Shown here piece after piece: positions 1-64,000 of a DNA stretch of 64,000 bases. This stretch comes from Verrucomicrobiota bacterium (GTDB lineage: Bacteria > Verrucomicrobiota > Verrucomicrobiia > Opitutales > Opitutaceae). A model generated the notes under the pieces. It saw only the letters and a program-made list of their open reading frames with translations, searched no databases and was not told the DNA's origin. The translations under genes were made by a program, and so were the position numbers. Positions within the stretch are counted from its first letter, which is position 1; each line of letters begins with the position of its first letter. The stretch covers positions 1-64,000 of the forward strand of contig JAPLTN010000010.1 in assembly GCA_026398135.1 (NCBI GenBank), in the 5' to 3' direction.

Positions 1-73
1 CCCATACACACACCACACCATAAACAAAAAATTATCTATAAAGGACTTACAAACTCCATGGATTGGCGGGGGC
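1..73. other. AT-rich intergenic edge of the window
   Basis: The first 60 bases are rich in A, C and T and contrast with the GC-rich genes around them. They lie just past the stop codon of the glutamate dehydrogenase gene. No reading frame, hairpin terminator or recognisable promoter pair can be supported in so short a piece. Confidence 0.5.
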
Positions 74-1351
74 TTACGGATAGAGGCCGCGGGCGATTTT
101 GGCGTCGGCCACGCGTTGGATGCCGAGGGTCTGGGCGGCGAGACGGCGGGAGAATTTGTATTTGTCCCGCTGGCGTTCGACGGCGGTGCGAGCCTGCTCC
201 AGTTGGCGGAAGAGTTTTTCCATCACTTCGTCGCGGGTCCAATAGTAGTTTTGCAGGTTCTGGATCCACTCGAAGTAGGACACGATCACGCCGCCGGCGT
301 TGCAGAGCACGTCGGGGATGATTTCGAGATCGGGGCGTTGTTCTTCGAGGAATTTATCGGCGGCGAAGGTGGTGGGGCCGTTGGCGGCCTCGGCCAGCAG
401 GCGGCAGCGCAGGCGGGGGGCGATTTCCGGGCTGATCACGCGCTCGAGCGCGGCGGGCACGAGCACGGTGCATTCGAGGGTAAGCAATTCCTCGTTGGTG
501 ATGGCGGAGCCGCCGTCGAAGGCGGCGAGGTCCCGGGTGCTGGCCACGCAGGCGAGAGCCTTGGCGACGTCGATGCCGGCCGGGTTGTAGTAGCCGCCGG
601 TGTAGTCGGAAATGGCGACGATGCGGGCGCCGCGCCGGGCGAGGGCAAGGGCGGCTTCGCCGCCGACGTTGCCAAAGCCCTGGATGGCCACGGTGGCCTC
701 GGCGATGGGGATGCGCATATCTTCCAGATAACGGGCAATGAGATACGCCACACCCGCGCCGGTGGCTTCGCGGCGGCCTTGCGAGCCGCCGAGCGAGAGG
801 GGTTTTCCGGTGATGATGGAGGGGGTGAGGTGGCCCATGTGGTTGGAGTAGGTGTCCACCATCCAGCCCATCATTTTCTCGTTGGTGCCGACGTCGGGGG
901 CGGGCACATCCACCTCGGGGCCGATGAAGGGGATCAGCTCCTGCATGTAGCGGCGGCAAAGACGTTCGAGTTCGGCGGCGGAGAGGCGGGCGGGATCGAC
1001 GATGACGCCGCCCTTGGCTCCGCCATAGGGCAGGCCGACGAGGGCGGTTTTCCAGCTCATCCACATGGCGAGGGCGGCGACCTCGCCGATGGTCACGTCG
1101 GGGTGGAAACGGATGCCGCCCTTGGCCGGGCCGGTGGAGAGATTGTGTTGCACGCGGTAGCCTTCAAAAACGGAGACGGTGCCGTCGTCGCGGTGAATGG
1201 GCAGGGATACGACAATGGCGCGGCGCGGGTGCTTGACGCGGTCGCGGATCGTTTCGGGCAGGTTTATGGCATCGGCCGCGCGGTCGAATTGTTTGCAGGC
1301 CATGAGGTAGGTTTCACAGGAGTAAATCGGGGTGCTGGGGAGTTTAGACAT
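74..1351 (-). CDS. gdhA: Glu/Leu/Phe/Val dehydrogenase (glutamate dehydrogenase)
   Basis: A 425-residue protein of the Glu/Leu/Phe/Val dehydrogenase family, which interconverts glutamate and 2-oxoglutarate plus ammonia using NAD(P)H in the cytoplasm. The substrate domain holds GPAKGG (around K77), WKTALV (K101) and GGAKGGV (K113), matching the conserved lysines of the family. A Rossmann glycine motif GFGNVG lies at about 225-230. Length fits the roughly 420-residue bacterial hexameric enzymes. The ATG at 1351 has no Shine-Dalgarno before it (CCCACCCC). The gene is divergent from queD, with about 136 bp between. I cannot tell NAD from NADP preference by eye. Confidence 0.95.
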   Translation of the reverse strand: MSKLPSTPIYSCETYLMACKQFDRAADAINLPETIRDRVKHPRRAIVVSLPIHRDDGTVSVFEGYRVQHNLSTGPAKGGIRFHPDVTIGEVAALAMWMSWKTALVGLPYGGAKGGVIVDPARLSAAELERLCRRYMQELIPFIGPEVDVPAPDVGTNEKMMGWMVDTYSNHMGHLTPSIITGKPLSLGGSQGRREATGAGVAYLIARYLEDMRIPIAEATVAIQGFGNVGGEAALALARRGARIVAISDYTGGYYNPAGIDVAKALACVASTRDLAAFDGGSAITNEELLTLECTVLVPAALERVISPEIAPRLRCRLLAEAANGPTTFAADKFLEEQRPDLEIIPDVLCNAGGVIVSYFEWIQNLQNYYWTRDEVMEKLFRQLEQARTAVERQRDKYKFSRRLAAQTLGIQRVADAKIARGLYP

Positions 1352-1487
1352 GGGGTGGGTGGGCTTACGTCCGGCGGAGCGGATATACTGGGCTTAACGA
1401 CACAAAAAGTGCGAAGGAGGAGCGGGCTGGGGGGAAATCCCGGTTCGACTTGGGTGCTTGCCCCGGTCTTTGCTGACATACGAGCCG

Positions 1488-1841
1488 ATGAAATTTACCG
1501 TATCCAAACGTTTTTCCTTCGAGGCGGCGCATTCGCTGCCGCACCTGCCGGTCGGGCATAAATGCCGCAATATCCACGGGCATTCCTATGTGGTGGAGGT
1601 GTTTTGCAGCGGTCCGCTGGATGCGCGGGGCTTCGTGGTGGATTTTGCGGAAATCTCCGACGCGATGCGGCCGATCGTGGATCAGTTGGACCATCAAAAT
1701 CTAAATGATGTGCTGCCGCTTTACTCGACGGCGGAAAATCTCGGGGCGTGGATCGTGGAGCGGCTCGCGCCGAGTTTGCCCACGCTCTCGCATGTGCATG
1801 TGCATGAGACGGCGCGGACCTGCGCCCGGGTGGAGCGTTGA
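1488..1841 (+). CDS. queD: 6-carboxytetrahydropterin synthase QueD
   Basis: A 117-residue member of the 6-pyruvoyl-tetrahydropterin synthase fold. QueD makes 6-carboxy-5,6,7,8-tetrahydropterin from dihydroneopterin triphosphate, an early step to queuosine and 7-deazaguanine tRNA modification. Zinc ligands are visible as AAH (H15) and IHGH (H30, H32), and C26 is the expected nucleophile position. I chose ATG 1488 because the family starts close to a KFTVSKRFSF-type strand; an upstream TTG at 1458 would add ten residues with no family resemblance. It ends 20 bp from the convergent polyketide synthase gene. No other queuosine gene is in the window, and the short size argues against a eukaryote-type PTPS. 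Confidence 0.9.
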   Translation: MKFTVSKRFSFEAAHSLPHLPVGHKCRNIHGHSYVVEVFCSGPLDARGFVVDFAEISDAMRPIVDQLDHQNLNDVLPLYSTAENLGAWIVERLAPSLPTLSHVHVHETARTCARVER

Positions 1842-1861
1842 GCGCGGCGCGCGGGGGGTGA

Positions 1862-2920
1862 TTACGCCCGGGTAAGGCGGCAGGAATGGGCGGAGAATCC
1901 GGCGCCGAAGGCGACCAGCCAGCAGTCGGCGGCGGAGTCGGGCGGGCCTTCGGCGAGGGCGTCGGCGAGGGCAAACAGCACCGAGGGGCTGCTCATGTTG
2001 CCATAGTCGCGGAGAACGCGTCGGCTGGAGGTAAGCCGGTGGCCGGGCAGGGCGGCTTCGAGGGCGTCGAGCACGTCGCGTCCGCCGGGGTGGGCGAGGA
2101 TGCGGGCGGGGGTGCCGCGCGCGGCGGTTTCGGTGGCGAGGAGTCGCGCCACGGCGGCGGCTGCGAGGGCGGGCACGGCGGCCGTCAGGCGGTTGCGCAG
2201 TTTGCCGTCGCGTTGTTCGAAGCGGATTTGATCGCGCGCGGCGGGGTCGTGATGGGTGTCGAAGCCACCGATCATGAGGGGGGCGGCGGCGTACGGGCCG
2301 ATCTTGGGCGGGGTTGCGCGCCAGATGCTGGCGGAGGCTCCGTCGCCGAAGAGGCAGGAGCTGATGAGAACGCCCTGATCGTCGTCGAGGTAGAAGGCGG
2401 CGGAGCAGATTTCGACCGCGATGCAGGCCACGGTGGCTCCGGGGTGGGCGGCGAGCACGCCTTGGGCGGAGCGCAGGGTGGGAATGGCGGCGCCGCAGCC
2501 CAGGCCGACGAGGTCTTGCAAATAGGCGTTCGGGCGGAGCCCGAGCTGTTCGGCGACGTAGCTGCTCACTCCGGGACAAAGATAACCGGTGCAGGTGCAC
2601 ACGATGAGCGCGTCGAGTTGATCGGCGTGCAGGCCGGCTTGGGCCAGGGCGGTAGCGAGCGCGCGCCCGGCCAGCAAGGGGGCTTCGCGCCGGAAGATTT
2701 CGTTCAAGGTATCCGCCGGGGCGGTGAATACCTGCTCAAGGGGTGTGGCGGCAAAATGTCGGGAGGCGATGCCGCTGTCGCCATTGAGGATGGATTGCAG
2801 GACTAGAACGGAACGGCGGGCGAGAAGCGGGCGGACGGGCGAGGCGGCAATCATTTGCCAGCATTCCTGCTGGGTGTAGCGAGCGGAGGGAACCGCAGTG
2901 GTGAGGGCCTGAAGATACAT
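1862..2920 (-). CDS. Type III polyketide synthase (chalcone/stilbene synthase family)
   Basis: A 352-residue type III polyketide synthase that condenses malonyl units onto an acyl-CoA starter. The catalytic triad is complete: Cys142 in GLGCGAAIPTLR, His277 in ILAHPGG and Asn308 in DYGNMSSPS. Its start overlaps the stop of the upstream flavoprotein gene (TGATG), and that gene in turn overlaps a methyltransferase, so it is the last gene of a coupled three-gene operon. A synthase with a flavoprotein and a methyltransferase recalls the alkylresorcinol or alkylquinone (Srs) logic of Streptomyces. The product is inferred to be a modified long-chain phenol or pyrone, and starter length cannot be read from sequence. 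Confidence 0.92.
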   Translation of the reverse strand: MYLQALTTAVPSARYTQQECWQMIAASPVRPLLARRSVLVLQSILNGDSGIASRHFAATPLEQVFTAPADTLNEIFRREAPLLAGRALATALAQAGLHADQLDALIVCTCTGYLCPGVSSYVAEQLGLRPNAYLQDLVGLGCGAAIPTLRSAQGVLAAHPGATVACIAVEICSAAFYLDDDQGVLISSCLFGDGASASIWRATPPKIGPYAAAPLMIGGFDTHHDPAARDQIRFEQRDGKLRNRLTAAVPALAAAAVARLLATETAARGTPARILAHPGGRDVLDALEAALPGHRLTSSRRVLRDYGNMSSPSVLFALADALAEGPPDSAADCWLVAFGAGFSAHSCRLTRA

Positions 2921-3999
2921 CAGTGAAGGAGTCGATAAAGCCGGTTAAATGGAAGCAGGCCCGCGTGGGCTAACGCGGTGAGGGTGCGTTGACCGGCGGG
3001 GTTCAGGAGTGCGGGGTGGAGCAGTCGGGCGGTGGCAAGGCGGGTGCGGAAATGCCTGCGCAGCCGGTGTTGGATGGTGGCGACGGTCGCGGGCCATTCG
3101 GCCGCGCCCCGGGTCCAGGCCAGCAGTGGATTGAGGGCGAGTGCGGCCGACTGAAAGGCCATGGCCATGCCATTGCCGGTGAAGGGCGGAATGGGGGACA
3201 CGCAATCTCCGAGGCCGAGGCGCAGCCCGGCTGACGAGGAGCTGGAGGGGCGGTTGGGCGGACGGCCAAAGTCCAGTCCGGCAATGGCGCAATGCGAGGC
3301 GGGCGCTATTTCGGCGGCGGCCAGTCGATTGGCGAGGTCGGCTAGGCCCGCGCTGCGCAGGTAAGCGGGCAGGATGGAGGCACGATCCTCGGCCACGACG
3401 GTGCGTTGGTGGAAAAGTCCGGAGACGTTTACCCAGCCATTATCCAAGGCGCAGAGGCCGACGTAGGCGCGGGTGCCCAGATGCATTTCGAGGTCGGAGT
3501 TCAGGGTAATGCCTCGGGCGTGGCATTTAAGGCCCAGCCAAGGGGAGTTCGCGGCGGGTCGCCGACCGTGGGCAAAGACGTATCCGGGGGCGTCCTGGGT
3601 TAACGTGTGCCGGGAGCGGGTCAGGAGTGTGCCGCCAGCGGCGAGGAAGGCGGCGGCAAGTCGCTGGTCGAGACGGTGGCGGTCGATGGCCAGAGCGGGC
3701 GCGGGCAAGGTATGACGGCTGCGCAAGGTGGCGCGGTGATACCAGGCGACCTGGGTGTGCTGGCGGGCGTCGGCTAAAAAGGGCGCGAGTTCCAGGCGCT
3801 GGATGGTGCGGGCGTCGAGCCCGGCGATGAATTCTCCGCAGACCCGGTGGCGGGGATAATCCCCCGCCTCGTGCAGGGTCACGGGCACGGCGGCGCGGCG
3901 CAGGGCGAGTCCCAGCGAGAGTCCGGCCAGTCCGCCGCCGAGGATGACGACGGGGCGGTCATTTGCCGTGTCGTGGCTGGCCGCGGGCGGGGCTGTCAT
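2920..3999 (-). CDS. FAD-dependent oxidoreductase (geranylgeranyl-reductase/hydroxylase-like)
   Basis: A 359-residue flavoprotein with an N-terminal FAD-binding glycine motif, VVILGGGLAGLSLGL (about residues 17-31), and a second FAD motif around LRLGLGDCVSPIPPFTGNGMAMA, typical of the p-hydroxybenzoate hydroxylase/geranylgeranyl reductase superfamily. It is coupled at both ends by 4-5 base overlaps, to the methyltransferase upstream and the type III polyketide synthase downstream. It therefore most likely oxidises or hydroxylates the polyketide product. Whether it is a monooxygenase or a reductase cannot be decided from sequence alone. Confidence 0.85.
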   Translation of the reverse strand: MTAPPAASHDTANDRPVVILGGGLAGLSLGLALRRAAVPVTLHEAGDYPRHRVCGEFIAGLDARTIQRLELAPFLADARQHTQVAWYHRATLRSRHTLPAPALAIDRHRLDQRLAAAFLAAGGTLLTRSRHTLTQDAPGYVFAHGRRPAANSPWLGLKCHARGITLNSDLEMHLGTRAYVGLCALDNGWVNVSGLFHQRTVVAEDRASILPAYLRSAGLADLANRLAAAEIAPASHCAIAGLDFGRPPNRPSSSSSAGLRLGLGDCVSPIPPFTGNGMAMAFQSAALALNPLLAWTRGAAEWPATVATIQHRLRRHFRTRLATARLLHPALLNPAGQRTLTALAHAGLLPFNRLYRLLH

Positions 4000-4640
4000 G
4001 GGCGGCGAAGTGCGATCATCCGGTAGGCGCCGAGCACGGTGGTCGTTATCCGCCAGTGCCAGCGGTCGGGGTCGAGGTGCAGGGCGCGGGGGAGTTCGTC
4101 ACCGCGAAAGCCGGCCTCGATGCTCACGCGTCCGTCGTGGCGGGTCACCGGGCTGGCTCCGCCGATGGGGGCGGCGAGCGTCCAGAGGAGGCGGGAGCGC
4201 AGGTGGCGGAAGGGTTCGTTAAAGAGGAGCACGCGGGCGTGGGGGGCGAGCCGGTCGCCCAAGGCGGCCAGCTCGGACACGGTGAGATGATGCAGGATCA
4301 GGTTGCCGACAACGATGGGGTATTCACTCCATGCCGGGAAGTCGCGCAGATCGAAGGCGTGCCAGCGGGCGGAGGCGGGCCAGTCGGCGGGGGCGGGAAA
4401 TTGATCGAGCGCGTCGGTGGGAAGGCCGGCGGCGAGCAAACGAAGGGCGAGGCGGCCGTCACCCGAACCGAGCTCGAGCGCGCGTTCGCCGGGCCGGGCA
4501 AGCGGGGGGGCGGTGCGAACAAACCAAGTGTTATTCCCCATGATGCGATTTATGCGGACCAAATCCGCGCGGCTGCGGCGGGCCTCGGGGGAATCGGGGG
4601 TAAGCGAATCGAGCAATTCCGGGCTTAATTTACGCTTCAT
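3996..4640 (-). CDS. Class I SAM-dependent methyltransferase
   Basis: A 214-residue class I methyltransferase. Motif I is LELGSGDGR at about 55-63, followed by DALDQFP as the acidic loop and VVGNLILHHLT as the motif IV region. I chose ATG 4640 because the open frame further upstream (to 4931) is low-complexity and crosses the start of a divergent small gene. Its stop overlaps the flavoprotein start (ATGA). As first gene of the polyketide operon it is the probable O- or C-methylating tailoring enzyme. It is soluble and class I, unlike the membrane methyltransferase SrsB in Streptomyces, so the cluster is analogous rather than identical. Confidence 0.85.
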   Translation of the reverse strand: MKRKLSPELLDSLTPDSPEARRSRADLVRINRIMGNNTWFVRTAPPLARPGERALELGSGDGRLALRLLAAGLPTDALDQFPAPADWPASARWHAFDLRDFPAWSEYPIVVGNLILHHLTVSELAALGDRLAPHARVLLFNEPFRHLRSRLLWTLAAPIGGASPVTRHDGRVSIEAGFRGDELPRALHLDPDRWHWRITTTVLGAYRMIALRRP

Positions 4641-4733
4641 GCGGGCAGGGTGCGGAGGGAAGGGGTTTGCGCAAACGAGGGAGTCACCTTGGTGTGGCGA
4701 GGCAATGTTGCCGCGGCGGCTTCCCGCTCGGTT

Positions 4734-4898
4734 ATGCTCAAACTTTTCATACTCGTATTTTCGACGGTGCTGAGCGGCGCGCTGGGTTATGGCGCGGATG
4801 CGCCGGGGTGTGATTTCTTCCGGTCGTTTATCTGGAGTGGCGTGGGCGCGATGGCGGGCTGCTGGCTGGGGTGGTGGTTGCATCGCCACTTTCTCTAA
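4734..4898 (+). CDS. Small hydrophobic protein, possible membrane peptide
   Basis: A 54-residue reading frame, divergent from the methyltransferase gene. Residues 3-20 (KLFILVFSTVLSGALGYG) and 34-49 (WSGVGAMAGCWLGWWLHR) could form two membrane spans or a signal segment plus one span, with a positively charged C-terminus. The glycine spacing in the second span suits helix packing. I do not recognise a family. Length and position upstream of the HDOD gene make it plausible, but it could be chance coding in GC-rich DNA. An extended start at 4650 would overlap the methyltransferase promoter region and looks less likely. Confidence 0.45.
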   Translation: MLKLFILVFSTVLSGALGYGADAPGCDFFRSFIWSGVGAMAGCWLGWWLHRHFL

Positions 4899-5010
4899 GA
4901 TTGAGGATAAGCTTTTTGGGCATCCGGGCATAAAAACTCTAAAGATTCAGGAATTTTGTCCGTTTTAACGTGTTCCCAATAAAACGTTTTAAACATGATC
5001 ACAGCCAGTG

Positions 5011-5937
5011 ATGTTACGCTTAAAGTGCTGCTCGTCGCTTTTGGTTACCGACCCACCGATTGTCATGCAGGCCGATAATCTCACTTTACTCAAAGCGGCG
5101 GCCACGCGGCTGGCCACGGCAAGCGCGTTGATCAACGCGCTTTACGAGGCGTTAAATGAACCGGAAATCGATCATGGGCGGGTGGTCAAACTCATGTCGA
5201 TGGACTTGGCGATCGGGACGCGCTTGTTACGACTGGCCAACACCGCGAGCTACAATCGTGGCGTGACGATAAACAGCATTGAAAAGGCCATCGTTTGGCT
5301 GGGGCTCTCCGAAGCGTACAGGGTCACGTGCGCCGCTATCTCGGCGAAGCTGTGTGAACAGGATTTGCCCTTGTATCGCATCTCGGCGGGCAGGCTGTTG
5401 TATAACTCGGTGGCGACGGCGGTGGGGATGGAGTTGCTGGCCAAGGAGGCGAAGCTCGACCCCAACACCGGATACACGCTTGGGTTGCTGGCTAATCTGG
5501 GGCGCATCCTTTTGCAGCGTTTGGCGGATGCGCTCGGCCTTCCGGCCTGCGGTGCGGACCTGCCCCAGATCACGGAAGTGCTGGCTTGGGAGCGCGCGCA
5601 TCTAGGTTGGAACCAGGCGGAGGCAGGGGCGCTTATTTTACAGCACTGGGGGCTTAATCCGGTCTTTGCCTCGGTCGTAGCTTGCCAATACGATCCCGTT
5701 TCAGCTTCGACCGACGCGACCCGGCGCTGGAGCTCACTCTTGCAGGTGGCCAAGACATTGGTCGCGATGACGGACTATAGTCTGGGGGTCGAGAGCGATG
5801 CGTGCGTGGTGACCAACGCGATTTTCCAAGCGGCGGATTTACCTAACTTCGACGGAATGATTTATAGTGTCCGAATCGCGTCGGCGACGCGTGCGTTGTG
5901 CGCTGAGACGGGTGTGCCCGATCCTTGGGGGAGGTAG
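5011..5937 (+). CDS. HDOD-domain protein
   Basis: A 308-residue protein with an HDOD domain through most of its length. The N-terminal helical part reads LMSMDLAIGTRLLRLANTASYNRG, and the central GYTLGLLANLGRILLQ replaces the GLLHDIG-type signature of HD enzymes. The metal-binding His-Asp pair is absent, as is usual for HDOD, so it is probably a signalling scaffold and not a phosphodiesterase. HDOD proteins often act beside two-component or c-di-GMP systems, but none is adjacent here. Possible starts are GTG 5008, ATG 5011 and ATG 5065. An AT-rich 110-bp leader precedes it. Confidence 0.85.
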   Translation: MLRLKCCSSLLVTDPPIVMQADNLTLLKAAATRLATASALINALYEALNEPEIDHGRVVKLMSMDLAIGTRLLRLANTASYNRGVTINSIEKAIVWLGLSEAYRVTCAAISAKLCEQDLPLYRISAGRLLYNSVATAVGMELLAKEAKLDPNTGYTLGLLANLGRILLQRLADALGLPACGADLPQITEVLAWERAHLGWNQAEAGALILQHWGLNPVFASVVACQYDPVSASTDATRRWSSLLQVAKTLVAMTDYSLGVESDACVVTNAIFQAADLPNFDGMIYSVRIASATRALCAETGVPDPWGR

Positions 5938-5971
5938 CGCGGATGGTTTTGCTTTGGTTTGGGCCGAAAAA

Positions 5972-6949
5972 CTACAGCCACCCGCGGCGGCGCAGATAGA
6001 GCATCAAGGCGGCGGTCGTGAGCAGGGTCAGAATCGCGGCGGCGGGGTAGGTCCAGACCGGGGCCAACTCGGGCATGTGGCCGAAGTTCATGCCGAACCA
6101 GCTCCCGATGATGAGCGGCGGGGTGGTGGCGGCGGTGATGCCGGTGAGGACCTTGATGCCCTCGTTGGCCTCGTGGGAGGATTTGTTGAGGTAAACGCGG
6201 AAGCTTAAGATCAACTGGTCGCCCCAGGCGGCGGCCTGATGTTCGATGCGGGCGAAGTCTTCCGCGAGATCGCGCAGGTAGGGCAGGAGAATGGGCCGGA
6301 GAAAACCGGGTTTGCCTTGCGCGAGTTCGGCGGCGACGGCGCGTTGGGGGCGCACGATCTGGCGCAGGGTGGCGAGATCCTTGCGCAGGGCCACGACTTG
6401 GGGAAACAGCTCTTTGGGCGAGGCGTGGCCGAGCACGGATTCTTCAATGCCTTCGAGATCGTGGCGCAGTTCGTCGAGCGCGGGCTTGTAGGCTTCCACC
6501 AACTGGTCGAGCAGGGTGTGGGCGATGCGGTCGGGGCCGCGCACCGGAATAGCGCCGTGGCCGGTGCGGGTGTAGCGTTCGAGCACCTGTTGCACCAGGC
6601 GCAGGGGCTGGCGGTGAAACGTGATCAGGAAGTTTTTCCCCAGAATCAGGTCGAGGTCGGTGGTGGAGAATTTGTCGGTCTTGGAGTAATCCACCGCGTG
6701 CATCACGAGGTGCAGGTAGTCGTCGAAAGCATCGAGTTTGGGGAAGTGCGAATGGGTGGCGCAGTCTTCGATCACGACCGGGTGGATGGCGAAAAGGGCT
6801 TCGAGAATGGAGGTGGTTTCCTCGGTGGTTGGCGCGCTGAGATCGACCCAGAGCATCACGTTGGGTTCGGCGCGCAGGGCCGCGAGCGTTTCCTGCGGCG
6901 GGTTCTGCGCCGAGAAACGGTGGTCGCGATAAACCAAGGTGGTGATCAT
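5972..6949 (-). CDS. corA: CorA-family divalent metal transporter, copy 1
   Basis: A 325-residue CorA protein. The long acidic and helical cytoplasmic part ends in two C-terminal membrane helices, with the diagnostic GMN motif at the end of the first (SWFGMNFGHMPE) and the basic tail RRRGWL. CorA pentamers carry Mg2+, Co2+ or related cations across the inner membrane. It is a tandem paralogue of the gene at 7129-8097. The start ATG 6949 was chosen because residues upstream (GIRHSSFAGG) are encoded by a 7-nt phased intergenic repeat. The N-terminus begins ITTLVYRDHRF, like copy 2. Confidence 0.92.
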   Translation of the reverse strand: MITTLVYRDHRFSAQNPPQETLAALRAEPNVMLWVDLSAPTTEETTSILEALFAIHPVVIEDCATHSHFPKLDAFDDYLHLVMHAVDYSKTDKFSTTDLDLILGKNFLITFHRQPLRLVQQVLERYTRTGHGAIPVRGPDRIAHTLLDQLVEAYKPALDELRHDLEGIEESVLGHASPKELFPQVVALRKDLATLRQIVRPQRAVAAELAQGKPGFLRPILLPYLRDLAEDFARIEHQAAAWGDQLILSFRVYLNKSSHEANEGIKVLTGITAATTPPLIIGSWFGMNFGHMPELAPVWTYPAAAILTLLTTAALMLYLRRRGWL

Positions 6950-6959
6950 GGCGCCTCCG

Positions 6960-7113
6960 GCGAATGACGAATGACGAATGCCCAATGCCCAGTGACGGAT
7001 GATCCGGGGTTCGCAGCGGAAGGTGCGGTCGAACGACTTGGCGTGCGGTGGACAAACGGGTGCATGGCAGACGTCGGGAGAGTTAAGGAATCATTGGGCA
7101 TTGGTCATTTCTG
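6960..7113. repeat. Heptanucleotide-phased inverted repeat between the two corA genes
   Basis: The left part (about 6960-7001) is a run of degenerate 7-base units: GCGAATG, ACGAATG, ACGAATG, CCCAATG, CCCAGTG, ACGGATG. The right part (about 7090-7113) carries the same unit inverted: CATTGGG, CATTGGT, CATTTCT. Around 90 bases separate them. The transcript could fold with the two arms paired. It sits just upstream of corA copy 1 and downstream of copy 2, and accounts for the spurious extended start of copy 1. Function is unknown. Confidence 0.7.
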
Positions 7114-7128
7114 ACGCGGCTCGGTGCG

Positions 7129-8097
7129 TCAGATGAGCCCCCGGCGTTTGCACCAGCGGTAAACGAGGTAGGTCAGGGCGAGGGTGATGGTGCCGATCAA
7201 GGGGTAGGACCATCGACCATCGAGCTCAGGCATGTGGGCGAAATTCATTCCGTACCAAGTGGAAACCAAGGTGGCGGGCAGGCTTATGGCGGTCAGGGCG
7301 GTGAGGACTTTGATGCCCTCGTTGGCCTCGAAGTCGGAGCGGCTGAGGTGAAGATCGAACGAGATGAGGAGCTGGTCGGCGTGGGTGGTGGCGGTCTCCT
7401 CGATGCGTACGAGGTTGTCGCGCAGGTCGCGGAAGTAGGGCAGCATCACCGGGCGGATGAGTTTGGATTCGCCGTGGGCGAGGCGGGCGGCGACCTCGCG
7501 CTGGGGGCGGACGGCGGCGCGCAGGGTGTTGAGTTCGGTGCGCACGCCGAGCAGGCGCACGGTCAGGTCGTGGGCGTCGCCGGAGAGCACGTCGGCCTCG
7601 ATTTCTTCAAGCTCGGTGCGGAATTCGTCGGTGACGGGTTTGTAGTTGTCCACCAAGGCATCGAGCACGAGGTGGGCGAGCCGGTCGGGGCCGCGGGCGA
7701 CGATGCCGGTGGCTTTGGCGCAGCGCTCCAGCACGGAGGCGACGGATTTAAGGGGCGTGGGGTGAAAGGTGACGAGAAATTCGCGTCCGAGGAAGAGGTT
7801 GAGCTCGGTGGTGGTGAATTTGTCGGTGCGGTTGAAATCCACCGCGTGCATGACGAGGAAAAGGTAGTCCTCGTAGTCTTCGACTTTGGGCAGGGACGAG
7901 GGGGCGACGCAGTCCTCGATGGCGAGGGGGTGAAACTGGAAAACGCCTTCGAGGATGGCCTTGGTTTCCTCGGGCGTGGGGTTGAAGAGGTTTACCCAGA
8001 GGATGAGACCTTTATCGCCGCGCACGAGGCGCAGGGCCTCGAGTTCGAGGTCGCGGCCGACGACTTTGCCTTCGCTGAAGATAAAGGATTGGATCAT
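7129..8097 (-). CDS. corA: CorA-family divalent metal transporter, copy 2
   Basis: A 322-residue CorA paralogue with STWYGMNFAHMPELDG (YGMNF, the standard CorA pore signature) and the tail KRRGLI. It aligns by eye with copy 1 over its whole length, including the IEDCVAPSSLPKVEDYEDYLFLVMHAVDF stretch, matching CATHSHFPKLDAFDDYLHLVMHAVDY in copy 1. The pair therefore arose by tandem duplication and has diverged. It is upstream of copy 1 on the same strand with a repeat-filled gap, so co-transcription is uncertain. Substrate is inferred to be Mg2+ or another divalent metal. Confidence 0.92.
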   Translation of the reverse strand: MIQSFIFSEGKVVGRDLELEALRLVRGDKGLILWVNLFNPTPEETKAILEGVFQFHPLAIEDCVAPSSLPKVEDYEDYLFLVMHAVDFNRTDKFTTTELNLFLGREFLVTFHPTPLKSVASVLERCAKATGIVARGPDRLAHLVLDALVDNYKPVTDEFRTELEEIEADVLSGDAHDLTVRLLGVRTELNTLRAAVRPQREVAARLAHGESKLIRPVMLPYFRDLRDNLVRIEETATTHADQLLISFDLHLSRSDFEANEGIKVLTALTAISLPATLVSTWYGMNFAHMPELDGRWSYPLIGTITLALTYLVYRWCKRRGLI

Positions 8098-8184
8098 GCG
8101 GCGGGCGGGCTGGGCGCTTGGCTGGGTGCGGAGTCGGCGCAGACGAAAGCGGTGAGCGCGGGTCGGTCGAAGGTTCGCCCGGCC

Positions 8185-8664
8185 TTATGCGGCCGGAGCG
8201 GTGAGCTTGACCTCGGCGGCAAGAAGCACGCCGATGAAATGCTCGGGAGTCGCGGCAGACAACAGGGCTTCGCGGTTAGCGGGGTCTTTGAAGATTTTAC
8301 AAAGTACGGATACCACCTGCAGGTAACCCATCGGATTGTTTTTGGGCGTGCCCAGCACGAAGAGCAGACGAACCAGCTGCTGATCTTTTTCGAAGTTAAC
8401 TCCTGTGGAACTGCGGCCAATGGCGAGGACGAGGTCGCTGACGTGCTCGGTGCGGGCGTGGGGCAGGGCGATCTCGTTGCCGAGGCAGGTGGTATCGAGC
8501 CGGTCGCGGGCGAGGAGTTCGTTGTAAAAGCCGGTGTAGTTGAGGACCAAGGGGTGGCCGTCGAGCTGGCGTGCGACCTCGTTGAGCGCGGCGGTGCGCT
8601 TGGTGGATTGCACCGCGAGTGCGATGCGGGAGGGATCGAGAATATTACGGAGTAGGCCGGCCAT
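8185..8664 (-). CDS. PTS EIIA-Ntr-type regulatory protein
   Basis: A 159-residue EIIA domain of the fructose/nitrogen-type phosphotransferase family. The phosphorylatable histidine is H69 in NEIALPHART, and the LVRLLFVLGTPK strand follows as in PtsN. No transporter subunit accompanies it, so it is more likely regulatory (PtsN-like, or a sensor of transport) than a sugar carrier. It lies 87 bp upstream of the corA pair on the same strand. EIIA-Ntr proteins elsewhere modulate potassium and other ion transport, so a link with CorA is possible but unproven. Confidence 0.85.
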   Translation of the reverse strand: MAGLLRNILDPSRIALAVQSTKRTAALNEVARQLDGHPLVLNYTGFYNELLARDRLDTTCLGNEIALPHARTEHVSDLVLAIGRSSTGVNFEKDQQLVRLLFVLGTPKNNPMGYLQVVSVLCKIFKDPANREALLSAATPEHFIGVLLAAEVKLTAPAA

Positions 8665-8805
8665 ACGAGCGAGGGTCTAGGTCGTCGTGAAGGTTACGCG
8701 AAGCAGGGAGTAGAAACCGTCCGCCGCGACCGGGCGTTGGCAAGCGCGGACTGCGGCCGTAGCGGAATTTTCACCGGAGGAGCACAGGATGGCCGGAAAC
8801 CGGTT

Positions 8806-9489
8806 TTAACGGGTGATCGCGGCCACGTAATCCATGAAGGGGCGCACGCTGGCGGGCGGGGTCACGAAGTTGCCGTAGAGAAGTTCGGGCAGAACGTAGG
8901 GTGTGGCGTAGTAATCCCAGTTGGCGCGGTCATCGCGGTCGATCCAGCCGGTCTTGATGGTGGCACCGGCGTAGTAGCCTTGGTTGCGGCCATAGACGAG
9001 GACGGGTGTGGTGAGGATGTCGCGGTTGAGTTTTTCGGCTTCGTAGGTGCGGGGACCGGCGATGGCGCGGGCGTCCACGCCCATGTTCATGCGGCCATCG
9101 AAGAGCCGGCGCACGGTGGGTTCGTCCATGAGCACGTAGATCGTCTCGGTGCGCTGGCCGCCGAGTTGCAGGCCGAGGCTGGCCTCGCCGGCGCGGAGGA
9201 GAACGGGGATGCTCCAGGAGCCGTCGGTGTGGCGGGCGAGCACGGTGCCGTAGCCGTATTGGAGGCCGACGATGAGGCCGCCCTTGATCTGGTTAACGAT
9301 GACCAAGGCGCGGGCCTGGCGGAGGATTTCGGCCGGGATGGCGAGCTGCGGGTCGGCTTGGAATTCGCGCAGGATGGCTTCGCAGGTTTCGATGCGAGCC
9401 GTCTGTTTGCCGGGGGCTGGTTCGGCGGCGCGCGCCAAGGGGGCGGCACAAAGGGCGAGGAGTGCGAGTAACGGGCGTAGGAGCTTCAT
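8806..9489 (-). CDS. Secreted SYLF (Ysc84-like) lipid-binding domain protein
   Basis: A 227-residue protein with a signal peptide (KLLRPLLALLALCAAPLARA, cleavage near residue 21). A SYLF/Ysc84 domain follows, recognisable from ALVIVNQIKGGLIVGLQYGYGTVLARH and the glycine-rich repeats typical of the family. Bacterial SYLF proteins are periplasmic or outer-membrane associated and bind lipids; the biological role is poorly known. The start ATG 9489 is fixed by the signal peptide. It shares strand with the zincin gene upstream (50-bp gap). Confidence 0.8.
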   Translation of the reverse strand: MKLLRPLLALLALCAAPLARAAEPAPGKQTARIETCEAILREFQADPQLAIPAEILRQARALVIVNQIKGGLIVGLQYGYGTVLARHTDGSWSIPVLLRAGEASLGLQLGGQRTETIYVLMDEPTVRRLFDGRMNMGVDARAIAGPRTYEAEKLNRDILTTPVLVYGRNQGYYAGATIKTGWIDRDDRANWDYYATPYVLPELLYGNFVTPPASVRPFMDYVAAITR

Positions 9490-9539
9490 GATGGTGAGGA
9501 AAAACGGATGAGGGTGTGGATTGGAAATGAGGCGTCGAT

Positions 9540-9911
9540 TTAATCGAGGTCGCGGGCGGCGAGCTCGTCTTCGTCCCAGCCGAAGTAGTGCCCGAGCTCG
9601 TGGAGATAGGTGACGGCGACTTCGTCCACGAAGGCGTCTCGATCCTGTTCCACGAAGGTCCAGATGTTGTCGAGGTAGAGACTGATTTGAGGCGGCATGG
9701 GTTGATCCTGGGCGACTTCCTCGCCGTGGGCGGAGCCGTCGAAGAGGCCTAAAATATCGTCGGGATAACCTTCCTCCAGAATGTGCGCCGGGGGCCGGGC
9801 TTCGTAGTGAACGGGGATTTGATTGGCAAATTCGCGCACGGGCGCGGGCAGGCGGCGTCGGGTTTTTTCCACCTCGCGGGTGGCGGCGTCGATGCGTTGG
9901 GCGAGAGTCAT
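9540..9911 (-). CDS. Zincin-like metallopeptidase family protein
   Basis: A 123-residue protein of the small zincin-like family formerly called DUF1025. The metal site HELGHYFGWDEDEL (H104, E105, H108) is near the C-terminus, and the DDILGLFDG segment upstream is typical. Members of the family are widespread but most have no demonstrated substrate. No signal peptide is visible, so it is probably cytoplasmic. ATG 9911 gives the usual family length; a further upstream ATG at 9965 adds an unrelated extension. Confidence 0.82.
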   Translation of the reverse strand: MTLAQRIDAATREVEKTRRRLPAPVREFANQIPVHYEARPPAHILEEGYPDDILGLFDGSAHGEEVAQDQPMPPQISLYLDNIWTFVEQDRDAFVDEVAVTYLHELGHYFGWDEDELAARDLD

Positions 9912-10091
9912 TTTTCCGAAGTTGGGGAGCTCTCGCGCAAAAGGCGAGGCGGCGCACACGTTCAAATCAGGAAAACGTCGTGTAACCGAATCGCGCGAGG
10001 GCCGTCTTGGGTTTCATGCAACCCGTGGCGCCCGGGTTTGCCTCCCCCTGCAACCCGAAACCCTGATCGTAAACTGCTAGAGAAATCATCC

Positions 10092-10544
10092 ATGAAAACC
10101 AAAGTATCCGCCTTGATGTTGAGTGCCCTTTTGGCCGCCGGCGCAGTGCTGACGACCTCTGTCCAAGCCCAGCCAGAATCCGGCCCCGGCGGCAAGTCGC
10201 CCGCCAAAGAGCGCGGCGAACGCCCCAAGCCACCCGAACCCGGTGAACGCCTCGAAAAAATGCGCGAGCGTCTCGGGCTGACCGATGACCAGGTCGCCAA
10301 GTTGAAGCCGATCTTCGCCGCCGAGCTCGAAGAGATGAAAGCCAAGCGTAAGGAGCTGGGCAAGGACGCCACCCGCGAGGAACGCCGCGCCGCCATGGAG
10401 GCGATGCGGGAGAAGTATCAAACGCAGGTCGATGCGGTGCTGACCGCCGAGCAAAAGGCCAAAGTGTCCAAGATGCGCGAGCGCCGCCCCGGTGGACCGG
10501 GCGCACCCGAAGGAAAGGAACACGCGAAGAAAGACCGAGTGTAA
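10092..10544 (+). CDS. Secreted Spy/CpxP-like helical protein
   Basis: A 150-residue protein with a signal peptide (KTKVSALMLSALLAAGAVLTT, cleavage near SVQA-Q), a proline and charge rich linker, then helices with the LTxxQ motifs of the Spy/CpxP family: LGLTDDQVAKLKPIF and VLTAEQKAKVSKMRERR. Spy-type proteins are periplasmic chaperones or envelope-stress and metal sensors. The C-terminal tail is lysine and glycine rich. It stands alone and is followed by a strong intrinsic terminator. The assignment to a particular Spy, CpxP or ZraP subgroup is not possible from sequence alone. Confidence 0.72.
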   Translation: MKTKVSALMLSALLAAGAVLTTSVQAQPESGPGGKSPAKERGERPKPPEPGERLEKMRERLGLTDDQVAKLKPIFAAELEEMKAKRKELGKDATREERRAAMEAMREKYQTQVDAVLTAEQKAKVSKMRERRPGGPGAPEGKEHAKKDRV

Positions 10545-10570
10545 GCAAACGATTTTTGGCCGTCAGAACG

Positions 10571-10601
10571 AGCCCCGGTGCGTCAGGCGCCGGGGCTTTT
10601 T
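10571..10601 (+). terminator. Intrinsic terminator after the Spy-like gene
   Basis: An 8-bp perfect stem (AGCCCCGG at 10571-10578 pairing with CCGGGGCT at 10590-10597) is followed by a short T run from 10597. It is 26 bases past the stop codon of the Spy-like gene and upstream of the AEC transporter start. Confidence 0.8.
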
Positions 10602-10638
10602 CGTGGACGCAGCTGCGGCGCTGCGCAGGCATGGGCGG

Positions 10639-11598
10639 GTGATTTTGCCCGACTATTGGTCTTTGTTGAGTTTGGTGTTGCCGGTCTTCGCCGTGATTGC
10701 GGCGGGGGCGGGCGCGCGACGCGCGGGGTGGCTGAAGCCGGAGGCGGACGAAAGTTTGCTCAAGCTGGTGGTGAACTTTCTCTATCCGTGCCTGATTTTT
10801 CAGCACGTGCTGGGAAATGACGCGCTGCGCACGCCGGGCAATCTGCTGGCCGCGCCGTTGCTGGCGTTCGTGATGATGGCGGGGGGGATCTTGCTGGCCT
10901 ATGTGGTGGCCAAGTGGGCGGGCATGGAGCGCGGGGCGGGCTTGCGCACCTTTGCCTTCAGCGTGGGTATTTTTAATTACGGCTACATGGCGATTCCGCT
11001 GGTGGCGGAGTTGTTTGGCCGCGAGATGCCCGGCGTGCTCGGCGTGCTTTTCGTTTACAACGTGGGCTGCGAGGCGGCGATCTGGACGGTGGGAATTTTG
11101 ATGCTGTCGGGGGTGTCGTTGCGGGACGGCTGGCGGCGGGTGCTGAATCCGCCGGTGTATGCGCTGGTGGCGGCGGTGACCTTGAATCTCACCGGTTTGG
11201 CGGATGCGATGCCGGGCGTGGCGCGGCAAGCGATCCAGATGGCGGCGGCGTGCGCGGTGCCGCTGGGCTTGTTGCTGATCGGGGCGACGCTAGTGGAGTT
11301 CTTCAACGCGCCGCGCACGCTGGTGGATCGCAAAGTGACGCCGCTGGCCTGCGTGTTGCGCCTCGGGGTGATCCCGCTGGGCATGCTGGGCTTGGCGGCC
11401 TTGCTGCCCTTGCCGGCGGAGTTGCGGGCGGTGGTGATCGTGCAGGCGGCGATGCCGGCGGGGATTTTGCCCATCGTGATCGCGCGGCATCACGGCGGGC
11501 GGCCGTTGACGGCGGTGCAGGTGGTGCTGGGAACGACGGCGGTGGGGCTTTTTATCGTGCCCCTGTGGTTGAAGCTCGGGCTGGGGTGGCTGCGCTGA
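10639..11598 (+). CDS. AEC-family (auxin efflux carrier-like) transporter
   Basis: A 319-residue polytopic membrane protein with about ten hydrophobic spans. Family features include the N-terminal LPVFAVIAAGAGARRAGWL, the FNYGYMAIPLV segment and the C-terminal repeat PLGLLLIGATL and VQAAMPAGILPIVIA, typical of AEC permeases. Bacterial AEC members export or import organic acids such as malate or malonate; the substrate here is unknown. I chose GTG 10639, which lies past the preceding terminator and gives family length. Its end is 3 bases from the convergent end of the amber-split gene. Confidence 0.85.
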   Translation: MILPDYWSLLSLVLPVFAVIAAGAGARRAGWLKPEADESLLKLVVNFLYPCLIFQHVLGNDALRTPGNLLAAPLLAFVMMAGGILLAYVVAKWAGMERGAGLRTFAFSVGIFNYGYMAIPLVAELFGREMPGVLGVLFVYNVGCEAAIWTVGILMLSGVSLRDGWRRVLNPPVYALVAAVTLNLTGLADAMPGVARQAIQMAAACAVPLGLLLIGATLVEFFNAPRTLVDRKVTPLACVLRLGVIPLGMLGLAALLPLPAELRAVVIVQAAMPAGILPIVIARHHGGRPLTAVQVVLGTTAVGLFIVPLWLKLGLGWLR

Positions 11599-11601
11599 AG
11601 G

Positions 11602-13707
11602 TTATTCGACCTTGGCCGGAACCGGAGTGCCGGCGGCCTTTACGGCGGCGAGTTTGCGGTCGGATTCGGAGGTGAGGTCGTCGAGGAGGCGGGCGGAGAC
11701 GCGGGCGATGCCGAGGCGGGCCAGGCTGCTGGCGGGGTAGATATCCTGCGCGGAGAGCCATTGGGTGAGGGCGGCGGCGGGGCGGCCGCCTTCTTCGTGG
11801 CGTTTGGCGGCGTCGATCTTGCCCACGAAGCTGGCGACGCGGGGGGCGAGTTCGCCGCGTCGTTGGTTTACGGCGACGTCGTTGGGGGTGAGTTGCACGG
11901 CGTTTTCCAGGGCTTCCCAGGCGGCGAAGGCGTTGTTTTGGGCGACGAGTTCCTGGGCCTGGGCGAGGAAGATTTCCACGCGGGAGAGTTTCTCGATGAC
12001 GGATTTGAGCACGGGGCTGCGGGTGGCGTCGGAGAGGAGGGCGATGGCGAGTTCGCTGCGTTGGTCGTAGATGTGGCGGAGGTCGCCGCGTTTCATGGCT
12101 TCGTCGAAGAGCTGGGCGGCCTGGGAGCCGAGGTCCACCTGGCTGGCCATGTTTTCGGTGTAGGTTTTGATCGAGGGGTTGAGCGGCCAGAGGGTGGCGG
12201 CGCGTTGCACGCCTTCCTGGGCGCGGATGAAGTCGCCGGCGGCGGCGGCTTGCTGGGCGGCGTAGAGGGCGAGGGTGCTCATGCGCTGGGCGGCGCGGAG
12301 GGCGGAGGTGACCTCGCTGGTGCGGAAGTCTTTCGCGCCGAGACCGATCTCGGCCACGAGCTTGTCCACCGCGTCGTAGTCTTTCAGGTCGGCGAGTTTG
12401 CGGGCGGTCTGGATCTGCTAGCCGAGGCGGAGGAGGGTTTGTTTTTTCTCGCGTTCGAACTGGGCGACGGCGGGCAGGTATTCGCCGAGAAAGAAGGTTT
12501 CCTGGAGGCGTTCGAGGGCGCCGACGAGCTGGCCTTCGTCGTAGTTGGCGCGCACGGCCTGCATGGCGGCCTCGGTGTCGTTGATGGCTTCGCGGGAGAG
12601 GAATTCGAGGGTTTCGACGGTGACGGCGAGGTCGCTGGAGGGCAGGAAGGATTGCAGTTCTTTTTTGCCGACTTCGAGTTGCTGGGCGCTGCCTTTGAAA
12701 ATGTAGCGGTAGAAGCTGGCGGCGATGAGGCAGTGCTGGAAGCGGCGCTGGAGAAAGAGGTTTACCAGGGCGGTCTGGAACTGGAGTTTGGCCTGAACGC
12801 CGGAGAGCATGGCACCGGCTTCGGCGGCTTTGATTTTGGCCTCGGTCTCGGCGAGGTCGCGGGCGCGGAAAAACTGGGAGACGGGGCCCTGCGCGGGGCC
12901 GGTGCCGATGGCGCCGGGTTGGCTGGGGCGGGGGTTTTGGGGGTTGGTGCCGGTGTTGGGCTGATTGGCGGGGGGGCTGGTGGGAACGGGGTTGCTGGCG
13001 GGGGCTTGCGGGGTGGCGGTGGCGGCGCTGGTGACGACGGTGGTGGCGTTGGTGACGCCTTCGCGGGCCATGGCGTCGCCGGAGTAGGTGACGGCGGATT
13101 GTTGCTGGCGGCGGATGCGGTCGAGCTCGCCTTGGGTGACGGAGATGGCGGTGCGTTCGTCGCGAATGCGCCAGGCGTTGAAGACCTGATTGGCCACGGC
13201 GAGGCTGGCACCGCCGTCGGCTTCGTATTCGGCGGCGCGGTAGAGGAGTTGCCAGGCCTTCTTGGAGTTGTCGGCGGCGGCTTCGCCTCCGCGGGTGGAG
13301 AGGAGATTGAAGACCTCGTTTATGATGGCGCGGTAAACGTCGTTGTCGATGGACTCGGGCTGGGCGAGGTAGCGTTCGAAGCGGGCGCGGAAGGCGCGCA
13401 TCTGGCCGATGTTGTAGGTGTGGCCCTTGTAGCTGAGGGTGCCGTCCTCGGGGTTGATGGCGCCGGAATCGGTGTTGAAGGCCTTGTCGATGATTTGAAG
13501 CAGGGTGTTGCTTTCGAGGTTTGCGGTGCCGAGGGCGTTGAAGGCGGATTCGGCGGCGGATTTTGGGGCGGAGGTGCCGGTGGGTGCGGCCGGGAGCTCG
13601 GGAGTTTTTGGGGCGGCGGAGTTTTTTGGGGCGGCGGGGGTTTGGGCGAAAAGGGGCGCAGCGGCGAGCAGAGCGGCGGCGCAGAGAAAGGTGCGAGGGG
13701 AGCGCAT
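11602..13707 (-). pseudogene. Secreted helical-repeat protein gene split by an in-frame TAG
   Basis: One frame runs from ATG 13707 to the stop at 11602 (about 701 residues) with a single internal TAG at 12418-12420. The first part (429 residues) has a signal peptide (RTFLCAAALLAAAPLFA), a Pro/Asn-rich linker near 230-270 and helical regions. The second part is helical and TPR-like (FLAQAQELVAQNNAFAAWEALENAVQLTPNDVAVNQRRG). Coding character continues unbroken across the TAG (QTLLRLG stop QIQTARKLADL), and CAG to TAG would explain it. Alternatives are a real stop with a second gene starting at GTG 12369, readthrough, or an assembly error. Family not recognised. It follows the ABC exporter and lipoprotein genes on the same strand. 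Confidence 0.7.
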
Positions 13708-13754
13708 GGGGGTGGGGAAAGGAGCGGGGAGCGGGGCGCGGGGAGGAACCGGGC

Positions 13755-14120
13755 TTAGAGTTTGTGCAGGGCGGTGACGTAAAGCAGGCCGCCGTTCCGC
13801 ACGGTGAGCTCCAGTTGGTAGCGCTGGGCAACCATGAGGTTGGCGTTAAGGGAATCCGCGATGAAGACGGAGAGACGCGAGCCGGCGTCGGGGCCGAGGG
13901 GGCGGACGGCGAGCAGGCGGCCGGTGCCCTCTTTCCAGAGGAGCTGGGCGTCGATCTCAGCCTGGAGGGTGTAGTGGTTACCCTGGAGGTTTTCCGGGGT
14001 GTTGAGGTAGGCGGCGACCGGGAATGGTTCGTTGGTCTGGCGGGCGCAGCCGGGGGCTAGAAAAGCTAGGGTGATGAAGGCGATTTTTAAGCCGAGCAGG
14101 GGGGGGCTGGGTATTCGCAT
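13755..14120 (-). CDS. Putative lipoprotein, function unknown
   Basis: A 121-residue protein with an N-terminal hydrophobic stretch (LLGLKIAFITLAFLAPGC) ending in a lipobox-like cysteine, so it is probably membrane anchored. The mature part begins with AAYLNTPENLQGNHYTLQAEI and contains alternating strands (GRLLAVRPL, RLSVFIAD, YQLELTVRNGGLLYV) that suggest a small beta barrel of OB-fold type; this is inference from pattern. It lies 56 bp after the ABC exporter gene and 47 bp before the secreted repeat protein, all on one strand. A start at 14150 is also open; 14120 was chosen as closest to the signal segment. Confidence 0.65.
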   Translation of the reverse strand: MRIPSPPLLGLKIAFITLAFLAPGCARQTNEPFPVAAYLNTPENLQGNHYTLQAEIDAQLLWKEGTGRLLAVRPLGPDAGSRLSVFIADSLNANLMVAQRYQLELTVRNGGLLYVTALHKL

Positions 14121-14176
14121 GGGGTGGGATGAGGTTCGGACGTTTTCCATTTGGGGCAACGGATAAAGCCGCGGAA

Positions 14177-15877
14177 TCAGGGCCAGCGTTGTAGGCGGCA
14201 GCCGCGGAAAACGAGGGCGGCGCCGATCACGGCGTGGGCGCCGAGCACGGCGAGGGCGGAGGTGGTGCCGGCCAGCCAGCCGGGGTCGAGGAGGGCGACG
14301 GCGTCGTAAAAGCGGGAATCGCGCATCGCGGTCAGGTAGCCCGACCAGCCCCAGAACGTGGCGATGAAAGGGCGGACGGACCAGACCAGGGCGGCGGGCA
14401 GGGCGAGGACCACGCCGGAAAGCGGGAGTTGAAAGCCCACCAGATAAATGGAGAGCAGGGAGGCGCGCTCGGGGGAGGTGAGCAGGGCGGAGATGCCGAG
14501 GCAGACGATGCTCATTGATGCGCCGGCGGCGGAGAGGATGGCGATTTGCGGGAGCCAGGCACCGGGGAAGGCGCAAAGGGTTTTGACGAAGATCGTCATC
14601 CATGCGCCTTGCGCCGCGCCGAGCAGGGCGACCCAGGTGAGTTTGGCGATGGAGTAGGCTGCGGGGCGTAGGCCGGCCATGCGTTCTTTCTCGAAGAGGG
14701 CGCGTTCGGAGGCGATTTCGCGGGCGCCGTTGTTGCTGCCCATCAGGCAGAGCAGGATGACTTGGAAAAGGATGAGGCCGGAGACAAGGGTGGCGGTGTC
14801 GGCCGCGTCTTTGCGGAAGGCGGCGCGGGCTTGCAGGGATTCGAGAATGCCGCCGGTGGGCTGGAGTTCGAGACCGCGGAGTTGGGGCAGGCCGCCGAGG
14901 GCGAAAATGACCACCAGGCAGGGGAAACCGAAGGTGATGGCGGCGGTGAGCGCCAAGGTGCCGCGATCCCGGGTGAAGAGCCGCCAGCGGCGGGCCAGCA
15001 GAGTGCGGATTTGGGAGCATAGGCCCGGCACAGGAATCGGGCCGGCCGCAGGGGAGGCGGGGGCGGGGTTGAGCGGACTGACGGGGGGGCGCAGGGCGAG
15101 CCAGTCGGCGGCGGAGCGCTCGGCCAGGCGGTCATAGAGGGTGAGGGCATCGGCGATGCCGAAGTGGGCGAGCAGGGCGGGATGGGAGCCTTGAAAGACT
15201 ACCGCGCCTTCGTAAACCACGGTGACGACGTCGAACTGGTCGAGTTTGGCGAGGTTGTGGATAACGCAGAGGACGGTGCGGGATTGCTCGGCGACGAGGC
15301 GGCGGAGGACGGCGAGGATCTGGTCTTCGCTGCGGGGGTCGAGGCCGCTGGTGACTTCGTCGCAGAGCAGGCAGGCGGGCTCGGTGGCGAGTTCGAGGGC
15401 GAGGCCGAGGCGGCGGAGCTGGCCGCCCGAGAGTTTTTCGACGAGGGTATCGGCGCGCTCGGTCAGACCCACGAGAGTGAGGAGGGCGGGCAGGCGGGCG
15501 GTGCGGGTGGCATGGTCGGGGGTTTTCCGATACAAGCGCAACGAGGTCTCAAGCGCCTCGGCCACGGTGAGTTTGCCGTGGGCGATGCTGAACTGGGGGG
15601 CGAAGGCGACTTCGCGCAGCAGGGCCTGGCGGTCGGTGACGGTGGCGCTGCGCAACAGGATTTGGCCGCGGGTGGGCAGGATGCCGAGCATGCCCTTGAG
15701 CAGGGTGGTTTTGCCGCAGCCGGAGGGGCCGATGAGGGCGTGGAGGCGGGCGGGGGCGAAGTCGGCGTCGGCGGAGCGCACGAGCGGGGCGGCACCGGGG
15801 CGGGGAAGGACGTCGAGCGAACGGCAGGCGAGCATCACCGGGGATGAAAACGGACGCGCCGCCTGGAGGCGAGACAT
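14177..15877 (-). CDS. ABCG-type half transporter (ATPase fused to membrane domain)
   Basis: A 566-residue fusion of an N-terminal ABC ATPase and a C-terminal ABC2-type membrane domain. The ATPase has Walker A GPSGCGKTT, signature LSGGQLRR, Walker B CLLCDEVTSGLD and the H-loop VIHN. The membrane domain starts near residue 290 (RWRLFTRDRGTLALTAAITFGFP) and has five or six spans. Such NBD-TMD half transporters dimerise and generally export lipids or hydrophobic compounds. A broken paralogue is at 18601-19996. A lipoprotein and a secreted repeat protein follow on the same strand and may be partners, though no direct evidence shows it. Confidence 0.88.
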   Translation of the reverse strand: MSRLQAARPFSSPVMLACRSLDVLPRPGAAPLVRSADADFAPARLHALIGPSGCGKTTLLKGMLGILPTRGQILLRSATVTDRQALLREVAFAPQFSIAHGKLTVAEALETSLRLYRKTPDHATRTARLPALLTLVGLTERADTLVEKLSGGQLRRLGLALELATEPACLLCDEVTSGLDPRSEDQILAVLRRLVAEQSRTVLCVIHNLAKLDQFDVVTVVYEGAVVFQGSHPALLAHFGIADALTLYDRLAERSAADWLALRPPVSPLNPAPASPAAGPIPVPGLCSQIRTLLARRWRLFTRDRGTLALTAAITFGFPCLVVIFALGGLPQLRGLELQPTGGILESLQARAAFRKDAADTATLVSGLILFQVILLCLMGSNNGAREIASERALFEKERMAGLRPAAYSIAKLTWVALLGAAQGAWMTIFVKTLCAFPGAWLPQIAILSAAGASMSIVCLGISALLTSPERASLLSIYLVGFQLPLSGVVLALPAALVWSVRPFIATFWGWSGYLTAMRDSRFYDAVALLDPGWLAGTTSALAVLGAHAVIGAALVFRGCRLQRWP

Positions 15878-15937
15878 TGCCTCGTTGCGTTTCGGCGGAG
15901 AGGAAGGGTCGCGGCGACTCCGCGCGCGACATCCAGG

Positions 15938-16122
15938 TTAGAGCCTATCCGAATAACCGGTAAAGCGGCGCGTAGTACGCCGCGAGGGACGAGCAGAAAA
16001 ACGGGGTGGCCCGGCGTTGACCGTCGAGGCATGGGCCGCTGGCCCACCTCCTCGCCGGTCGCCTTGGGCGACCGCATTTTTCCACTCGTCGCCGCCTCAC
16101 CGGCTATCCGGATAGGCTCTTA
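15938..16122. mobile_element. MITE-like element with terminal inverted repeats and TTA duplication
   Basis: Imperfect 20-base terminal inverted repeats begin GAGCCTATCCGAATAACCGG (15941-15960) and end at 16119 with its near complement. TTA flanks both sides (15938-15940 and 16120-16122). That is a 3-base TNA-type duplication, as made by some IS5-group transposases. The 179-base interior has no transposase but contains stem-loops at 16032-16046 and 16057-16073. It is thus a non-autonomous element. The right TTA is also the TAA stop codon of the O-antigen-ligase-like gene, so insertion preserved that gene's end. Confidence 0.72.
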
Positions 16123-17415
16123 GGGGTTCTGGTTAAACCATGGCCAGGAAGGGATGAAGAGGTTGATGCCGCCGATGAGTTTAACATGAGCGGTGTCGGG
16201 GTGCTTGTCGCCCCAGTTGAACCAAGCCTCGCAAAGAAGGTCGCGGCACAGGCTGTCGCTGAGGGTTACGTGGACCTTGGTCGGGGCTTGGCGTTCGAGC
16301 CATGCAAGGGTTTCGGACGAAGCGGGGATGTTGAACAGGTGAACGCGTGACCGGGGCGGCAACTTGGTCGGCAGCCTGCCTGAGAGAATCCACAGCGCGC
16401 CGGCAGGCACATCGGCGGGGACGGCTGCACCGGGTTGAAGCACCAAGGCGCTCGCCTCTGAGGCGCGTAGATCGTGGCCCCATTTCCCGCCCAGGACTCC
16501 GGGGTTGGGGGCGTAGATGACGATTTGCGGCGGCGGATCGCCCCAGCGGATGGAACCGGACGAGGTGGAGAGCTGCGGGGAACTCAGATACCAGCCAAGA
16601 CTATGCAGGCTAATCAGGGAAAAAGCGGCTGCACCAACGCAGAGGCCAGCGGTGCGCCATGCGGGGAAATCACGGTTACGGATGCGCCAAAAGGTGACGG
16701 CTGCGAGTGTTGCGAGGGGTAGCGTCCAGACCTGCCAGACGTTGGCGGTGGTGCTAAAGATCGCTGCGACGAAGAAGGTCAGCCACACGGCGGCGGCGGT
16801 CGTGAGCAGGGGCGCGGCGCGGCGCGGCCAGACGAACCAAGCGAGCCCTGCCCATGCGAGGGCGTAGCTCAGGCGGGCGGCGAGGCCGTGCTCGGCAAGC
16901 CAATTGAGGTGAAAGTTAATGAGCGATAGGTAGCCGCGCCGATCCCCGATCTCCTGATACCATTGCGCGTAAAAATTGGAGGCGTTGCCGACGCCGACTC
17001 CGCTAGGGGCATCCCAAAGCATGGCGAGGCCGGCGCGCCAGAGGTCGCTTCGGGAGTCGTCGCCGTAGGTAAAGCGTTGCCAGACACCGTGCAAGGTGCC
17101 GTAAACGGCCAAAGCGAGAAGGGCTACGCATCCCGTGATGAGCAGAGCGCGGGGGATGCGCGGGCGGTGGATGAGGCCGACAAGACAGATACCGCAGGCG
17201 GCGGCGATGATTCCTCCACGTGATTTGGTGGCGATAAGCAGAACGGAGAGTGCCAGACCGAGAATCAGGCCAATCCAATGCCAGCGACGGCGGGCTTGGA
17301 GGAAACACCATGCGCAGGAAACGACGGCGCAGGCGAGAATGGCGGCGCTGCGGTTGCTGCTGGCGGGGCCGAGAACGAGGAAGTCGAAGCGGTTGCCGAA
17401 GAGGAAATCTAGCAT
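16120..17415 (-). CDS. O-antigen ligase-like polytopic membrane protein
   Basis: A 431-residue membrane protein with about eight hydrophobic spans followed by a soluble C-terminal domain of about 130 residues. The ATKSRGGIIAAA motif and the loop RSDLWRAGLAMLWDAPSGVGVGNASNFY match the Wzy_C/WaaL pattern, in which a periplasmic loop acts in glycan ligation or polymerisation. Only about two spans precede the SRGG motif, fewer than in typical ligases, so the N-terminus may be truncated or mis-set; ATG 17415 is the best available start. Its stop lies inside a transposon target duplication. It is divergent from a toxin-antitoxin pair. Substrate unknown. Confidence 0.65.
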   Translation of the reverse strand: MLDFLFGNRFDFLVLGPASSNRSAAILACAVVSCAWCFLQARRRWHWIGLILGLALSVLLIATKSRGGIIAAACGICLVGLIHRPRIPRALLITGCVALLALAVYGTLHGVWQRFTYGDDSRSDLWRAGLAMLWDAPSGVGVGNASNFYAQWYQEIGDRRGYLSLINFHLNWLAEHGLAARLSYALAWAGLAWFVWPRRAAPLLTTAAAVWLTFFVAAIFSTTANVWQVWTLPLATLAAVTFWRIRNRDFPAWRTAGLCVGAAAFSLISLHSLGWYLSSPQLSTSSGSIRWGDPPPQIVIYAPNPGVLGGKWGHDLRASEASALVLQPGAAVPADVPAGALWILSGRLPTKLPPRSRVHLFNIPASSETLAWLERQAPTKVHVTLSDSLCRDLLCEAWFNWGDKHPDTAHVKLIGGINLFIPSWPWFNQNP

Positions 17416-17478
17416 GGTCGGTCTGATTTTTCGGGCGCGCAGATTGACAATACCAACCCTAAGTGACACTGTGACACC

Positions 17479-17730
17479 ATGCCTGCCACCCTCACAATCA
17501 AACAACTCCATGCCGCCACCGGGCGGCTGGTGCGCACGGCTGCACGCTCGCGCACCCCCACGGTGATTACCGACCGAGGCCAACCGGTGGCCCTGCTCAG
17601 TTCGCCTGCCAGCTTGCCCCCTCCTGCCCGCCGCTCACGCCAAATCCTACCCGAATACGCGGCCCTTATGCGCCAGTCTCCCAATGGTTCGCTGAGTGAC
17701 GATATTGATTCGGTGCGCGGCGACCGATGA
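17479..17730 (+). CDS. Type II antitoxin, Phd/YefM family
   Basis: An 83-residue protein with the Phd/YefM-type N-terminal fold: TIKQLHAATGRLVRTAARSRTPTVITDRGQPVALLSS, in which the ITDRGQPVALL strand is typical. The C-terminal tail (SLSDDIDSVRGDR) is disordered and acidic, as expected for the part that wraps around the toxin. Its stop overlaps the toxin start (ATGA at 17727-17730). Phd-type antitoxins usually autorepress their operon; a palindrome was not identified upstream by eye. Confidence 0.82.
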   Translation: MPATLTIKQLHAATGRLVRTAARSRTPTVITDRGQPVALLSSPASLPPPARRSRQILPEYAALMRQSPNGSLSDDIDSVRGDR

Positions 17731-18164
17731 TTTTTTGCGACACCTCTTACGCGGCCAAGCTTTACGTGCCCGAGGCGGATTCCGCCGTCGTGCGCGAACA
17801 TCTTGAGGGCTACACGGGAGAGGTCTGCTTGTCGGAACTGGCGCGTGCCGAGTTGCTGGCGGTTTTCCATCGGCGGCTGCGGGAAGGCCGGTGGAGTTTG
17901 GCGGAGTTTTCCGCCGCCGCCCGGCAGTTTCAGCAGGACGACCTGTCGGGTTTCTGGACTTGGCTGCCCTTGGATTCCGTCATCACGCAGGCGACCGCCC
18001 AGCTTTATCTTACCCTGCCGCCCGGCGTATTTCTGCGCACAGGGGATGGCCTGCACCTGGTCACCGCCCGCCATCATGGATTTACGGAGATTTATACCTG
18101 CGACAGACATCAGACACTCGCGGCTCCCGCCTTGGGGTTGAGGGCACGCAACCAGCCCGTGTAG
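17727..18164 (+). CDS. vapC: PIN-domain toxin, VapC type
   Basis: A 145-residue PIN-domain protein. Acidic active-site residues are visible: D5 in IFCDTSYAAKLY, E in LSELARAELLA, D in RTGDGLHLVTA and D in YTCDRHQ, matching VapC ribonucleases that cut tRNA or rRNA. It is coupled to the upstream antitoxin by an ATGA overlap. The last codon and the TAG stop (18162-18164) lie inside a long inverted repeat, so the natural C-terminus could have been altered by that repeat. Confidence 0.85.
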   Translation: MIFCDTSYAAKLYVPEADSAVVREHLEGYTGEVCLSELARAELLAVFHRRLREGRWSLAEFSAAARQFQQDDLSGFWTWLPLDSVITQATAQLYLTLPPGVFLRTGDGLHLVTARHHGFTEIYTCDRHQTLAAPALGLRARNQPV

Positions 18165-18246
18165 CGTTGGCCGTCCCGGCCAAGGTTCGAGCTGTGCGCC
18201 GAGATCGGAGGTAAAACTGTTTGGCCGGGGACGGCCAACGCTACAC
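18159..18246. repeat. Long inverted repeat, REPIN-like, at the vapC 3' end
   Basis: The left arm (18159-18183, starting GTGTAGCGTTGGCC) is complementary to the right arm (18221-18246) over 25 of 26 positions, with one extra base in a C/G run. The spacer is 37 bases. The arms themselves contain GGCCGTCCCGGCC-like internal symmetry. The pattern of two inverted copies separated by a short spacer resembles REP doublets. It ends the vapC transcript and could act as a terminator, although it lacks a T run. Confidence 0.7.
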
Positions 18247-18264
18247 TGAATGCCGAGACACTGT

Positions 18265-18600
18265 TCACGGGTGATGCAGTTTTAGCCACAGATCGGCGAC
18301 TTCCGGGGTGGGCAACCAAGCGGAGAGTGCGGGATTCAGAAGTCGCTCATCTTCGGTGGTGGGCTGCTTGGTTTCGGCATCGAGCCACTGGGCTTGGTCG
18401 AATTTGCCATCGAGCATGGAAGCAAAATAGGCGCGGACGGACTCCTCGAATCGTTTATGGCGAATGTGCCCAACGTTGCCGATGCTTACCCAAGTCCAGC
18501 GGGCGTCTTTACGGCGGCCTTGTTGAAAACAAGCGAAGGAAGGGCCGTAGCGCTCGGCATCGAATTCTCCGCAGGCTACGATGCCGGGCGAAGTGGTTAC
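18265..18600 (-). pseudogene. 3' fragment of an unidentified gene (possibly hydrolase-like)
   Basis: About 111 codons read from the minus strand (SPGIVACGEFDAERYGPSF to LWLKLHHP) and end in a stop at 18265. They have normal coding character but no convincing start: the frame simply begins at the junction with the ABC pseudogene at 18600/18601. The segment WTWVSIGNVGHIRHKRFEESVRAYFA might be the end of an alpha/beta-hydrolase-type enzyme with a catalytic histidine, but I am not sure. It is a 5'-truncated remnant joined head-to-head to another 5'-truncated gene. Confidence 0.55.
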
Positions 18601-19996
18601 GCGCTGGATTTGTTGGTGGCGGAGAGGGCGGCGCGGGAAGCGCGGATGGCGACGATCCTGGAAATCGTCGGGCTGGGGGCGGCGCGGCACACGCGGGTGG
18701 AAAACCTGTCGGGGGGGGCAGCTTCGGCGGCTGGGACTTGGTTTGGAGTTGGTGAACGATCCTGACTGGCTGGTTTGCGACGAAGTAACCTCGGGCCTCG
18801 ATCCGCGTTCGGAAGATCAGATTTTGGAGGTGCTGCGCACGCTGGCGAGAGAGCGGGGGAAATCGTTCATCTGCATCATCCACAATCTGGCAAAGCTGCG
18901 CGGCTTTGACCGGATAACGGTGCTGGGACAAGGCGTGCTTTTGTTTCAGGGCAGCTACCCGGAGTTCCTGGCGCATTTTAAGATCGAAGATCCGCTGCAC
19001 CTTTACGAGCGGCTGAATGAACAGCCGGTGGAGGCGTGGCAGGCGGAGTGGCATGGGGCGCAACAGGGCAAAGAGCCAGGAGCTGGTGGCCGGGAGCCAG
19101 AACAGAATGCAGACGAAAGTCCGTTGCCACGCTCTGCGCCGGGCGCTGTGGCGCAGGTCTGGACGCTGCTGCGGCGACGCTGGCGGCTGTTTTGGCGGGA
19201 CCGGGGCAACCTGGTATCGATGGGGGGAATCACTTTCGGATTCCCGGTGCTGGTGGCGATCTTCGCGCTTGGCGGGTTACCGCAAATCGGTGCGATGGCC
19301 TTGGATTCGACGGCGGGTTTTTTGGAAACCCTGCAACAGAGCATGCGGCATCAACGCGAAGCCACGCAGGCGGCAAACTTGGTCGTAGGGTTGGTGTTGT
19401 TTCAGGTTATTCTGCTCGGGCTGACCGGCGCGAACAACGGAGCGCGCGAAATCGCCGCCGAACGCATGGTATTTGAGAAGGAGCGAATGAATGGGCTGAG
19501 GCCGTTGGCCTATGCGTTGTCGAAGGTGCTCTTTTTCACGGGGCTGGCCGGGGCGCAAGGCGTGTGGATGGCTGTCTTCGTTAAATTGGTGTGCCGGTTT
19601 CCGGGACATTGGTGGTCACAGGTGGCGACGCTCGGGCTATCTTGCGTGGCGATGACACTGGTGGCGCTGGGAATCTCGGCGACGGCACGTACGGCGGAGC
19701 GGGCGTCGTTTTCCTCGGTGTTTTTGGTTGGGCTGCAATTGCCCTTGTCCGGCGTGGTGCTGGCGTTGCCGGGCTATCTGCTGTGGTTCTGCCGACCTTT
19801 TGTGAACGCGTTTTGGGCGTGGGCGGGCTATTTTAACGCAATGACGAGTTCGCGGCTTTATGACGCTTTTCGACTTAACAACGAACGCTGGTTGCCGACG
19901 GCTGAGCTATCGCTGGCGGTGCTCGCGCTGCAATCGCTGGCAGGTGTGGGGTTGATTATCTACGGACGCAGGCGGCTACGATGGGGCGAAGGTTGA
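18601..19996 (+). pseudogene. 5'-truncated, frameshifted paralogue of the ABCG exporter
   Basis: Homology to the exporter at 14177-15877 starts at 18601 (ALDLLVAERAAREA matching ALETSLRLYRKTPDH), so the first part of the ATPase including Walker A is missing. The signature LSGG is followed by a frameshift at a run of eight G (18711-18718); removing one G restores LSGGQLRRLGLGLEL. Past it, Walker B WLVCDEVTSGLDPRSED, IIHNL and the whole membrane domain through RRLRWGEG are intact to the TGA at 19996. It is a dead gene unless it contributes the membrane domain only. Opposite strand to its parent. Confidence 0.85.
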
Positions 19997-20244
19997 TACC
20001 AAAAGCCCATGTATTCAGACTATGACTGCGGATTTTTCGGATGGGCGCAAATACTGGAGCATTATCAGGGTACATCTCCGCTATCCGCGGTTCAAATTCT
20101 TCGGCGCTGGCGGGCTTTCAGAAGTCTAAATCATAGCGGACATTGGTATGCGAATCGTTGCAAAGGGCTTGGGACGTCGCCGTTCCATTGAGCCTTCGGT
20201 TCGGAACTTTGACTTCGTAGTCAAACTCTCCTCGGTCACGCGCG
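19997..20244. other. Intergenic region with no recognised feature
   Basis: About 250 bases, less GC-rich than the flanks, between the pseudogene and the glycogen synthase gene. A 60-codon frame at 20009-20191 has no family resemblance and unusual composition. No tRNA, terminator with T run, or repeat was found. It may be debris from the same rearrangement that produced the pseudogenes. Confidence 0.5.
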
Positions 20245-21765
20245 CTAGAGCGCGGTGGGCGCAGTCGGGGGCGTGATCTCGATGGGGGCGACGGGGGCGC
20301 GACGGGCGGCGACGGCCCAGCCGTAGAGGGCTTCGTAGCTGCGGGCGCTCTGGCCCCAGGAGAAATCCTTGTCCATGCCGCGTTTGCGCAGGGCCTGGAT
20401 GTCGTCGGGGCGGTCGTAGTAGGTGGCGCAGGCCCAGCCGATGGTGTTGTAGAGGGCGGCGGCGGTGGCGTCTTGAAAGCGGAAACCGGTGCCGGTGGCT
20501 TTGTCTGCGACGTATTGATCCACGGTGTCGATCAGGCCGCCGGTGGAGCGCACGAGCGGAGGAGTGCCGTAGCGCATGGCGTACATTTGGGTGAGGCCGC
20601 AGGGTTCGGCGCGGCTGGGCATGACGAAGAAGTCGGAGCCGGCCTGGATGAGGTGGGCGAGGGCGTTGTCGTAGCCGACGTGCAGGCCGACGCGTCCGGG
20701 GAAGGCCTGGGTGGCCCAGCGGAAGGTTTGTTCGAGGCCGGGGTCGCCGGCGCCGAGGAAGGCGAACTGGACGTGCATGCGGGGCACGATGTGGGGGAGG
20801 GCTTCGGCGAGGAGGTCGAGGCCTTTTTGGTTGGCGAAGCGGGAGACGATGCCGAAGAGGGCGATGTGGGGGTCTTCGGCGAGGCCAAGGCGGCGTTGGA
20901 GGGCGAGTTTGGCGGCGGCTTTGCCGGGCCCGATTGAGCGTTGGTCGTAGGGGCGGGGCAGGTGTTTATCCATCGCCGGATTCCACGCGGTGTCGTCGAT
21001 GCCGTTAAGAATGCCGACGAGGTCGGCGGCGCGGAAGCGGAGCACGTGATCGAGGCCGAAGCCGCCGGCGGGGGTTTTGATCTCGTCGGCGTAGGTGGGG
21101 CTGACGGTGGTGAGCTTCGTGGCGTGGTAGAGGCCGGCCTTCATCATGTTGACCGCGCCGACGCTTTCGGTGCTGTCGGGACGGAACTCGCCGGGGGGGA
21201 TGTGGGCGAAGTCGAGCACGCGTTTGTCGGCGTAGCCCTGGTGTTCGAGGTTGTGGATGGTGAAGACCGAGGCGGTCTGGCCGAGCGGGGTGTGGCGCAG
21301 GGTGGTGTTGAGCAGCAGGGGCAGGAGGCCGGTGGTCCAGTCGTGGCCGTGGATGACGTCGGGAATCCAGTTGAGTTGCAGGCAGAGGTTGAGCGCGCCG
21401 CGGCAGAGGAAGGCGAAGCGGAGGTCGTTGTCCGGGTGGTTGCCCCATGGGCTGGCGTAAACTTCGGGGCGGCCGAAGAGGGCTTCGTGTTCGAGGGCGT
21501 AAACAGGGACTTTGGAACCGGGCAGGACGGTTTCCCAGGTGCGGGCCCAGTGGGCGCTGGTGCCGACATCGACGCCGAGGGAGTCGGGGCGGGCGTGCCA
21601 GGCGGAGTCCAGGCGGAGGCAGCCGTAGGCGGGCATCACGATACGCACATCGTGGCCGAGCGCGGCGAGCGCGCGAGGCAGGGAGCCCACCATGTCGGCC
21701 AGGCCGCCGACTTTGACAAACGGTTCAACTTCGGGAGAAACGAAAAGAATTTTTAAGGGAGGCAC
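20245..21765 (-). CDS. glgA: Glycogen synthase (ADP-glucose type, GT5)
   Basis: A 506-residue GT5 glycogen/starch synthase that extends alpha-1,4-glucan from ADP-glucose. It has the N-terminal ADP-glucose motif FVKVGGLADMVGSLP (K18), the VFTIHNLEHQGY segment, the GILNGIDDTAWNP loop, and the C-terminal MPSRAEPCGLTQMYAMRYGTPPLVRSTGGLIDTV catalytic region. Length exceeds the E. coli enzyme (477) through a C-terminal tail of about 25 residues. No other glg gene is adjacent; the upstream gene on the same strand encodes a membrane coiled-coil protein with a possible carbohydrate-binding-like domain. Confidence 0.95.
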   Translation of the reverse strand: MPPLKILFVSPEVEPFVKVGGLADMVGSLPRALAALGHDVRIVMPAYGCLRLDSAWHARPDSLGVDVGTSAHWARTWETVLPGSKVPVYALEHEALFGRPEVYASPWGNHPDNDLRFAFLCRGALNLCLQLNWIPDVIHGHDWTTGLLPLLLNTTLRHTPLGQTASVFTIHNLEHQGYADKRVLDFAHIPPGEFRPDSTESVGAVNMMKAGLYHATKLTTVSPTYADEIKTPAGGFGLDHVLRFRAADLVGILNGIDDTAWNPAMDKHLPRPYDQRSIGPGKAAAKLALQRRLGLAEDPHIALFGIVSRFANQKGLDLLAEALPHIVPRMHVQFAFLGAGDPGLEQTFRWATQAFPGRVGLHVGYDNALAHLIQAGSDFFVMPSRAEPCGLTQMYAMRYGTPPLVRSTGGLIDTVDQYVADKATGTGFRFQDATAAALYNTIGWACATYYDRPDDIQALRKRGMDKDFSWGQSARSYEALYGWAVAARRAPVAPIEITPPTAPTAL

Positions 21766-21859
21766 GGTGGTAAAAAAATCGTCAGGGTGGCTTTGCGCCG
21801 AGAAAAAAGGCGTCGGATACGTAATTTGTCGGGGAGATAAACAGGTTTAAGCGAAGTGA

Positions 21860-23179
21860 TTAGAAGGAGGCGGTCACTTCGTGGTGGTGGCCGGGCTCGA
21901 GGGTGAGGGAACCCAGGGCGGTGCACTCGATCTGGTCGTTTTTGTAGAGCCGGACGGAGGCGGGGAAGAGCAGTTCGGCGCTTTCCCAGCGCCATTTTCC
22001 GATGGAAACGAATTGGAGCGGCACGCCTTTGTCGCGGCGGAGGCCGGGGCCGTCGCCACGAATGTAGAGTTTATTCCCGATGCCGATGTAGGCGGTAACC
22101 ACCAACCGAGTGAAGCCGTCGTGGGTGAGGGCGGGTTCCGGGGGTGGTTCGGGGTTGGCGGTGCCGGGCTCGGGTTCTGCTTCGGGTTCGGGCGTTAAGA
22201 CGATTTCGGGCGCGGCTGGGGGAGGAGGTGGTGGGGGCGCGGCGATGGTTGCAACGGGAGCGGGTTGGGGCGCGGGCTCCGGCGCGGGCAACGGGGCGGG
22301 GGCGGGCGAATCGGCGGGGGGCGACAAAACAGTCGGGGAAGAATTCCGGTTGCTGAGGGTGGCGGTGAAGGTGGCGAGGTGGGCTCGGGTGGTTTCGAGT
22401 GCGGAGTGGAGTTCGCTGGCTTGGGTGGAGCGTTGGGCGGCGAGTTCGCGGCGGAGGAGGGTGTTTTCCTCGGTGGTTTGACTGGCGAGCACCGCGCTGG
22501 ATTCGGCGGCGGCGGCTTTCAAGCTGGCGATGGCGGCGGTGGTTTCGCGGCGCAGGGTTTCGGTGGCTTGCTGACTGAAGGCATCAGCCAGTTTGGGAAG
22601 GTGGGCGATGGCTCCGTCGAGCGCGGTGGCATGTTTGGCGACCAAGGTTTCGAGCCGGGCGAGATCCGCGCTGGCGCGGGCGAGGCCGGTGAGGGCGAAG
22701 GCGACTTTCTCGGTTTCGGCTCCGCGCAAAGTATCGAGCTCGTGGCGCAGGGCGGCGTTTTCCTCGCTGGCGGTGGCGGAGACCTGATGTTGGAGCGAAC
22801 TGATCCGGGCCTGAATGGCGGCGGGGAGTTGTTCCGCGAGTTTGAGCTGGCGCGCGGCTTGATCGGCGATGCTGGGCAGGCTGGAGACTGCGATGCTGAC
22901 CTGCTCTGCCGTGGCACCCAAGGTGCGGGCAAGGGCTTCGATCTGGTTGGCGCGTTCCTGCACGGCGTCTTCCTGGCGGCGGGCGTGATTCACCACGAAG
23001 GGGTAAAGCGCCACGATGGCGCCCAATCCAACCAGGAGCGATATGGCCGCCAGCGGAGCGACCCCGAGCGGGGCGGCGGCCTGCCAGCCGATCAGGGCGG
23101 CTGAGGCCAAAAGCACGAAGTCGGCGAGAATGAAAGGAACGGGGTCTAGCCGGGGGGATTGGCGCGGGTGTTCGTTCAT
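21860..23179 (-). CDS. Membrane coiled-coil protein with proline-rich linker and conserved C-terminal domain
   Basis: A 439-residue protein with two N-terminal membrane spans (about 16-35 and 42-62), long helical coiled-coil segments (about 65-270), a Pro/Ala-rich linker (about 275-345, including PPPPPPP), and a C-terminal domain of about 80 residues. The C-terminal domain (LYIRGDGPGLRRDKGVPLQFVSIGKWRW and then a SVRLYKNDQ strand) looks like a beta-sandwich such as those of carbohydrate-binding or CBM48/E-set type, but this is inference. It lies 94 bp upstream of glgA on the same strand. No family name is certain. The polyproline run would depend on EF-P. Confidence 0.6.
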   Translation of the reverse strand: MNEHPRQSPRLDPVPFILADFVLLASAALIGWQAAAPLGVAPLAAISLLVGLGAIVALYPFVVNHARRQEDAVQERANQIEALARTLGATAEQVSIAVSSLPSIADQAARQLKLAEQLPAAIQARISSLQHQVSATASEENAALRHELDTLRGAETEKVAFALTGLARASADLARLETLVAKHATALDGAIAHLPKLADAFSQQATETLRRETTAAIASLKAAAAESSAVLASQTTEENTLLRRELAAQRSTQASELHSALETTRAHLATFTATLSNRNSSPTVLSPPADSPAPAPLPAPEPAPQPAPVATIAAPPPPPPPAAPEIVLTPEPEAEPEPGTANPEPPPEPALTHDGFTRLVVTAYIGIGNKLYIRGDGPGLRRDKGVPLQFVSIGKWRWESAELLFPASVRLYKNDQIECTALGSLTLEPGHHHEVTASF

Positions 23180-23385
23180 AAAGTGACGGGTGTGCGACGG
23201 CGAAGCGCCGAAAAGATGCTCGGTATGCGAGCCGACACGCTTCGTAACAAGGGCGAAAAACGGGTCGGAGGCGGGTTTATGGGTTGGGGCGAAAAGCGCT
23301 TGGTTAAACCGGGTTTGTGCCGGTTGTGCGCGGAGTGGATTTGTCGTTTGCCAAGCACCGGTGCCGCCCTAGCGTTGGACGTTCC

Positions 23386-26331
23386 ATGTTGTCGTTTTTC
23401 TTCAAGCGTTTTGCCGGCCGTCACTACCGCAAGTTCCTCGAGCGCGCCCAACCTCTCGTGGATCGTATCAACCAGTACGATGTCGAGTATAAGGGGCTCA
23501 CCGATGATCAGCTGCGGGCGAAAACGGCGGAGTTTAAGGCCCGCGTGGCCGCCGCCAGCGACAAGCACGCCGCGCTTGATGCGATTTTACCTGAGGCCTT
23601 TGCGGCGGTGAAAAACGGTGCGCGTCGCCTGGTGGGTACCAAGGGCATCGTCTGCGGCCAGGAGCTGGAGTGGAACATGGTCCACTTCGATGTGCAGCTG
23701 ATCGGCGGCATCGCGCTGCATCAGGGTCGCATCGCCGAGATGGCCACGGGCGAGGGCAAAACCCTCGTCGCCACCACCGCGATGTATCTCAACGCGCTGG
23801 CCGGGATGAATGCCCAGCTCGTGACGGTCAACGACTACCTCGCCCGCCGCGACTCCGAATGGATGGGGTATTTGTACCGCTTCCTCGGCTTGAGTGTCGG
23901 TTGTATCCAGCAGCAAATGCCGCCGGATGTTCGGCGCCAGATGTACGCCTGCGACATCACTTACGGCACGGCTTCCGAGTTTGGTTTCGACTACCTGCGC
24001 GACAACGGCATGGCCACCCGCAAGGACGACCAGGTGCAACGCGACCACTGGTTCTGCATCGTGGACGAGATCGACTCCATCCTGGTGGACGAGGCCCGCA
24101 CTCCATTGATCATTTCCGGTCCGGCACCGATCGAGCGCGAACAGCCGTACACGCGCCTCCAGCCGCAAGTCGCACGTCTGGTCCAAGAGCAGACGCGGCT
24201 CTGCAACCGCTTCGTTTCCGAGGCCCAGGCGATTCTCAAAAAACCCACGCTCACTTCCGAGGATCGCGCCGAGGCCGGGCGTCGCATGTTGCAGGTGAAA
24301 ATCGGCAACCCGCAAAACAAGCAGCTTCTCGGCCTCATGGAGACGCCCGAATGGCGCAAGCTGCTCGACAAGACCGAGGTCGAGTACAACTCCGACTTTC
24401 AGAAGACCGAGCTCTTCCGGCTCAAGGAGGAGTTGTTCTACTCCATCGACGAACGCCAGCACCAGGCCGACCTCGCGGAGAACGGGCGCAAGCTCCTGCG
24501 GCCCGACAATCCCGAGGCGTTTACCCTGCCCGATCTGGCCACCACCTTCAGCGATTTGGAACGCGCGCCCGGGCTTACCCCCGAGGAAAAAGAGACCCGG
24601 CGCGCCGCCGCCCAGGAAAATTTCTCCCAAGTCTCGGAGGAGATCCACGCCATCTCCCAGCTCCTGCGCGCCTACTCCCTCTACGAACGCGACGTGCAAT
24701 ACGTGGTGGCCGAGGGCAAGGTCATGATCGTTGATGAAAACACCGGTCGTGTGATGCCCGGGCGTCGTTGGTCGGACGGCTTGCACCAGGCGGTCGAGGC
24801 CAAGGAAAACGTGACCATCGAGCGCGAGACCCGCACCTACGCCACCGTCACGATCCAGAACTATTTCCGCATGTACGAGAAGCTCTCGGGCATGACCGGC
24901 ACGGCCGAGACCGAGGCCACCGAATTTCACGACATCTACAAGCTGACGGTGCAGGTCATCCCCACCAACCGTCCCTGTATCCGTATCGACAAAAACGACT
25001 CCATTTTCAAAACCCGCCGCGACAAGTACAACGCGGTGCTCAAGGAGATCGAGGTCGCCAACAAGAAGGGTCAGCCCGTGCTGGTCGGCACCGTCTCGGT
25101 GGAGCAGAGCGAAGTGCTCTCCCGCATGCTCAAGCGCAGCGGCATCGTGCACACCGTGCTCAACGCCAAGCAGCACCAGCAAGAGGCCGAGATCGTCACC
25201 CGCGCCGGTCAGCGCGGGGCCGTCACCATCGCCACCAACATGGCCGGCCGCGGCACCGACATCAAACTCGGCGAAGGCGTGCGCGATCTGGGCGGTCTCT
25301 ATGTGATCGGCACCGAACGTCACCAAAGCCGTCGCGTGGACCGTCAGTTGCGCGGACGTTGCTCGCGTCAGGGCGACCCCGGTCTGACCAAGTTTTTCCT
25401 CTCGCTGGAAGACGAGCTGATGCGCCTGTTCCTGCAGGGCAATCTGGCCTCGCGCCTGATGGAAGGCTCGATGAAGGACGGCGAGGAGCTGGAGCATCCC
25501 TGGCTGAACCGCTCGATCGAGAGCGCGCAGAAGAAGGTGGAGCAGCAGAACTTCTCCCAGCGCAAACGCCTGCTGCAATACGACGACGTGCTGAACCAGC
25601 AGCGCGAGGTCATCTATGGCATCCGCAACGCGGCGATTCACAGCGAACGCCCGAAGGATTTGATTTTCGAGCAAATCACCGAAGAGGTGGAGTCGCGGCT
25701 GGAGACGGCGGGATTTGCCGGCGGCGCGGGCGCGGTCACGGCGGCGGCGCTGGAAGGCTTCGTCGGCTGGGCCAACACGCACTTCCCGCTCGGGTTGAAA
25801 ATCGAGGATTTGACCGGCAAGAACTTCGCGGCCGCGACCGAGCTCGTGGTCGGCAAGGTGCGCGAGGCCTACGGGGTGAAGGAGACGGTGGAGATTCCCG
25901 AGGCGCTGGGCGTGATCGAGCGCTACGTGGTGATCAACGCCATCGACCACCACTGGCAGGAGCATCTCACCGAGATGGAAAACCTGCGCCAGTCGGTCGG
26001 GCTGCGCAGTTACGGTCAGAAGGATCCGCTGGTGGAATACAAGGGCGAGGCCTACAAGTATTTCGAGGAACTGATGCAGAACGTGCGCCTGCAAATCTGC
26101 ACCGGCATGTTCCGCAGCGCTTCCAACGTGCAGGTGTTTGAAAACATGCTCGCCTTGCTGGCCAAGGGGGCGCGCGCCCAAGGACCGACCGGGGTTGTCG
26201 CTCCGTTGCCGGTGGCCGCCCCGCCCATGCCCGCGCCGAAAATCGAAATGCCCCGGGTCACGGCCCAGGTGCGCACGACAATCACCACCAGCGGCCGTCG
26301 CCAGGAGCCGAAGAGCGGCGGGCAGAAGTAA
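23386..26331 (+). CDS. secA: Preprotein translocase ATPase SecA
   Basis: A 981-residue SecA, the ATPase that drives Sec protein export at the inner membrane. Walker A is MATGEGKT (119-126); [19 protein letters not shown] is the DEAD region; RGTDIKLG and [10 protein letters not shown] are helicase motifs, the latter a variant of the usual GRSGRQGDPG. The C-terminal tail ends [15 protein letters not shown] without the zinc-binding CxCxSG motif found in many SecAs, so SecB interaction may be absent. ATG 23386 was chosen over upstream options by homology of [15 protein letters not shown]; no Shine-Dalgarno is visible. Confidence 0.97.
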
Positions 26332-26340
26332 GGGTTACGC

Positions 26341-26381
26341 AAAAAACCGCCCGCCCGGCGAATCATTCGCCGGGCGGGCGG
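26341..26381 (-). terminator. Strong intrinsic terminator of the symporter gene
   Basis: A perfect 16-bp stem (26347-26362 pairing with 26366-26381) with a 3-base loop. On the minus strand it is followed by six T (26346-26341). It lies between the convergent ends of secA and the symporter gene, so it terminates the symporter transcript. It lacks a T run on the plus side. Confidence 0.88.
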
Positions 26382-26407
26382 GCAGTCTCGCAGTGGGCGG
26401 TATCGGA

Positions 26408-28216
26408 TCAGTGTCCCGCGCCGGCTTGGTTTTCCTGGATGTATTCGTTTTTGAGGCCGAGGGCTTCAGGGGCGTGAAGCACGAGCATCTTCATGCGGAT
26501 GTTTTTCGGCACTTCGCCCGCGGTCGCCTTGGAGACGACGATCATGAGCACGATGGCCAGCGGCACGGTCCAGATGGCGGGTTGTTCGCAGAGGATGCGC
26601 AGCAGCGGGTGCTGGGCCCAGAAATCGTTCAAGGGCGCGAAGCCGGCGAAGATTTTGCCCATGGGGCCTTTGTCGAGCGCAAGGCTGCTGACATTGGTCA
26701 GGGCGGCGGAAAACAGGGCCAGGACACCGCCGGTGAGCATGCCTATGGCGGCCCCCTTCATGGTCATACCGCGCCACCAAACGCTCATGAAGAGCAATGG
26801 AAAGTAACTGGCGGCGGCGATGGCGAAGGCTTGGCCGACCATGAAGTTGATTTCCAACGGCTCTACCATACAGCCGAGCCCGACCGAAATCGCCCCGATG
26901 CCGATGGCGGCAAACTTAAACATGCGCATGCGCTGTTCGGGGGTGGAATTCGGGCGCAGCATACGGCCGTAAACGTCGTGGGCGACGGCTCCGGTCATGG
27001 AAACCAAGAGCCCGGAGAAGGTGCTCATGAAGGCGGCGAAGGCACCGGCGCAGGCGATGCCGCTCAGCACGGAGCCCAGCACGCCGTATTTTTCACTGAT
27101 CAAGGTGGGCAGCTCGAGCACCACTTTGTCGGTCCCTTTGGAGCCCAGACCGTTGTAGAGCTCGGGCATGAGGTTGCGTCCGATCACGCCGATAAAAGGC
27201 GGGAAAACGTAGAAAACGCCGATCAGAATCATCACCCACATGGTGGTGCGTTTGGCGGCGACGCCGTCCGGGTTGGTGTAGAAGCGGACGAGGATGTGGG
27301 GCAGGCCGGCGGTACCGCAGACCAGGGCGATGATCAGTGAATAGGTATAGAGCAGCGAAAGCGGTTTGGTTTCCTCGGGCGAGAGTTGAGCGGCTTTGGC
27401 GGCCTTGGTGGTAAGGGGGCCGAACGGAGAGATCCAGGCTTCGTCGGCCGGGGCCTTGGCGGGCAAGGGGTGGCGGTGGGCGTCCGTGATGCCCGGCGTG
27501 GCATCGGGGGCGGCAGGGGCGTGCAGGGCTGCGGGGGAGTCGTGGGCGGTGCGGTTGACCGCGAGGTTTTTGCCGTAACCGCCGTAAACGGCGGCGAGCA
27601 CAAACACGGGTACGCTGATGGCGAAGAGCTTCATCCAATACTGCATGGCTTGGACGAGGGTGATGCCTTTCATGCCGCCGAGGGCGACATTCAGGGTGAT
27701 GACCGCGCCGACCACCGCTACGCCGACCCAGTAGGGCAGGCCGGGGAAGATGTAGGCGAGGGTGGTGCCCGCGCCCTTCATCTGCGGCATGGTATAAAAG
27801 AAGCCGATGAAGAGCACGAAGCAGACGGCGATCTTGCGGAAGAGGGGCGAGTCGTAGCGACCCTCGGCGAAATCGGGAATGGTGTAGGCGCCGAAGCGGC
27901 GCAGCGGGCCGGCGATGAAAAGGAGCAGGAAAAGGTAACCGCAGGCGTAACAAACCGGATACCAGAGGGCATCGTAGCCGATGGCCATGACCATGCCGGC
28001 GATGCCCATGAACGAAGCGGCGGAGAGGTATTCGCCGGAGATGGCGGAGGCGTTCCAGCCGACGGAGACCGAGCGACCGGCGACGAAGAAATCCCCGGCG
28101 GTCTTGGACGTCTTGGCCGAGCGGAAGCCCATGACCACGGTGATTACCACGGTGACGAGGGAGAACACGAGGATCCAAGGATCGACGCCGGTCAGGGTGG
28201 CGAGCAGGGGGCTCAT
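26408..28216 (-). CDS. Sodium:solute symporter, acetate permease (ActP) type
   Basis: A 602-residue SSS-family transporter with about 13 spans. Typical segments include FVAGRSVSVGWNASAISGEYLSAASFMG, IPDFAEGRYDSPLFRK and FSGLLVSMTGAVAHDVYGR. Paired with an upstream DUF485 protein it matches the actP-yjcH arrangement for acetate or other short monocarboxylates. A hydrophilic His/Pro-rich insert between spans (about 220-285, HAPAAPDATPGITDAHRH) makes it longer than E. coli ActP (549). It overlaps the stop of the upstream gene by ATGA, so translation is coupled. Substrate is inferred from family and context. Confidence 0.88.
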   Translation of the reverse strand: MSPLLATLTGVDPWILVFSLVTVVITVVMGFRSAKTSKTAGDFFVAGRSVSVGWNASAISGEYLSAASFMGIAGMVMAIGYDALWYPVCYACGYLFLLLFIAGPLRRFGAYTIPDFAEGRYDSPLFRKIAVCFVLFIGFFYTMPQMKGAGTTLAYIFPGLPYWVGVAVVGAVITLNVALGGMKGITLVQAMQYWMKLFAISVPVFVLAAVYGGYGKNLAVNRTAHDSPAALHAPAAPDATPGITDAHRHPLPAKAPADEAWISPFGPLTTKAAKAAQLSPEETKPLSLLYTYSLIIALVCGTAGLPHILVRFYTNPDGVAAKRTTMWVMILIGVFYVFPPFIGVIGRNLMPELYNGLGSKGTDKVVLELPTLISEKYGVLGSVLSGIACAGAFAAFMSTFSGLLVSMTGAVAHDVYGRMLRPNSTPEQRMRMFKFAAIGIGAISVGLGCMVEPLEINFMVGQAFAIAAASYFPLLFMSVWWRGMTMKGAAIGMLTGGVLALFSAALTNVSSLALDKGPMGKIFAGFAPLNDFWAQHPLLRILCEQPAIWTVPLAIVLMIVVSKATAGEVPKNIRMKMLVLHAPEALGLKNEYIQENQAGAGH

Positions 28217-28539
28217 GAGCGGGTGTCCTCCTGTGCCTCAAGAGCGACGCGGGCTTCATCGGCCTCCAGTTTCAGGGAACGGCGGATGAAGTAACCGGAG
28301 ATCAGCCAGACGTAGGGGAAAAACAGCACGCCGAGGATCAGCCAGGTAAGGGTGAAGCCGCCTACGCGCCGGGCCATGAGCGCGGGCGCGAAGTAGTTGA
28401 GCAGAGGCAGGCCGAGCAGCGCGACGAAGAAGGCGATCGCGCAGCCGATGGAGAGAGTCAATTGGCGGCGCATAAGCGAGGCCAGGAACTCCTCGCTATG
28501 GATGAGGTCGTGGTGGGGGGGGCGTGGGGAGGGAATCAT
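28213..28539 (-). CDS. DUF485 (YjcH-type) membrane protein
   Basis: A 108-residue protein with two membrane spans (SIGCAIAFFVALLGLPLLNYF and WLILGVLFFPYVWLISGYFI) and a charged C-terminus (KLEADEARVALEAQEDTRS). DUF485 proteins accompany SSS-type acetate permeases and are thought to be accessory subunits. Stop overlaps the symporter start (ATGA). ATG 28539 fits the family best; ATG 28554 would add five residues. A run of eight G at 28515-28522 lies in codons for Pro/His near the N-terminus. Confidence 0.82.
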   Translation of the reverse strand: MIPSPRPPHHDLIHSEEFLASLMRRQLTLSIGCAIAFFVALLGLPLLNYFAPALMARRVGGFTLTWLILGVLFFPYVWLISGYFIRRSLKLEADEARVALEAQEDTRS

Positions 28540-28617
28540 CGAATCTGGGCCCATCGCTAAAGAGTTTCGCGCTAAAGCCTTTAGCTTGTTCGCCAAACAA
28601 TTTTGTATGCGCCAAGC

Positions 28618-29382
28618 TTATTCGTTGAATTCGTCGCGCTTCTTGACGCGTTCAGCTTCCAGCTCGGCGGCGACGGCCGGATCGACCAAGGCGAGGCGGC
28701 GGCGGAGGTCTTGTTCGGCGCGGCGAAGATCTTCGTGGCGTTGCTCGAGCATGATCTCGTGCTCCTGCTGGGCGGAGACCTTGTCCATCAGGGTGGTCTC
28801 TGATTGCTCGATGAAGGCCTCCCGTTCGCGGAGCGCGGCCTTGGCTTCGACCAAGGTGGCCTCTTGGGCGTCGAGGGTAGCGCGGAGTTTTTCGAGTGCG
28901 ACGCGTTCTTCCTGGCTGGCGGCGAAGGGCGGCAGGGTGCTGGCCTTGCGCTGAACCTTGAGCAGGCTCTCGCGGACGCGCAGGAGGTTTTCGGTTTCGG
29001 CGATTTCGCGTTCGCGTTCACCGAGTCGGGCCTGGAGTTCGACGAGGGCGGCCTCGCGTTCGGCCAGTTCAATTTCAAGCAGGCGGAGCGCTTTTTCCTG
29101 TTCCTCGAGGCGGGTGCGCTCGGCGGTTTGGGTGGAAGCAGGGGGCGGAGGGGGAAGCGGTTGAGCGCTGGGAAAGGGGGACCGGCTGTTGATGCGTTGT
29201 TCCACCTTGCGGTGCTGGTCGGGGTGCATGTCCGCGTAGGCGAGCGAAATCATGCCGCCAGTGACGGACGAGGTGGCTGCGCCTGGTGAACGGCGCGGTA
29301 GAATAAGGTTGGTGGTGCGTCGCGCTGGCGGCGGCAGACCGGGCGGAGCCGGCCGGTTGGGGGGGGGCGGGTAGTCGGACAT
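28618..29382 (-). CDS. Coiled-coil protein with proline-rich N-terminus (ParA operon)
   Basis: A 254-residue protein. The N-terminal 90 residues are proline rich and probably disordered (SDYPPPPNRPAPPGLPPP, then PLPPPPPAS). Residues about 90-254 are almost pure charged helix, with long heptad stretches such as LEEQEKALRLLEIELAERE and EQRHEDLRRAEQDLRRRLA. No enzyme motif. It ends the three-gene operon with a ParA-like ATPase (26-bp gap to the middle gene). It would suit a filament, scaffold or cargo adaptor. No family recognised. The G9 tract at 29359-29367 encodes prolines. Confidence 0.6.
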   Translation of the reverse strand: MSDYPPPPNRPAPPGLPPPARRTTNLILPRRSPGAATSSVTGGMISLAYADMHPDQHRKVEQRINSRSPFPSAQPLPPPPPASTQTAERTRLEEQEKALRLLEIELAEREAALVELQARLGEREREIAETENLLRVRESLLKVQRKASTLPPFAASQEERVALEKLRATLDAQEATLVEAKAALREREAFIEQSETTLMDKVSAQQEHEIMLEQRHEDLRRAEQDLRRRLALVDPAVAAELEAERVKKRDEFNE

Positions 29383-29408
29383 GGGGTATGGACGCTGACT
29401 TGGGTGAG

Positions 29409-30329
29409 TTATTTCAGGCCGAACAAGCGTCTGAAGAAGGAACGCTTGGCGGGTGTAGCGGGCGGGGCGGGCGGAGTTGGCAGATGGGGGCGCAGTAGTT
29501 CCAAAACCAGCGCGTGCAGGGTGTGGTCGGGGATGTCGGCGACGAGTCTGGCGGGCGGGGCGCCGGCGGAAATGGCGGTGCACATATCGGCGTGGGCGGC
29601 GGAAAAGTAAGCAACGGCGTGTGCGGTCCGGTTACGGAGCTCGGCCGGGAGCGTTGCGGGGTTTTGGAGGAGGGCGGTTCGAGCGGGTGCGGAGAGCGCG
29701 CGGACGGAGAGCGCGATAGTCTCGGGTAAATAAAGTCCGGGGTAGCCGGCGCGCAGCGGGAGTAATTTGGCCAGGCTGGTTTCGTCTTTTTGCGCCAAGG
29801 CGTTGAGCAGTTCGCGAAAGTCGCCGCCGATGATGACGGATTGGGAGAGGCGGGTGGAGAAGGTCACGAAACCGCCCAGAGTGCGGATGTTTTCGTTTTG
29901 GCAGAGGGCTAGAGTGCCAGCGGAGAGGGCGGAGAGGGCGAGAGGGAAGTCTTCCGGCAGCCCGAGTTTGGCGAGGTTTTTGAAGAGCGGGGAGGCCGGG
30001 TCGTCGGCTCCATCGGCGGATACGGCCAGATCGTCCAGCATGTCGCCGAAGGGCTGGTCGAACGCGTTGGTGTCGTTGAGCAGGGTGATGAGGTTTTGGA
30101 GTTGCTCGGGTGGGAGGCCTCGAACGCCGAGGGCGGCAAGGGCTTGGGCGTAGGGTAAGTAGATGTAGGCGGCGGGGGTCTCGTCCGGGGAGACGATGGG
30201 CCAGGGCGGGACGTCGAGATCCTGGGCGAGGCTGGCGAGGGGAGTTTCGACGAGGATCGAATTGGCGAAGGCGTGGCGGGCTTTGTTCCAGGCAAGGACG
30301 TCGGCGGGAAGGGGAGGAGTGGTGGCCAT
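29409..30329 (-). CDS. Hypothetical helical protein in the ParA operon
   Basis: A 306-residue protein of mainly helical, non-membrane character, rich in Ala and Leu (ALSVRALSAPARTALLQNPATLPAELRNRTAHAVAYFSAAH). The first 60 residues hold an aromatic segment (PPWPIVSPDETPAAYIYLPYAQALAAL), and the last 20 are basic with FFRRLFGLK, which resembles a short amphipathic membrane- or partner-binding tail. I do not recognise the family. It starts 16 bp after the ParA gene and precedes the coiled-coil gene, so the three are surely co-transcribed. A ParB- or McdB-like partner role is conceivable but not shown. Confidence 0.6.
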   Translation of the reverse strand: MATTPPLPADVLAWNKARHAFANSILVETPLASLAQDLDVPPWPIVSPDETPAAYIYLPYAQALAALGVRGLPPEQLQNLITLLNDTNAFDQPFGDMLDDLAVSADGADDPASPLFKNLAKLGLPEDFPLALSALSAGTLALCQNENIRTLGGFVTFSTRLSQSVIIGGDFRELLNALAQKDETSLAKLLPLRAGYPGLYLPETIALSVRALSAPARTALLQNPATLPAELRNRTAHAVAYFSAAHADMCTAISAGAPPARLVADIPDHTLHALVLELLRPHLPTPPAPPATPAKRSFFRRLFGLK

Positions 30330-30345
30330 GGGTGGAGCGGCGGAC

Positions 30346-31239
30346 TTAGGCGGACGGCGGCGGGGCGGAGTTGACGAGCTCTTCGGCGAGGCGTTCGTAG
30401 TCGCGCACGACGTTGTCGCCGGCGGCTTCCTGGCCGAGCAGGTTGACGGGCAGGCCGAGGGCCACGGCGCGGCGCACGACCATGGCGTCGCGCACGAAGG
30501 TTTCGAAAATCTTGGCTTCCTTGGCCGCGCGTTTGGCGGTTTTGAACTGGTTGAGCCGAAGCTGCATCCGCATCTTGGGCACTTCGATGTCCACCCCGGT
30601 TTTAATGGCGTTGAAAATGATGCCGTAGATCTGCGAGGCCGGGCCCATGGCGGTGCGGCGGAAGCTGGCGGAGAGCTGGTGGAAGCGCCCGAGTTTTTCG
30701 ACCAGCAGGGTGAAGCCGATCAGGGAGAGGGCGTCGGGGTTGGAGGGGACGTAAATTTCGTTGGCGGTGAAGATGCCACACTGCGAGGCGCGCAGGATAT
30801 TGGGCGGGCAATCGAAGAGGACGAAGTCGTAGTCGGCCTCCACCTCGGCGAGTTGTTCCTGGAAAATCAGGTAGGCGGGGCGGCGCGGGGCGCCGGCGTA
30901 TTCGCTCTCCAGGTCGACGAGATTGAAGCTGGTGGGGAGCAGATCGAGGCCGGGCAGCGGGCAGCCGCCGGCTTTGTCGGCGACGACATTGTGGAGGATA
31001 AGGTCTTTTACCCGGGCGCGGCCGGGTTCGAAAATCGAAAAGACGGCACCTTCGCCGGTGGCGTTGATGGGGTTCCAGCGTTCGAGTTTGAGCAGCCAGA
31101 TGGAGGCGTTGGATTGAGTGTCGAAATCGCAAAGCAGCACGCGAAGACCGAGGCGGGCGAGACAGGCGGCGGTGTTGACGATGAGGGACGTTTTGCCGAC
31201 GCCGCCCTTGTAGTTAATAAAAGCTATTTTTCTAGCCAT
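30346..31239 (-). CDS. ParA/MinD-type ATPase
   Basis: A 297-residue ParA-family ATPase with the deviant Walker A KGGVGKTSL (residues 11-19), LLCDFDTQSNAS as switch region, and DFVLFDCPPNI as Walker B. Such ATPases dimerise with ATP, bind nucleoid DNA or membrane, and position plasmids, chromosomes, carboxysomes or protein clusters. No parB gene or parS-like cluster lies beside it. The two downstream genes encode a helical protein and a coiled-coil protein instead, so a cargo-positioning role is more likely than chromosome partition. First gene of the operon. Confidence 0.85.
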   Translation of the reverse strand: MARKIAFINYKGGVGKTSLIVNTAACLARLGLRVLLCDFDTQSNASIWLLKLERWNPINATGEGAVFSIFEPGRARVKDLILHNVVADKAGGCPLPGLDLLPTSFNLVDLESEYAGAPRRPAYLIFQEQLAEVEADYDFVLFDCPPNILRASQCGIFTANEIYVPSNPDALSLIGFTLLVEKLGRFHQLSASFRRTAMGPASQIYGIIFNAIKTGVDIEVPKMRMQLRLNQFKTAKRAAKEAKIFETFVRDAMVVRRAVALGLPVNLLGQEAAGDNVVRDYERLAEELVNSAPPPSA

Positions 31240-31406
31240 GAGTCAGGGGGGCGCGGGGCAGTTGTGGCAACTGAACGCGTTTTTAGGGTTTGTTGAACGC
31301 ACGGCGAGGGGAATATCGGCGCTTATCCGGGTCGGTAAACGGGGTGGGTGGTTTTTGACATACTTTTGGCATCGCCGCCGGAAGCCGGCGGGGGCGTGCT
31401 GGGGGT

Positions 31407-32420
31407 ATGAATCCGGATTTGAGCAAAAATAAATTAGCGCGGGCGCGTCGGCTCTTGTGCGCGTTGCAGCGCGAGATTCAGGCGCGGGTGATCAAGGCGC
31501 GGGCGAGGCAGGGCGGGCGTTTTTCCCAAGTGGTGGCGGTGACGCCGGAGGATACGATTTTCCATGTGGATCGACTCACGGAGGCGGTGATTTTTGAGTG
31601 GCTGGCCGTGCATTGGCCGGTGGATTGGCCGGTCGAGTTGGTGATGGAGGGGGGCACGCCGGGGGCCACTTTTCCGGCGGGGCTGCCGCCGGCCCGCACG
31701 GTGTGGAAACTGATTCTTGATCCGATCGATGGCACGCGGTGCATCATGTATGACAAACGCAGCGCCTGGACCCTGGCCGGTCTGGCTCCGCAGCGGGGCC
31801 AGCGCACCGGGATTCAGGACATCGTGGTGGCGGCGATGACCGAATTGCCGACGGCCAAGGCGGGTGCGGCGGATCAGTTTAGTGCGGTGCGAGGCGGACC
31901 CTTGGTCGCGACCCGGCATGACTTACGAACCGGAGAGGCAAAAAAATGGACGCCCCGGCCGAGCCAGGCGACGGATTGCGACCATGGCTTCGCCTCGGTG
32001 GTGAAGTTTTTTCCCGAGGGCAAGGCCGAGGCGGCCGGGGTCGAGGAGGCGCTCTGGCGCGAGCTCGGATTGTATGGAGCACAGGGGGGCGCGCGGGTTT
32101 TTGACGATCAATATCCGTCCACCGGAGGGCAGATTTATGAGCTTTTGGCAGGCCATGATCGTATGGTGGCGGATTTGCGGCCGTTGTTGGCGGCGACAGC
32201 GGGCCGTGCGGTCCCGCTGTGCTGTCATCCCTACGACATTTGCACGGCTTTATTATTGGAGGCGGCGGGAGGCGTGATCGAGCGACCGGAGGGCGGTCCG
32301 ATCCGGGTGCCCTTGGATACGCTGACGCCGGTGGCGTGGGTGGGTTATGCGAATCGAGAGTTGGCCAAGCGCATGCGACCCGCCTTACGAAAGGCGTTGG
32401 CGGCCGGGCCATGCAGCTGA
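31407..32420 (+). CDS. Inositol monophosphatase-like phosphatase (FIG superfamily)
   Basis: A 337-residue protein with the metal-binding motif LILDPIDGTRCIMYDKRSAW (DPIDGT at about 105-110) and an upstream glutamate in VELVMEGGT, both typical of Li+-sensitive phosphatases (inositol monophosphatase, FBPase, CysQ). The C-terminal CHPYDICTALLLEAAGGVIERPEGG matches the second metal aspartate region (WDxAA in classic members, here YDICTA). It is longer than the 260-residue canonical enzyme, so it is a divergent member whose substrate is unknown. Monocistronic. Confidence 0.75.
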   Translation: MNPDLSKNKLARARRLLCALQREIQARVIKARARQGGRFSQVVAVTPEDTIFHVDRLTEAVIFEWLAVHWPVDWPVELVMEGGTPGATFPAGLPPARTVWKLILDPIDGTRCIMYDKRSAWTLAGLAPQRGQRTGIQDIVVAAMTELPTAKAGAADQFSAVRGGPLVATRHDLRTGEAKKWTPRPSQATDCDHGFASVVKFFPEGKAEAAGVEEALWRELGLYGAQGGARVFDDQYPSTGGQIYELLAGHDRMVADLRPLLAATAGRAVPLCCHPYDICTALLLEAAGGVIERPEGGPIRVPLDTLTPVAWVGYANRELAKRMRPALRKALAAGPCS

Positions 32421-32599
32421 AGCGGGGATGGCGCGAGCTTTGGTCGCAGCGCGGGCGGTGTTGCCGTCCGCCCATGAGGCGCCGATCAGCGTGGCCGGGG
32501 TAACGACAGGCTTAATCACGCCCGACAATCGGGAAACGGGCGTTTCCGGTCCGGCATACGCCGGTTGCCTTCCCGGAACGCTGGCTTAACGATGGCGGC

Positions 32600-33109
32600 A
32601 TGTTGCGGAGCTGTAATGCGTCGGCTGTTCGCGGGTGCGCGCTTGGCCTCGGTCTTTTGATCGCGGGGCTGCTGGCGGCGTGCTCCAGCTTCGAGTCGAG
32701 GGCGAAGGAGAAGGCTGCGCTTTTCGCCACGCTCGACCCCGCCACTCAGGCCCGCTTGCAGGCAACGGAGATCCGGCTCGGGGATACGCCGGATCTCGTT
32801 TATCTGGCGCTTGGGCGTCCGAGCGAGAAACGTGAACGCCTCACCGACGCCGGTCGCGAGACGGTGTGGGTTTATACCGCCACTTGGCAGGAATATCAGG
32901 GCACGCGCCTGGTCGGTTACCGGCGCGAGGTTGTGCGCAATAAAAACACCCAAGTGGATCAAGTCATTTACACCCCCGATTATCAGCCGATTTACGCGGC
33001 ACGGGCCGAAGATCGCATGAGGGTGACTTTCACCAACGAACGCGTTTCCGCTCTTGAACAGTTACAACCCGGCAAGGGCGGGGCCGGATCTCGCCCGAAA
33101 CAGCCGTAA
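32600..33109 (+). CDS. Outer membrane lipoprotein, BamE/SmpA-like
   Basis: A 169-residue protein with a lipoprotein signal (GLGLLIAGLLAACSS, lipid cysteine at about 28). After a short helical stretch comes a domain with TEIRLGDTPDLVYLALGRPSEK, which resembles the G-x-x-x-x-x-V-x-x-x-L-G-x-P pattern of BamE/SmpA-type or related outer-membrane proteins. The region ETVWVYTATW is a typical strand of that fold. The tail is Gly/Lys rich. It is probably envelope-located; a BamE-complex role is plausible but unproven. Confidence 0.68.
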   Translation: MLRSCNASAVRGCALGLGLLIAGLLAACSSFESRAKEKAALFATLDPATQARLQATEIRLGDTPDLVYLALGRPSEKRERLTDAGRETVWVYTATWQEYQGTRLVGYRREVVRNKNTQVDQVIYTPDYQPIYAARAEDRMRVTFTNERVSALEQLQPGKGGAGSRPKQP

Positions 33110-33130
33110 TCCACTCGTGTTTTAATGCAG

Positions 33131-33136
33131 TATAAT
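33131..33136 (+). promoter_or_regulatory. Possible -10 box upstream of the hybrid kinase gene
   Basis: A perfect TATAAT at 33131-33136 sits in an unusually AT-rich intergenic stretch, 118 bases before the hybrid kinase start. A convincing -35 box was not found at the expected spacing (TAATCC lies there), so this is weak evidence. Confidence 0.3.
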
Positions 33137-33253
33137 CGCGTAACCCGATTTAATTAAACGAATTCAGGATTTAGCCAGAAACTTTCGCTAAACCTCCGGC
33201 CGGGACGAGCCGATTAACGGGTTACTCGATTCTGTGGCTATGGATTGAGTTCC

Positions 33254-36200
33254 ATGTCGTCTAAACCACTCCCCATGCTTCGAAGGTTTAGCCCTTGGTT
33301 GCTGATCGGGCTCCTTTTGGTGAGCGGCTTGCTGGCGTGGCAGGCCGAGCGTGCGGCGGAGCGGGCCGACCAGTTGCGCGGTGAGAAGCTGGGGGATCGC
33401 ATCACGCAGGAGATCACGCGTCGCATCCGGCAATTCGAGTATGGTTTGCATGGCGCGCGTTCGCTTTGGCCGGCCAGCAAGTCGGTGGAGCGCGACGAAT
33501 TTGCCGCCATGGTCGCCGACCGTGAGTTGACCGAAAAATTCCCCGGGGCGATCGGCCTTGGTTTTATCCGCCGGGTGCCGCGCGAGCGGCTGGATGCCTT
33601 TATTACTGCGACGCGTGCCGACGCGGCACCGGAATTCAAGGTGAAGAGCAGCGGCACCGCGCCGGATCTCTACGTCATAGAATTTATCGAGCCGCTGGCG
33701 CAAAATCTTGCCGCTCAGGGCTATGATGTGGGGCAGGAGCCGCTCCGTCGCGCTGCTGCCGATCGGGCGATGTTGAGCGGCGAGCCATCGATCACCGCGC
33801 CGATCACGCTGGTGCAGGCACGTGATGAGGGGCCGGGCTTTCTTCTGTTCGATCCCATTTACAAGACAGGCTCCCATCCCGTGACCCCCGAAGAGCGCCG
33901 CCGCCAGCTCATCGGCTGGACGTATATGCCGCTGGTCGCCAGTCGCATTTTGGCGGATGTGGCGTCGCAGGCCGGGGGGGAACTCGATTTTGAACTTTTT
34001 CACGGGACCGAACCGAACCCCAGCCAGTTGATTTTTTCCCACTCCGATCGCCCGTTAAGTCCGACGGTGAATCGCGGCTATGCCGGGCTCCAGTCGCTGC
34101 AAATCGCCGGCCAGCGCTGGACGCTTGCCCTCAGCGCCACCGCGACCTTCCAGCGTGCTTCCCGGCTGGGCGTTTACAGTAGCGGCTGTGGAGCGTTTTT
34201 GCTGGGGGCGCTGGTGTTGAATCTGGGACGCACCGCTAGTCGTGCCAAAAAGCTCGCGGAGGATATTACGGCGGATCTTTCCGCTGCGGTGCGCAAGTCC
34301 GAGATGCTGGCGCTGGTGGCCACCCACACTACGAATGCGGTCGTCTTCACCAATGCGCGCCGGGAGATCACATGGGTAAACGCCGGTTTTACGCGAATCA
34401 CGGGGTATGAGCTGAATGAGGTTTTAGGGAAATCCCCGGGCTCCGTGTTGCAGTGTCCGCGTACCGCAGCGGCTACGATTCAGGCGATAAAGGAGTGCTT
34501 GAATCGCGAAGAAGGGTTTCGGGGGGAAATTTTAAACCGGGATAAGAACGGTCGTGAATACTGGATCGCCCTCGACTTGGTGCCCTTGCGCGATGCGGCC
34601 GGACGCTTGGAAGGTTTCATGGCGATCGAGCTCGATATTAGCGAACGCAAGCTGGCCGAGGCCAATTTGCAGGAGCATTCCGAACGCACCGCCCTGGCCC
34701 TCGCCGCCGGAGAGCTGGGGCTCTGGGACTGGGATATCACCACAGGCCGGACTCACTTCGATGCGCGGTGGGCTGAGATGATCGGGGAATCGTTTGCCGA
34801 CCTGCGTCCGCACGTGGATGAGTGGGTGACGCGCTGCCATCCCGAGGATTTGCCGCTGGCGCAGGCGGCTTTGCAAAAACACTTCGCCGGGGAAACCCCG
34901 CTTTATCAATGTCGGCATCGTCTCCGGCATCGCGATGGTTCGTGGCGTTGGATTCTGGACGTGGGAAAGGTGGTCTCGCGCGGCCCGGAGGGTGCTCCGC
35001 TACGCATGGTCGGGACGCATCAGGACATCACCGCGCAACATCTCGATCAAATGGAACGCGCCCGCCAGGCCACCGCGCTCGAGCACACCGGGCGCTTGGC
35101 CCGGGTGGGTTCCTGGGAACTGGATCTGGCGACCGGTCGTTTATCGTGGAGTGACCAAGTGCGCGCGATTCATGAAGTCGGCCCGGAGTTCCGCCCTTCA
35201 CTGGCTACCGCCCTAGGTTTTTATCCCGAGGAGGCGAATGCGGCCATAAATGCGGCGGTCTATGCCGGCATCGAACGGGGCGAGGCTTTTGATGTGGAAT
35301 TACCCTTGGTCACCGCGCTGGGCAGTCAGCTCCGGGTGCGAGTGCAGGGCGAGGCGGTGCGCAAAGGCAATCGCACTGTCGTACTGCGGGGCGCGATGCA
35401 GGATGTCACGGAGTCCTACCGCCAGCGCGCCGCGCTCGCCGCCGCCAAGGAGGCCGCGGAGGCCGCCACGCGTGCCAAGGCCGACTTTCTGGCCAACATG
35501 AGCCACGAAATCCGCACGCCGATGAACGCGGTTCTGGGCATGGCCGAGCTTCTGCACAGCACCTCCCTCACCGAGGAACAGGCGGGTTTCGCCGCAACCC
35601 TGCGCACGAGCGGCCAGGCCTTGCTCGCCATCATTAACGATATTCTCGATTTCTCCAAAATCGAGTCCGGCCAGCTGGAACTGGAGCAGACGCCCGTCTC
35701 CCTTCGTGAACTGGTGGACAATGCCAAGACCATCCTGGCCGCCGCGGCGACCGCCAAGGGACTATCGCTGACGATCGGGTTCGGGCCGGATGTGCCCGAG
35801 GCCATAATGGGCGATCCGGTGCGCCTGCGTCAGATTCTGACTAATTTGCTGAGTAACGCGGTTAAGTTTACCGCCGTCGGCGGCATCCGCCTGGTCGTGG
35901 CGCGGACGCATTCGGATGATTTCGTGGCGCGGGATTCCAACGCCTTTTCGCCCGGTGCCGCGTTTTCATTAAGTTTTTCGGTACACGATACGGGTATCGG
36001 CATACCGGCTGACCGATTGGACCGGCTTTTTAAGTCGTTCAGTCAGGTTGATGCTTCCACGACCCGCCATTACGGAGGAACGGGCTTGGGTTTGGCCATT
36101 TCGTCGCGACTGGCGGGGCTGATGGGCGGGCGCATCCAAGTAGTATCCGAGTTTGGCAAAGGCTCGACGTTCCGGCTCGAACTTGAAGTCACTCCGGCTG

Positions 36201-36628
36201 CATTGCCCGCCGAGGCGCTTCCGGCGACGTCCGGCGAGCCCTTTCCCGCGCGTGCTTTGCGCATCCTGCTTGCCGACGATATTTCGACCAATCAGCAAGT
36301 CGCCCTGCTCTTGCTGAAGCGGCTGGGCTACACCGCCGGGGTGGCGGGCAATGGGCTCGAAGTCTTGGCCGCCGTTGCACATGCGCCCTTTGATGTGATT
36401 TTCCTCGATGTGCAGATGCCTGAGATGGACGGCCTCACCTGCGCGCGCCGCCTCTGCGAAACGTATGCCCGCGAACGGCGGCCGTGGATCATCGCCATGA
36501 CGGCCAATGCGCTGGAAGGGGATCGTGAGCTGTGCCTCGCCGCCGGTATGGACGATTACATCACCAAGCCCATCAGCGGGCAGTCGCTGTCCGCCGCCCT
36601 TGGTCGCTTGCCTGATTTTGCCCGTTAA
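33254..36628 (+). CDS. Hybrid sensor histidine kinase (CHASE, PAS, HisKA, HATPase, REC)
   Basis: A 1124-residue membrane kinase. One N-terminal span (WLLIGLLLVSGLLAW) leads to a periplasmic CHASE domain (about 45-250; FPGAIGLGFIRRVPRERLDAF), then a second span near 305-325. Three PAS-type regions follow (about 350-730), then HisKA with H751 in ANMSHEIRTPMNAVLGM. The HATPase has ILTNLLSNAVKF, DTGIGIP and GGTGLGLAIS. A C-terminal receiver has D1052 in VIFLDVQMPEMDG. It senses a small extracellular ligand and phosphotransfers internally; no response regulator or Hpt gene is adjacent. ATG 33254 preferred over TTG 33245. Confidence 0.92.
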   Translation: MSSKPLPMLRRFSPWLLIGLLLVSGLLAWQAERAAERADQLRGEKLGDRITQEITRRIRQFEYGLHGARSLWPASKSVERDEFAAMVADRELTEKFPGAIGLGFIRRVPRERLDAFITATRADAAPEFKVKSSGTAPDLYVIEFIEPLAQNLAAQGYDVGQEPLRRAAADRAMLSGEPSITAPITLVQARDEGPGFLLFDPIYKTGSHPVTPEERRRQLIGWTYMPLVASRILADVASQAGGELDFELFHGTEPNPSQLIFSHSDRPLSPTVNRGYAGLQSLQIAGQRWTLALSATATFQRASRLGVYSSGCGAFLLGALVLNLGRTASRAKKLAEDITADLSAAVRKSEMLALVATHTTNAVVFTNARREITWVNAGFTRITGYELNEVLGKSPGSVLQCPRTAAATIQAIKECLNREEGFRGEILNRDKNGREYWIALDLVPLRDAAGRLEGFMAIELDISERKLAEANLQEHSERTALALAAGELGLWDWDITTGRTHFDARWAEMIGESFADLRPHVDEWVTRCHPEDLPLAQAALQKHFAGETPLYQCRHRLRHRDGSWRWILDVGKVVSRGPEGAPLRMVGTHQDITAQHLDQMERARQATALEHTGRLARVGSWELDLATGRLSWSDQVRAIHEVGPEFRPSLATALGFYPEEANAAINAAVYAGIERGEAFDVELPLVTALGSQLRVRVQGEAVRKGNRTVVLRGAMQDVTESYRQRAALAAAKEAAEAATRAKADFLANMSHEIRTPMNAVLGMAELLHSTSLTEEQAGFAATLRTSGQALLAIINDILDFSKIESGQLELEQTPVSLRELVDNAKTILAAAATAKGLSLTIGFGPDVPEAIMGDPVRLRQILTNLLSNAVKFTAVGGIRLVVARTHSDDFVARDSNAFSPGAAFSLSFSVHDTGIGIPADRLDRLFKSFSQVDASTTRHYGGTGLGLAISSRLAGLMGGRIQVVSEFGKGSTFRLELEVTPAALPAEALPATSGEPFPARALRILLADDISTNQQVALLLLKRLGYTAGVAGNGLEVLAAVAHAPFDVIFLDVQMPEMDGLTCARRLCETYARERRPWIIAMTANALEGDRELCLAAGMDDYITKPISGQSLSAALGRLPDFAR

Positions 36629-36657
36629 GGCGCGACCGGGGGTTGCACGGTCGCGCC
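36629..36657 (+). terminator. Hairpin just after the hybrid kinase stop
   Basis: A perfect 9-bp stem (GGCGCGACC at 36629-36637 and GGTCGCGCC at 36649-36657) with an 11-base loop, immediately after the stop codon of the kinase. There is no T run, so it is either a weak terminator or an RNA-stabilising 3' hairpin. Confidence 0.5.
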
Positions 36658-36752
36658 AATGGCCTTTGGGCGGCTATTGGCCAAACGGACATTACGTTAT
36701 GGCACACCCAATCTGGCATGGTGTCTGCGCGTTTGATTCCTAATTTATCGCA

Positions 36753-37139
36753 ATGAATGGAAAAATCACGGGCGGCATCGCGCTTAACGGCTTTTTGGCG
36801 GTGGCTTTGGGGGCGTTTGGCGCGCACGCGTTGAAGCCGGTTTTACTGAGGTTGGGGACGCTGGAGATTTGGCAGACCGGCGGGCATTATCAGCTGGCTC
36901 ACAGCGTGGCGGGGCTCGCGCTGGTGGCGTGGGCGCAGGGGCAGCCTGCCTATGCGAGTCGATTGGCGCGAGTGGCGGTTTTGTGGTTGGCGGGGTGTCT
37001 GTTGTTTTCCGGTTCGCTTTATGGCTTGGCGTTGGGCGGTCCGCGTTGGCTGGGGCCGGTCACGCCACTGGGCGGCCTCGCGTTTCTCGCGGGCTGGGGT
37101 TTGTTGGCTTGGGATGCGTTTCGGACGCCGCGAGCCTAG
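36753..37139 (+). CDS. DUF423 (YgdD-type) membrane protein
   Basis: A 128-residue inner-membrane protein with four spans. The conserved start GGIALNGFLAVALGAFGAHAL and the segments IWQTGGHYQLAHSVAGLALVAW and LFSGSLYGLALGG are characteristic of DUF423. Function is unknown in general. It is followed after 23 bp by the CCA-adding-type enzyme gene, which suggests co-transcription with no clear functional link. The ATG at 36753 lacks a Shine-Dalgarno. Confidence 0.88.
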   Translation: MNGKITGGIALNGFLAVALGAFGAHALKPVLLRLGTLEIWQTGGHYQLAHSVAGLALVAWAQGQPAYASRLARVAVLWLAGCLLFSGSLYGLALGGPRWLGPVTPLGGLAFLAGWGLLAWDAFRTPRA

Positions 37140-37162
37140 GCTCACATTTGAAAATTAAGATC

Positions 37163-38563
37163 ATGGAGCTACCGGATGAACTAATACCTGTTTTGACCGC
37201 GCTGCGAAGCGTGGGGCGTCCGCGTATTGTCGGCGGTGCGGTGCGGGATTGGTTGTTGGGCTTGCCCGCCAAGGATCTGGATCTGGAGGTCGGCGGAGCC
37301 TCGTTCGGGGATCTGCACCGGGTGCTGGCTCCGTTGGGTGCCACCGACGTGGTGGGGCGGAGTTTCGGGGTCATCAAGCTGCGCCTCGCCTCGGGGGTGG
37401 AATACGACATCTCGCTGCCGAGGCGCGAATCGAAGACCGGGGCGGGTCATCGCGGTTTCGCGGTGGAGCCTGACGCCACGTTGAGTGACGCGGAGGCGGC
37501 GGCGCGGCGGGATTTTACGGTAAACGCGATCGCGTGGGATCCGGTGACGCGGGTCTTGATCGATCCGCATGGCGGCGAGGCGGATTTGCGGGCGGGGCGG
37601 CTCAGGCATACGAGCGCGGCGTTCGCGGAAGATCCGCTCCGGGTGCTGCGCGGCATGCAGTTGGCGGGCCGTTTCGGGTTCACGCTGGATGCGGCCACGG
37701 CCGAGCTTGGACGGCAAATCTTCGCGACGTATTCAGAATTACCGGTGGAGCGGGTGTGGCACGAGTGGGCCAAGTGGGCGGAGAAATCCGCCCGGCCCTC
37801 GTGCGGGCTGGCGGTTTTGGTGCAGACGGGGTGGCTGGCGCATTTCCCGGAGTTGGCCGCGCTGGTCGGGTGTCCGCAGGATCCGGGCTGGCATCCGGAG
37901 GGCGATGTGTGGGTGCACACCGGGTTTACCTGTGACGCCTTGGCGGCGGATCCGGAATGGCTGGCGGCGTCACCGGGGCGGCGTCTGCGGTTGATGTTGG
38001 CCGCGTTGCTGCACGATGTGGGTAAACCGGGTTGCACCCGGCAGGAGGAAAAGGCGGGGCAACTGCGTTGGGTGAGCCCGGGGCATGAACCAGCCGGAGT
38101 GCCCTTGGCGGAGGCGTTTTTGAGGCGCATCGGGGCTCCGCACGACCATGCGGCGGCGATCACGCCGTTGATTGCCAACCACATGGTTCACCACCACGGC
38201 GGCCCGGAGGGACTGGGCGACAATGCCATCCGTCGGCTCGCGCGAAGGCTGCATCCGGCTACGATTGCGGATTTGGCGCTGATCATGCGGGCGGATAGCA
38301 ACGGGCGTCCGCCGCTGCATTCGCCGGAGACGCTGGCCTTGGTGGAGCGCTTGCGAAGGCGGGCGGATGAATTGGCATTGGTCGATGGCGCGCCGCGACC
38401 GATTTTATTGGGCCGTCATTTGATCGCGGCCGGCCTCAAGCCCGGTCCCGAGTTTAAGGCGTTGCTGGATACTGCGTTTAACGCGCAGTTGGATGGCGCG
38501 TTTGGCGATGAATCGGGCGCGCTCATCTGGTTGAGGAAACATTTGCCGGTTGCCGGCGCGTGA
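37163..38563 (+). CDS. cca: CCA-adding enzyme / poly(A) polymerase family with HD domain
   Basis: A 466-residue class II tRNA nucleotidyltransferase. The catalytic head has RIVGGAVRDWLLGLPAKDLDLEV (GG at 24-25, DLD at 38-40). A second motif, RRDFTVNAIAWDPVTRVLIDP, and the RNA-binding EDPLRVLRGMQLAGRFGF follow. The C-terminal HD domain shows HDVGKPG and MVHHHGGPEG. The enzyme adds or repairs the CCA end of tRNA; an alternative poly(A) polymerase role cannot be excluded. ATG 37163 is preferred, upstream sequence being from the DUF423 gene frame. Confidence 0.92.
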   Translation: MELPDELIPVLTALRSVGRPRIVGGAVRDWLLGLPAKDLDLEVGGASFGDLHRVLAPLGATDVVGRSFGVIKLRLASGVEYDISLPRRESKTGAGHRGFAVEPDATLSDAEAAARRDFTVNAIAWDPVTRVLIDPHGGEADLRAGRLRHTSAAFAEDPLRVLRGMQLAGRFGFTLDAATAELGRQIFATYSELPVERVWHEWAKWAEKSARPSCGLAVLVQTGWLAHFPELAALVGCPQDPGWHPEGDVWVHTGFTCDALAADPEWLAASPGRRLRLMLAALLHDVGKPGCTRQEEKAGQLRWVSPGHEPAGVPLAEAFLRRIGAPHDHAAAITPLIANHMVHHHGGPEGLGDNAIRRLARRLHPATIADLALIMRADSNGRPPLHSPETLALVERLRRRADELALVDGAPRPILLGRHLIAAGLKPGPEFKALLDTAFNAQLDGAFGDESGALIWLRKHLPVAGA

Positions 38564-38665
38564 AAGGTTCGCACCGCGCGGCTCAGGGTGGTCGTTTCTG
38601 TCCTGGTTTCATGCTAAGTGCGCCTCGACCTTACGGTGGGGACGCAGTTTTCTAATCCTTTTCCC

Positions 38666-39613
38666 ATGCCTACCCAACTCGATCAGCTCAAGCAGTTCAC
38701 CATCGTGGTCGCCGACACCGGCGACTTCCAAAGCATGAAGGCCTTTGCGCCTCGCGATGCCACCACCAACCCCTCGCTCATCCTCAAGGCCGCCGCCATG
38801 CCCGAGTATGCGGCGTTGCTGGACAAAGCCATCGCCGACGCCGGGGCCAGCGCCCGCCTCGATCAGGTGATCGACCGCCTGCTGGTCGTTTTCGGCCTCG
38901 AAATCCTCAAGATCGTCCCAGGCCGCGTGTCCTCCGAAGTGGACGCCCGCCTGTCCTTCGACACCACCGGCACCCTCGCCAAGGCCCGCGAGATCATCGC
39001 GCTCTACGAGAAGGCCGGCATTTCCAAAGACCGCGTGCTGATCAAAATCGCCTCAACTTGGGAAGGCATCAAGGCGGCCGAGATCCTCGAAAAGGAAGGC
39101 ATCCACTGCAATCTTACCCTGCTTTTCAGCTTCGCCCAAGCGGTGGCCTGCGCCGAAGCCAAGATCACGCTCATCTCGCCTTTCGTCGGCCGCATCCTCG
39201 ACTGGCACAAGGCCAAGACCCCCGCCGCAGACTTCTCCGGCGCGAAGGACCCCGGCGTCATCTCCGTGACCCAGATTTACACCTATTATAAGAAGTTCGG
39301 CTACAAGACCGAGGTCATGGGCGCGTCCTTCCGAAACAAAGGCGAAGTCCTCGAGCTCGCGGGCTGCGACCTGCTGACCATCGCTCCGACCCTGCTGGCC
39401 GAGCTCGCCGCCAGCAACGAGACCGTGGTGCGCCAACTCGATCCGGTGTGCGCCGCCGCCGCCACGCTCAATCAAGTCTTGTTCGATGAAAAAGCCTTCC
39501 GTTTCGCGATGAACGAAGACGCCCTCGCCACCGAAAAGACCGCCGAGGGCGTCCGCCTTTTCAGCGCCGACATCGTGAAGCTGGAGCTACTCATCGCCAG
39601 CAAGCGCAAGTAA
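38666..39613 (+). CDS. tal: Transaldolase
   Basis: A 315-residue transaldolase of the TalB type, in the pentose phosphate pathway: it transfers a dihydroxyacetone unit between sedoheptulose 7-phosphate and glyceraldehyde 3-phosphate. The Schiff-base lysine is K127 in [15 protein letters not shown]. Other conserved parts are [12 protein letters not shown] and [13 protein letters not shown]. Start ATG 38666 is preceded by a pyrimidine-rich leader rather than a Shine-Dalgarno. It is followed by an intrinsic terminator. Compared with its neighbours it is rich in codons ending in C, consistent with high expression. Confidence 0.96.
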
Positions 39614-39647
39614 GCCGCTTCTGTGCTGCACGCAGTGCATAATGATC

Positions 39648-39687
39648 CACCCCGATCCGCCCGGTGCGGAGCGGGGTGTTTTGTTTT
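39648..39687 (+). terminator. Intrinsic terminator after transaldolase
   Basis: A 13-bp stem (39648-39660 with 39666-39678, one mismatch) with a 5-base loop CCGGT, then a T-rich run interrupted by one G. It lies 35 bases past the transaldolase stop. Confidence 0.82.
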
Positions 39688-39729
39688 CACCGGCTCGACA
39701 TTGGCCCGTGCTCATTTCCACTCGCGCCC

Positions 39730-41874
39730 ATGCTTCGCGCCTTTCAGTGGGATCTCGCCCGCCAAGTCGAGCGACTCGACCACCTCTTAGAACTCCTGCC
39801 GCGCTATGCCGCGTGGGGTTATCAACGCCTTTACCTGCATCTCGAAGACGCGGTCGATTATCCCTCGCTGCCCGGTGTCGCGCGGGCCGACGCTTATTCC
39901 TGGGCGCAGTTTAGCCGACTCGTCGCCGCCGCCACCGCGCATGGCATCGCGGTGGTGCCGATCGCGAACTTGCTCGGCCACACCCAGTATTTGATCAAAA
40001 CCGACGCTTGGCGCGACCTGAACGAGCTGCGCGATCCGGCCACCGGCGCGGCCCTGCCTGCGGGCCAGATATGCCCCTTGCATCCGCGCTTGCCCGAGTT
40101 GGTGGAGAAACTCTTTCGCGACCTCGCTCCGCTGTGCACGGCGGGCGAGATACACTGCGGACTCGATGAAAGTTTCCACCTCGGGAAACATCCTCTCTCC
40201 CGCGCTGAAGTGGCGGAAATCGGGCTGGCTGCGCATTTCGCCGGGCACGTTGACCGGCTTCGAGTTTCCGCCGCCCGCCACGGGCTGCGTCTCGGATTAT
40301 GGGCCGACATGCTGGCCCTCTTACCCGACGCAATCGCTCTTCTAGCCAAGGTTTCTCATCCCACCAGTCTGCCACTGGTCCCGGCAAAGTGTAACCAAAT
40401 TGGTTACACTTTGCCGGGACCGGGCTCGGAGGGAGCATCCGAGTTGGTGGCTTACGACTGGTATTACCACCCTTTCGGTCGCAGGCCGCGTCTGGAGCTG
40501 CGCACTTTTGCGGAATACGACTTGGCCCCGGCGCTGGCGGCGGCGGGCATCGACTATTGGGCGTGTCCTATGAACGGGGCTTTTCGTCACGAGTCCGCAC
40601 CGGTTTGGTCCGACCGCCTGCGGAATCTCGCTGACTGGTGGCGTCGCGCGCAGACGACCCGAGCGGCTGGATTTTTGGTGACGAGTTGGGAGCCCTATCG
40701 ACTCGCTTTGCCCACGACCACGCTGATGGATGCCGCCGCTGCGGCTTTATGGCTTGAGCCCGAAGCGGGCTGCGATGCGGCAAGTCTGCTCGCCTCAGGA
40801 TTGCGACGTTTCTGCGCTTTTACGCCGCGACTCAAGCGGAGCCTTCCTCTGCACACGGAAAAGTGTAACCAATTTGGTTACACTTTTCCGTGTGCAGGAA
40901 TGGAGTTGGGCAAAGCGGGGTGGGGGGGGGCGGGGGAGCGGGAGTTGGCGAGGCGGCTGCTGGCTTCGGATGAGACTGCGTTTGTCGGTAATTCCCGGTG
41001 GGAGATTAATCTCGGCTGGGCCCCCGTGGCCGGGCGACGCGAGAGCGGCGTGCCACATGCTCGGGCTGCACGTCAACTGGAACGGCTCGCCGCCACGCCT
41101 GCGCTCGCGAGAGATGAGTTGGCGGCGTTGCGCGCCACGCTTTTGTTCCAGGCTTATGTCGCTCAGCGCGAGGTTTTCGTGCGCTCCGCCGCCGGGTTGG
41201 TGCACCGCTTGCGACGACAGGCCGGGCAGGCGCGGGCGCAGGCCGCCATCGTCGCACTGACCGAGATGTGCATCGATTTTTCGGCCAAGCTCCGCGCGGC
41301 GAAGTCGGCCGCCCGCGCGATGTGGGTGGCCTCGCGCCCGGCGGGGAGTTTTGCCACGTCGCAAAACGCGCGGGCCTTGGCGGCGGACGCGGACCGCGTG
41401 CGCGCGCTGCGGGTTTGGCTCCGCTCGGCGGCGCGTGACCAGCAGGCGGCGTTTCTGCCGTCTCCTGTTGCGGGGCGCTGGACGCTGCGTTTCACGCTGC
41501 ATCACTTCGCGCCCTGCCATCAAAAAGTCGTGGTAGAGCAACAACAGCCCGACGGCGCTTGGCGCGAGCTTTACGGGCGGGTTTTAATCGAGTTTCGCGC
41601 CGCCGCCGCCCGCGCGCACACTCCGCAGTTGCGTTTTGAGCTGGCGTGTCCGGTGGACGATGCCGCCGCGCCGCTGCGTATCGCCTCGCGTTGCCTGGGC
41701 GAATTTGCCGTCAGTCATATCGAGTTGACCGATGGCGTTACCACTCAAACGCACTGGCCACTGCGCCAGCGTCATACTCTCGGACGTCCCGCCGCCGCAT
41801 CCGGTTGGCCAGTGATCGACTGGGCAACCAATACCGCGACTCTTCCGCTGGTCTGGGGGCGGCCCCAAGAGTGA
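39730..41874 (+). CDS. GH20-like glycoside hydrolase with in-frame palindrome insertions
   Basis: A 714-residue protein resembling glycoside hydrolase family 20 (beta-N-acetylhexosaminidase). The N-terminal TIM-barrel part has RYAAWGYQRLYLHLEDAV and IANLLGHTQYL; the paired acids D146-E147 in HCGLDESFHLGKHP fit the GH20 catalytic Asp-Glu; DWYYHPF follows. Two perfect DNA palindromes lie inside the frame (near residues 217-231 and 374-390) and encode KCNQIGYT and KCNQFGYT. The C-terminal 300 residues form helices and a beta domain (WTLRFTLHHFAPCHQK). No signal peptide, so it may act in the cytoplasm. ATG 39730 matches the barrel start. Confidence 0.65.
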   Translation: MLRAFQWDLARQVERLDHLLELLPRYAAWGYQRLYLHLEDAVDYPSLPGVARADAYSWAQFSRLVAAATAHGIAVVPIANLLGHTQYLIKTDAWRDLNELRDPATGAALPAGQICPLHPRLPELVEKLFRDLAPLCTAGEIHCGLDESFHLGKHPLSRAEVAEIGLAAHFAGHVDRLRVSAARHGLRLGLWADMLALLPDAIALLAKVSHPTSLPLVPAKCNQIGYTLPGPGSEGASELVAYDWYYHPFGRRPRLELRTFAEYDLAPALAAAGIDYWACPMNGAFRHESAPVWSDRLRNLADWWRRAQTTRAAGFLVTSWEPYRLALPTTTLMDAAAAALWLEPEAGCDAASLLASGLRRFCAFTPRLKRSLPLHTEKCNQFGYTFPCAGMELGKAGWGGAGERELARRLLASDETAFVGNSRWEINLGWAPVAGRRESGVPHARAARQLERLAATPALARDELAALRATLLFQAYVAQREVFVRSAAGLVHRLRRQAGQARAQAAIVALTEMCIDFSAKLRAAKSAARAMWVASRPAGSFATSQNARALAADADRVRALRVWLRSAARDQQAAFLPSPVAGRWTLRFTLHHFAPCHQKVVVEQQQPDGAWRELYGRVLIEFRAAAARAHTPQLRFELACPVDDAAAPLRIASRCLGEFAVSHIELTDGVTTQTHWPLRQRHTLGRPAAASGWPVIDWATNTATLPLVWGRPQE
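40377..40421. repeat. Intragenic perfect palindrome, copy 1
   Basis: A 45-base inverted repeat with 22-bp perfectly complementary arms around the single central base 40399. The core (GTGTAACCAA on the left, TTGGTTACAC on the right) is shared with copy 2 at 40849-40897. The outer stem differs from copy 2 but remains fully paired. It lies in frame in the GH20-like gene and encodes PAKCNQIGYTLPG. Resembles the idea of intragenic palindromic elements such as those of Rickettsia; identity of the family unknown. Confidence 0.85.
40849..40897. repeat. Intragenic perfect palindrome, copy 2
   Basis: A 49-base inverted repeat with 24-bp perfect arms around the central base 40873. The core is the same as copy 1 except that the central base is T rather than A, so this core is the exact reverse complement of the first. 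The frame encodes TEKCNQFGYTFPC. It has the same codon phase as copy 1. Confidence 0.85.
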
Positions 41875-41917
41875 CCGCGGCCTGCCTGCGGTTCGCGCAG
41901 TTTAGCGCGGACTCCGT

Positions 41918-42685
41918 TCAGGCGCGAAGGGTGCGTAAAACCTCGGCGTGCAGCTCTGGCGTGGTCGCTGCGATGGTGTGCTCCGCCGGGTAGGCGGGAC
42001 CGCCCTGCCAGTCGGTGATGACGCCGCCCGCGCCGCGCACCACTGGCACGAGTGCGGCGATGTCCCAAGGGTTCATGATGGGATCGAGCGCCACGTCGGC
42101 GTGGCCGCAGGCGAGGAGCAGGTAGCCGTAACAATCGCCCCAGGTGCGAGTCAGGCGGGCGCGGGTTACCAAGCGCTCGCACGCGGCGGGATCTTGGTAA
42201 CGGGCGAGATTTTGGTAATCGCTGGTCAACACGGTCGCCTCGGCCAGAGGACGGGTGGCACGGCAGCGCACCGGGCGACCGTTTAGCGTGGTAGTGATGT
42301 TGTCGCCGATCAGGAGCTGGCCGAGGATGGGCTGGTGGATGCAGCCGAGCACGGGTTGACCGTGGTGGAGCAGACCGATGAGCGTGCCCCAGAGAGGCAC
42401 GGCGGTAATGAAGCTTTTGGTGCCGTCGATCGGATCGAGCACCCAGACCCACTCGGCGTCGGCGCGCTCGGCGCCCATTTCCTCGCCGATGATGCCGTGC
42501 TCGGGGAAACGCGCGTTGATGCGACGGCGGAGCAGTTCCTCCGCCCCCCGGTCTGCGGCGGTGACGGGCGAGGCGTCACCCTTGTTCTCCACCGCCAGAT
42601 CCGTACGGCCGAAAAAGGGGCGGATAAAGTCTCCGCTTTCGGCGGCGAGTTCGGCGATAAAGGCGTGGTAGGGGGCGAGGTCCAT
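41918..42685 (-). CDS. hisN: Histidinol-phosphatase / inositol monophosphatase family (HisN type)
   Basis: A 255-residue Li+-sensitive phosphatase. Metal ligands are seen as E68 in IIGEEMG, D84-T89 in VLDPIDGTKSF, and the C-terminal D in MNPWDIAALVPVVRGAGG. The HisN subfamily is suggested by TAADRGAEELLRRRI and GDCYGYLLLACGHADVALDP. It would remove the phosphate from histidinol phosphate in histidine synthesis, although inositol monophosphatase activity is an alternative. ATG 42685 agrees with family length. Convergent with the GH20-like gene (43-bp gap). Confidence 0.85.
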   Translation of the reverse strand: MDLAPYHAFIAELAAESGDFIRPFFGRTDLAVENKGDASPVTAADRGAEELLRRRINARFPEHGIIGEEMGAERADAEWVWVLDPIDGTKSFITAVPLWGTLIGLLHHGQPVLGCIHQPILGQLLIGDNITTTLNGRPVRCRATRPLAEATVLTSDYQNLARYQDPAACERLVTRARLTRTWGDCYGYLLLACGHADVALDPIMNPWDIAALVPVVRGAGGVITDWQGGPAYPAEHTIAATTPELHAEVLRTLRA

Positions 42686-42746
42686 GGAAGGGTGCGGCAA
42701 TTGTTTTTGTCTGCGGAAGCGGCGAAAGCACACGTAAAATTTTAGG

Positions 42747-43457
42747 ATGGGTTCGGCGCGTCGCCCGGTGTTGCGTGGGGTCGTGGGCAACGCATGGCCG
42801 GAACACCTTATTCATTTCGTCGATTTTGAGGGATCCACCGTGTCTGGAATCCTCGAATACGGCGTGGTTTCGCTGCGCGGCGGCGAGATCGTGGCGACGC
42901 GGAGCCGCATCTGCCGGGCGGTGGGCCGGGTGCGACCCGAAGACGCGGCCTTGCACGGGCTGGACGCGGCGGCGACCGTTGGCTGTGCGCCTTTCGCCGA
43001 CGATTTCGAGGTCTTCGCCGCCTTGCGCGAGAGCGGTCCGCTGGCGGCGCATTTCGCCAACGCCGAGAACACCTTGCTCAAGGCAGTCTGGGCCTATGCG
43101 CGTAATGCGCCGGATTATTCCAAGAGCGACTCGGCGAGCGCGCCGACTTGGGGGCCGTGGATCGACACCGGCCGGCTTTATCCGCAGGCGCGTGGCGCGG
43201 GGGCATCGGCCAAACTAGGCGAGATTATCGCCGCCGAGGGTTTGCAGGCGCAGCTGGATGCGCTGGCAGCCGAACTTTGTCCGCCGGAGCGCCGCCGCTA
43301 CCATGCCGCGCTTTATGATGCGTTGGCCGGAGCCTTGATTTTGAGTCGGCTGGCCGCGATGCCCGGTTGGGGCGACAAATCGCTGCGCTGGCTGCTCGAA
43401 CACAGCACGCTGGATGCGGTGCGGCGGGAAACCTTACGCCAGGACGAGCTGTTCTAG
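42747..43457 (+). CDS. DEDD-family exonuclease (DnaQ-like)
   Basis: A 236-residue protein with the exonuclease motifs of the DnaQ/RNase T superfamily: Exo I FVDFEGS (D and E), Exo II HFANAENTLL with the second acidic position, and Exo III HAALYDALAGALIL with H and D. It probably degrades or proofreads nucleic acid 3' ends. It lacks polymerase or helicase fusions, and the substrate is unknown. Its last 24 bases overlap the convergent HAD gene. First ATG 42747 is used; a later start is possible. Confidence 0.75.
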   Translation: MGSARRPVLRGVVGNAWPEHLIHFVDFEGSTVSGILEYGVVSLRGGEIVATRSRICRAVGRVRPEDAALHGLDAAATVGCAPFADDFEVFAALRESGPLAAHFANAENTLLKAVWAYARNAPDYSKSDSASAPTWGPWIDTGRLYPQARGAGASAKLGEIIAAEGLQAQLDALAAELCPPERRRYHAALYDALAGALILSRLAAMPGWGDKSLRWLLEHSTLDAVRRETLRQDELF

Positions 43458-44084
43458 GCGCGCCAGCGTGACCTCGGTCATGGCGGTGGCGCGCAGGGTG
43501 GCGTGGGCGAACACGTCGCCGACCGTGGACGGGTTGGGCACCACCACCACGCGTAATCCGGCGGAGGAGGCGGCGACATGGCCGGGCAATGAATCCTCAA
43601 AGGCGACGGCTTCGGCGGCGTTGAGGTCGAGGCGACGCAGAGCTTCCAGATAGGCGTCGGGCGCGGGCTTGGGGCGGGCCACATCGTCGCGGCAAACCAC
43701 GGTGGCGAACCGCTCGAATAAACCACGCGCTTTGAGGTGGGTATCCACATGGGCGTGGGACGAATTGGAGGCCATCGCGAGGCGCAGACCGGCGGCGCGG
43801 GCGGCATCGAGCAGGTCGAGCACGCCGGGCAGAATCGGAGCTTCGCGACAGAGTTGGCGGGTGAGGGCGAGAAACCGCGTTTCCAGCTCGGCGCGGTCGT
43901 GCGTGGCGGGAAAGGCGGCCCACAAATCGGCTTTCACGTTCACGTGGCCGACCGTGGCGTGCAGGATGCGCGGGTCGGCGTTTAGGCCGGCCCGGGCGTG
44001 CAGGTGTTTCCATGCGTTAAGCGTCGCGGTCTCGGTATCCACGATGAGGCCGTCGAAGTCGAAAATGAGTCCGCGCAAAGGCAT
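43434..44084 (-). CDS. HAD-family hydrolase (beta-phosphoglucomutase-like)
   Basis: A 216-residue haloacid dehalogenase phosphatase with motif I IFDFDGLIVDTE (nucleophile D and acid D), motif II MASNSSHAH, motif III KPAPDAYL, and motif IV VAFEDSLPG. The fold with a helical cap matches beta-phosphoglucomutase and related sugar-phosphate or phosphoglycolate phosphatases. Exact substrate unknown. ATG 44084 was chosen; a GTG at 44093 adds three residues. Convergent overlap with the exonuclease gene. Confidence 0.88.
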   Translation of the reverse strand: MPLRGLIFDFDGLIVDTETATLNAWKHLHARAGLNADPRILHATVGHVNVKADLWAAFPATHDRAELETRFLALTRQLCREAPILPGVLDLLDAARAAGLRLAMASNSSHAHVDTHLKARGLFERFATVVCRDDVARPKPAPDAYLEALRRLDLNAAEAVAFEDSLPGHVAASSAGLRVVVVPNPSTVGDVFAHATLRATAMTEVTLARLEQLVLA

Positions 44085-44206
44085 GTCGCCCACGGTGCGG
44101 GTCGGCGTGCGCCGCGCAAGCTGGACGCCGATTCACTTTCGCATAGCGGTGTGGGATGCACCGTGCCTCCGCCGTTTTTATGGCGTTCACCCCACTCCTT
44201 TTCTCC

Positions 44207-46075
44207 ATGACCGCAACTCCCGCCGCTTCGCCCTCCGACCTAAAACCCGCCACCCGCGACCGCGCCGCCATCGCGCCCGAGTTTAAATGGGATTTTAAGG
44301 CGATTTATTCGTCGTGGACCGAGTGGGAGGCCGGGCTGGGCGAACTCACCCGGCAGATGGATGCCTTTGCGGCGTTGAAGGGCTCGCTGGGCACGGGATC
44401 GGACGCGTTGTTGCGGGCATACCGGGCCTTCGATCAAATCGGCGTGTTGCAATACCGGGTGTTTCGATACCCGCAGTTGCAGCGCGATACCGATACACGC
44501 GACCAGGAAACCGGTGCGCGCCTGCAGCGAGTCCAGGCCGCGTTTGCCAAGTTTGGCACCGCCACCGCGTGGTTCACTCCCGAGCTGCTGACCGTGCCCG
44601 AGACGACCATGCGCCAGTGGATCGACGCCACGCCCGAGCTCGGCATTTACCGCTTTCCGATCCTCGACGCCTATCGCCAACAACGCCACGTGCTGGATGA
44701 GAAAGGGGAGAAACTGCTCTCGTTTGCGACGCGCTTCAACGAGACGCCGCGCTCGGTGTATTCGGAATTGAGCACGTCGGATATCAAGTTTCCCACCATC
44801 ACTCTCGGCGACGGCCGGGAAGTGAAGCTTACACCGGGAGCGTATCAACACCTGCTCACCACGAATCCCAATCAGTCGGAGCGTGCGTTGGCGTTCGCGG
44901 CTTATCTGGGCACCTACGAAGCGACGAAAAACACCTACGCCGCCATTTATCGCGGCGTGCTCGAGCGCGGCTGGTTTCTGGCCCAGGCGCGCAATTATCC
45001 CACGACCTTGCACCGGGCGCTGGATGGTAACGCGATACCGGTGGAGGTTTACCAGACCTTGGTGGACACCGTGCGCGCGGGCACCGCGCCGTTGCGCCGC
45101 TACTTCGAGTTGCGTCGCCGCATGCTCGGGTTGGAAACCTACCACCTCTACGACGGCTCGGTGCCGCTGGTGCCGGACCATACGGTTTGGCCCTACCGTG
45201 CGGCGCGGGAGCAGGTGCTGGCGTCGGTGGCACCGCTCGGCGTCGAGTATCAAACCAAGCTGGGCGAACTGCTGAATGGAGGGCGGCTGGATGTTTATGA
45301 AAACGAGGGCAAACGCTCGGGCGCCTACTCGGCGGGCGTTTACGGGGTGGGGCCTTTCGTTTTGATGAATTACAACGACACCCAAGACGCGTTGTTCACC
45401 TTCGCGCACGAGATGGGGCATGCGATGCACACCCGTCTGTCGGAGGAGACGCAACCCTTTGTGACCAGCGACTATACCATCTTCGTGGCCGAGGTGGCTT
45501 CGACGATCAACGAGCGCTTGCTGTTGGAGCACTTGCTGGCGCGCACGGAGTCGCCGCGCGAGCGTTTCATGCTCTTGCAGCACGCGATCGATTCCATCGT
45601 GGGCACGTTTTACACCCAGGTGTTGTTTGCGGATTTTGAGCGTCGCGCCCACGCCAAGGTGGAGGCGGGCGAGCCGATCACGGCGGATGTGCTAGGCGAC
45701 CTTTATGGAGGCTTGCTGAACGAGTATTACGGCTCGGCGGTGACGGTGGACGCCCCATACCGGCTCACCTGGACGCGCATCCCGCACTTCTACAATTCGC
45801 CTTACTACGTTTATCAATATGCGACCTGTTTCGCTTCTTCGGCCCAGCTCTATCGGGCGATGTTTACCGGGCCGGAGGCGGAGAGGTCCGTCGCGCGTGA
45901 CCGCTACTTGGAATTGCTCCGCAGTGGCGGAAACGACCACCCGATGGAGCAACTCCGGAAGGCCGGCGTGGATCTCTCTCGCCCTGAGACGGTGGGAGCC
46001 GTCATCGCGGAGATGGACGCGCTGGTGACGCGTCTGGAATTCGAGGCGGGGAAGCTGGGGCCGCCCAAACCGTGA
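44207..46075 (+). CDS. pepF: Oligoendopeptidase F (M3 family)
   Basis: A 622-residue M3-family zinc peptidase. The HEXXH motif is FAHEMGHAMHT (H401, E402, H405), followed by the ETQPFVTSDYTIFVAEVASTINE region with the third zinc ligand E. PepF cleaves oligopeptides of 7 to 17 residues in the cytoplasm. ATG 44207 yields the usual N-terminus (KPATRDRAAIAPEFKWDF); an upstream ATG at 44156 would add 17 residues that look like a weak signal segment, so export is not excluded. Confidence 0.93.
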   Translation: MTATPAASPSDLKPATRDRAAIAPEFKWDFKAIYSSWTEWEAGLGELTRQMDAFAALKGSLGTGSDALLRAYRAFDQIGVLQYRVFRYPQLQRDTDTRDQETGARLQRVQAAFAKFGTATAWFTPELLTVPETTMRQWIDATPELGIYRFPILDAYRQQRHVLDEKGEKLLSFATRFNETPRSVYSELSTSDIKFPTITLGDGREVKLTPGAYQHLLTTNPNQSERALAFAAYLGTYEATKNTYAAIYRGVLERGWFLAQARNYPTTLHRALDGNAIPVEVYQTLVDTVRAGTAPLRRYFELRRRMLGLETYHLYDGSVPLVPDHTVWPYRAAREQVLASVAPLGVEYQTKLGELLNGGRLDVYENEGKRSGAYSAGVYGVGPFVLMNYNDTQDALFTFAHEMGHAMHTRLSEETQPFVTSDYTIFVAEVASTINERLLLEHLLARTESPRERFMLLQHAIDSIVGTFYTQVLFADFERRAHAKVEAGEPITADVLGDLYGGLLNEYYGSAVTVDAPYRLTWTRIPHFYNSPYYVYQYATCFASSAQLYRAMFTGPEAERSVARDRYLELLRSGGNDHPMEQLRKAGVDLSRPETVGAVIAEMDALVTRLEFEAGKLGPPKP

Positions 46076-46168
46076 GGTTTGTTTCGGTTAGGTTACGTCG
46101 TCGCCAATACTTAACAATCCCGCGCTAGCGGTCGGAGCACACTCGGGTTGGATGAGGTTTTCACCTTT

Positions 46169-47932
46169 ATGAAAACCACCAAAACCACCTTGCGTTCCCT
46201 GCTGATCGCCTCTGCGGCTGCTACTGCGTGCCTGCCTGTACAGGCAGCGATTACCTTTATTAGCGGCGAAGCCATCGCCAACGGCGGCGAGATCGTTTCG
46301 TTTTCGGGTGGCGCTTTGCTGACCACGGATTCGCTGGCCGCTAATTCGCATGGAGTGCAGAGCTATACCATCAATTCATCAGGTAGCCTAGTAACTGGAT
46401 TGCGTACCAATCTCGTGGGGGCTGTGGGTGCCACGGCCGCCGATATCAACTCTATCTCCAGTGTGCTGGCAGACAGCCGCGGCTTCGGCGTTGCCACCGT
46501 CATCCCGACCGCCACTGCGACTACCACCCCTGGTCAACTTGGACCGGTTGGACGCATTGCTTTTTTTAATCTCTCCATAGGCAGCTTGCTGCATACTTTG
46601 GATGTGGGTTACCACCCCGACTCCGTTTCTATCACTCCGGATGGCAGCAAATTGCTTATCGCCAATGAAGGTGAGTTCGTGAGCACGGCAGTGGATACCA
46701 CGGCAGGCAATGCCCGTCCCGGCTCGGTGAGTGTGGTTAATATTTCCAGCATTACCGGAGGCAATTTCACCACCGCAATCCCCGCGCTGACGAGCGGAGC
46801 GGTGGCTACCTATGACTTCTCGGCGGCCAATCTTGGTTCCGGTGTGAACCTTTCCGAGACGCGCAACAACCGTCTCGACACACTTACTTCCAAGAATCCT
46901 AACGCGGCCGATATCGAGCCCGAGTACATCACCGCCAGCAACACCACGGCGTATATCTCTCTGCAAGAGGCCAACGCCATCGCCACCCTCGATCTCGCCT
47001 CGGGAAAATATACCAACATCAGTTCGTTTGGCACGATTACGCAGACGATTGATGCCTCGGATCTGGATGGGGTTAACATCAACGATACTGTTGTGGGTCT
47101 GCCTATGCCCGACACGATTGCCAAGTTTGAGCGTGGAGGTGCCACCTACATCGTTACCGCTAATGAGGGTGACGCCCGTCCGGATGACGGCGACATCGGT
47201 CGCGTTAACTCCGGTGGCTCAACCCTGATTGCAAGTATAGACGTCACAGACAACGGGTCGGGCGACCAGATATTTACCGGTTCTACCAATACGACCTCAG
47301 GCATTGGTAAACTTAACATTCTTAAAGACGTCGGTAATAGTGACGCGGATGGCCTGATCGAAGTCCCCACCATGCTGGGGACTCGTAGCTTCAGTATTTG
47401 GAACGCGAGCACCGGCGCGCTGGCCTTCGACAGCGGCAGCATGATCGAACAGTTCGTGGCCACCTATAATCCCGCCTCGTTCAACATGAACAACGGTTCG
47501 ACGGGCAACGTGGATACGCGCTCTGACGATAAGGGACCTGAACCCGAGGGTTTGGCCTTTGCCAGCTTTAGCGGTCGTGACTTCGTCTTCGTCGGGAATG
47601 AGCGCGAGAATGGTATTTTCCAGTTCGATATCACCGACCTGAACAGCGTGTTCATCGCCGGATACTTCAACCCCGTAACTGGAACGACCGACGGCGCTTT
47701 GGGTGGAGTCTATTTTTCGCCCGAGTCTATTATCTTTATTGCGGCGGCGGACAACCCGACGGGCAAAAACCTGATCGTAGTCGGCTTTGAAGGCACCGGC
47801 GGAAACGGCTCCGTAGGCGTTTTCGAGGTTACGGCGACTTCCGCCATACCCGAGCCCTCCTCTGCGGCTGCGATGGCGGGTGCGGCTTTGCTGGGTATGG
47901 CTGTTTTCCGCCGTCGCCGGTCGGCTCGCTAA
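46169..47932 (+). CDS. Choice-of-anchor I family protein with PEP-CTERM tail
   Basis: A 587-residue secreted protein. Signal peptide KTTKTTLRSLLIASAAATACLPVQA; then beta-propeller-like repeats with HPDSVSITPDGSKLLIANEGEF, TYIVTANEGDARPDDGD and GPEPEGLAFASFSGRDFVFVGNE. This matches the choice-of-anchor I family (alkaline-phosphatase-like propeller). The C-terminus IPEPSSAAAMAGAALLGMAVFRRRRSAR is a PEP-CTERM signal: PEP motif, membrane helix, basic end. It is probably sorted by an exosortase to the outer surface. No exosortase is in the window. Followed by a strong terminator. GC content appears lower than its neighbours. Confidence 0.88.
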   Translation: MKTTKTTLRSLLIASAAATACLPVQAAITFISGEAIANGGEIVSFSGGALLTTDSLAANSHGVQSYTINSSGSLVTGLRTNLVGAVGATAADINSISSVLADSRGFGVATVIPTATATTTPGQLGPVGRIAFFNLSIGSLLHTLDVGYHPDSVSITPDGSKLLIANEGEFVSTAVDTTAGNARPGSVSVVNISSITGGNFTTAIPALTSGAVATYDFSAANLGSGVNLSETRNNRLDTLTSKNPNAADIEPEYITASNTTAYISLQEANAIATLDLASGKYTNISSFGTITQTIDASDLDGVNINDTVVGLPMPDTIAKFERGGATYIVTANEGDARPDDGDIGRVNSGGSTLIASIDVTDNGSGDQIFTGSTNTTSGIGKLNILKDVGNSDADGLIEVPTMLGTRSFSIWNASTGALAFDSGSMIEQFVATYNPASFNMNNGSTGNVDTRSDDKGPEPEGLAFASFSGRDFVFVGNERENGIFQFDITDLNSVFIAGYFNPVTGTTDGALGGVYFSPESIIFIAAADNPTGKNLIVVGFEGTGGNGSVGVFEVTATSAIPEPSSAAAMAGAALLGMAVFRRRRSAR

Positions 47933-47957
47933 GCTTTACGGATTTCTCTGTCTTCAG

Positions 47958-47999
47958 ACACCCGCTTTGGCCTGAAAAGGCTGGGGCGGGTGTTTTTTT
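47958..47999 (+). terminator. Intrinsic terminator after the PEP-CTERM protein gene
   Basis: An 8-bp stem (ACACCCGC at 47958-47965 and GCGGGTGT at 47986-47993) with further imperfect pairing inside, then seven T (47993-47999). It lies 26 bases past the stop. Confidence 0.88.
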
Positions 48000-48050
48000 G
48001 GGCATCAGGCGGTGTGCCGAGGTGCGTAGTTTCCAGGCGCTTGGGGGCAC

Positions 48051-48077
48051 AAAAAAGGCGACCGGTGAAGGTCGCCT
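48051..48077 (-). terminator. Intrinsic terminator of the small basic protein gene
   Basis: A perfect 8-bp stem (48056-48063 and 48070-48077) with a 6-base loop, followed on the minus strand by six T (48056-48051). It is downstream of the small basic protein gene at 48121-48276 and convergent with the previous terminator. Confidence 0.85.
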
Positions 48078-48120
48078 GAGCGGGAAGGGCTTAGAAGGGC
48101 CAAGCGCTCCCGTCGGCCGT

Positions 48121-48276
48121 TTAGACGTCGGGCTTGGTCTTGCGGAGACCGAGGATGCGCTCGCCCTCTTTCCACTGGCCGCGCTTTTTGAGAATGGCCA
48201 CGCGCTCGAAGCGCTTAAGGACGTTACGCTTGATGACGATGCCTTTGGCACCTTGGAGGCTGGCGTGTTGGGACAT
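48121..48276 (-). CDS. Small basic protein of the Chlamydiae/Verrucomicrobia family
   Basis: A 51-residue, strongly basic protein reading SQHASLQGAKGIVIKRNVLKR onward, with LKKRGQWKEGERILGLRKTKPDV at the end. It matches in pattern the short basic protein family shared by Verrucomicrobia and Chlamydiae (often annotated small basic protein, suggested to be ribosome associated). It is too short for most length cut-offs. Start ATG 48276 and stop TAA 48121 are clear, and a terminator follows. It supports the verrucomicrobial assignment. Function not established. Confidence 0.88.
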   Translation of the reverse strand: MSQHASLQGAKGIVIKRNVLKRFERVAILKKRGQWKEGERILGLRKTKPDV

Positions 48277-48309
48277 GGCTGGAAGTGGGTCGTGTGGTTA
48301 AGAAACGGA

Positions 48310-48630
48310 TTAAAGGTTGACTGAGCTACGGGGCGCCCGAGCCCATGACAAGTATTTTTCTCCTACTCGTGCTGCGGTGACCAAAATCCACTGCGGCACC
48401 TCGTAAGGATGGGTGGCGTGAACGTAGGCGGTGAGCGCGTCGGCCTGGTTTTCGAGCAATTTAAAGGTGATGCGCCACTCCTGCGCGACGGTGCGGCGTC
48501 CCTGCCAGACGAAGTGCGAGTGGATGGGGCCTTCAACCTGCGCGCACACGGCGAGGTTTTGCTCGATACACGCAGCGGCGAGATGTTCGGCTTCGCTGGA
48601 GCTGGCTACGGTGGTGGTGGCGATTAACAT
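48310..48630 (-). CDS. cutA: CutA family divalent-cation tolerance protein
   Basis: A 106-residue CutA1 protein. Family markers: LIATTTVASSSEAEHLAAACIEQNLAVCAQVEG, the strand SHFVWQGRRTVAQEWRITFKL, and THPYEVPQWI. CutA trimers are very stable and associated with copper tolerance, but the molecular function is unclear. Upstream of the small basic protein gene on the same strand with a 33-bp gap, so likely co-transcribed. Confidence 0.93.
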   Translation of the reverse strand: MLIATTTVASSSEAEHLAAACIEQNLAVCAQVEGPIHSHFVWQGRRTVAQEWRITFKLLENQADALTAYVHATHPYEVPQWILVTAARVGEKYLSWARAPRSSVNL

Positions 48631-48783
48631 GGCGAATTTGCGGGGAGGTCGAAGTGCGCGGAAAATCGGCAGGCGGCGAGGGGGAAAACGAAAAAATACC
48701 GGGGGAAAATGACCCTTGACCGACGCCGCGCCGGGTTTTGTGCTCTCCGGTTCTCAATCTCTCCGCCCCTCTTTTAAAAAATC

Positions 48784-48978
48784 ATGCGCGACGAATATCT
48801 CAAGGAAGCCAAGGCCGTCATCAACGACCCCAACGTGCTCATCAACGTGGTCTCGCGCCGCGTTAAACAGCTCAAAAAGGGCAGCCGCCCCTTGGTCGAG
48901 TCGTTGGAAAAACTTTCCCCCGAGGATGTGGCCCTGCGCGAGATCATCGAGGGCAAGATTACCTACGAGCTCGCCTGA
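48784..48978 (+). CDS. rpoZ: RNA polymerase omega subunit
   Basis: A 64-residue protein resembling the short verrucomicrobial omega subunit: RDEYLKEAKAVINDPNVLINVVSRRVKQL, then GSRPLVESLEKLSPEDVALREIIEGKITYEL. The NVVSRRVKQL and E-D-V-A-L-R-E-I-x-E-G-K-I patterns match RpoZ. Omega supports assembly of RNA polymerase. The ATG at 48784 is preceded by an AAAAAAT leader. A terminator follows before smpB. Confidence 0.9.
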   Translation: MRDEYLKEAKAVINDPNVLINVVSRRVKQLKKGSRPLVESLEKLSPEDVALREIIEGKITYELA

Positions 48979-49010
48979 GCACTCACCGGCGCTCCGCCCG
49001 CCGCTGCCGC

Positions 49011-49047
49011 GCCGTCACCTGTATGCGGGTGGCGGCTTTTGTTTTTT
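49011..49047 (+). terminator. Intrinsic terminator after rpoZ
   Basis: A 9-bp stem (49011-49019 and 49028-49036, one G-T pair), 8-base loop, then a T-rich run to 49047. It separates rpoZ from smpB. Confidence 0.8.
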
Positions 49048-49079
49048 AGCCCGTTTCACGTCACGTCCCCCTAACCGCC

Positions 49080-49568
49080 ATGGCCGCCGCCAAGTCCAAG
49101 AAGGACGCCAAACGCTACACCGAAATCCGCAACGCCAAGGCGCTGCGGGATTTTGCCGTGGAAGAGCGCTTCGAGGCCGGTATCAAGCTGCAGGGCACCG
49201 AGGTGAAGGCGATTCGCTCCGGTCGCGCCCAGATCAACGACGCCTTTGGCCGCTTTGAAAAAGGCGATCTGTGGCTGATGAACGCGCACATCGACGAATA
49301 CGCGTTCGGCAATTCCAACAACCACGCCACCCGCCGCACCCGCAAGCTGCTCCTGCACAAACACGAGCTGCGCAAGATCGCCCAGGCACTCCAGATCGGC
49401 GGCTTCGCCCTCGTCCCGCTCCGGCTCTATTTCAAGGAGGCCCTGGTCAAGGTGGAGATCGCGCTTTGCACCGGCAAAAAGCTGCACGACAAACGCGACG
49501 ACTTGAAGAAGCGGGTCGTGAACATGGAGATGAAACAGGCGCTCAAGCAGGCTAATCAGCGTCGTTAA
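49080..49568 (+). CDS. smpB: SsrA-binding protein SmpB
   Basis: A 162-residue SmpB, partner of tmRNA in ribosome rescue. Conserved segments: EERFEAGIKLQGTEVKAIRSGRAQINDAF, NSNNHATRRTRKLLLHKHE and the basic tail KKLHDKRDDLKKRV. The ATG 49080 has a pyrimidine-rich leader (CCCCCCTAACCGCC) and no Shine-Dalgarno. The tmRNA gene was not found near it. Confidence 0.96.
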   Translation: MAAAKSKKDAKRYTEIRNAKALRDFAVEERFEAGIKLQGTEVKAIRSGRAQINDAFGRFEKGDLWLMNAHIDEYAFGNSNNHATRRTRKLLLHKHELRKIAQALQIGGFALVPLRLYFKEALVKVEIALCTGKKLHDKRDDLKKRVVNMEMKQALKQANQRR

Positions 49569-49614
49569 ACCCGCTTGCTGCCTGCGGCCCGCACCACTCA
49601 AAACCTTTCACGCG

Positions 49615-50556
49615 ATGAATCCGGACAACCGCCCTCAACAAGTCACCATCCGCGTGCCCGGCAGCACCTCGAACTGCGGGGCGGGTTTCGACTCCCTCGG
49701 TCTCGCGCTCACCATCTACAATCGCGTGACGGTGCGCCGCGAGACCGCGCCCGCCGGTCCGGCCGGCGCAGGCTGGCATCCGCTTCCCGCGCGGGAGAAC
49801 GACGGACGGGCGCAGGACATGGTGGCGGCCACGGCGCGAGCTTTTGGCAATTTGGCGCGGGTGGGCGGTTTTGCGTTTTCCTACCGGATCGAGGGCGAGG
49901 TTCCCCCGGCGCGCGGGCTGGGTTCTTCGATCACGGTAATCGGCGGGGTGCTGGCGGGCTTGAATATCCTGTGCGGCGAACCGCTGACGCGCGAGCAACT
50001 GGTCGCGGTCGCCTCGTTTCTCGAAGGCCACCCGGACAACGCGGCGGCGGGTTTGCTGGGCGGGTTTTGCGTGGCGCGCTGTTCGCCGGAGAAAAACGAC
50101 TACGTCGGCACGGTGCGCATCCCCTTGCCGAATACGCTGCGCTTCGTCGTCACCTCGCCCTCGGTCGAGCTGTTGACCAAGGAATCGCGTGGCGTGCTGC
50201 CGGCGACGCTGCCGTATTTCGACGCGGTCAAGAGCATCAACAGCGCGGCCTACGTGGTGGCGATTTTGGCGACCGGCGACTACGCGCGGCTGCGCGGGGC
50301 GGTCTCGGATTTCATGCACGAGCCTTACCGCCTGCCCAAGATTCGCGGCGGGCGCGAGGCCATCGCCGCCGGAGTGGCGGCGGGCGGCTACACGGGGTGG
50401 CTGAGTGGCAGCGGATCAAGCGTGCTTTGCGTGTGCGATGCCAGTGTGGCGGCGGCGGTGGGCGCGGCGATGGTGGCGGCCTTCGCGGCGGTCGGCGTGC
50501 CGAGCGAGGCCCGCGATCTGGCGGCGGATAATGTCGGCTATGTGGTCGAAGGCTGA
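49615..50556 (+). CDS. thrB: Homoserine kinase
   Basis: A 313-residue GHMP-family kinase phosphorylating homoserine in threonine synthesis. N-terminal PGSTSNCGAGFDSLGLAL; the ATP-binding PPARGLGSSITVIGG; the GHPDNAAAGLLGG substrate segment; and the C-terminal WLSGSGSSVLCVCD. Start ATG 49615. It is followed by a 10-nt phased repeat and trmL. No threonine synthase or homoserine dehydrogenase gene is adjacent. Confidence 0.93.
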   Translation: MNPDNRPQQVTIRVPGSTSNCGAGFDSLGLALTIYNRVTVRRETAPAGPAGAGWHPLPARENDGRAQDMVAATARAFGNLARVGGFAFSYRIEGEVPPARGLGSSITVIGGVLAGLNILCGEPLTREQLVAVASFLEGHPDNAAAGLLGGFCVARCSPEKNDYVGTVRIPLPNTLRFVVTSPSVELLTKESRGVLPATLPYFDAVKSINSAAYVVAILATGDYARLRGAVSDFMHEPYRLPKIRGGREAIAAGVAAGGYTGWLSGSGSSVLCVCDASVAAAVGAAMVAAFAAVGVPSEARDLAADNVGYVVEG

Positions 50557-50570
50557 GAAGCTGAATTTGA

Positions 50571-50653
50571 AACCGCTAAAAGGCGCTAACGGACGCTAAA
50601 TAAAGCCGCCGGACCCGGTTTCTCTTAGCGATCTTTAGCGTAATTTAGCGGTT
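50571..50653. repeat. Decanucleotide-phased inverted repeat, copy 1
   Basis: Three 10-base units (CGCTAAAAGG, CGCTAACGGA, CGCTAAATAA, from 50574) face three inverted units (TTAGCGATCT, TTAGCGTAAT, TTAGCGGTTC, 50625-50654). About 20 bases lie between. The whole could fold into a hairpin or serve as spaced protein sites on one DNA face. It sits 10 bases before the trmL start. A second copy is at 52126-52215. Confidence 0.75.
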
Positions 50654-50662
50654 CTCCTTCCC

Positions 50663-51127
50663 ATGCTGCACATTGTCCTTTTTCAGCCGCAGATCCCTCA
50701 GAATTCGGGAAACATCGGGCGGATGTGCGCCATCACGAAATCGCGGCTGCATCTGATCCATCCGCTCGGCTACAAGATCACCGACGCGGCGCTGCGCCGG
50801 GCGGGCATGGATTATTGGTTTTCGCTCGATGTGCATCAGCACGCGGATTGGGCGGCGTTCAAGGCCAGCCCGCACGCGCCGCGGCGTCTTTGGCTGGTCG
50901 AGACCGGGCCCAAGCAGACGATCTGGGATGTGCGTTACGAGGACGGCGACGGCTTGGTTTTTGGTAACGAGGGCCAGGGTTCGCCGAAGTGGCTTTACGA
51001 GGAGATGGGCGAGGCGCGCAGCGTCACGATTCCGCAGGCCAACACCGCGCTGCGTTCGCTCAACCTGAGCACGGCGGCGGGCGTGGCCTGTTACGAAGCC
51101 CTGCGGCAAATCGGCATGCCGGAGTAG
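50663..51127 (+). CDS. trmL: tRNA (cytidine/uridine-34 2'-O)-methyltransferase TrmL
   Basis: A 154-residue SPOUT methyltransferase that methylates the wobble nucleotide of leucine tRNAs. SPOUT knot motifs: QPQIPQNSGNIGRMCA, LHLIHPLGYKI, GLVFGNEGQGSP and SLNLSTAAGVACYEALRQ. Length matches E. coli TrmL (157). The repeat upstream occupies the promoter region. Confidence 0.95.
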   Translation: MLHIVLFQPQIPQNSGNIGRMCAITKSRLHLIHPLGYKITDAALRRAGMDYWFSLDVHQHADWAAFKASPHAPRRLWLVETGPKQTIWDVRYEDGDGLVFGNEGQGSPKWLYEEMGEARSVTIPQANTALRSLNLSTAAGVACYEALRQIGMPE

Positions 51128-51140
51128 GGGTACGCGGAGC

Positions 51141-52115
51141 TTAGCCGATCTCGGCGGCGCGCAGACACGAGACGTCGCGTCCGGCGTGGGGGGCGAGGGC
51201 GGGGACGGTGGTTTTGCAGGTGTCCAGGGCGTAGGCGCAGCGCGGGTGGAAGGGGCAGCCGGGGGGCGGGTTGAGCGGGCTGGGCGGGTCGCCGGCCAGG
51301 ACGATGCGCTGGCGGGCGCGTTCGCCGTCGGGGTCGGGTCGTGGCGCGGCACTGACCAAGGCGCGGGTGTAGGGGTGTTGCGGGCGCTCGATCACGTCGG
51401 CGGCGGAGCCGAGCTCCACGATGCGGCCCAGATACATCACGGCGACGCGATCGGAGAGGTGTTTTACCACGGAGAGATCGTGGGCGATGAATACGAGACT
51501 CAGGCCGAGTTCGCGCACGAGTTTGGCCAGCAGGTTCAGGATTTGGGCCTGGATGGAGACGTCGAGGGCGGAGACGGGTTCGTCGGCGACGATGATGCGG
51601 GGCTCCAGGGCGAGGGCGCGGGCAATGGCGATGCGCTGGCGTTGTCCGCCGGAAAACTCGTGCGGGTATTTGTCGAGGCTGCGGGCGGGGATGCCGACCA
51701 GGGCGGCGAGCTCGGCGACGCGGGCGGTAATCTCGGCGGCGGGGCGCAGGCGATGCACGCGGAGCGGCTCGGCGAGGGCATCGCCGACGCTGAGGCGGGG
51801 ATTGAGCGAGGCGTAGGGGTCTTGGAAGACCATTTGCAGGGCGCGACGGGCCTCGCCGGTGGCGGGGGTGGCGGTGATGTTGACGCCCTCCAGCCAGACG
51901 CTGCCCGAGGTGGCGGGGGCGAGGCCCATGATGGTGCGGGCGAGGGTGGATTTGCCGCAGCCGGATTCGCCGACCAGGCCGAGGACTTCGCCGCGTGCCA
52001 GGGAAAGGGATACGCCATCGACGGCTTTGACCGTGCCGGTGCGTTGTCTGAACAGCAGGCCGCGCTCCATGGGAAAATGGGTGCGCAGGTCGCGTAGTTC
52101 GAGGATGGGAAGCAT
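51141..52115 (-). CDS. Oligopeptide/dipeptide-type ABC transporter ATPase (OppF/DppF-like)
   Basis: A 324-residue ABC ATPase of the peptide/nickel family. Walker [11 protein letters not shown]-loop [12 protein letters not shown], signature FSGGQRQRI and Walker [13 protein letters not shown], then the C-terminal oligopeptide-type tail with [15 protein letters not shown]. It pairs with the OppD-like ATPase upstream on the same strand (90-bp repeat-filled gap). No permease or substrate-binding protein gene is in the window, so the partner membrane subunits must be elsewhere. Confidence 0.9.
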
Positions 52116-52125
52116 GAAAAAGAGT

Positions 52126-52205
52126 TTTAACCGCTAAATTCCGCTAAAGGCCGCTAAATCGAAACGGAGCAGACAGGTTGTTTTTTAAGCGAGTTTTAGT
52201 GGAAT

Positions 52206-52215
<10 letters not shown>
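52126..52215. repeat. Decanucleotide-phased inverted repeat, copy 2
   Basis: Three direct 10-base units (CCGCTAAATT, CCGCTAAAGG, CCGCTAAATC, 52131-52160) and three inverted units ending TTTAGCGGTT (about 52185-52214). Same unit type as copy 1 at 50571-50653. The right end contains the TAA stop of the OppD-like gene (52206-52208). Confidence 0.75.
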
Positions 52216-53192
<977 letters not shown>

Positions 53193-53338
53193 AGAAGCGG
53201 GGAGCGAGGAGCAGGGAGCGAGGAGTTAGGAGTGCTTGGTTAGTAGAGCTAGTCGGGCTGATGGGTGGCGAGGAGTTTTGAAGTGGGTGAGAATCTGTTT
53301 TGCATGGGTGGGGCCGGATGTTTTGGCTCGTTCGCTTG

Positions 53339-54316
53339 ATGACTCGTTATTCTAAAAAATTTCTCGTTACCGGCGGTGCAGGGTTCATCGGCTCGCACCT
53401 GTGCGAAGCCTTGCTGGCGGACGGTGCCGAGGTGGTGATCATCGACGATTTTAACGACTACTACGACCCGGCGGTGAAAGAGGCTAATCTGGCCGGAGTG
53501 CGCGACCGGATTACTTTGGTGCGGGGCGACATTCGCGATGACGGGTTGGTCAACCGCACGTTTTCGACGCACCGGTTTGACGGGGTTTTTCACTTGGCGG
53601 CGCGGGCCGGGGTGCGGCCATCGATTGCGGATCCGCGTTTGTATTTCAGCACCAACATGGACGGCACCCTGAACCTGCTGGAGGCGTGCCGGCATCACGG
53701 GGTGCGGGATTTCATCTTCGCGTCGTCGTCCTCGGTTTACGGGGTGAATGTTAAAGTGCCGTTTGCGGAGAATGATTTGATTGAGCGCACGATTTCACCT
53801 TACGCGGCGACTAAGCTGGCGGGGGAGCAGATGTGTTCGAACTACTCGCCCCTGTTTGGCCTGCGTTGCATGTGTTTGCGGTTCTTCACGGTTTACGGAC
53901 CCCGGCAGCGGCCGGATCTGGCGATTTCCAAATTTACCGCCGCGATCTTGGCGGGGCGGGTGGTGGAGCGGTATGGCGATGGCAGCACCTCGCGCGACTA
54001 CACCTTTGTGGAAGACATTGTGCGGGGTATTTTGGCGGCGGCGGCCTACACCGAAAAGTCGGCCTTCGAGATTTTTAATCTGGGTGGTTCCGCGACCACG
54101 ACCTTGAGCGAGCTTATCGCGTTGGTGGAGGCAGCGGCGGGTAAAAAAGCGGAGTTGCGGGTGTTGCCGGATCAGGCGGGCGACGTGCCGCGCACGTATG
54201 CGGATGTGGCCAAGGCGGGGCGTTTGCTGGGCTACGCGCCGCGCACCGCGATCCGCGAGGGCGTGGCGCGCTACGTGGAGTGGTATCGAGCGCAAGGTTC
54301 GGGAGTCTACGCATGA
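53339..54316 (+). CDS. NAD-dependent sugar-nucleotide epimerase/dehydratase
   Basis: A 325-residue extended SDR protein. Rossmann motif FLVTGGAGFIGSHL, catalytic SSSSVYG with the Tyr-x-x-x-Lys form YAATK (ISPYAATKLAGEQ), and the substrate segment FFTVYGPRQRPDLAISKF. The resemblance is to UDP-glucuronate 4-epimerases and related enzymes that feed surface glycan synthesis. Start ATG 53339. Its stop overlaps the next start (ATGA), beginning a coupled operon. Confidence 0.9.
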   Translation: MTRYSKKFLVTGGAGFIGSHLCEALLADGAEVVIIDDFNDYYDPAVKEANLAGVRDRITLVRGDIRDDGLVNRTFSTHRFDGVFHLAARAGVRPSIADPRLYFSTNMDGTLNLLEACRHHGVRDFIFASSSSVYGVNVKVPFAENDLIERTISPYAATKLAGEQMCSNYSPLFGLRCMCLRFFTVYGPRQRPDLAISKFTAAILAGRVVERYGDGSTSRDYTFVEDIVRGILAAAAYTEKSAFEIFNLGGSATTTLSELIALVEAAAGKKAELRVLPDQAGDVPRTYADVAKAGRLLGYAPRTAIREGVARYVEWYRAQGSGVYA

Positions 54317-55575
54317 GCGTGGCTGAGGAGGGCGCGCCGGCGGGGGAGATAGGTGCGCCTACCCAGCGGGCCTGGGTGCGGCCGACCCTTGGGCGGCGGA
54401 TTAAGTGGCGGCTGGAGCAGGGCATTTACGTGGCATTCGAGGCTGTGCTGGGGATCTTGCCCTTGACCTGGCTGGCCGGCTTGGGGCGCACGCTGGGCGG
54501 GGCGGCTTATCGGATTTTTCCCCGCCGCCGGCGCACAGTGGAGCGCAATTTGCGTATCGCCTTTGCCGGGGAGCGTGCGCAGGACGAGCTTAAGGCGATG
54601 GCGCGGGAAGTGTTTCGCCGCAGCGGGGCCAATTTACTGTGTTCGCTCGGCACGGCGGACAGAGATCCGGCGACCATGACGGATACGTTGACCGTGCACG
54701 GTGTGGAACGGCTGCACGCCGCGCTCGCGCCGGGCAAAGGAGTGGTCCTGGTGATCGCGCACATGGGTAATTGGGAGGCGATGGCGCAGTGGTTGCCGCT
54801 TGTCATCCCTCCGGAAGTCAAGGTGGCCAACATCTACCGGCCCTTGAATAATCCGTGGCTGGATGCGCGGGTGCTGGCGACGCGTTCGCGCCAGGGGCTG
54901 CACCTGTTTTCCAAGGATGAAAGCCCGCTGGCCATGGCGGCCTTTGTGCGGGCGGGCGGGGTGCTTTCGATCATGTCGGATCAGCGTGCTGGAGTGGCCG
55001 GGGAGTTGGTGCCGTTTTTTGGGCGCACGACGAGTGCGACGCCGCTGCCGGCGATTTTGGCCCGGCGAACCGGGGCCGCGCTGATCGGTGTGTCGTTGCG
55101 CACCCGTTCGACCGGGCGGTGGGCGCTGGAGTTTCACGCGCCGGAGGAGGCGCATTTGGCCACGGCGGGGGTGATGCGGTTTTTGGAGACTATCATGCGG
55201 GTGAGTGCGGAGGATGTGTTTTGGTTTCAAGACCGCTGGCGCCCGGGCCGGAAGGCGCCGCAACGGCTGGAAGGACGCGTGGCCCGAGGCGAAGTGCCGG
55301 ATCCGAGCAAGTTGCGTCGCGTCTTGTTGTGGGCGGATGAGGCGGGCCAGTGGCCGAGTGCGCCGGAGGCGGTGCCGGCGGATGTGCGCTACGAGCGGAC
55401 GGGGCGTGCGGAAGACGGCGATTGGCAACGCGCGCCGGGCGAAGCGGTGCGGGCGTTTCTGGACCGGGTGGATGCGGGGGCGGCGCTGCCGCTCGACTAT
55501 GTGGTGGGCGGCGGGTCCGAGGTGCGCGCGGCGTGTCGTGCGCTGGGCCTGGGCTGGGTGGAGGGCGGGGCGTGA
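54313..55575 (+). CDS. LpxL/HtrB-type lysophospholipid (lipid A) acyltransferase with long tail
   Basis: A 420-residue acyltransferase of the lauroyl/myristoyl lipid A family. The H-x4-E motif is AHMGNWE (H150, E155), with a preceding hydrophobic segment (ILPLTWLAGLGRTLGGAAY). Core ends near FWFQDRWRPGRK (about residue 312). About 108 further residues of unusual sequence (WADEAGQWPSAPEAVPADVRYERTG) have no obvious counterpart in typical LpxL. Adds secondary acyl chains to lipid A or a related lipid. ATGA-coupled to the epimerase, and its stop overlaps the next start (GTGA). Confidence 0.85.
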   Translation: MSVAEEGAPAGEIGAPTQRAWVRPTLGRRIKWRLEQGIYVAFEAVLGILPLTWLAGLGRTLGGAAYRIFPRRRRTVERNLRIAFAGERAQDELKAMAREVFRRSGANLLCSLGTADRDPATMTDTLTVHGVERLHAALAPGKGVVLVIAHMGNWEAMAQWLPLVIPPEVKVANIYRPLNNPWLDARVLATRSRQGLHLFSKDESPLAMAAFVRAGGVLSIMSDQRAGVAGELVPFFGRTTSATPLPAILARRTGAALIGVSLRTRSTGRWALEFHAPEEAHLATAGVMRFLETIMRVSAEDVFWFQDRWRPGRKAPQRLEGRVARGEVPDPSKLRRVLLWADEAGQWPSAPEAVPADVRYERTGRAEDGDWQRAPGEAVRAFLDRVDAGAALPLDYVVGGGSEVRAACRALGLGWVEGGA

Positions 55576-56507
55576 GCGCGTTGCGGCATATCCGGGTGTT
55601 GTCTGACGGGCGGCCGGGGCATGAGAACCAAAGCGTGGGCTTGGCGCTGGCCTTGGCGCGGCGCACCGGGGCGAGTTGTGAAGTGGTAAAGCTGGATCCG
55701 GCGGCGGGCGTTTGGGCGCGGATGCGCGCGGCGACGGCGGAGGGTAACAAGGGGCGGAAACCGCAGTTGGTGATCGCGGCGGGACATCGTACGCATCTGC
55801 CCTTGTGGTGGGCGGCGCGGAAATTCGGGGCGCGGTCGGTGGTGATCATGAAGCCGAGTCTGCCGCTGGCGTTTTTCGATCTGGCGCTGGTGCCGAGGCA
55901 TGATGTCGCTGAGGGCGCGGCGGATACGGTGCGGCGGATTTTGACCCGGGGGGCACTGAACCGAGTGCCGGAAGTGTTGCCGACCAAGGAGCCGGTCGGG
56001 TTGGTGTTAATCGGCGGGCCGTCGAAACATCACGGCTGGGATGGGGAGGCTCTGGTGCCGTGCATCGCCCGGGTGGTGGCGGCGCAGCCGGATTTGAGCT
56101 GGACGGTGGCGGATTCGCGGAGGACGCCGGAGGGTTTTTTGGCGGGGCTGGAGCTGCCTTCGGAAGTTCGCGTGAGCAAGGTGCCGCACCAGCGGACGGG
56201 GCCAGGATGGCTGGCGGGGGAGCTGGCCAAGGCGCGGGTGGTGTGGGCAACGGAGGACAGCGTTTCGATGGTGCACGAGGCGGTGACGGCGGGCGCGGCG
56301 ACGGGGGTCTTGCCGGCACCGGCGCGAGGTCGCGCGGAGAGTCGGGTTTTACGGGCGGTGGACGGCTTGGTGGCGGCAGGCTATGCAACCGGCTGGTCTG
56401 AGTGGGAGAGGAACGGTGTCTTGCGCGTTGGGCAGAAGTTGCAGGAATCGGCGCGTTGCGCGGAGGAGATTATAGAACGTTGGTTTGGATCGGAGACTCA
56501 AAAATGA
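55572..56507 (+). CDS. ELM1/DUF1022-like nucleoside-diphosphate-sugar epimerase-related protein
   Basis: A 311-residue protein of the family named for mitochondrial fission protein ELM1 and bacterial DUF1022. Markers are VLSDGRPGHENQSVGLALAL, VIAAGHRTHLPLWWAARKFGARSVVIMKP and the C-terminal TEDSVSMVHEAVTAGAATGVLPAPARGR. Bacterial members cluster with LPS core and lipid A genes and probably act in glycan assembly; the enzyme activity is unknown. GTG start 55572 overlaps the preceding stop, and it overlaps the GT4 start (ATGA). Confidence 0.8.
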   Translation: MSALRHIRVLSDGRPGHENQSVGLALALARRTGASCEVVKLDPAAGVWARMRAATAEGNKGRKPQLVIAAGHRTHLPLWWAARKFGARSVVIMKPSLPLAFFDLALVPRHDVAEGAADTVRRILTRGALNRVPEVLPTKEPVGLVLIGGPSKHHGWDGEALVPCIARVVAAQPDLSWTVADSRRTPEGFLAGLELPSEVRVSKVPHQRTGPGWLAGELAKARVVWATEDSVSMVHEAVTAGAATGVLPAPARGRAESRVLRAVDGLVAAGYATGWSEWERNGVLRVGQKLQESARCAEEIIERWFGSETQK

Positions 56508-57613
56508 AGATTCTACAGATTTTGCCCGAGCTGAATTCCGGTGGGGTCGAGCGGGGGACCCTGGAGGTGGCGGCGCATTTGGTGCGGAACGGGCATGAGG
56601 CTCTGGTGGTGTCGAACGGGGGGCGACTGGTAGAGCGCTTGGAGCGATCGGGGGCGCGGCATTTGACGATGCCGGTGCATCGCAAGAGCCTAGCGACCCT
56701 TTTTCAAATCGGGCGCTTACGGCGCGTCTTGAGGGAGGAGCGGCCGGATGTCGTGCATATCCGTTCCCGTGTGCCGGGTTGGGTGGCGTGGCTGGCCTGG
56801 CGCGGCTTGCCCGAGGCGACGAGGCCAAGGTTGGTTAGCACGGTGCACGGATTTTATTCGGTGAACGCGTATTCTGCGGTGATGACACGGGGCGAGCGGG
56901 TGATCGCGGTGTCCGAGAGTGTGCGGGAGTATATTTTGAAGAACTATCCGGCGGTGTCGGTCGACCGGGTGCGGGTGATTCATCGTGGCGTGGCACCGAA
57001 CGAGTTTCCGCGTGGCTACCAACCGGCGGACGAGTGGCAGGCGCGCTGGCGCGAGGCGAATCCGGCGCTGGAGGGGAAAAGCACTCTGCTCCTGCCGGGG
57101 AGGATCACGCGTTGGAAGGGGCAGGAGGATTTATTGGAGTTGGTGGCTGCGCTGAAGGCGCGCGGGGAAGCGGTGCATGGCTTGATCGCCGGGGAAACGC
57201 ATCCCAAAAAACGGGCCTACGCAGAGGAGTTGCTCGCGCGCGCAGCCCAGCTCGGGGTGGGGGAGGACGTGACGTTTCTTGGGCATCGCGACGATGTGCG
57301 AGAGGTGATGGCGGTGTCCGATCTGGTGTTGTCGTTGTCGCGCGAGCCGGAAGCGTTCGGTCGGGTGTCGCTGGAGGCGGTGGCGCTGGGGCGGCCGGTG
57401 GTCGGCTACGATCATGGCGGGGTGGGGGAGCAGTTGCGGGTGCTTTTCTCGGGCGGGTTGACGCCGCTGGGGGATGGGGCGGCCTTGATCGAGACGACGT
57501 TGGGGGTTTTGCGCGGGCAAGGGCGGCCCGGGGTGGTGGAGGCACCGTTTACGCAGGCTGCGATGTGCGGGGCGACCGAAGCGGTTTATCGGGAATTAGC
57601 GGCGGCGCGGTAA
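56504..57613 (+). CDS. Glycosyltransferase family 4
   Basis: A 369-residue GT-B glycosyltransferase. N-terminal QILPELNSGGVERGTLEVA (acceptor side) and C-terminal SREPEAFGRVSLEAVALGRPVVGYDHGGVGEQL, with the E-x7-E motif (EAFGRVSLE) of retaining GT4 enzymes. A Shine-Dalgarno-like GGAG is 10 bases before the ATG, one of the few visible here. It adds sugar to a lipid-linked or LPS core acceptor; donor unknown. ATGA-coupled to the ELM1-like gene. Confidence 0.92.
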   Translation: MKILQILPELNSGGVERGTLEVAAHLVRNGHEALVVSNGGRLVERLERSGARHLTMPVHRKSLATLFQIGRLRRVLREERPDVVHIRSRVPGWVAWLAWRGLPEATRPRLVSTVHGFYSVNAYSAVMTRGERVIAVSESVREYILKNYPAVSVDRVRVIHRGVAPNEFPRGYQPADEWQARWREANPALEGKSTLLLPGRITRWKGQEDLLELVAALKARGEAVHGLIAGETHPKKRAYAEELLARAAQLGVGEDVTFLGHRDDVREVMAVSDLVLSLSREPEAFGRVSLEAVALGRPVVGYDHGGVGEQLRVLFSGGLTPLGDGAALIETTLGVLRGQGRPGVVEAPFTQAAMCGATEAVYRELAAAR

Positions 57614-57752
57614 GAGTGGCGGACGGGCTATTTTGTGCGGAAGATCCATTCATCTTGCCTACCACGGACGCTGAAAGACTTTTAATGTCTTTTATCTACA
57701 TGCATTTCTCGCCGGATAAACGGATGTTCACAGGCAAAACCCAAAGTAAACC

Positions 57753-58487
57753 ATGGTAAATATCATCACCTTAAAGTGGGGAACTCGATACGGGCCCGAG
57801 TTTGTAAATCGCCTGCGCAGCGCGGTGAGTCGGCATCTGAGTTTGCCGCATAATTTTGTCTGTTTCACCGATGACGCCACCGGGCTCGATGCGGGCATCA
57901 TCACGCATCCGATTCCGCCGCTTGATTTGCCGGATGACAAGGCGCGCACTCCGTGGCGAAAAATCGGGCTATTCTCCGATGAGCTGCCGATCAAAGGGGC
58001 CTGTCTTTTTCTCGATCTGGATCTTTTGGTGGTGGGATCTATCGACTGTTTTTTTGAATACGAGAAGGATCGCATCCCGATTATCCACAACTGGGTTGAG
58101 GCCTATAAAATTTTTAAGCGCAGGCCGGAGATCGGTAACTCATCTGTGTTTCGCTGGAAGGCGGGGACCTGCGGCAAGATCGTGCAGCAGTTTTATGGTG
58201 AAAAAGAGTGGGCGCTGGCCAATTTTCGTCCGCCGCAAACTTACCTAACTCATTGTATTCGAGATAAAATGGTTTATTGGCCGAGCGAGTGGGTATGCAG
58301 TTTTAAGCGTCATTGTATTCCCGCTTTTCCGTTGAATCACTTCATGACACCCAAAATGCCGAGCGGGGTGCGAATGGTGGTGTTTCACGGCCGGCCTGAT
58401 CCCGATGAGGCGGTGGTGGGCTATCGCGGGACGAAGCCCCATCATCGTTGCCTACCTACCCCTTGGGTGACCGAGCACTGGCGCTGA
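57753..58487 (+). CDS. Probable glycosyltransferase with DxD motif
   Basis: A 244-residue protein with ACLFLDLDLLVVGSIDCFFE (DLD as metal-binding DxD) in a GT-A-like context, EIGNSSVFRWKAGTCGKIV and PSEWVCSFKRHC. It resembles small glycosyltransferase-like proteins often found in LPS or capsule loci (GT8/GT32-like). It lies 139 bp after the GT4 gene, and its GC content appears lower than the operon upstream, so it may have been acquired. Exact family uncertain. Confidence 0.7.
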   Translation: MVNIITLKWGTRYGPEFVNRLRSAVSRHLSLPHNFVCFTDDATGLDAGIITHPIPPLDLPDDKARTPWRKIGLFSDELPIKGACLFLDLDLLVVGSIDCFFEYEKDRIPIIHNWVEAYKIFKRRPEIGNSSVFRWKAGTCGKIVQQFYGEKEWALANFRPPQTYLTHCIRDKMVYWPSEWVCSFKRHCIPAFPLNHFMTPKMPSGVRMVVFHGRPDPDEAVVGYRGTKPHHRCLPTPWVTEHWR

Positions 58488-58494
58488 GGGTCGC

Positions 58495-58524
58495 GTAGGT
58501 TACCTTAAGAATAGGTACCTACGG
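58495..58524. terminator. Hairpin between convergent glycan genes
   Basis: An imperfect hairpin (CGTAGGTTACCT and AGGTACCTACG arms with one bulge) between the ends of the DxD glycosyltransferase gene and the FkbM methyltransferase gene. It lacks a T run but could serve as a bidirectional transcript end. Confidence 0.45.
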
Positions 58525-58533
58525 GTGCCTGAG

Positions 58534-59394
58534 CTAAGTCAGACGATAGACACCGTTCAGGCGGCTGCTCTCGGTCAGGACGTAGCCTTGGCTGGCGAGG
58601 AGACGGCCGAGCGCGTGTTCGCGTTCGTGGATGAGTTCGCAGATCAGCAGACGCGGCCAGACCGGGCGCGGAGCCGTGGCGAAAAAGGGTTCGAGGATGT
58701 CGAGTTCGTAGCCCTCGACGTCGATTTTAAGCGCGTCGATACGGGCGATGTTTTTGCGCGAGACGAAGCCCGCCAGGGTGGTGACGACGAGATTGCCGGT
58801 GGAGGTGCCGGAGGCGGAGGAAGTGGCTAACGAGGCGGCGGCGGGGGCGGCCTCGACGCGGTTTTCGCCGCTGTTGCCCGCGCCGCTGACCAAGGTGGCG
58901 GTGCCTTCGGCGCGGCCGAGCGCGACGGGGTTGAGGTTGACGTGAGTGAGCGCGTTGGTGGCGAGGTTGAAGGCGAGGCGCTGGCAGAGCGCGGGGTCGG
59001 GCTCGAAGGCTTCTACGCGCACGGCCGACCCGCAGGCGGAGGCGACCCAGAGGGAGTAAACCCCGATGTTGGCCCCGATATCGAAGAAGACGCCGCCGGA
59101 ACGGAGTTCGCGGGAGAGAAGGTCGCGTTCGAGCGTATCCAGATACTGGGGCATGAGAAGGAGGCGCTGTTCGGAGAGGTTGCCGCGCGTTTTTAGACGC
59201 AGGCGCAGGCCCCAGATATCGACATCGACCACGGGGGGGAGGGAGTTCTTGAGCGGTTTGCGCAGCCAGAGGGCCAGGCGACGCCAGGCGGAGCCGGTGG
59301 GCAGGGCGTGGAGCAGGCGGAGCAGCCAGCGGCGGGGGCCGGCTTTGACGAGGTGCGTTCCCCACGGTGCGGGGGTAGGGGAAGGAGACGTCAT
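58534..59394 (-). CDS. FkbM-family methyltransferase
   Basis: A 286-residue SAM-dependent methyltransferase of the FkbM type. SAM motif FFDIGANIGVYSLWVASACG, then VEAFEPDPALCQRLAFNLATN (acidic loop), and IDALKIDVEGYELDIL (DVEGYE). Members O-methylate sugars or glycopeptides. It lies 31 bp downstream of the GT10 gene on the same strand, so it probably methylates the glycan made there. ATG 59394. Confidence 0.88.
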   Translation of the reverse strand: MTSPSPTPAPWGTHLVKAGPRRWLLRLLHALPTGSAWRRLALWLRKPLKNSLPPVVDVDIWGLRLRLKTRGNLSEQRLLLMPQYLDTLERDLLSRELRSGGVFFDIGANIGVYSLWVASACGSAVRVEAFEPDPALCQRLAFNLATNALTHVNLNPVALGRAEGTATLVSGAGNSGENRVEAAPAAASLATSSASGTSTGNLVVTTLAGFVSRKNIARIDALKIDVEGYELDILEPFFATAPRPVWPRLLICELIHEREHALGRLLASQGYVLTESSRLNGVYRLT

Positions 59395-59425
59395 GGTGTT
59401 TTTGAAAGGGGCCCGGCGGGGAGGG

Positions 59426-60520
59426 TCAAGGATTGTGCCGGAGGCGGGAGGCATTCCAGCGGGCGCGGAGTTTCTCTGCGGTCAGGGCGAGGCGCAGCCA
59501 GGGCCGGCGGCGGAGCTGTTCGTGCCGGCTTAGGATGCAGGCGCGGCGCGCGGGAGCGCCGGGTGTGGCGGACGCGGAGTGGTTTTGCACCAGGTCGGCG
59601 ATGACGGCGAAGAGATTGTAGTGCTCCAGCACACGGCGGCGCGCCTCGCGGATGAAGGGGAGGCGTTTCTCGTATTCGTGGTTGGCGATGGCGGACTGGA
59701 TCCGGCGTGCGCTCCCGGCGGTGTCGCTGATATCAATAGGGATAAAGCTCTCGGGCGGGAAGTAGTCGGCGGCGTTGGGGCAGCCGTAGTAGAAGGGCAG
59801 GGTGAGGCCGAGAAAGGCGTCGGAGAGTTTTTCAGTCCAGTGGTGGCGGCCGACGTGGTTTTCGATCGCGAGGTGGTAGCGGTAAGGGTCGAGGGTTTCG
59901 GCTTTGTCGGCCACGGGGCGCACGCCGTGGCCGTAGATGTCGAGCTCGGGCAGGAGGGTTTTGAGTTCCTGCACGAAAGTGTAGCGGGCGTGGTGCAGGG
60001 TGTGGCGTTGTTGTTTGCTGGAGCAAACAGTGGCGAGGTCGCGGGCCTTGGCGTTTGGCTGCCGGGCCGTCATCTCGTCGTAGGTGCGCACCGAATCCGC
60101 GCTTAAACCGTAATACCAACGCAGGGCGGGCTGGCTGAAAATCGCGCCGGGGTGGGTGACAATCCGAGGTTCGTGACTGGTGAGGATGTGGCCGAACTGG
60201 GCGAGAAAGGCGGTGCCGTAGATTTTGACCGACGAGGGCTCTCCGGTGATCAGCAGGGTGTGTTCGCGCGGGCAGGCGAGCGTTTCCTTGCGGCGGGAGA
60301 AGCGTTCTTTGGCGATGGAGGGGAGGTCGTCGTAAACGACCAGCCAGTCGTAGTCGCGGGTTTCGGAGTCGAAGGAGAAATGGCAGTTTTTCCAGACCGG
60401 CTGGTTTCCGGGAAACTGACGCAGCCAGATTTCGCGGCGAAGGGTGCTGCCGCGTGAGACGAATTTTACCCGGATTTGTTGGGGCGCTTTTACCCGATGG
60501 GTAGAGGGGAGGGCTGACAT
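59426..60520 (-). CDS. Glycosyltransferase family 10 (alpha-1,3-fucosyltransferase-like)
   Basis: A 364-residue protein with the GT10 signature region YRYHLAIENHVGRHHWTEKLSDAFLGLTLPFYYG, comparable to the FAFENS/TEKL donor-binding segment of fucosyltransferases. The N-terminal half has ITGEPSSVKIYG and LTSHEPRIVTHPGA. It would add fucose or a related sugar from GDP-sugar to a surface glycan. Upstream of FkbM and downstream of MsbA on the same strand. C-terminus is basic (LRRRPWLRLALTAEKLRARW), suggesting membrane association. Confidence 0.85.
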   Translation of the reverse strand: MSALPSTHRVKAPQQIRVKFVSRGSTLRREIWLRQFPGNQPVWKNCHFSFDSETRDYDWLVVYDDLPSIAKERFSRRKETLACPREHTLLITGEPSSVKIYGTAFLAQFGHILTSHEPRIVTHPGAIFSQPALRWYYGLSADSVRTYDEMTARQPNAKARDLATVCSSKQQRHTLHHARYTFVQELKTLLPELDIYGHGVRPVADKAETLDPYRYHLAIENHVGRHHWTEKLSDAFLGLTLPFYYGCPNAADYFPPESFIPIDISDTAGSARRIQSAIANHEYEKRLPFIREARRRVLEHYNLFAVIADLVQNHSASATPGAPARRACILSRHEQLRRRPWLRLALTAEKLRARWNASRLRHNP

Positions 60521-60563
60521 GGGGCCGGGCGCGGGTGACGGTTTTTTCGGCAACGGGCTCGCG

Positions 60564-62348
60564 TTAAACTTCCTTGCGCTGAAGGTCGGCCATTTTTCGG
60601 GCCAGGGGGTGGGTCTCTAAGATGGTGGCGGCGGGGCCATCGCCGGTGATGCGGCCGTCCTCGAAGACGAGGATGCGGCTGGCGTCGCGGATGGAGCTGA
60701 AGCGGTGCGCGATCATCAGGGTGGTGCGGCCGACCATGAGTTTTTGCAGGGCTTGCCGGATCATTGACTCGCTTTCGGCGTCGAGGGCGGAGGTGGCTTC
60801 GTCGAGCAGCAGGATGGGAGCGTCCTTGAGGAAGGCACGGGCGATGGCGATGCGCTGGCGCTGGCCTCCGGAGAGCGAGGCGCCGCGTTCGCCGACCACG
60901 GTTTCATAGCCTTCGGGCAGGCCGGTGATGAAGTCGTGGGCGTAGGCGGCGCGGGCGGCGGTCTCGATTTCGGTGACGGTGGCGTCGGGGCGTCCGAGGC
61001 GGATGTTGTTCAAGATCGTATCGCGAAACAGCACCGGGTCCTGGGCGACGATGGCGATCTGGCGGCGGAGGTCGGCGAGGCGGAGTTGGCGTATGTCGAT
61101 TCCGTCGATGGTGACGCGGCCGTGCGTAGCTTCGTAAAAACGCGGCAGGACGTGCACGAAGGTCGATTTGCCCGCTCCACTGGGGCCGATCAGGGCGCAG
61201 ACGGTGCCGGAGGGCAGGTTCACGTTTACCGAAGCCAGCGCCTCGGTGCCGGTATCGTAGCGCAGGCCGACATCCTCAAAAACGATGTCGCCGCGCAGGC
61301 GGGTGATGGCGACGGGGTTTGCGGGTTCGGCGATGGTGTCGGGCGCGTGCAGGATTTGTTCGAGGCGGTCGAGCGCGGCGGTGCCGACCTTGGCTACGTT
61401 TTGCAGGGCCCCGAGTTTTTTGATCGGGTCGTAGCAGGAGTAGAGCGCGGCGATAATGGCGAGAAACGACTCCAGCGAGAGGCCGGTTAGGTAGGCATAA
61501 ACGAGAGTAACCGAGAGGCCGGCCGAGGAGATGATCTCGATGGAGGGCGAGAGGGCCTGCTGGTATTTGACGACCTTCATCTGGGCGGCGACGAGCAGGC
61601 GGCTGGTGGCGGCGAGGCGCTCGGTCTCGCGGGCTTCGAGGCCGAAGGCGCGGACCTCGCGGGCGGCTTGCAGGCTCTCGCTGAAGCGTTCGCTGACGTT
61701 GCCCAGCTGGGCTTGGACGAGGCGGGCGCGGGCCACGAGCTTGCGGCCGACGAAGCGGATGGGGAAAACGCTGAGCGGAACGGCGGCCATGGTTACCAGT
61801 ACGAGGAGCACGCCGCGCTCGTGGTAGGCTTGCCAGCCGAGCCAGCCCAGCGCGCCGAGCAGGGTGGTGGGCTGTTTGAGGATGTCGTTGGCGATGGTGG
61901 TGAGCGCCATTTGCAGCGACTGGGTGTCGGTGACGCCGCGGGCGATGAGGTCGCCGGTTTGCTGGCCTTGCAGAAAGGAGAGCGGCAGGTGCTGGAGTTT
62001 GCGGAAAAAATCCACCCGGATCGCTTCCAGGACCTTGTTGCCCGCGAGCTGGATCAGGTAGCTGTTGCAGTAGCCGGAGATGCCGCGAATCAGGAAGATG
62101 CAGGGAAGCCAGAGTGCGATGAGGGTGAGTTCGAACCGGGTGAGTTTCTCCGCATGGGGATCGAAAATCAGGGGAAAGACCTTCTTCACCATGAGCGGAA
62201 GGCCGGCGCCGTTGGCCACGCCGTAAATCAAGCCGAAGAACAGCGCGCCGGCGATGGGCCAGCGCACGGCGACAAGGTAGCGGAAATAGGGTCTGAATCG
62301 GCTGAACACGGGCTGGTGATAGCCGCAGGTGAGCCCCCGCGCTGGCAA
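60564..62348 (-). CDS. msbA: Lipid A/LPS-type ABC exporter (MsbA-like)
   Basis: A 594-residue half transporter with an N-terminal six-span domain (YLVAVRWPIAGALFFGLIYG onward) and a C-terminal ATPase: Walker A GPSGAGKST, Q-loop VAQDPVLFRDT, signature LSGGQRQRI and Walker B ILLLDEATSALD. MsbA-type dimers flip lipid A core across the inner membrane. It opens the minus-strand part of the glycan locus. The exact start is uncertain: a GTG at 62309 would shorten the N-terminus by 13 residues. It is divergent from serS. Confidence 0.9.
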   Translation of the reverse strand: MPARGLTCGYHQPVFSRFRPYFRYLVAVRWPIAGALFFGLIYGVANGAGLPLMVKKVFPLIFDPHAEKLTRFELTLIALWLPCIFLIRGISGYCNSYLIQLAGNKVLEAIRVDFFRKLQHLPLSFLQGQQTGDLIARGVTDTQSLQMALTTIANDILKQPTTLLGALGWLGWQAYHERGVLLVLVTMAAVPLSVFPIRFVGRKLVARARLVQAQLGNVSERFSESLQAAREVRAFGLEARETERLAATSRLLVAAQMKVVKYQQALSPSIEIISSAGLSVTLVYAYLTGLSLESFLAIIAALYSCYDPIKKLGALQNVAKVGTAALDRLEQILHAPDTIAEPANPVAITRLRGDIVFEDVGLRYDTGTEALASVNVNLPSGTVCALIGPSGAGKSTFVHVLPRFYEATHGRVTIDGIDIRQLRLADLRRQIAIVAQDPVLFRDTILNNIRLGRPDATVTEIETAARAAYAHDFITGLPEGYETVVGERGASLSGGQRQRIAIARAFLKDAPILLLDEATSALDAESESMIRQALQKLMVGRTTLMIAHRFSSIRDASRILVFEDGRITGDGPAATILETHPLARKMADLQRKEV

Positions 62349-62463
62349 GACTGGAATCCCGCGCGGGAACCGCGCCGGGGGTGCAGTGGGCGCCGGAGTG
62401 GAGGCATGGGCGGGGTGATTTTATGTTTTGCGCGCCGCGCCGGGGGCGTTTCGCTCGGTCTTT

Positions 62464-63732
62464 ATGCTCGATCCCAAGCTTCTCCGCGAATCGCCCGAAC
62501 TCGTCCGCGCCGCCATTGCCAAAAAATATCTGGAGGTGGATCTGGACGCCATCCTTGCGCTCGACGCCGCCTGGCGCGCGCAGTTGGTCGAGGTCGAGAC
62601 GCTGCGGGCCAAAAGCAAGGCGGCCAATACCGAGATGGCGAAGCTGCCCAAGGGCTCGCCCGAGTTTATCGCCAAGGTGCAGGAGATGAAGGCGGTCTCG
62701 GCCGAGGTGAAAGCGCGCGAGGCCGGCCTGGTGGAGATCGAAACCAAGCACAAGGCGGCGATGCTCTCGTTGCCCAATCTCCCGCATCAGAGCGTGCCCG
62801 AGGGCCGCACACCGGAGCAGAACGTCACCTTCGCCACCTGGGGCACGTGCGAGGCGCTGTCGCCGGTGGCCAAGCCGCACTGGGAGATTCCGGGCTTCGA
62901 CAAAATCATCGATTTCGGACGTGGCTCGAAAGTCACCGGGGCGGGTTTCCCGTTCTACATCGGCGACGGGGCGCGCATCGTGCGCGCCTTGTTGCAGTTC
63001 TTTTTGGATGAGGCGGTGACCGCCGGATATACCGAGGTGAATCCGCCGATTTTTGTTAACGCGGCCAGCGCGACCGCGACCGGGCAGTTGCCCGACAAGG
63101 AAGGCCAGATGTACGAGGCGGTGGCGGATGGCTTTTATGCCGTGCCGACTGCGGAAGTGCCGCTGACCAATTTTTTCCGCGACGAGATTCTCGATGAGGC
63201 TGCGCTGCCGGTGAAGCGGGCCGCCTACACTCCGTGTTTCCGCCGCGAGGCGGGCAGCTATGGCAAGGACGTGCGCGGGCTCAACCGCCTGCATCAGTTC
63301 GACAAGGTCGAGCTGTTGAAGTGGGTGCATCCGACCCAGAGTTATATTGAGCTGGACCTGTTGCGGGCGGACGCCGAGCGCTTGTTGCAAAAGCTGGAGC
63401 TGCCCTACCGCGTGTTGTTGATGTGCGGCGGGGATGTCGGATTCTCGCAGGCCAAGAAATACGACTTGGAAGTGTGGGCGGCGGGCCAGCAGCGCTGGTT
63501 GGAGGTGTCGAGCTGTTCGAATTTTGAAGCGTTTCAGGCGCGCCGCGCCCAGATTCGTTTCCGCAAGGGCGACGGCAAACCCGAGCTCGTGCATACGATC
63601 AACGGTTCCGGTCTGGCGGTGCCGCGCGTGCTGGCGGCTTTGCTGGAAAATAATCTGCAAGCGGACGGCACAGTGAAGCTGCCTGCCGCGCTGGTGCCGT
63701 ATTTCGGCCGCGACGCGCTGCGCTTCGGCTGA
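62464..63732 (+). CDS. serS: Seryl-tRNA synthetase
   Basis: A 422-residue class II synthetase that charges tRNA-Ser. N-terminal antiparallel coiled coil (about 25-110; ETLRAKSKAANTEMAKL); motif 2 TPCFRREAGSYGKDVRGLNRLHQF; motif 3 NGSGLAVPRVLAALLENN (GLAVPR). Start ATG 62464 gives LDPKLLRESPELVR, typical of SerS. Length near E. coli SerS (430). Confidence 0.97.
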   Translation: MLDPKLLRESPELVRAAIAKKYLEVDLDAILALDAAWRAQLVEVETLRAKSKAANTEMAKLPKGSPEFIAKVQEMKAVSAEVKAREAGLVEIETKHKAAMLSLPNLPHQSVPEGRTPEQNVTFATWGTCEALSPVAKPHWEIPGFDKIIDFGRGSKVTGAGFPFYIGDGARIVRALLQFFLDEAVTAGYTEVNPPIFVNAASATATGQLPDKEGQMYEAVADGFYAVPTAEVPLTNFFRDEILDEAALPVKRAAYTPCFRREAGSYGKDVRGLNRLHQFDKVELLKWVHPTQSYIELDLLRADAERLLQKLELPYRVLLMCGGDVGFSQAKKYDLEVWAAGQQRWLEVSSCSNFEAFQARRAQIRFRKGDGKPELVHTINGSGLAVPRVLAALLENNLQADGTVKLPAALVPYFGRDALRFG

Positions 63733-63765
63733 TCGGGTGAGTTGCGGGCCGGATTTTTAACCTCG

Positions 63766-63790
63766 GATTACGCTGATGAACGCGGATAAA
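63766..63790. repeat. Short phased repeat after serS
   Basis: The segment reads GGATTACGCTGATGAACGCG in about 10-base units, a sequence type commonly seen as intergenic repeat DNA in this group. It precedes the long palindrome at 63869-63992. No coding frame can be supported. Confidence 0.4.
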
Positions 63791-63868
63791 GACCGGCCTC
63801 ACTGGGAGCTCTCCGAGGTGATTATCGGAGCGGCGATGATTTGTGGTTCTATCCTCGGTGTCTGTGTT

Positions 63869-63992
63869 GGTCCGGGGAGCGCACCCGTCTCGGGTGCTGC
63901 GTTCGGCGTCCCGCCGGACGCTCTTCGGAGAGGAAAAAAGGCTTCGGCGGGACGCCGAAGCCGACACGCGAGACGCGTGTACTCCCCGGACC
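63869..63992. repeat. Long compound palindrome (REPIN-like) at the window end
   Basis: Arms of about 48 bases (63869-63916 and 63945-63992) match as inverted copies, beginning GGTCCGGGGAG and ending CCGCCG. Each arm contains its own small hairpin around TCTC (ACCCG-TCT-CGGGT on the left, ACGCG-TCT-CGCGT on the right). The two hairpins differ by paired, compensating changes. The spacer is about 28 bases. It resembles a REP doublet (REPIN); no RAYT transposase is in the window. Confidence 0.7.
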
Positions 63993-64000
63993 GTTTCGAT

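Follow-up and report, generated by a model that had tools for sequence, protein, structure and literature searches.

The window is a stretch of 64,000 nucleotides from a Verrucomicrobiota bacterium of the Opitutaceae, and the part considered here lies between an O-antigen-ligase-like gene and an ABC transporter gene, both of which are encoded on the minus strand. Positions 15938-16122, between these two genes, are a MITE together with its duplicated target. The genes and features at this locus are as follows:

14177-15877, minus strand: ABC transporter gene with an ATPase domain, the next gene in the same direction, downstream of the element
15938-15940, no strand: left copy of the target duplication, TTA (TAA/TTA duplications occur in 56 of 101 related elements)
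15941-16119, no strand: MITE body, 179 bp (a 94% copy in genome G116 and a 93% copy in genome G215)
15941-15958, plus strand: left tip GAGCCTATCCGAATAACC, of which bases 1-17 recur unchanged at both ends of the insertion sequence (IS) in L110
15965-15983, plus strand: small hairpin between the left tip and the main stem, read from the sequence and present in this arm only
15990-16091, plus strand: conserved hairpin core (model R1, E 2.8e-24)
16102-16119, minus strand: right tip GAGCCTATCCGGATAGCC, inverted, from the comparison of the arms
16120-16122, no strand: right copy of the duplication, TTA, which is the TAA stop of the minus-strand gene
16120-17583, minus strand: O-antigen-ligase-like gene (Wzy_C); its stop codon is the target that was duplicated, and the listed TTG start is uncertain

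The ABC transporter gene at 14177-15877 (minus strand) and a second one at 18581-19996 (plus strand) share 53% identity over 424 amino acids, and the two flank the ligase and toxin-antitoxin genes in opposite orientations. At 17479-18164 (plus strand), an antitoxin-like gene (Phd/YefM, 22 bits, under the cut-off) is followed by a PIN-domain gene (48 bits). These two probably form a type II toxin-antitoxin pair, and they overlap the called ligase ORF at its 5' end.

Read from the sequence, positions 15938-16122 are laid out as TTA, 179 bp and TTA, in agreement with an earlier note on this DNA, which had described a MITE-like element with TIRs and a TTA duplication. Each TIR arm (15940-15970 and 16090-16120) spans 31 nt, with 87% complementarity between the two; the best 31-mer inverted repeat matches at 27 of 31 positions, and 15 dinucleotide shuffles of this region gave 22 at most. 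The whole element is a single hairpin, or one long palindrome (-132.3 kcal/mol as minus-strand RNA, z -13). The asymmetry between the arms that is seen at the small hairpin is also visible in alignment A2, which holds 26 of the 28 full elements listed (L027 and L030 omitted). A transposase gene is absent from the element, for which 179 bp is too short, and the ORFs listed inside it are short mechanical frames only.

The ORF at 16120-17583 (minus strand) has the stop codon TAA, which reads TTA on the plus strand and is the right copy of the duplication. The product of this ORF matches Pfam Wzy_C with 45.2 bits versus a cut-off of 31.7. The identification of this stop codon as the duplicated target was correct. 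Because TAA/TTA can be read as a stop codon on one of the strands, the stop on the gene side is complete and the protein is unchanged. If the element is removed together with one TTA, the stop stays as it is, and the earlier argument that the reading frame is preserved by such a duplication therefore proves right by inspection.

A search of 252 genomes of the family gave matches to the element in 32 of them. The full-length copies in G116 (94%) and in G215 (93%), the latter from a different genus, have flanks that differ from those in the window, and a comparison of the flanks of the three copies gave a single 36-bp match. The flanking 3-mers (left/right) are TAA/TAA in G116 and TAA/TTA in G215. 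Three one-ended copies (L017, L045, and L046) were found in G119. Further copies with TNA flanks had been predicted, and copies flanked by TAA/TTA were indeed recovered. The suggested genome-wide search for the TIRs was productive in relatives, but within the window's own genome a search with the exact tip found no second GAGCC-tipped element, full GAGCC-tipped copies being present only in other genomes. The exact tip GAGCCTATCCG occurs three times in this genome, at both ends of the element and once within a Der-like (GTPase-like) ORF; the third match was rejected as a second element in view of that location. A plasmid collection searched with the element gave no match. In the other 14 genomes of the genus, the ligase gene was not found beyond one short weak match, and a search with the joined flanks of L016 (the G215 copy) found no empty orthologous site.

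The tip GAGCCTATCCGRATAAC was searched in the genome collection, and it is present in at least 120 stretches from Chloroflexota, Planctomycetota, Opitutaceae, and others. Among the matches listed, most tip pairs delimit MITEs with lengths of 51 to 272 bp and three delimit full IS, namely L110 (5773-6682, 910 bp), L210 (846-1754, 909 bp), and L213 (2-912, 911 bp). These IS with window-type ends, 909-911 bp long and carrying an IS5-type transposase in two frames, are found in Chloroflexota, and in each of the three the two frames overlap at an A-run. The frames of L110 contain PF13340, DDE_Tnp_1_2, and DDE_Tnp_1. Matches to the NCBIfam IS5 model NF033580 were obtained with both L110 and L213; the second frame of L110 scores above the cut-off, and the two first-frame proteins (L110 and L213) score just below it. 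The duplication of L210 is TAA/TAA. Several long tip "pairs" were rejected as IS, as no more than 11-13 of 16 bases matched at their ends and they contained unrelated frames. On an Anaerolineae chromosome (record CP059258.1, L106-L177), we also observed many elements of 66-67 bp which consist of little beyond two GAGCC tips.

Within the window's own family, a relative of the transposase was detected at E 1e-10 in 8 of 252 genomes, none of which is the own genome or belongs to the genus. The L110 transposase gave no match at E 1e-10 in the own genome (G000), whose only strong PF13340 gene has other ends. An 880-bp element in G082 (L336) has the ends GAGCCTATCCGGCTAAT and GCACCTATCCGGCTAAT, near the G119 tips, and broken frames; it is a decayed relative within the window's own family. 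A helper in the same genome is not a strict requirement for a MITE. The earlier note had placed the helper transposase elsewhere and had predicted an IS5-type transposase with matching ends, and both expectations agree with what was found.

Identical flanking 3-mers were observed, across several phyla, in 60 of the 101 paired elements with both flanks (29 TAA, 27 TTA, 1 TGA, 2 TAC, and 1 TAT), a share that is a lower bound because the rejected long pairs were kept within the 101. The 41 elements without identical 3-mers include some of these false pairs. IS1031 makes a TNA duplication, and a TNA-type 3-base duplication of the IS5 kind had been proposed for the element in the window. The 3-bp length and the link to IS5 hold, but the target is mainly TWA, not any TNA. 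A purine follows TAA in 48 of 56 cases, the site in the window being among the exceptions. In addition, TAA on the left with TTA on the right occurs in seven elements versus none with TTA/TAA (P-value = 0.016), an asymmetry which is unpredicted by a plain 3-bp duplication.

Based on crude ORF-based gene calls, the insertion site coincides exactly with a predicted stop in 12 of 57 cases, versus 73 of 4136 control TWA sites (Fisher P-value = 7e-10), and 45 of the 57 are not at a predicted stop. This set comprises insertions with identical TAA, TTA, TGA, or TCA flanks only, the element in the window included; elements longer than 480 bp except the three IS, as well as loci with fewer than 200 bases on both sides, were left out, and L016 (TAA/TTA) and the one-ended L017, L045, and L046 lie outside it. 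TA-tipped core elements are at a stop in 6 of 30 cases versus 13 of 245 (P-value = 0.01, with the same crude gene calls). Six GAGCC-tipped core insertions were inspected singly, and four of them are at the TAA of a frame of at least 188 codons: the window, L016, L017 (ffh, TIGR00959), and L045 (hisC, TIGR01141). The genes ffh and hisC, which end at TAA adjoining two further copies, are the two clear cases. L015 is not at such a stop (15-codon frame), and the frame at L046, with 175 codons, is outside the four.

The odds fall somewhat short of even that this position reflects only chance and counter-selection within genes, TWA being the sole target preference. In GC-rich genomes, TWA seldom occurs within genes and is common at stops, and most insertions are elsewhere, both of which would be expected in that case. 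However, when sites inside predicted genes are removed, the excess persists under the same crude gene calls (12 of 37 at a stop versus 73 of 900, P-value = 4e-5). The measured enrichment at stop codons is moderate. More generally, the target of TWA-duplicating transposons is a stop codon on one strand, which gives them a built-in harmless target in GC-rich genomes, and such a harmless target can be counted across genomes.

The interior of the element had been described as holding only hairpins. It does fold as a single hairpin, but that description overlooked a conserved core which is common to MITEs with other ends. A DNA search of the own genome returned 11 rows, which are the element, its reverse strand, and nine other places that match mainly in the middle and whose ends differ from those in the window. 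Using model R1 (48 cores), we found the core of approximately 100 nt 24 times in the own genome and in 15 of 15 genomes of the genus, with up to 58 copies in G119. Under a stricter filter, by which weak copies are missed, the core was detected in 12 of 203 genomes at the level of the order and in 10 of 288 genomes of a phylum sample, all of them within the window's order. In other families of the order, the stems are replaced, and GCGTTG, the CAY/RCCTCC bulges, and CGCCTTG are kept in most copies read. Some elements contain a second, inverted core-like hairpin. Core elements of these other families (L287-L306 and L324-L326) have right ends of still other kinds (...GGTAT followed by TNA, or the ATACCACTTC type), and upstream lies a second hairpin module that in most cases ends in AACGC. 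In the own genome, a repeat with CTCGGAAATTGGCC or a near variant was seen by eye beside core elements (L002, L006, L007, and L010). An idea that the minus strand of the core offers a start codon and Shine-Dalgarno sequence was dropped on reading the copies, as RTG is not kept in all of them.

Across 82 core copies, in an alignment that was fitted to the model and hence favours structure, 93.0% of cells are paired versus 74.3% after shuffling, 24 of 30 pairs show changes on both sides, and the number of doubly changed cells is 457 versus 121.6 in shuffled alignments (sd 9.6). This covariation is lost when the partners are slid by 1-3 columns. A MAFFT alignment of 48 cores (A1; 48 of the 51 core rows listed, with L036, L045, and L046 omitted) has changes on both sides in 22 of 30 pairs; a further alignment, A4, was built from 80 loci with E-values of at most 3e-11. 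In the variable helices, 45 mismatches are G-U, 67 are A-C, and 71 are of other kinds. An excess of wobble pairs is therefore absent, which fits DNA pairing or hairpin-templated repair better than RNA. It is possible, though we lean against it, that the compensatory changes arose from hairpin-templated correction during replication (quasi-palindrome repair), with no functional selection. Such repair would account for the double changes, the missing G-U preference, and the symmetric change of the stems, and the whole element is one long palindrome. On the other hand, it leaves unexplained the unpaired or bulged motifs (GCGTTG, CAY/RCCTCC, and CGCCTTG), which are kept across families despite the turnover of the stems.

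Most cores have GG... tips (GGGYGTGT...) and are flanked by TA at either end, the window's class being GAGCC with TWA; elements were kept in the TA-tipped set only if TA was present on both sides, so the TA flanks are no independent count in that set. Among the IS5-type elements of the family, those with GGGCGTG ends and those with GAG ends belong to different transposase clades (support 87/97 and 98/95, respectively), and another set of GAG-ended IS is placed elsewhere in the tree. In the core tree, the cores from the window, G116, and G215 are grouped (99.9/88). The smallest group that adds L017 has 12 members (support only 91.2/76), eight of which are not GAGCC-tipped, and TA-type right ends are seen in several of these eight; the order of tip changes is not resolved by this tree of 100-nt cores. 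GAGCC tips were also found around unrelated interiors in G140, G046, Anaerolineae, Planctomycetota, and other Opitutaceae. In two groups of GAGCC-tipped MITEs, L070-L091 (G140) and L068-L087 (G046), the interiors are other palindromes, and G140 has about 23 GAGCC-tipped copies by tip count.

It appears doubtful that no tips were swapped and that a single MITE lineage has ends which diverged slowly along with the transposases. The tips do have a common skeleton (GRGCSTRT...AATAAACC), and each tip class has a matching IS class. However, the same GAGCC tips on unrelated interiors (Anaerolineae, Planctomycetota, and other Opitutaceae) and the change of flanks from TA to TWA favour the acquisition of ready-made tips. 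Judging from these sequences, tip exchange would be the simplest reading, and the conserved core may have switched helpers.

That the core is instead a structured RNA (attenuator, mRNA stabiliser, or small RNA), with selection on the transcript and mobility secondary, is improbable: although the RNA fold is very stable, covariation is strong, three G-U pairs are conserved mid-core on the core strand (in 47, 78, and 80 of 82 copies), and MITE transcripts with regulatory hairpins are on record in the available part of PMC10969869, an RNA should give an excess of G-U on its strand, and no Rfam family came near its gathering score, the only matches being microRNA models far below gathering, as for any long hairpin, which were rejected as evidence of an RNA gene.

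With a probability of roughly 0.9, the element in the window is a non-autonomous IS5-type MITE which was inserted in trans at a TWA and whose core persists on the ends of successive IS5-type helpers. An IS5-type transposase, absent from the own genome today as far as found and perhaps lost from it, would have acted in trans and recognized the GAGCCTATCCGRATAACC tips. The TWA target would have been cut with a 3-base stagger and the element pasted in, after which gap filling would have duplicated the TTA. The core, which is present with at least two tip classes (GAG.../TWA and GG.../TA), would most likely have persisted by taking up the ends of one helper after another, and it probably acts as DNA.

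A bolder proposal, which we consider unlikely, is that the hairpin of approximately 100 nt, maintained through compensatory changes in several families of the order, is a parasite of parasites at the DNA level, whose tips changed to fit the available IS5-type transposase and which prefers stop codons via TWA/YTAR. If this were true, the hairpin would do something in its own right, such as serve as a folded single-strand signal to the machinery of transposition or replication, and insertions at stop codons would be harmless. A core that outlives changes of transposase ends would also offer a handle on whether the interiors of MITEs are passive filler or selected structures. In the open-licence literature, we found no publication that describes this element or reports exchanged ends around a shared core; new here are the conserved hairpin core common to several tip classes and the measured enrichment at stop codons.

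Tourist is the name of an element type. The Tourist-type PIF/Harbinger elements of eukaryotes have the TWA duplication in common with the window-type elements, and bacterial IS5 has been placed in the same transposase tree (PMC4482050, available part). PIF/Harbinger belongs to a different transposase clade, however, and the likeness is one of description, drawn without a sequence comparison.

Among bacterial repeats, GTAG REPs supply stop codons to adjoining genes and are reportedly enriched in Opitutus terrae, but according to the accessible text of PMC3733652 they are 20-40 bp long, depend on tyrosine (HUH) transposases, and have no TIR with duplication. The stop in the window comes from a duplicated target, and both size and duplication argue against membership in this group. 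RUP, Correia/NEMIS, ERIC, Chunjie, and QMITE2 are short and non-coding, with TIRs and stable hairpins, like the element in the window. Such bacterial MITEs use a helper in trans, as RUP does with IS630-Spn1; the available portions of these sources describe no core common to different end classes (PMC10969869, PMC2229807, and PMC3733652).

The matching IS resemble the IS427 group of the IS5 family, which shares with them the size class, short TIRs, PF13340 and DDE domains, and two overlapping transposase frames with a slippage run, as seen in L110, L210, and L213. In the IS5 table of PMC3281130, as far as it was available, the members of this group are 832-865 bp long and mostly have 2-bp duplications, whereas IS that carry the window's tips measure 909-911 bp and the GAGCC-tipped elements duplicate 3 bp (TWA).
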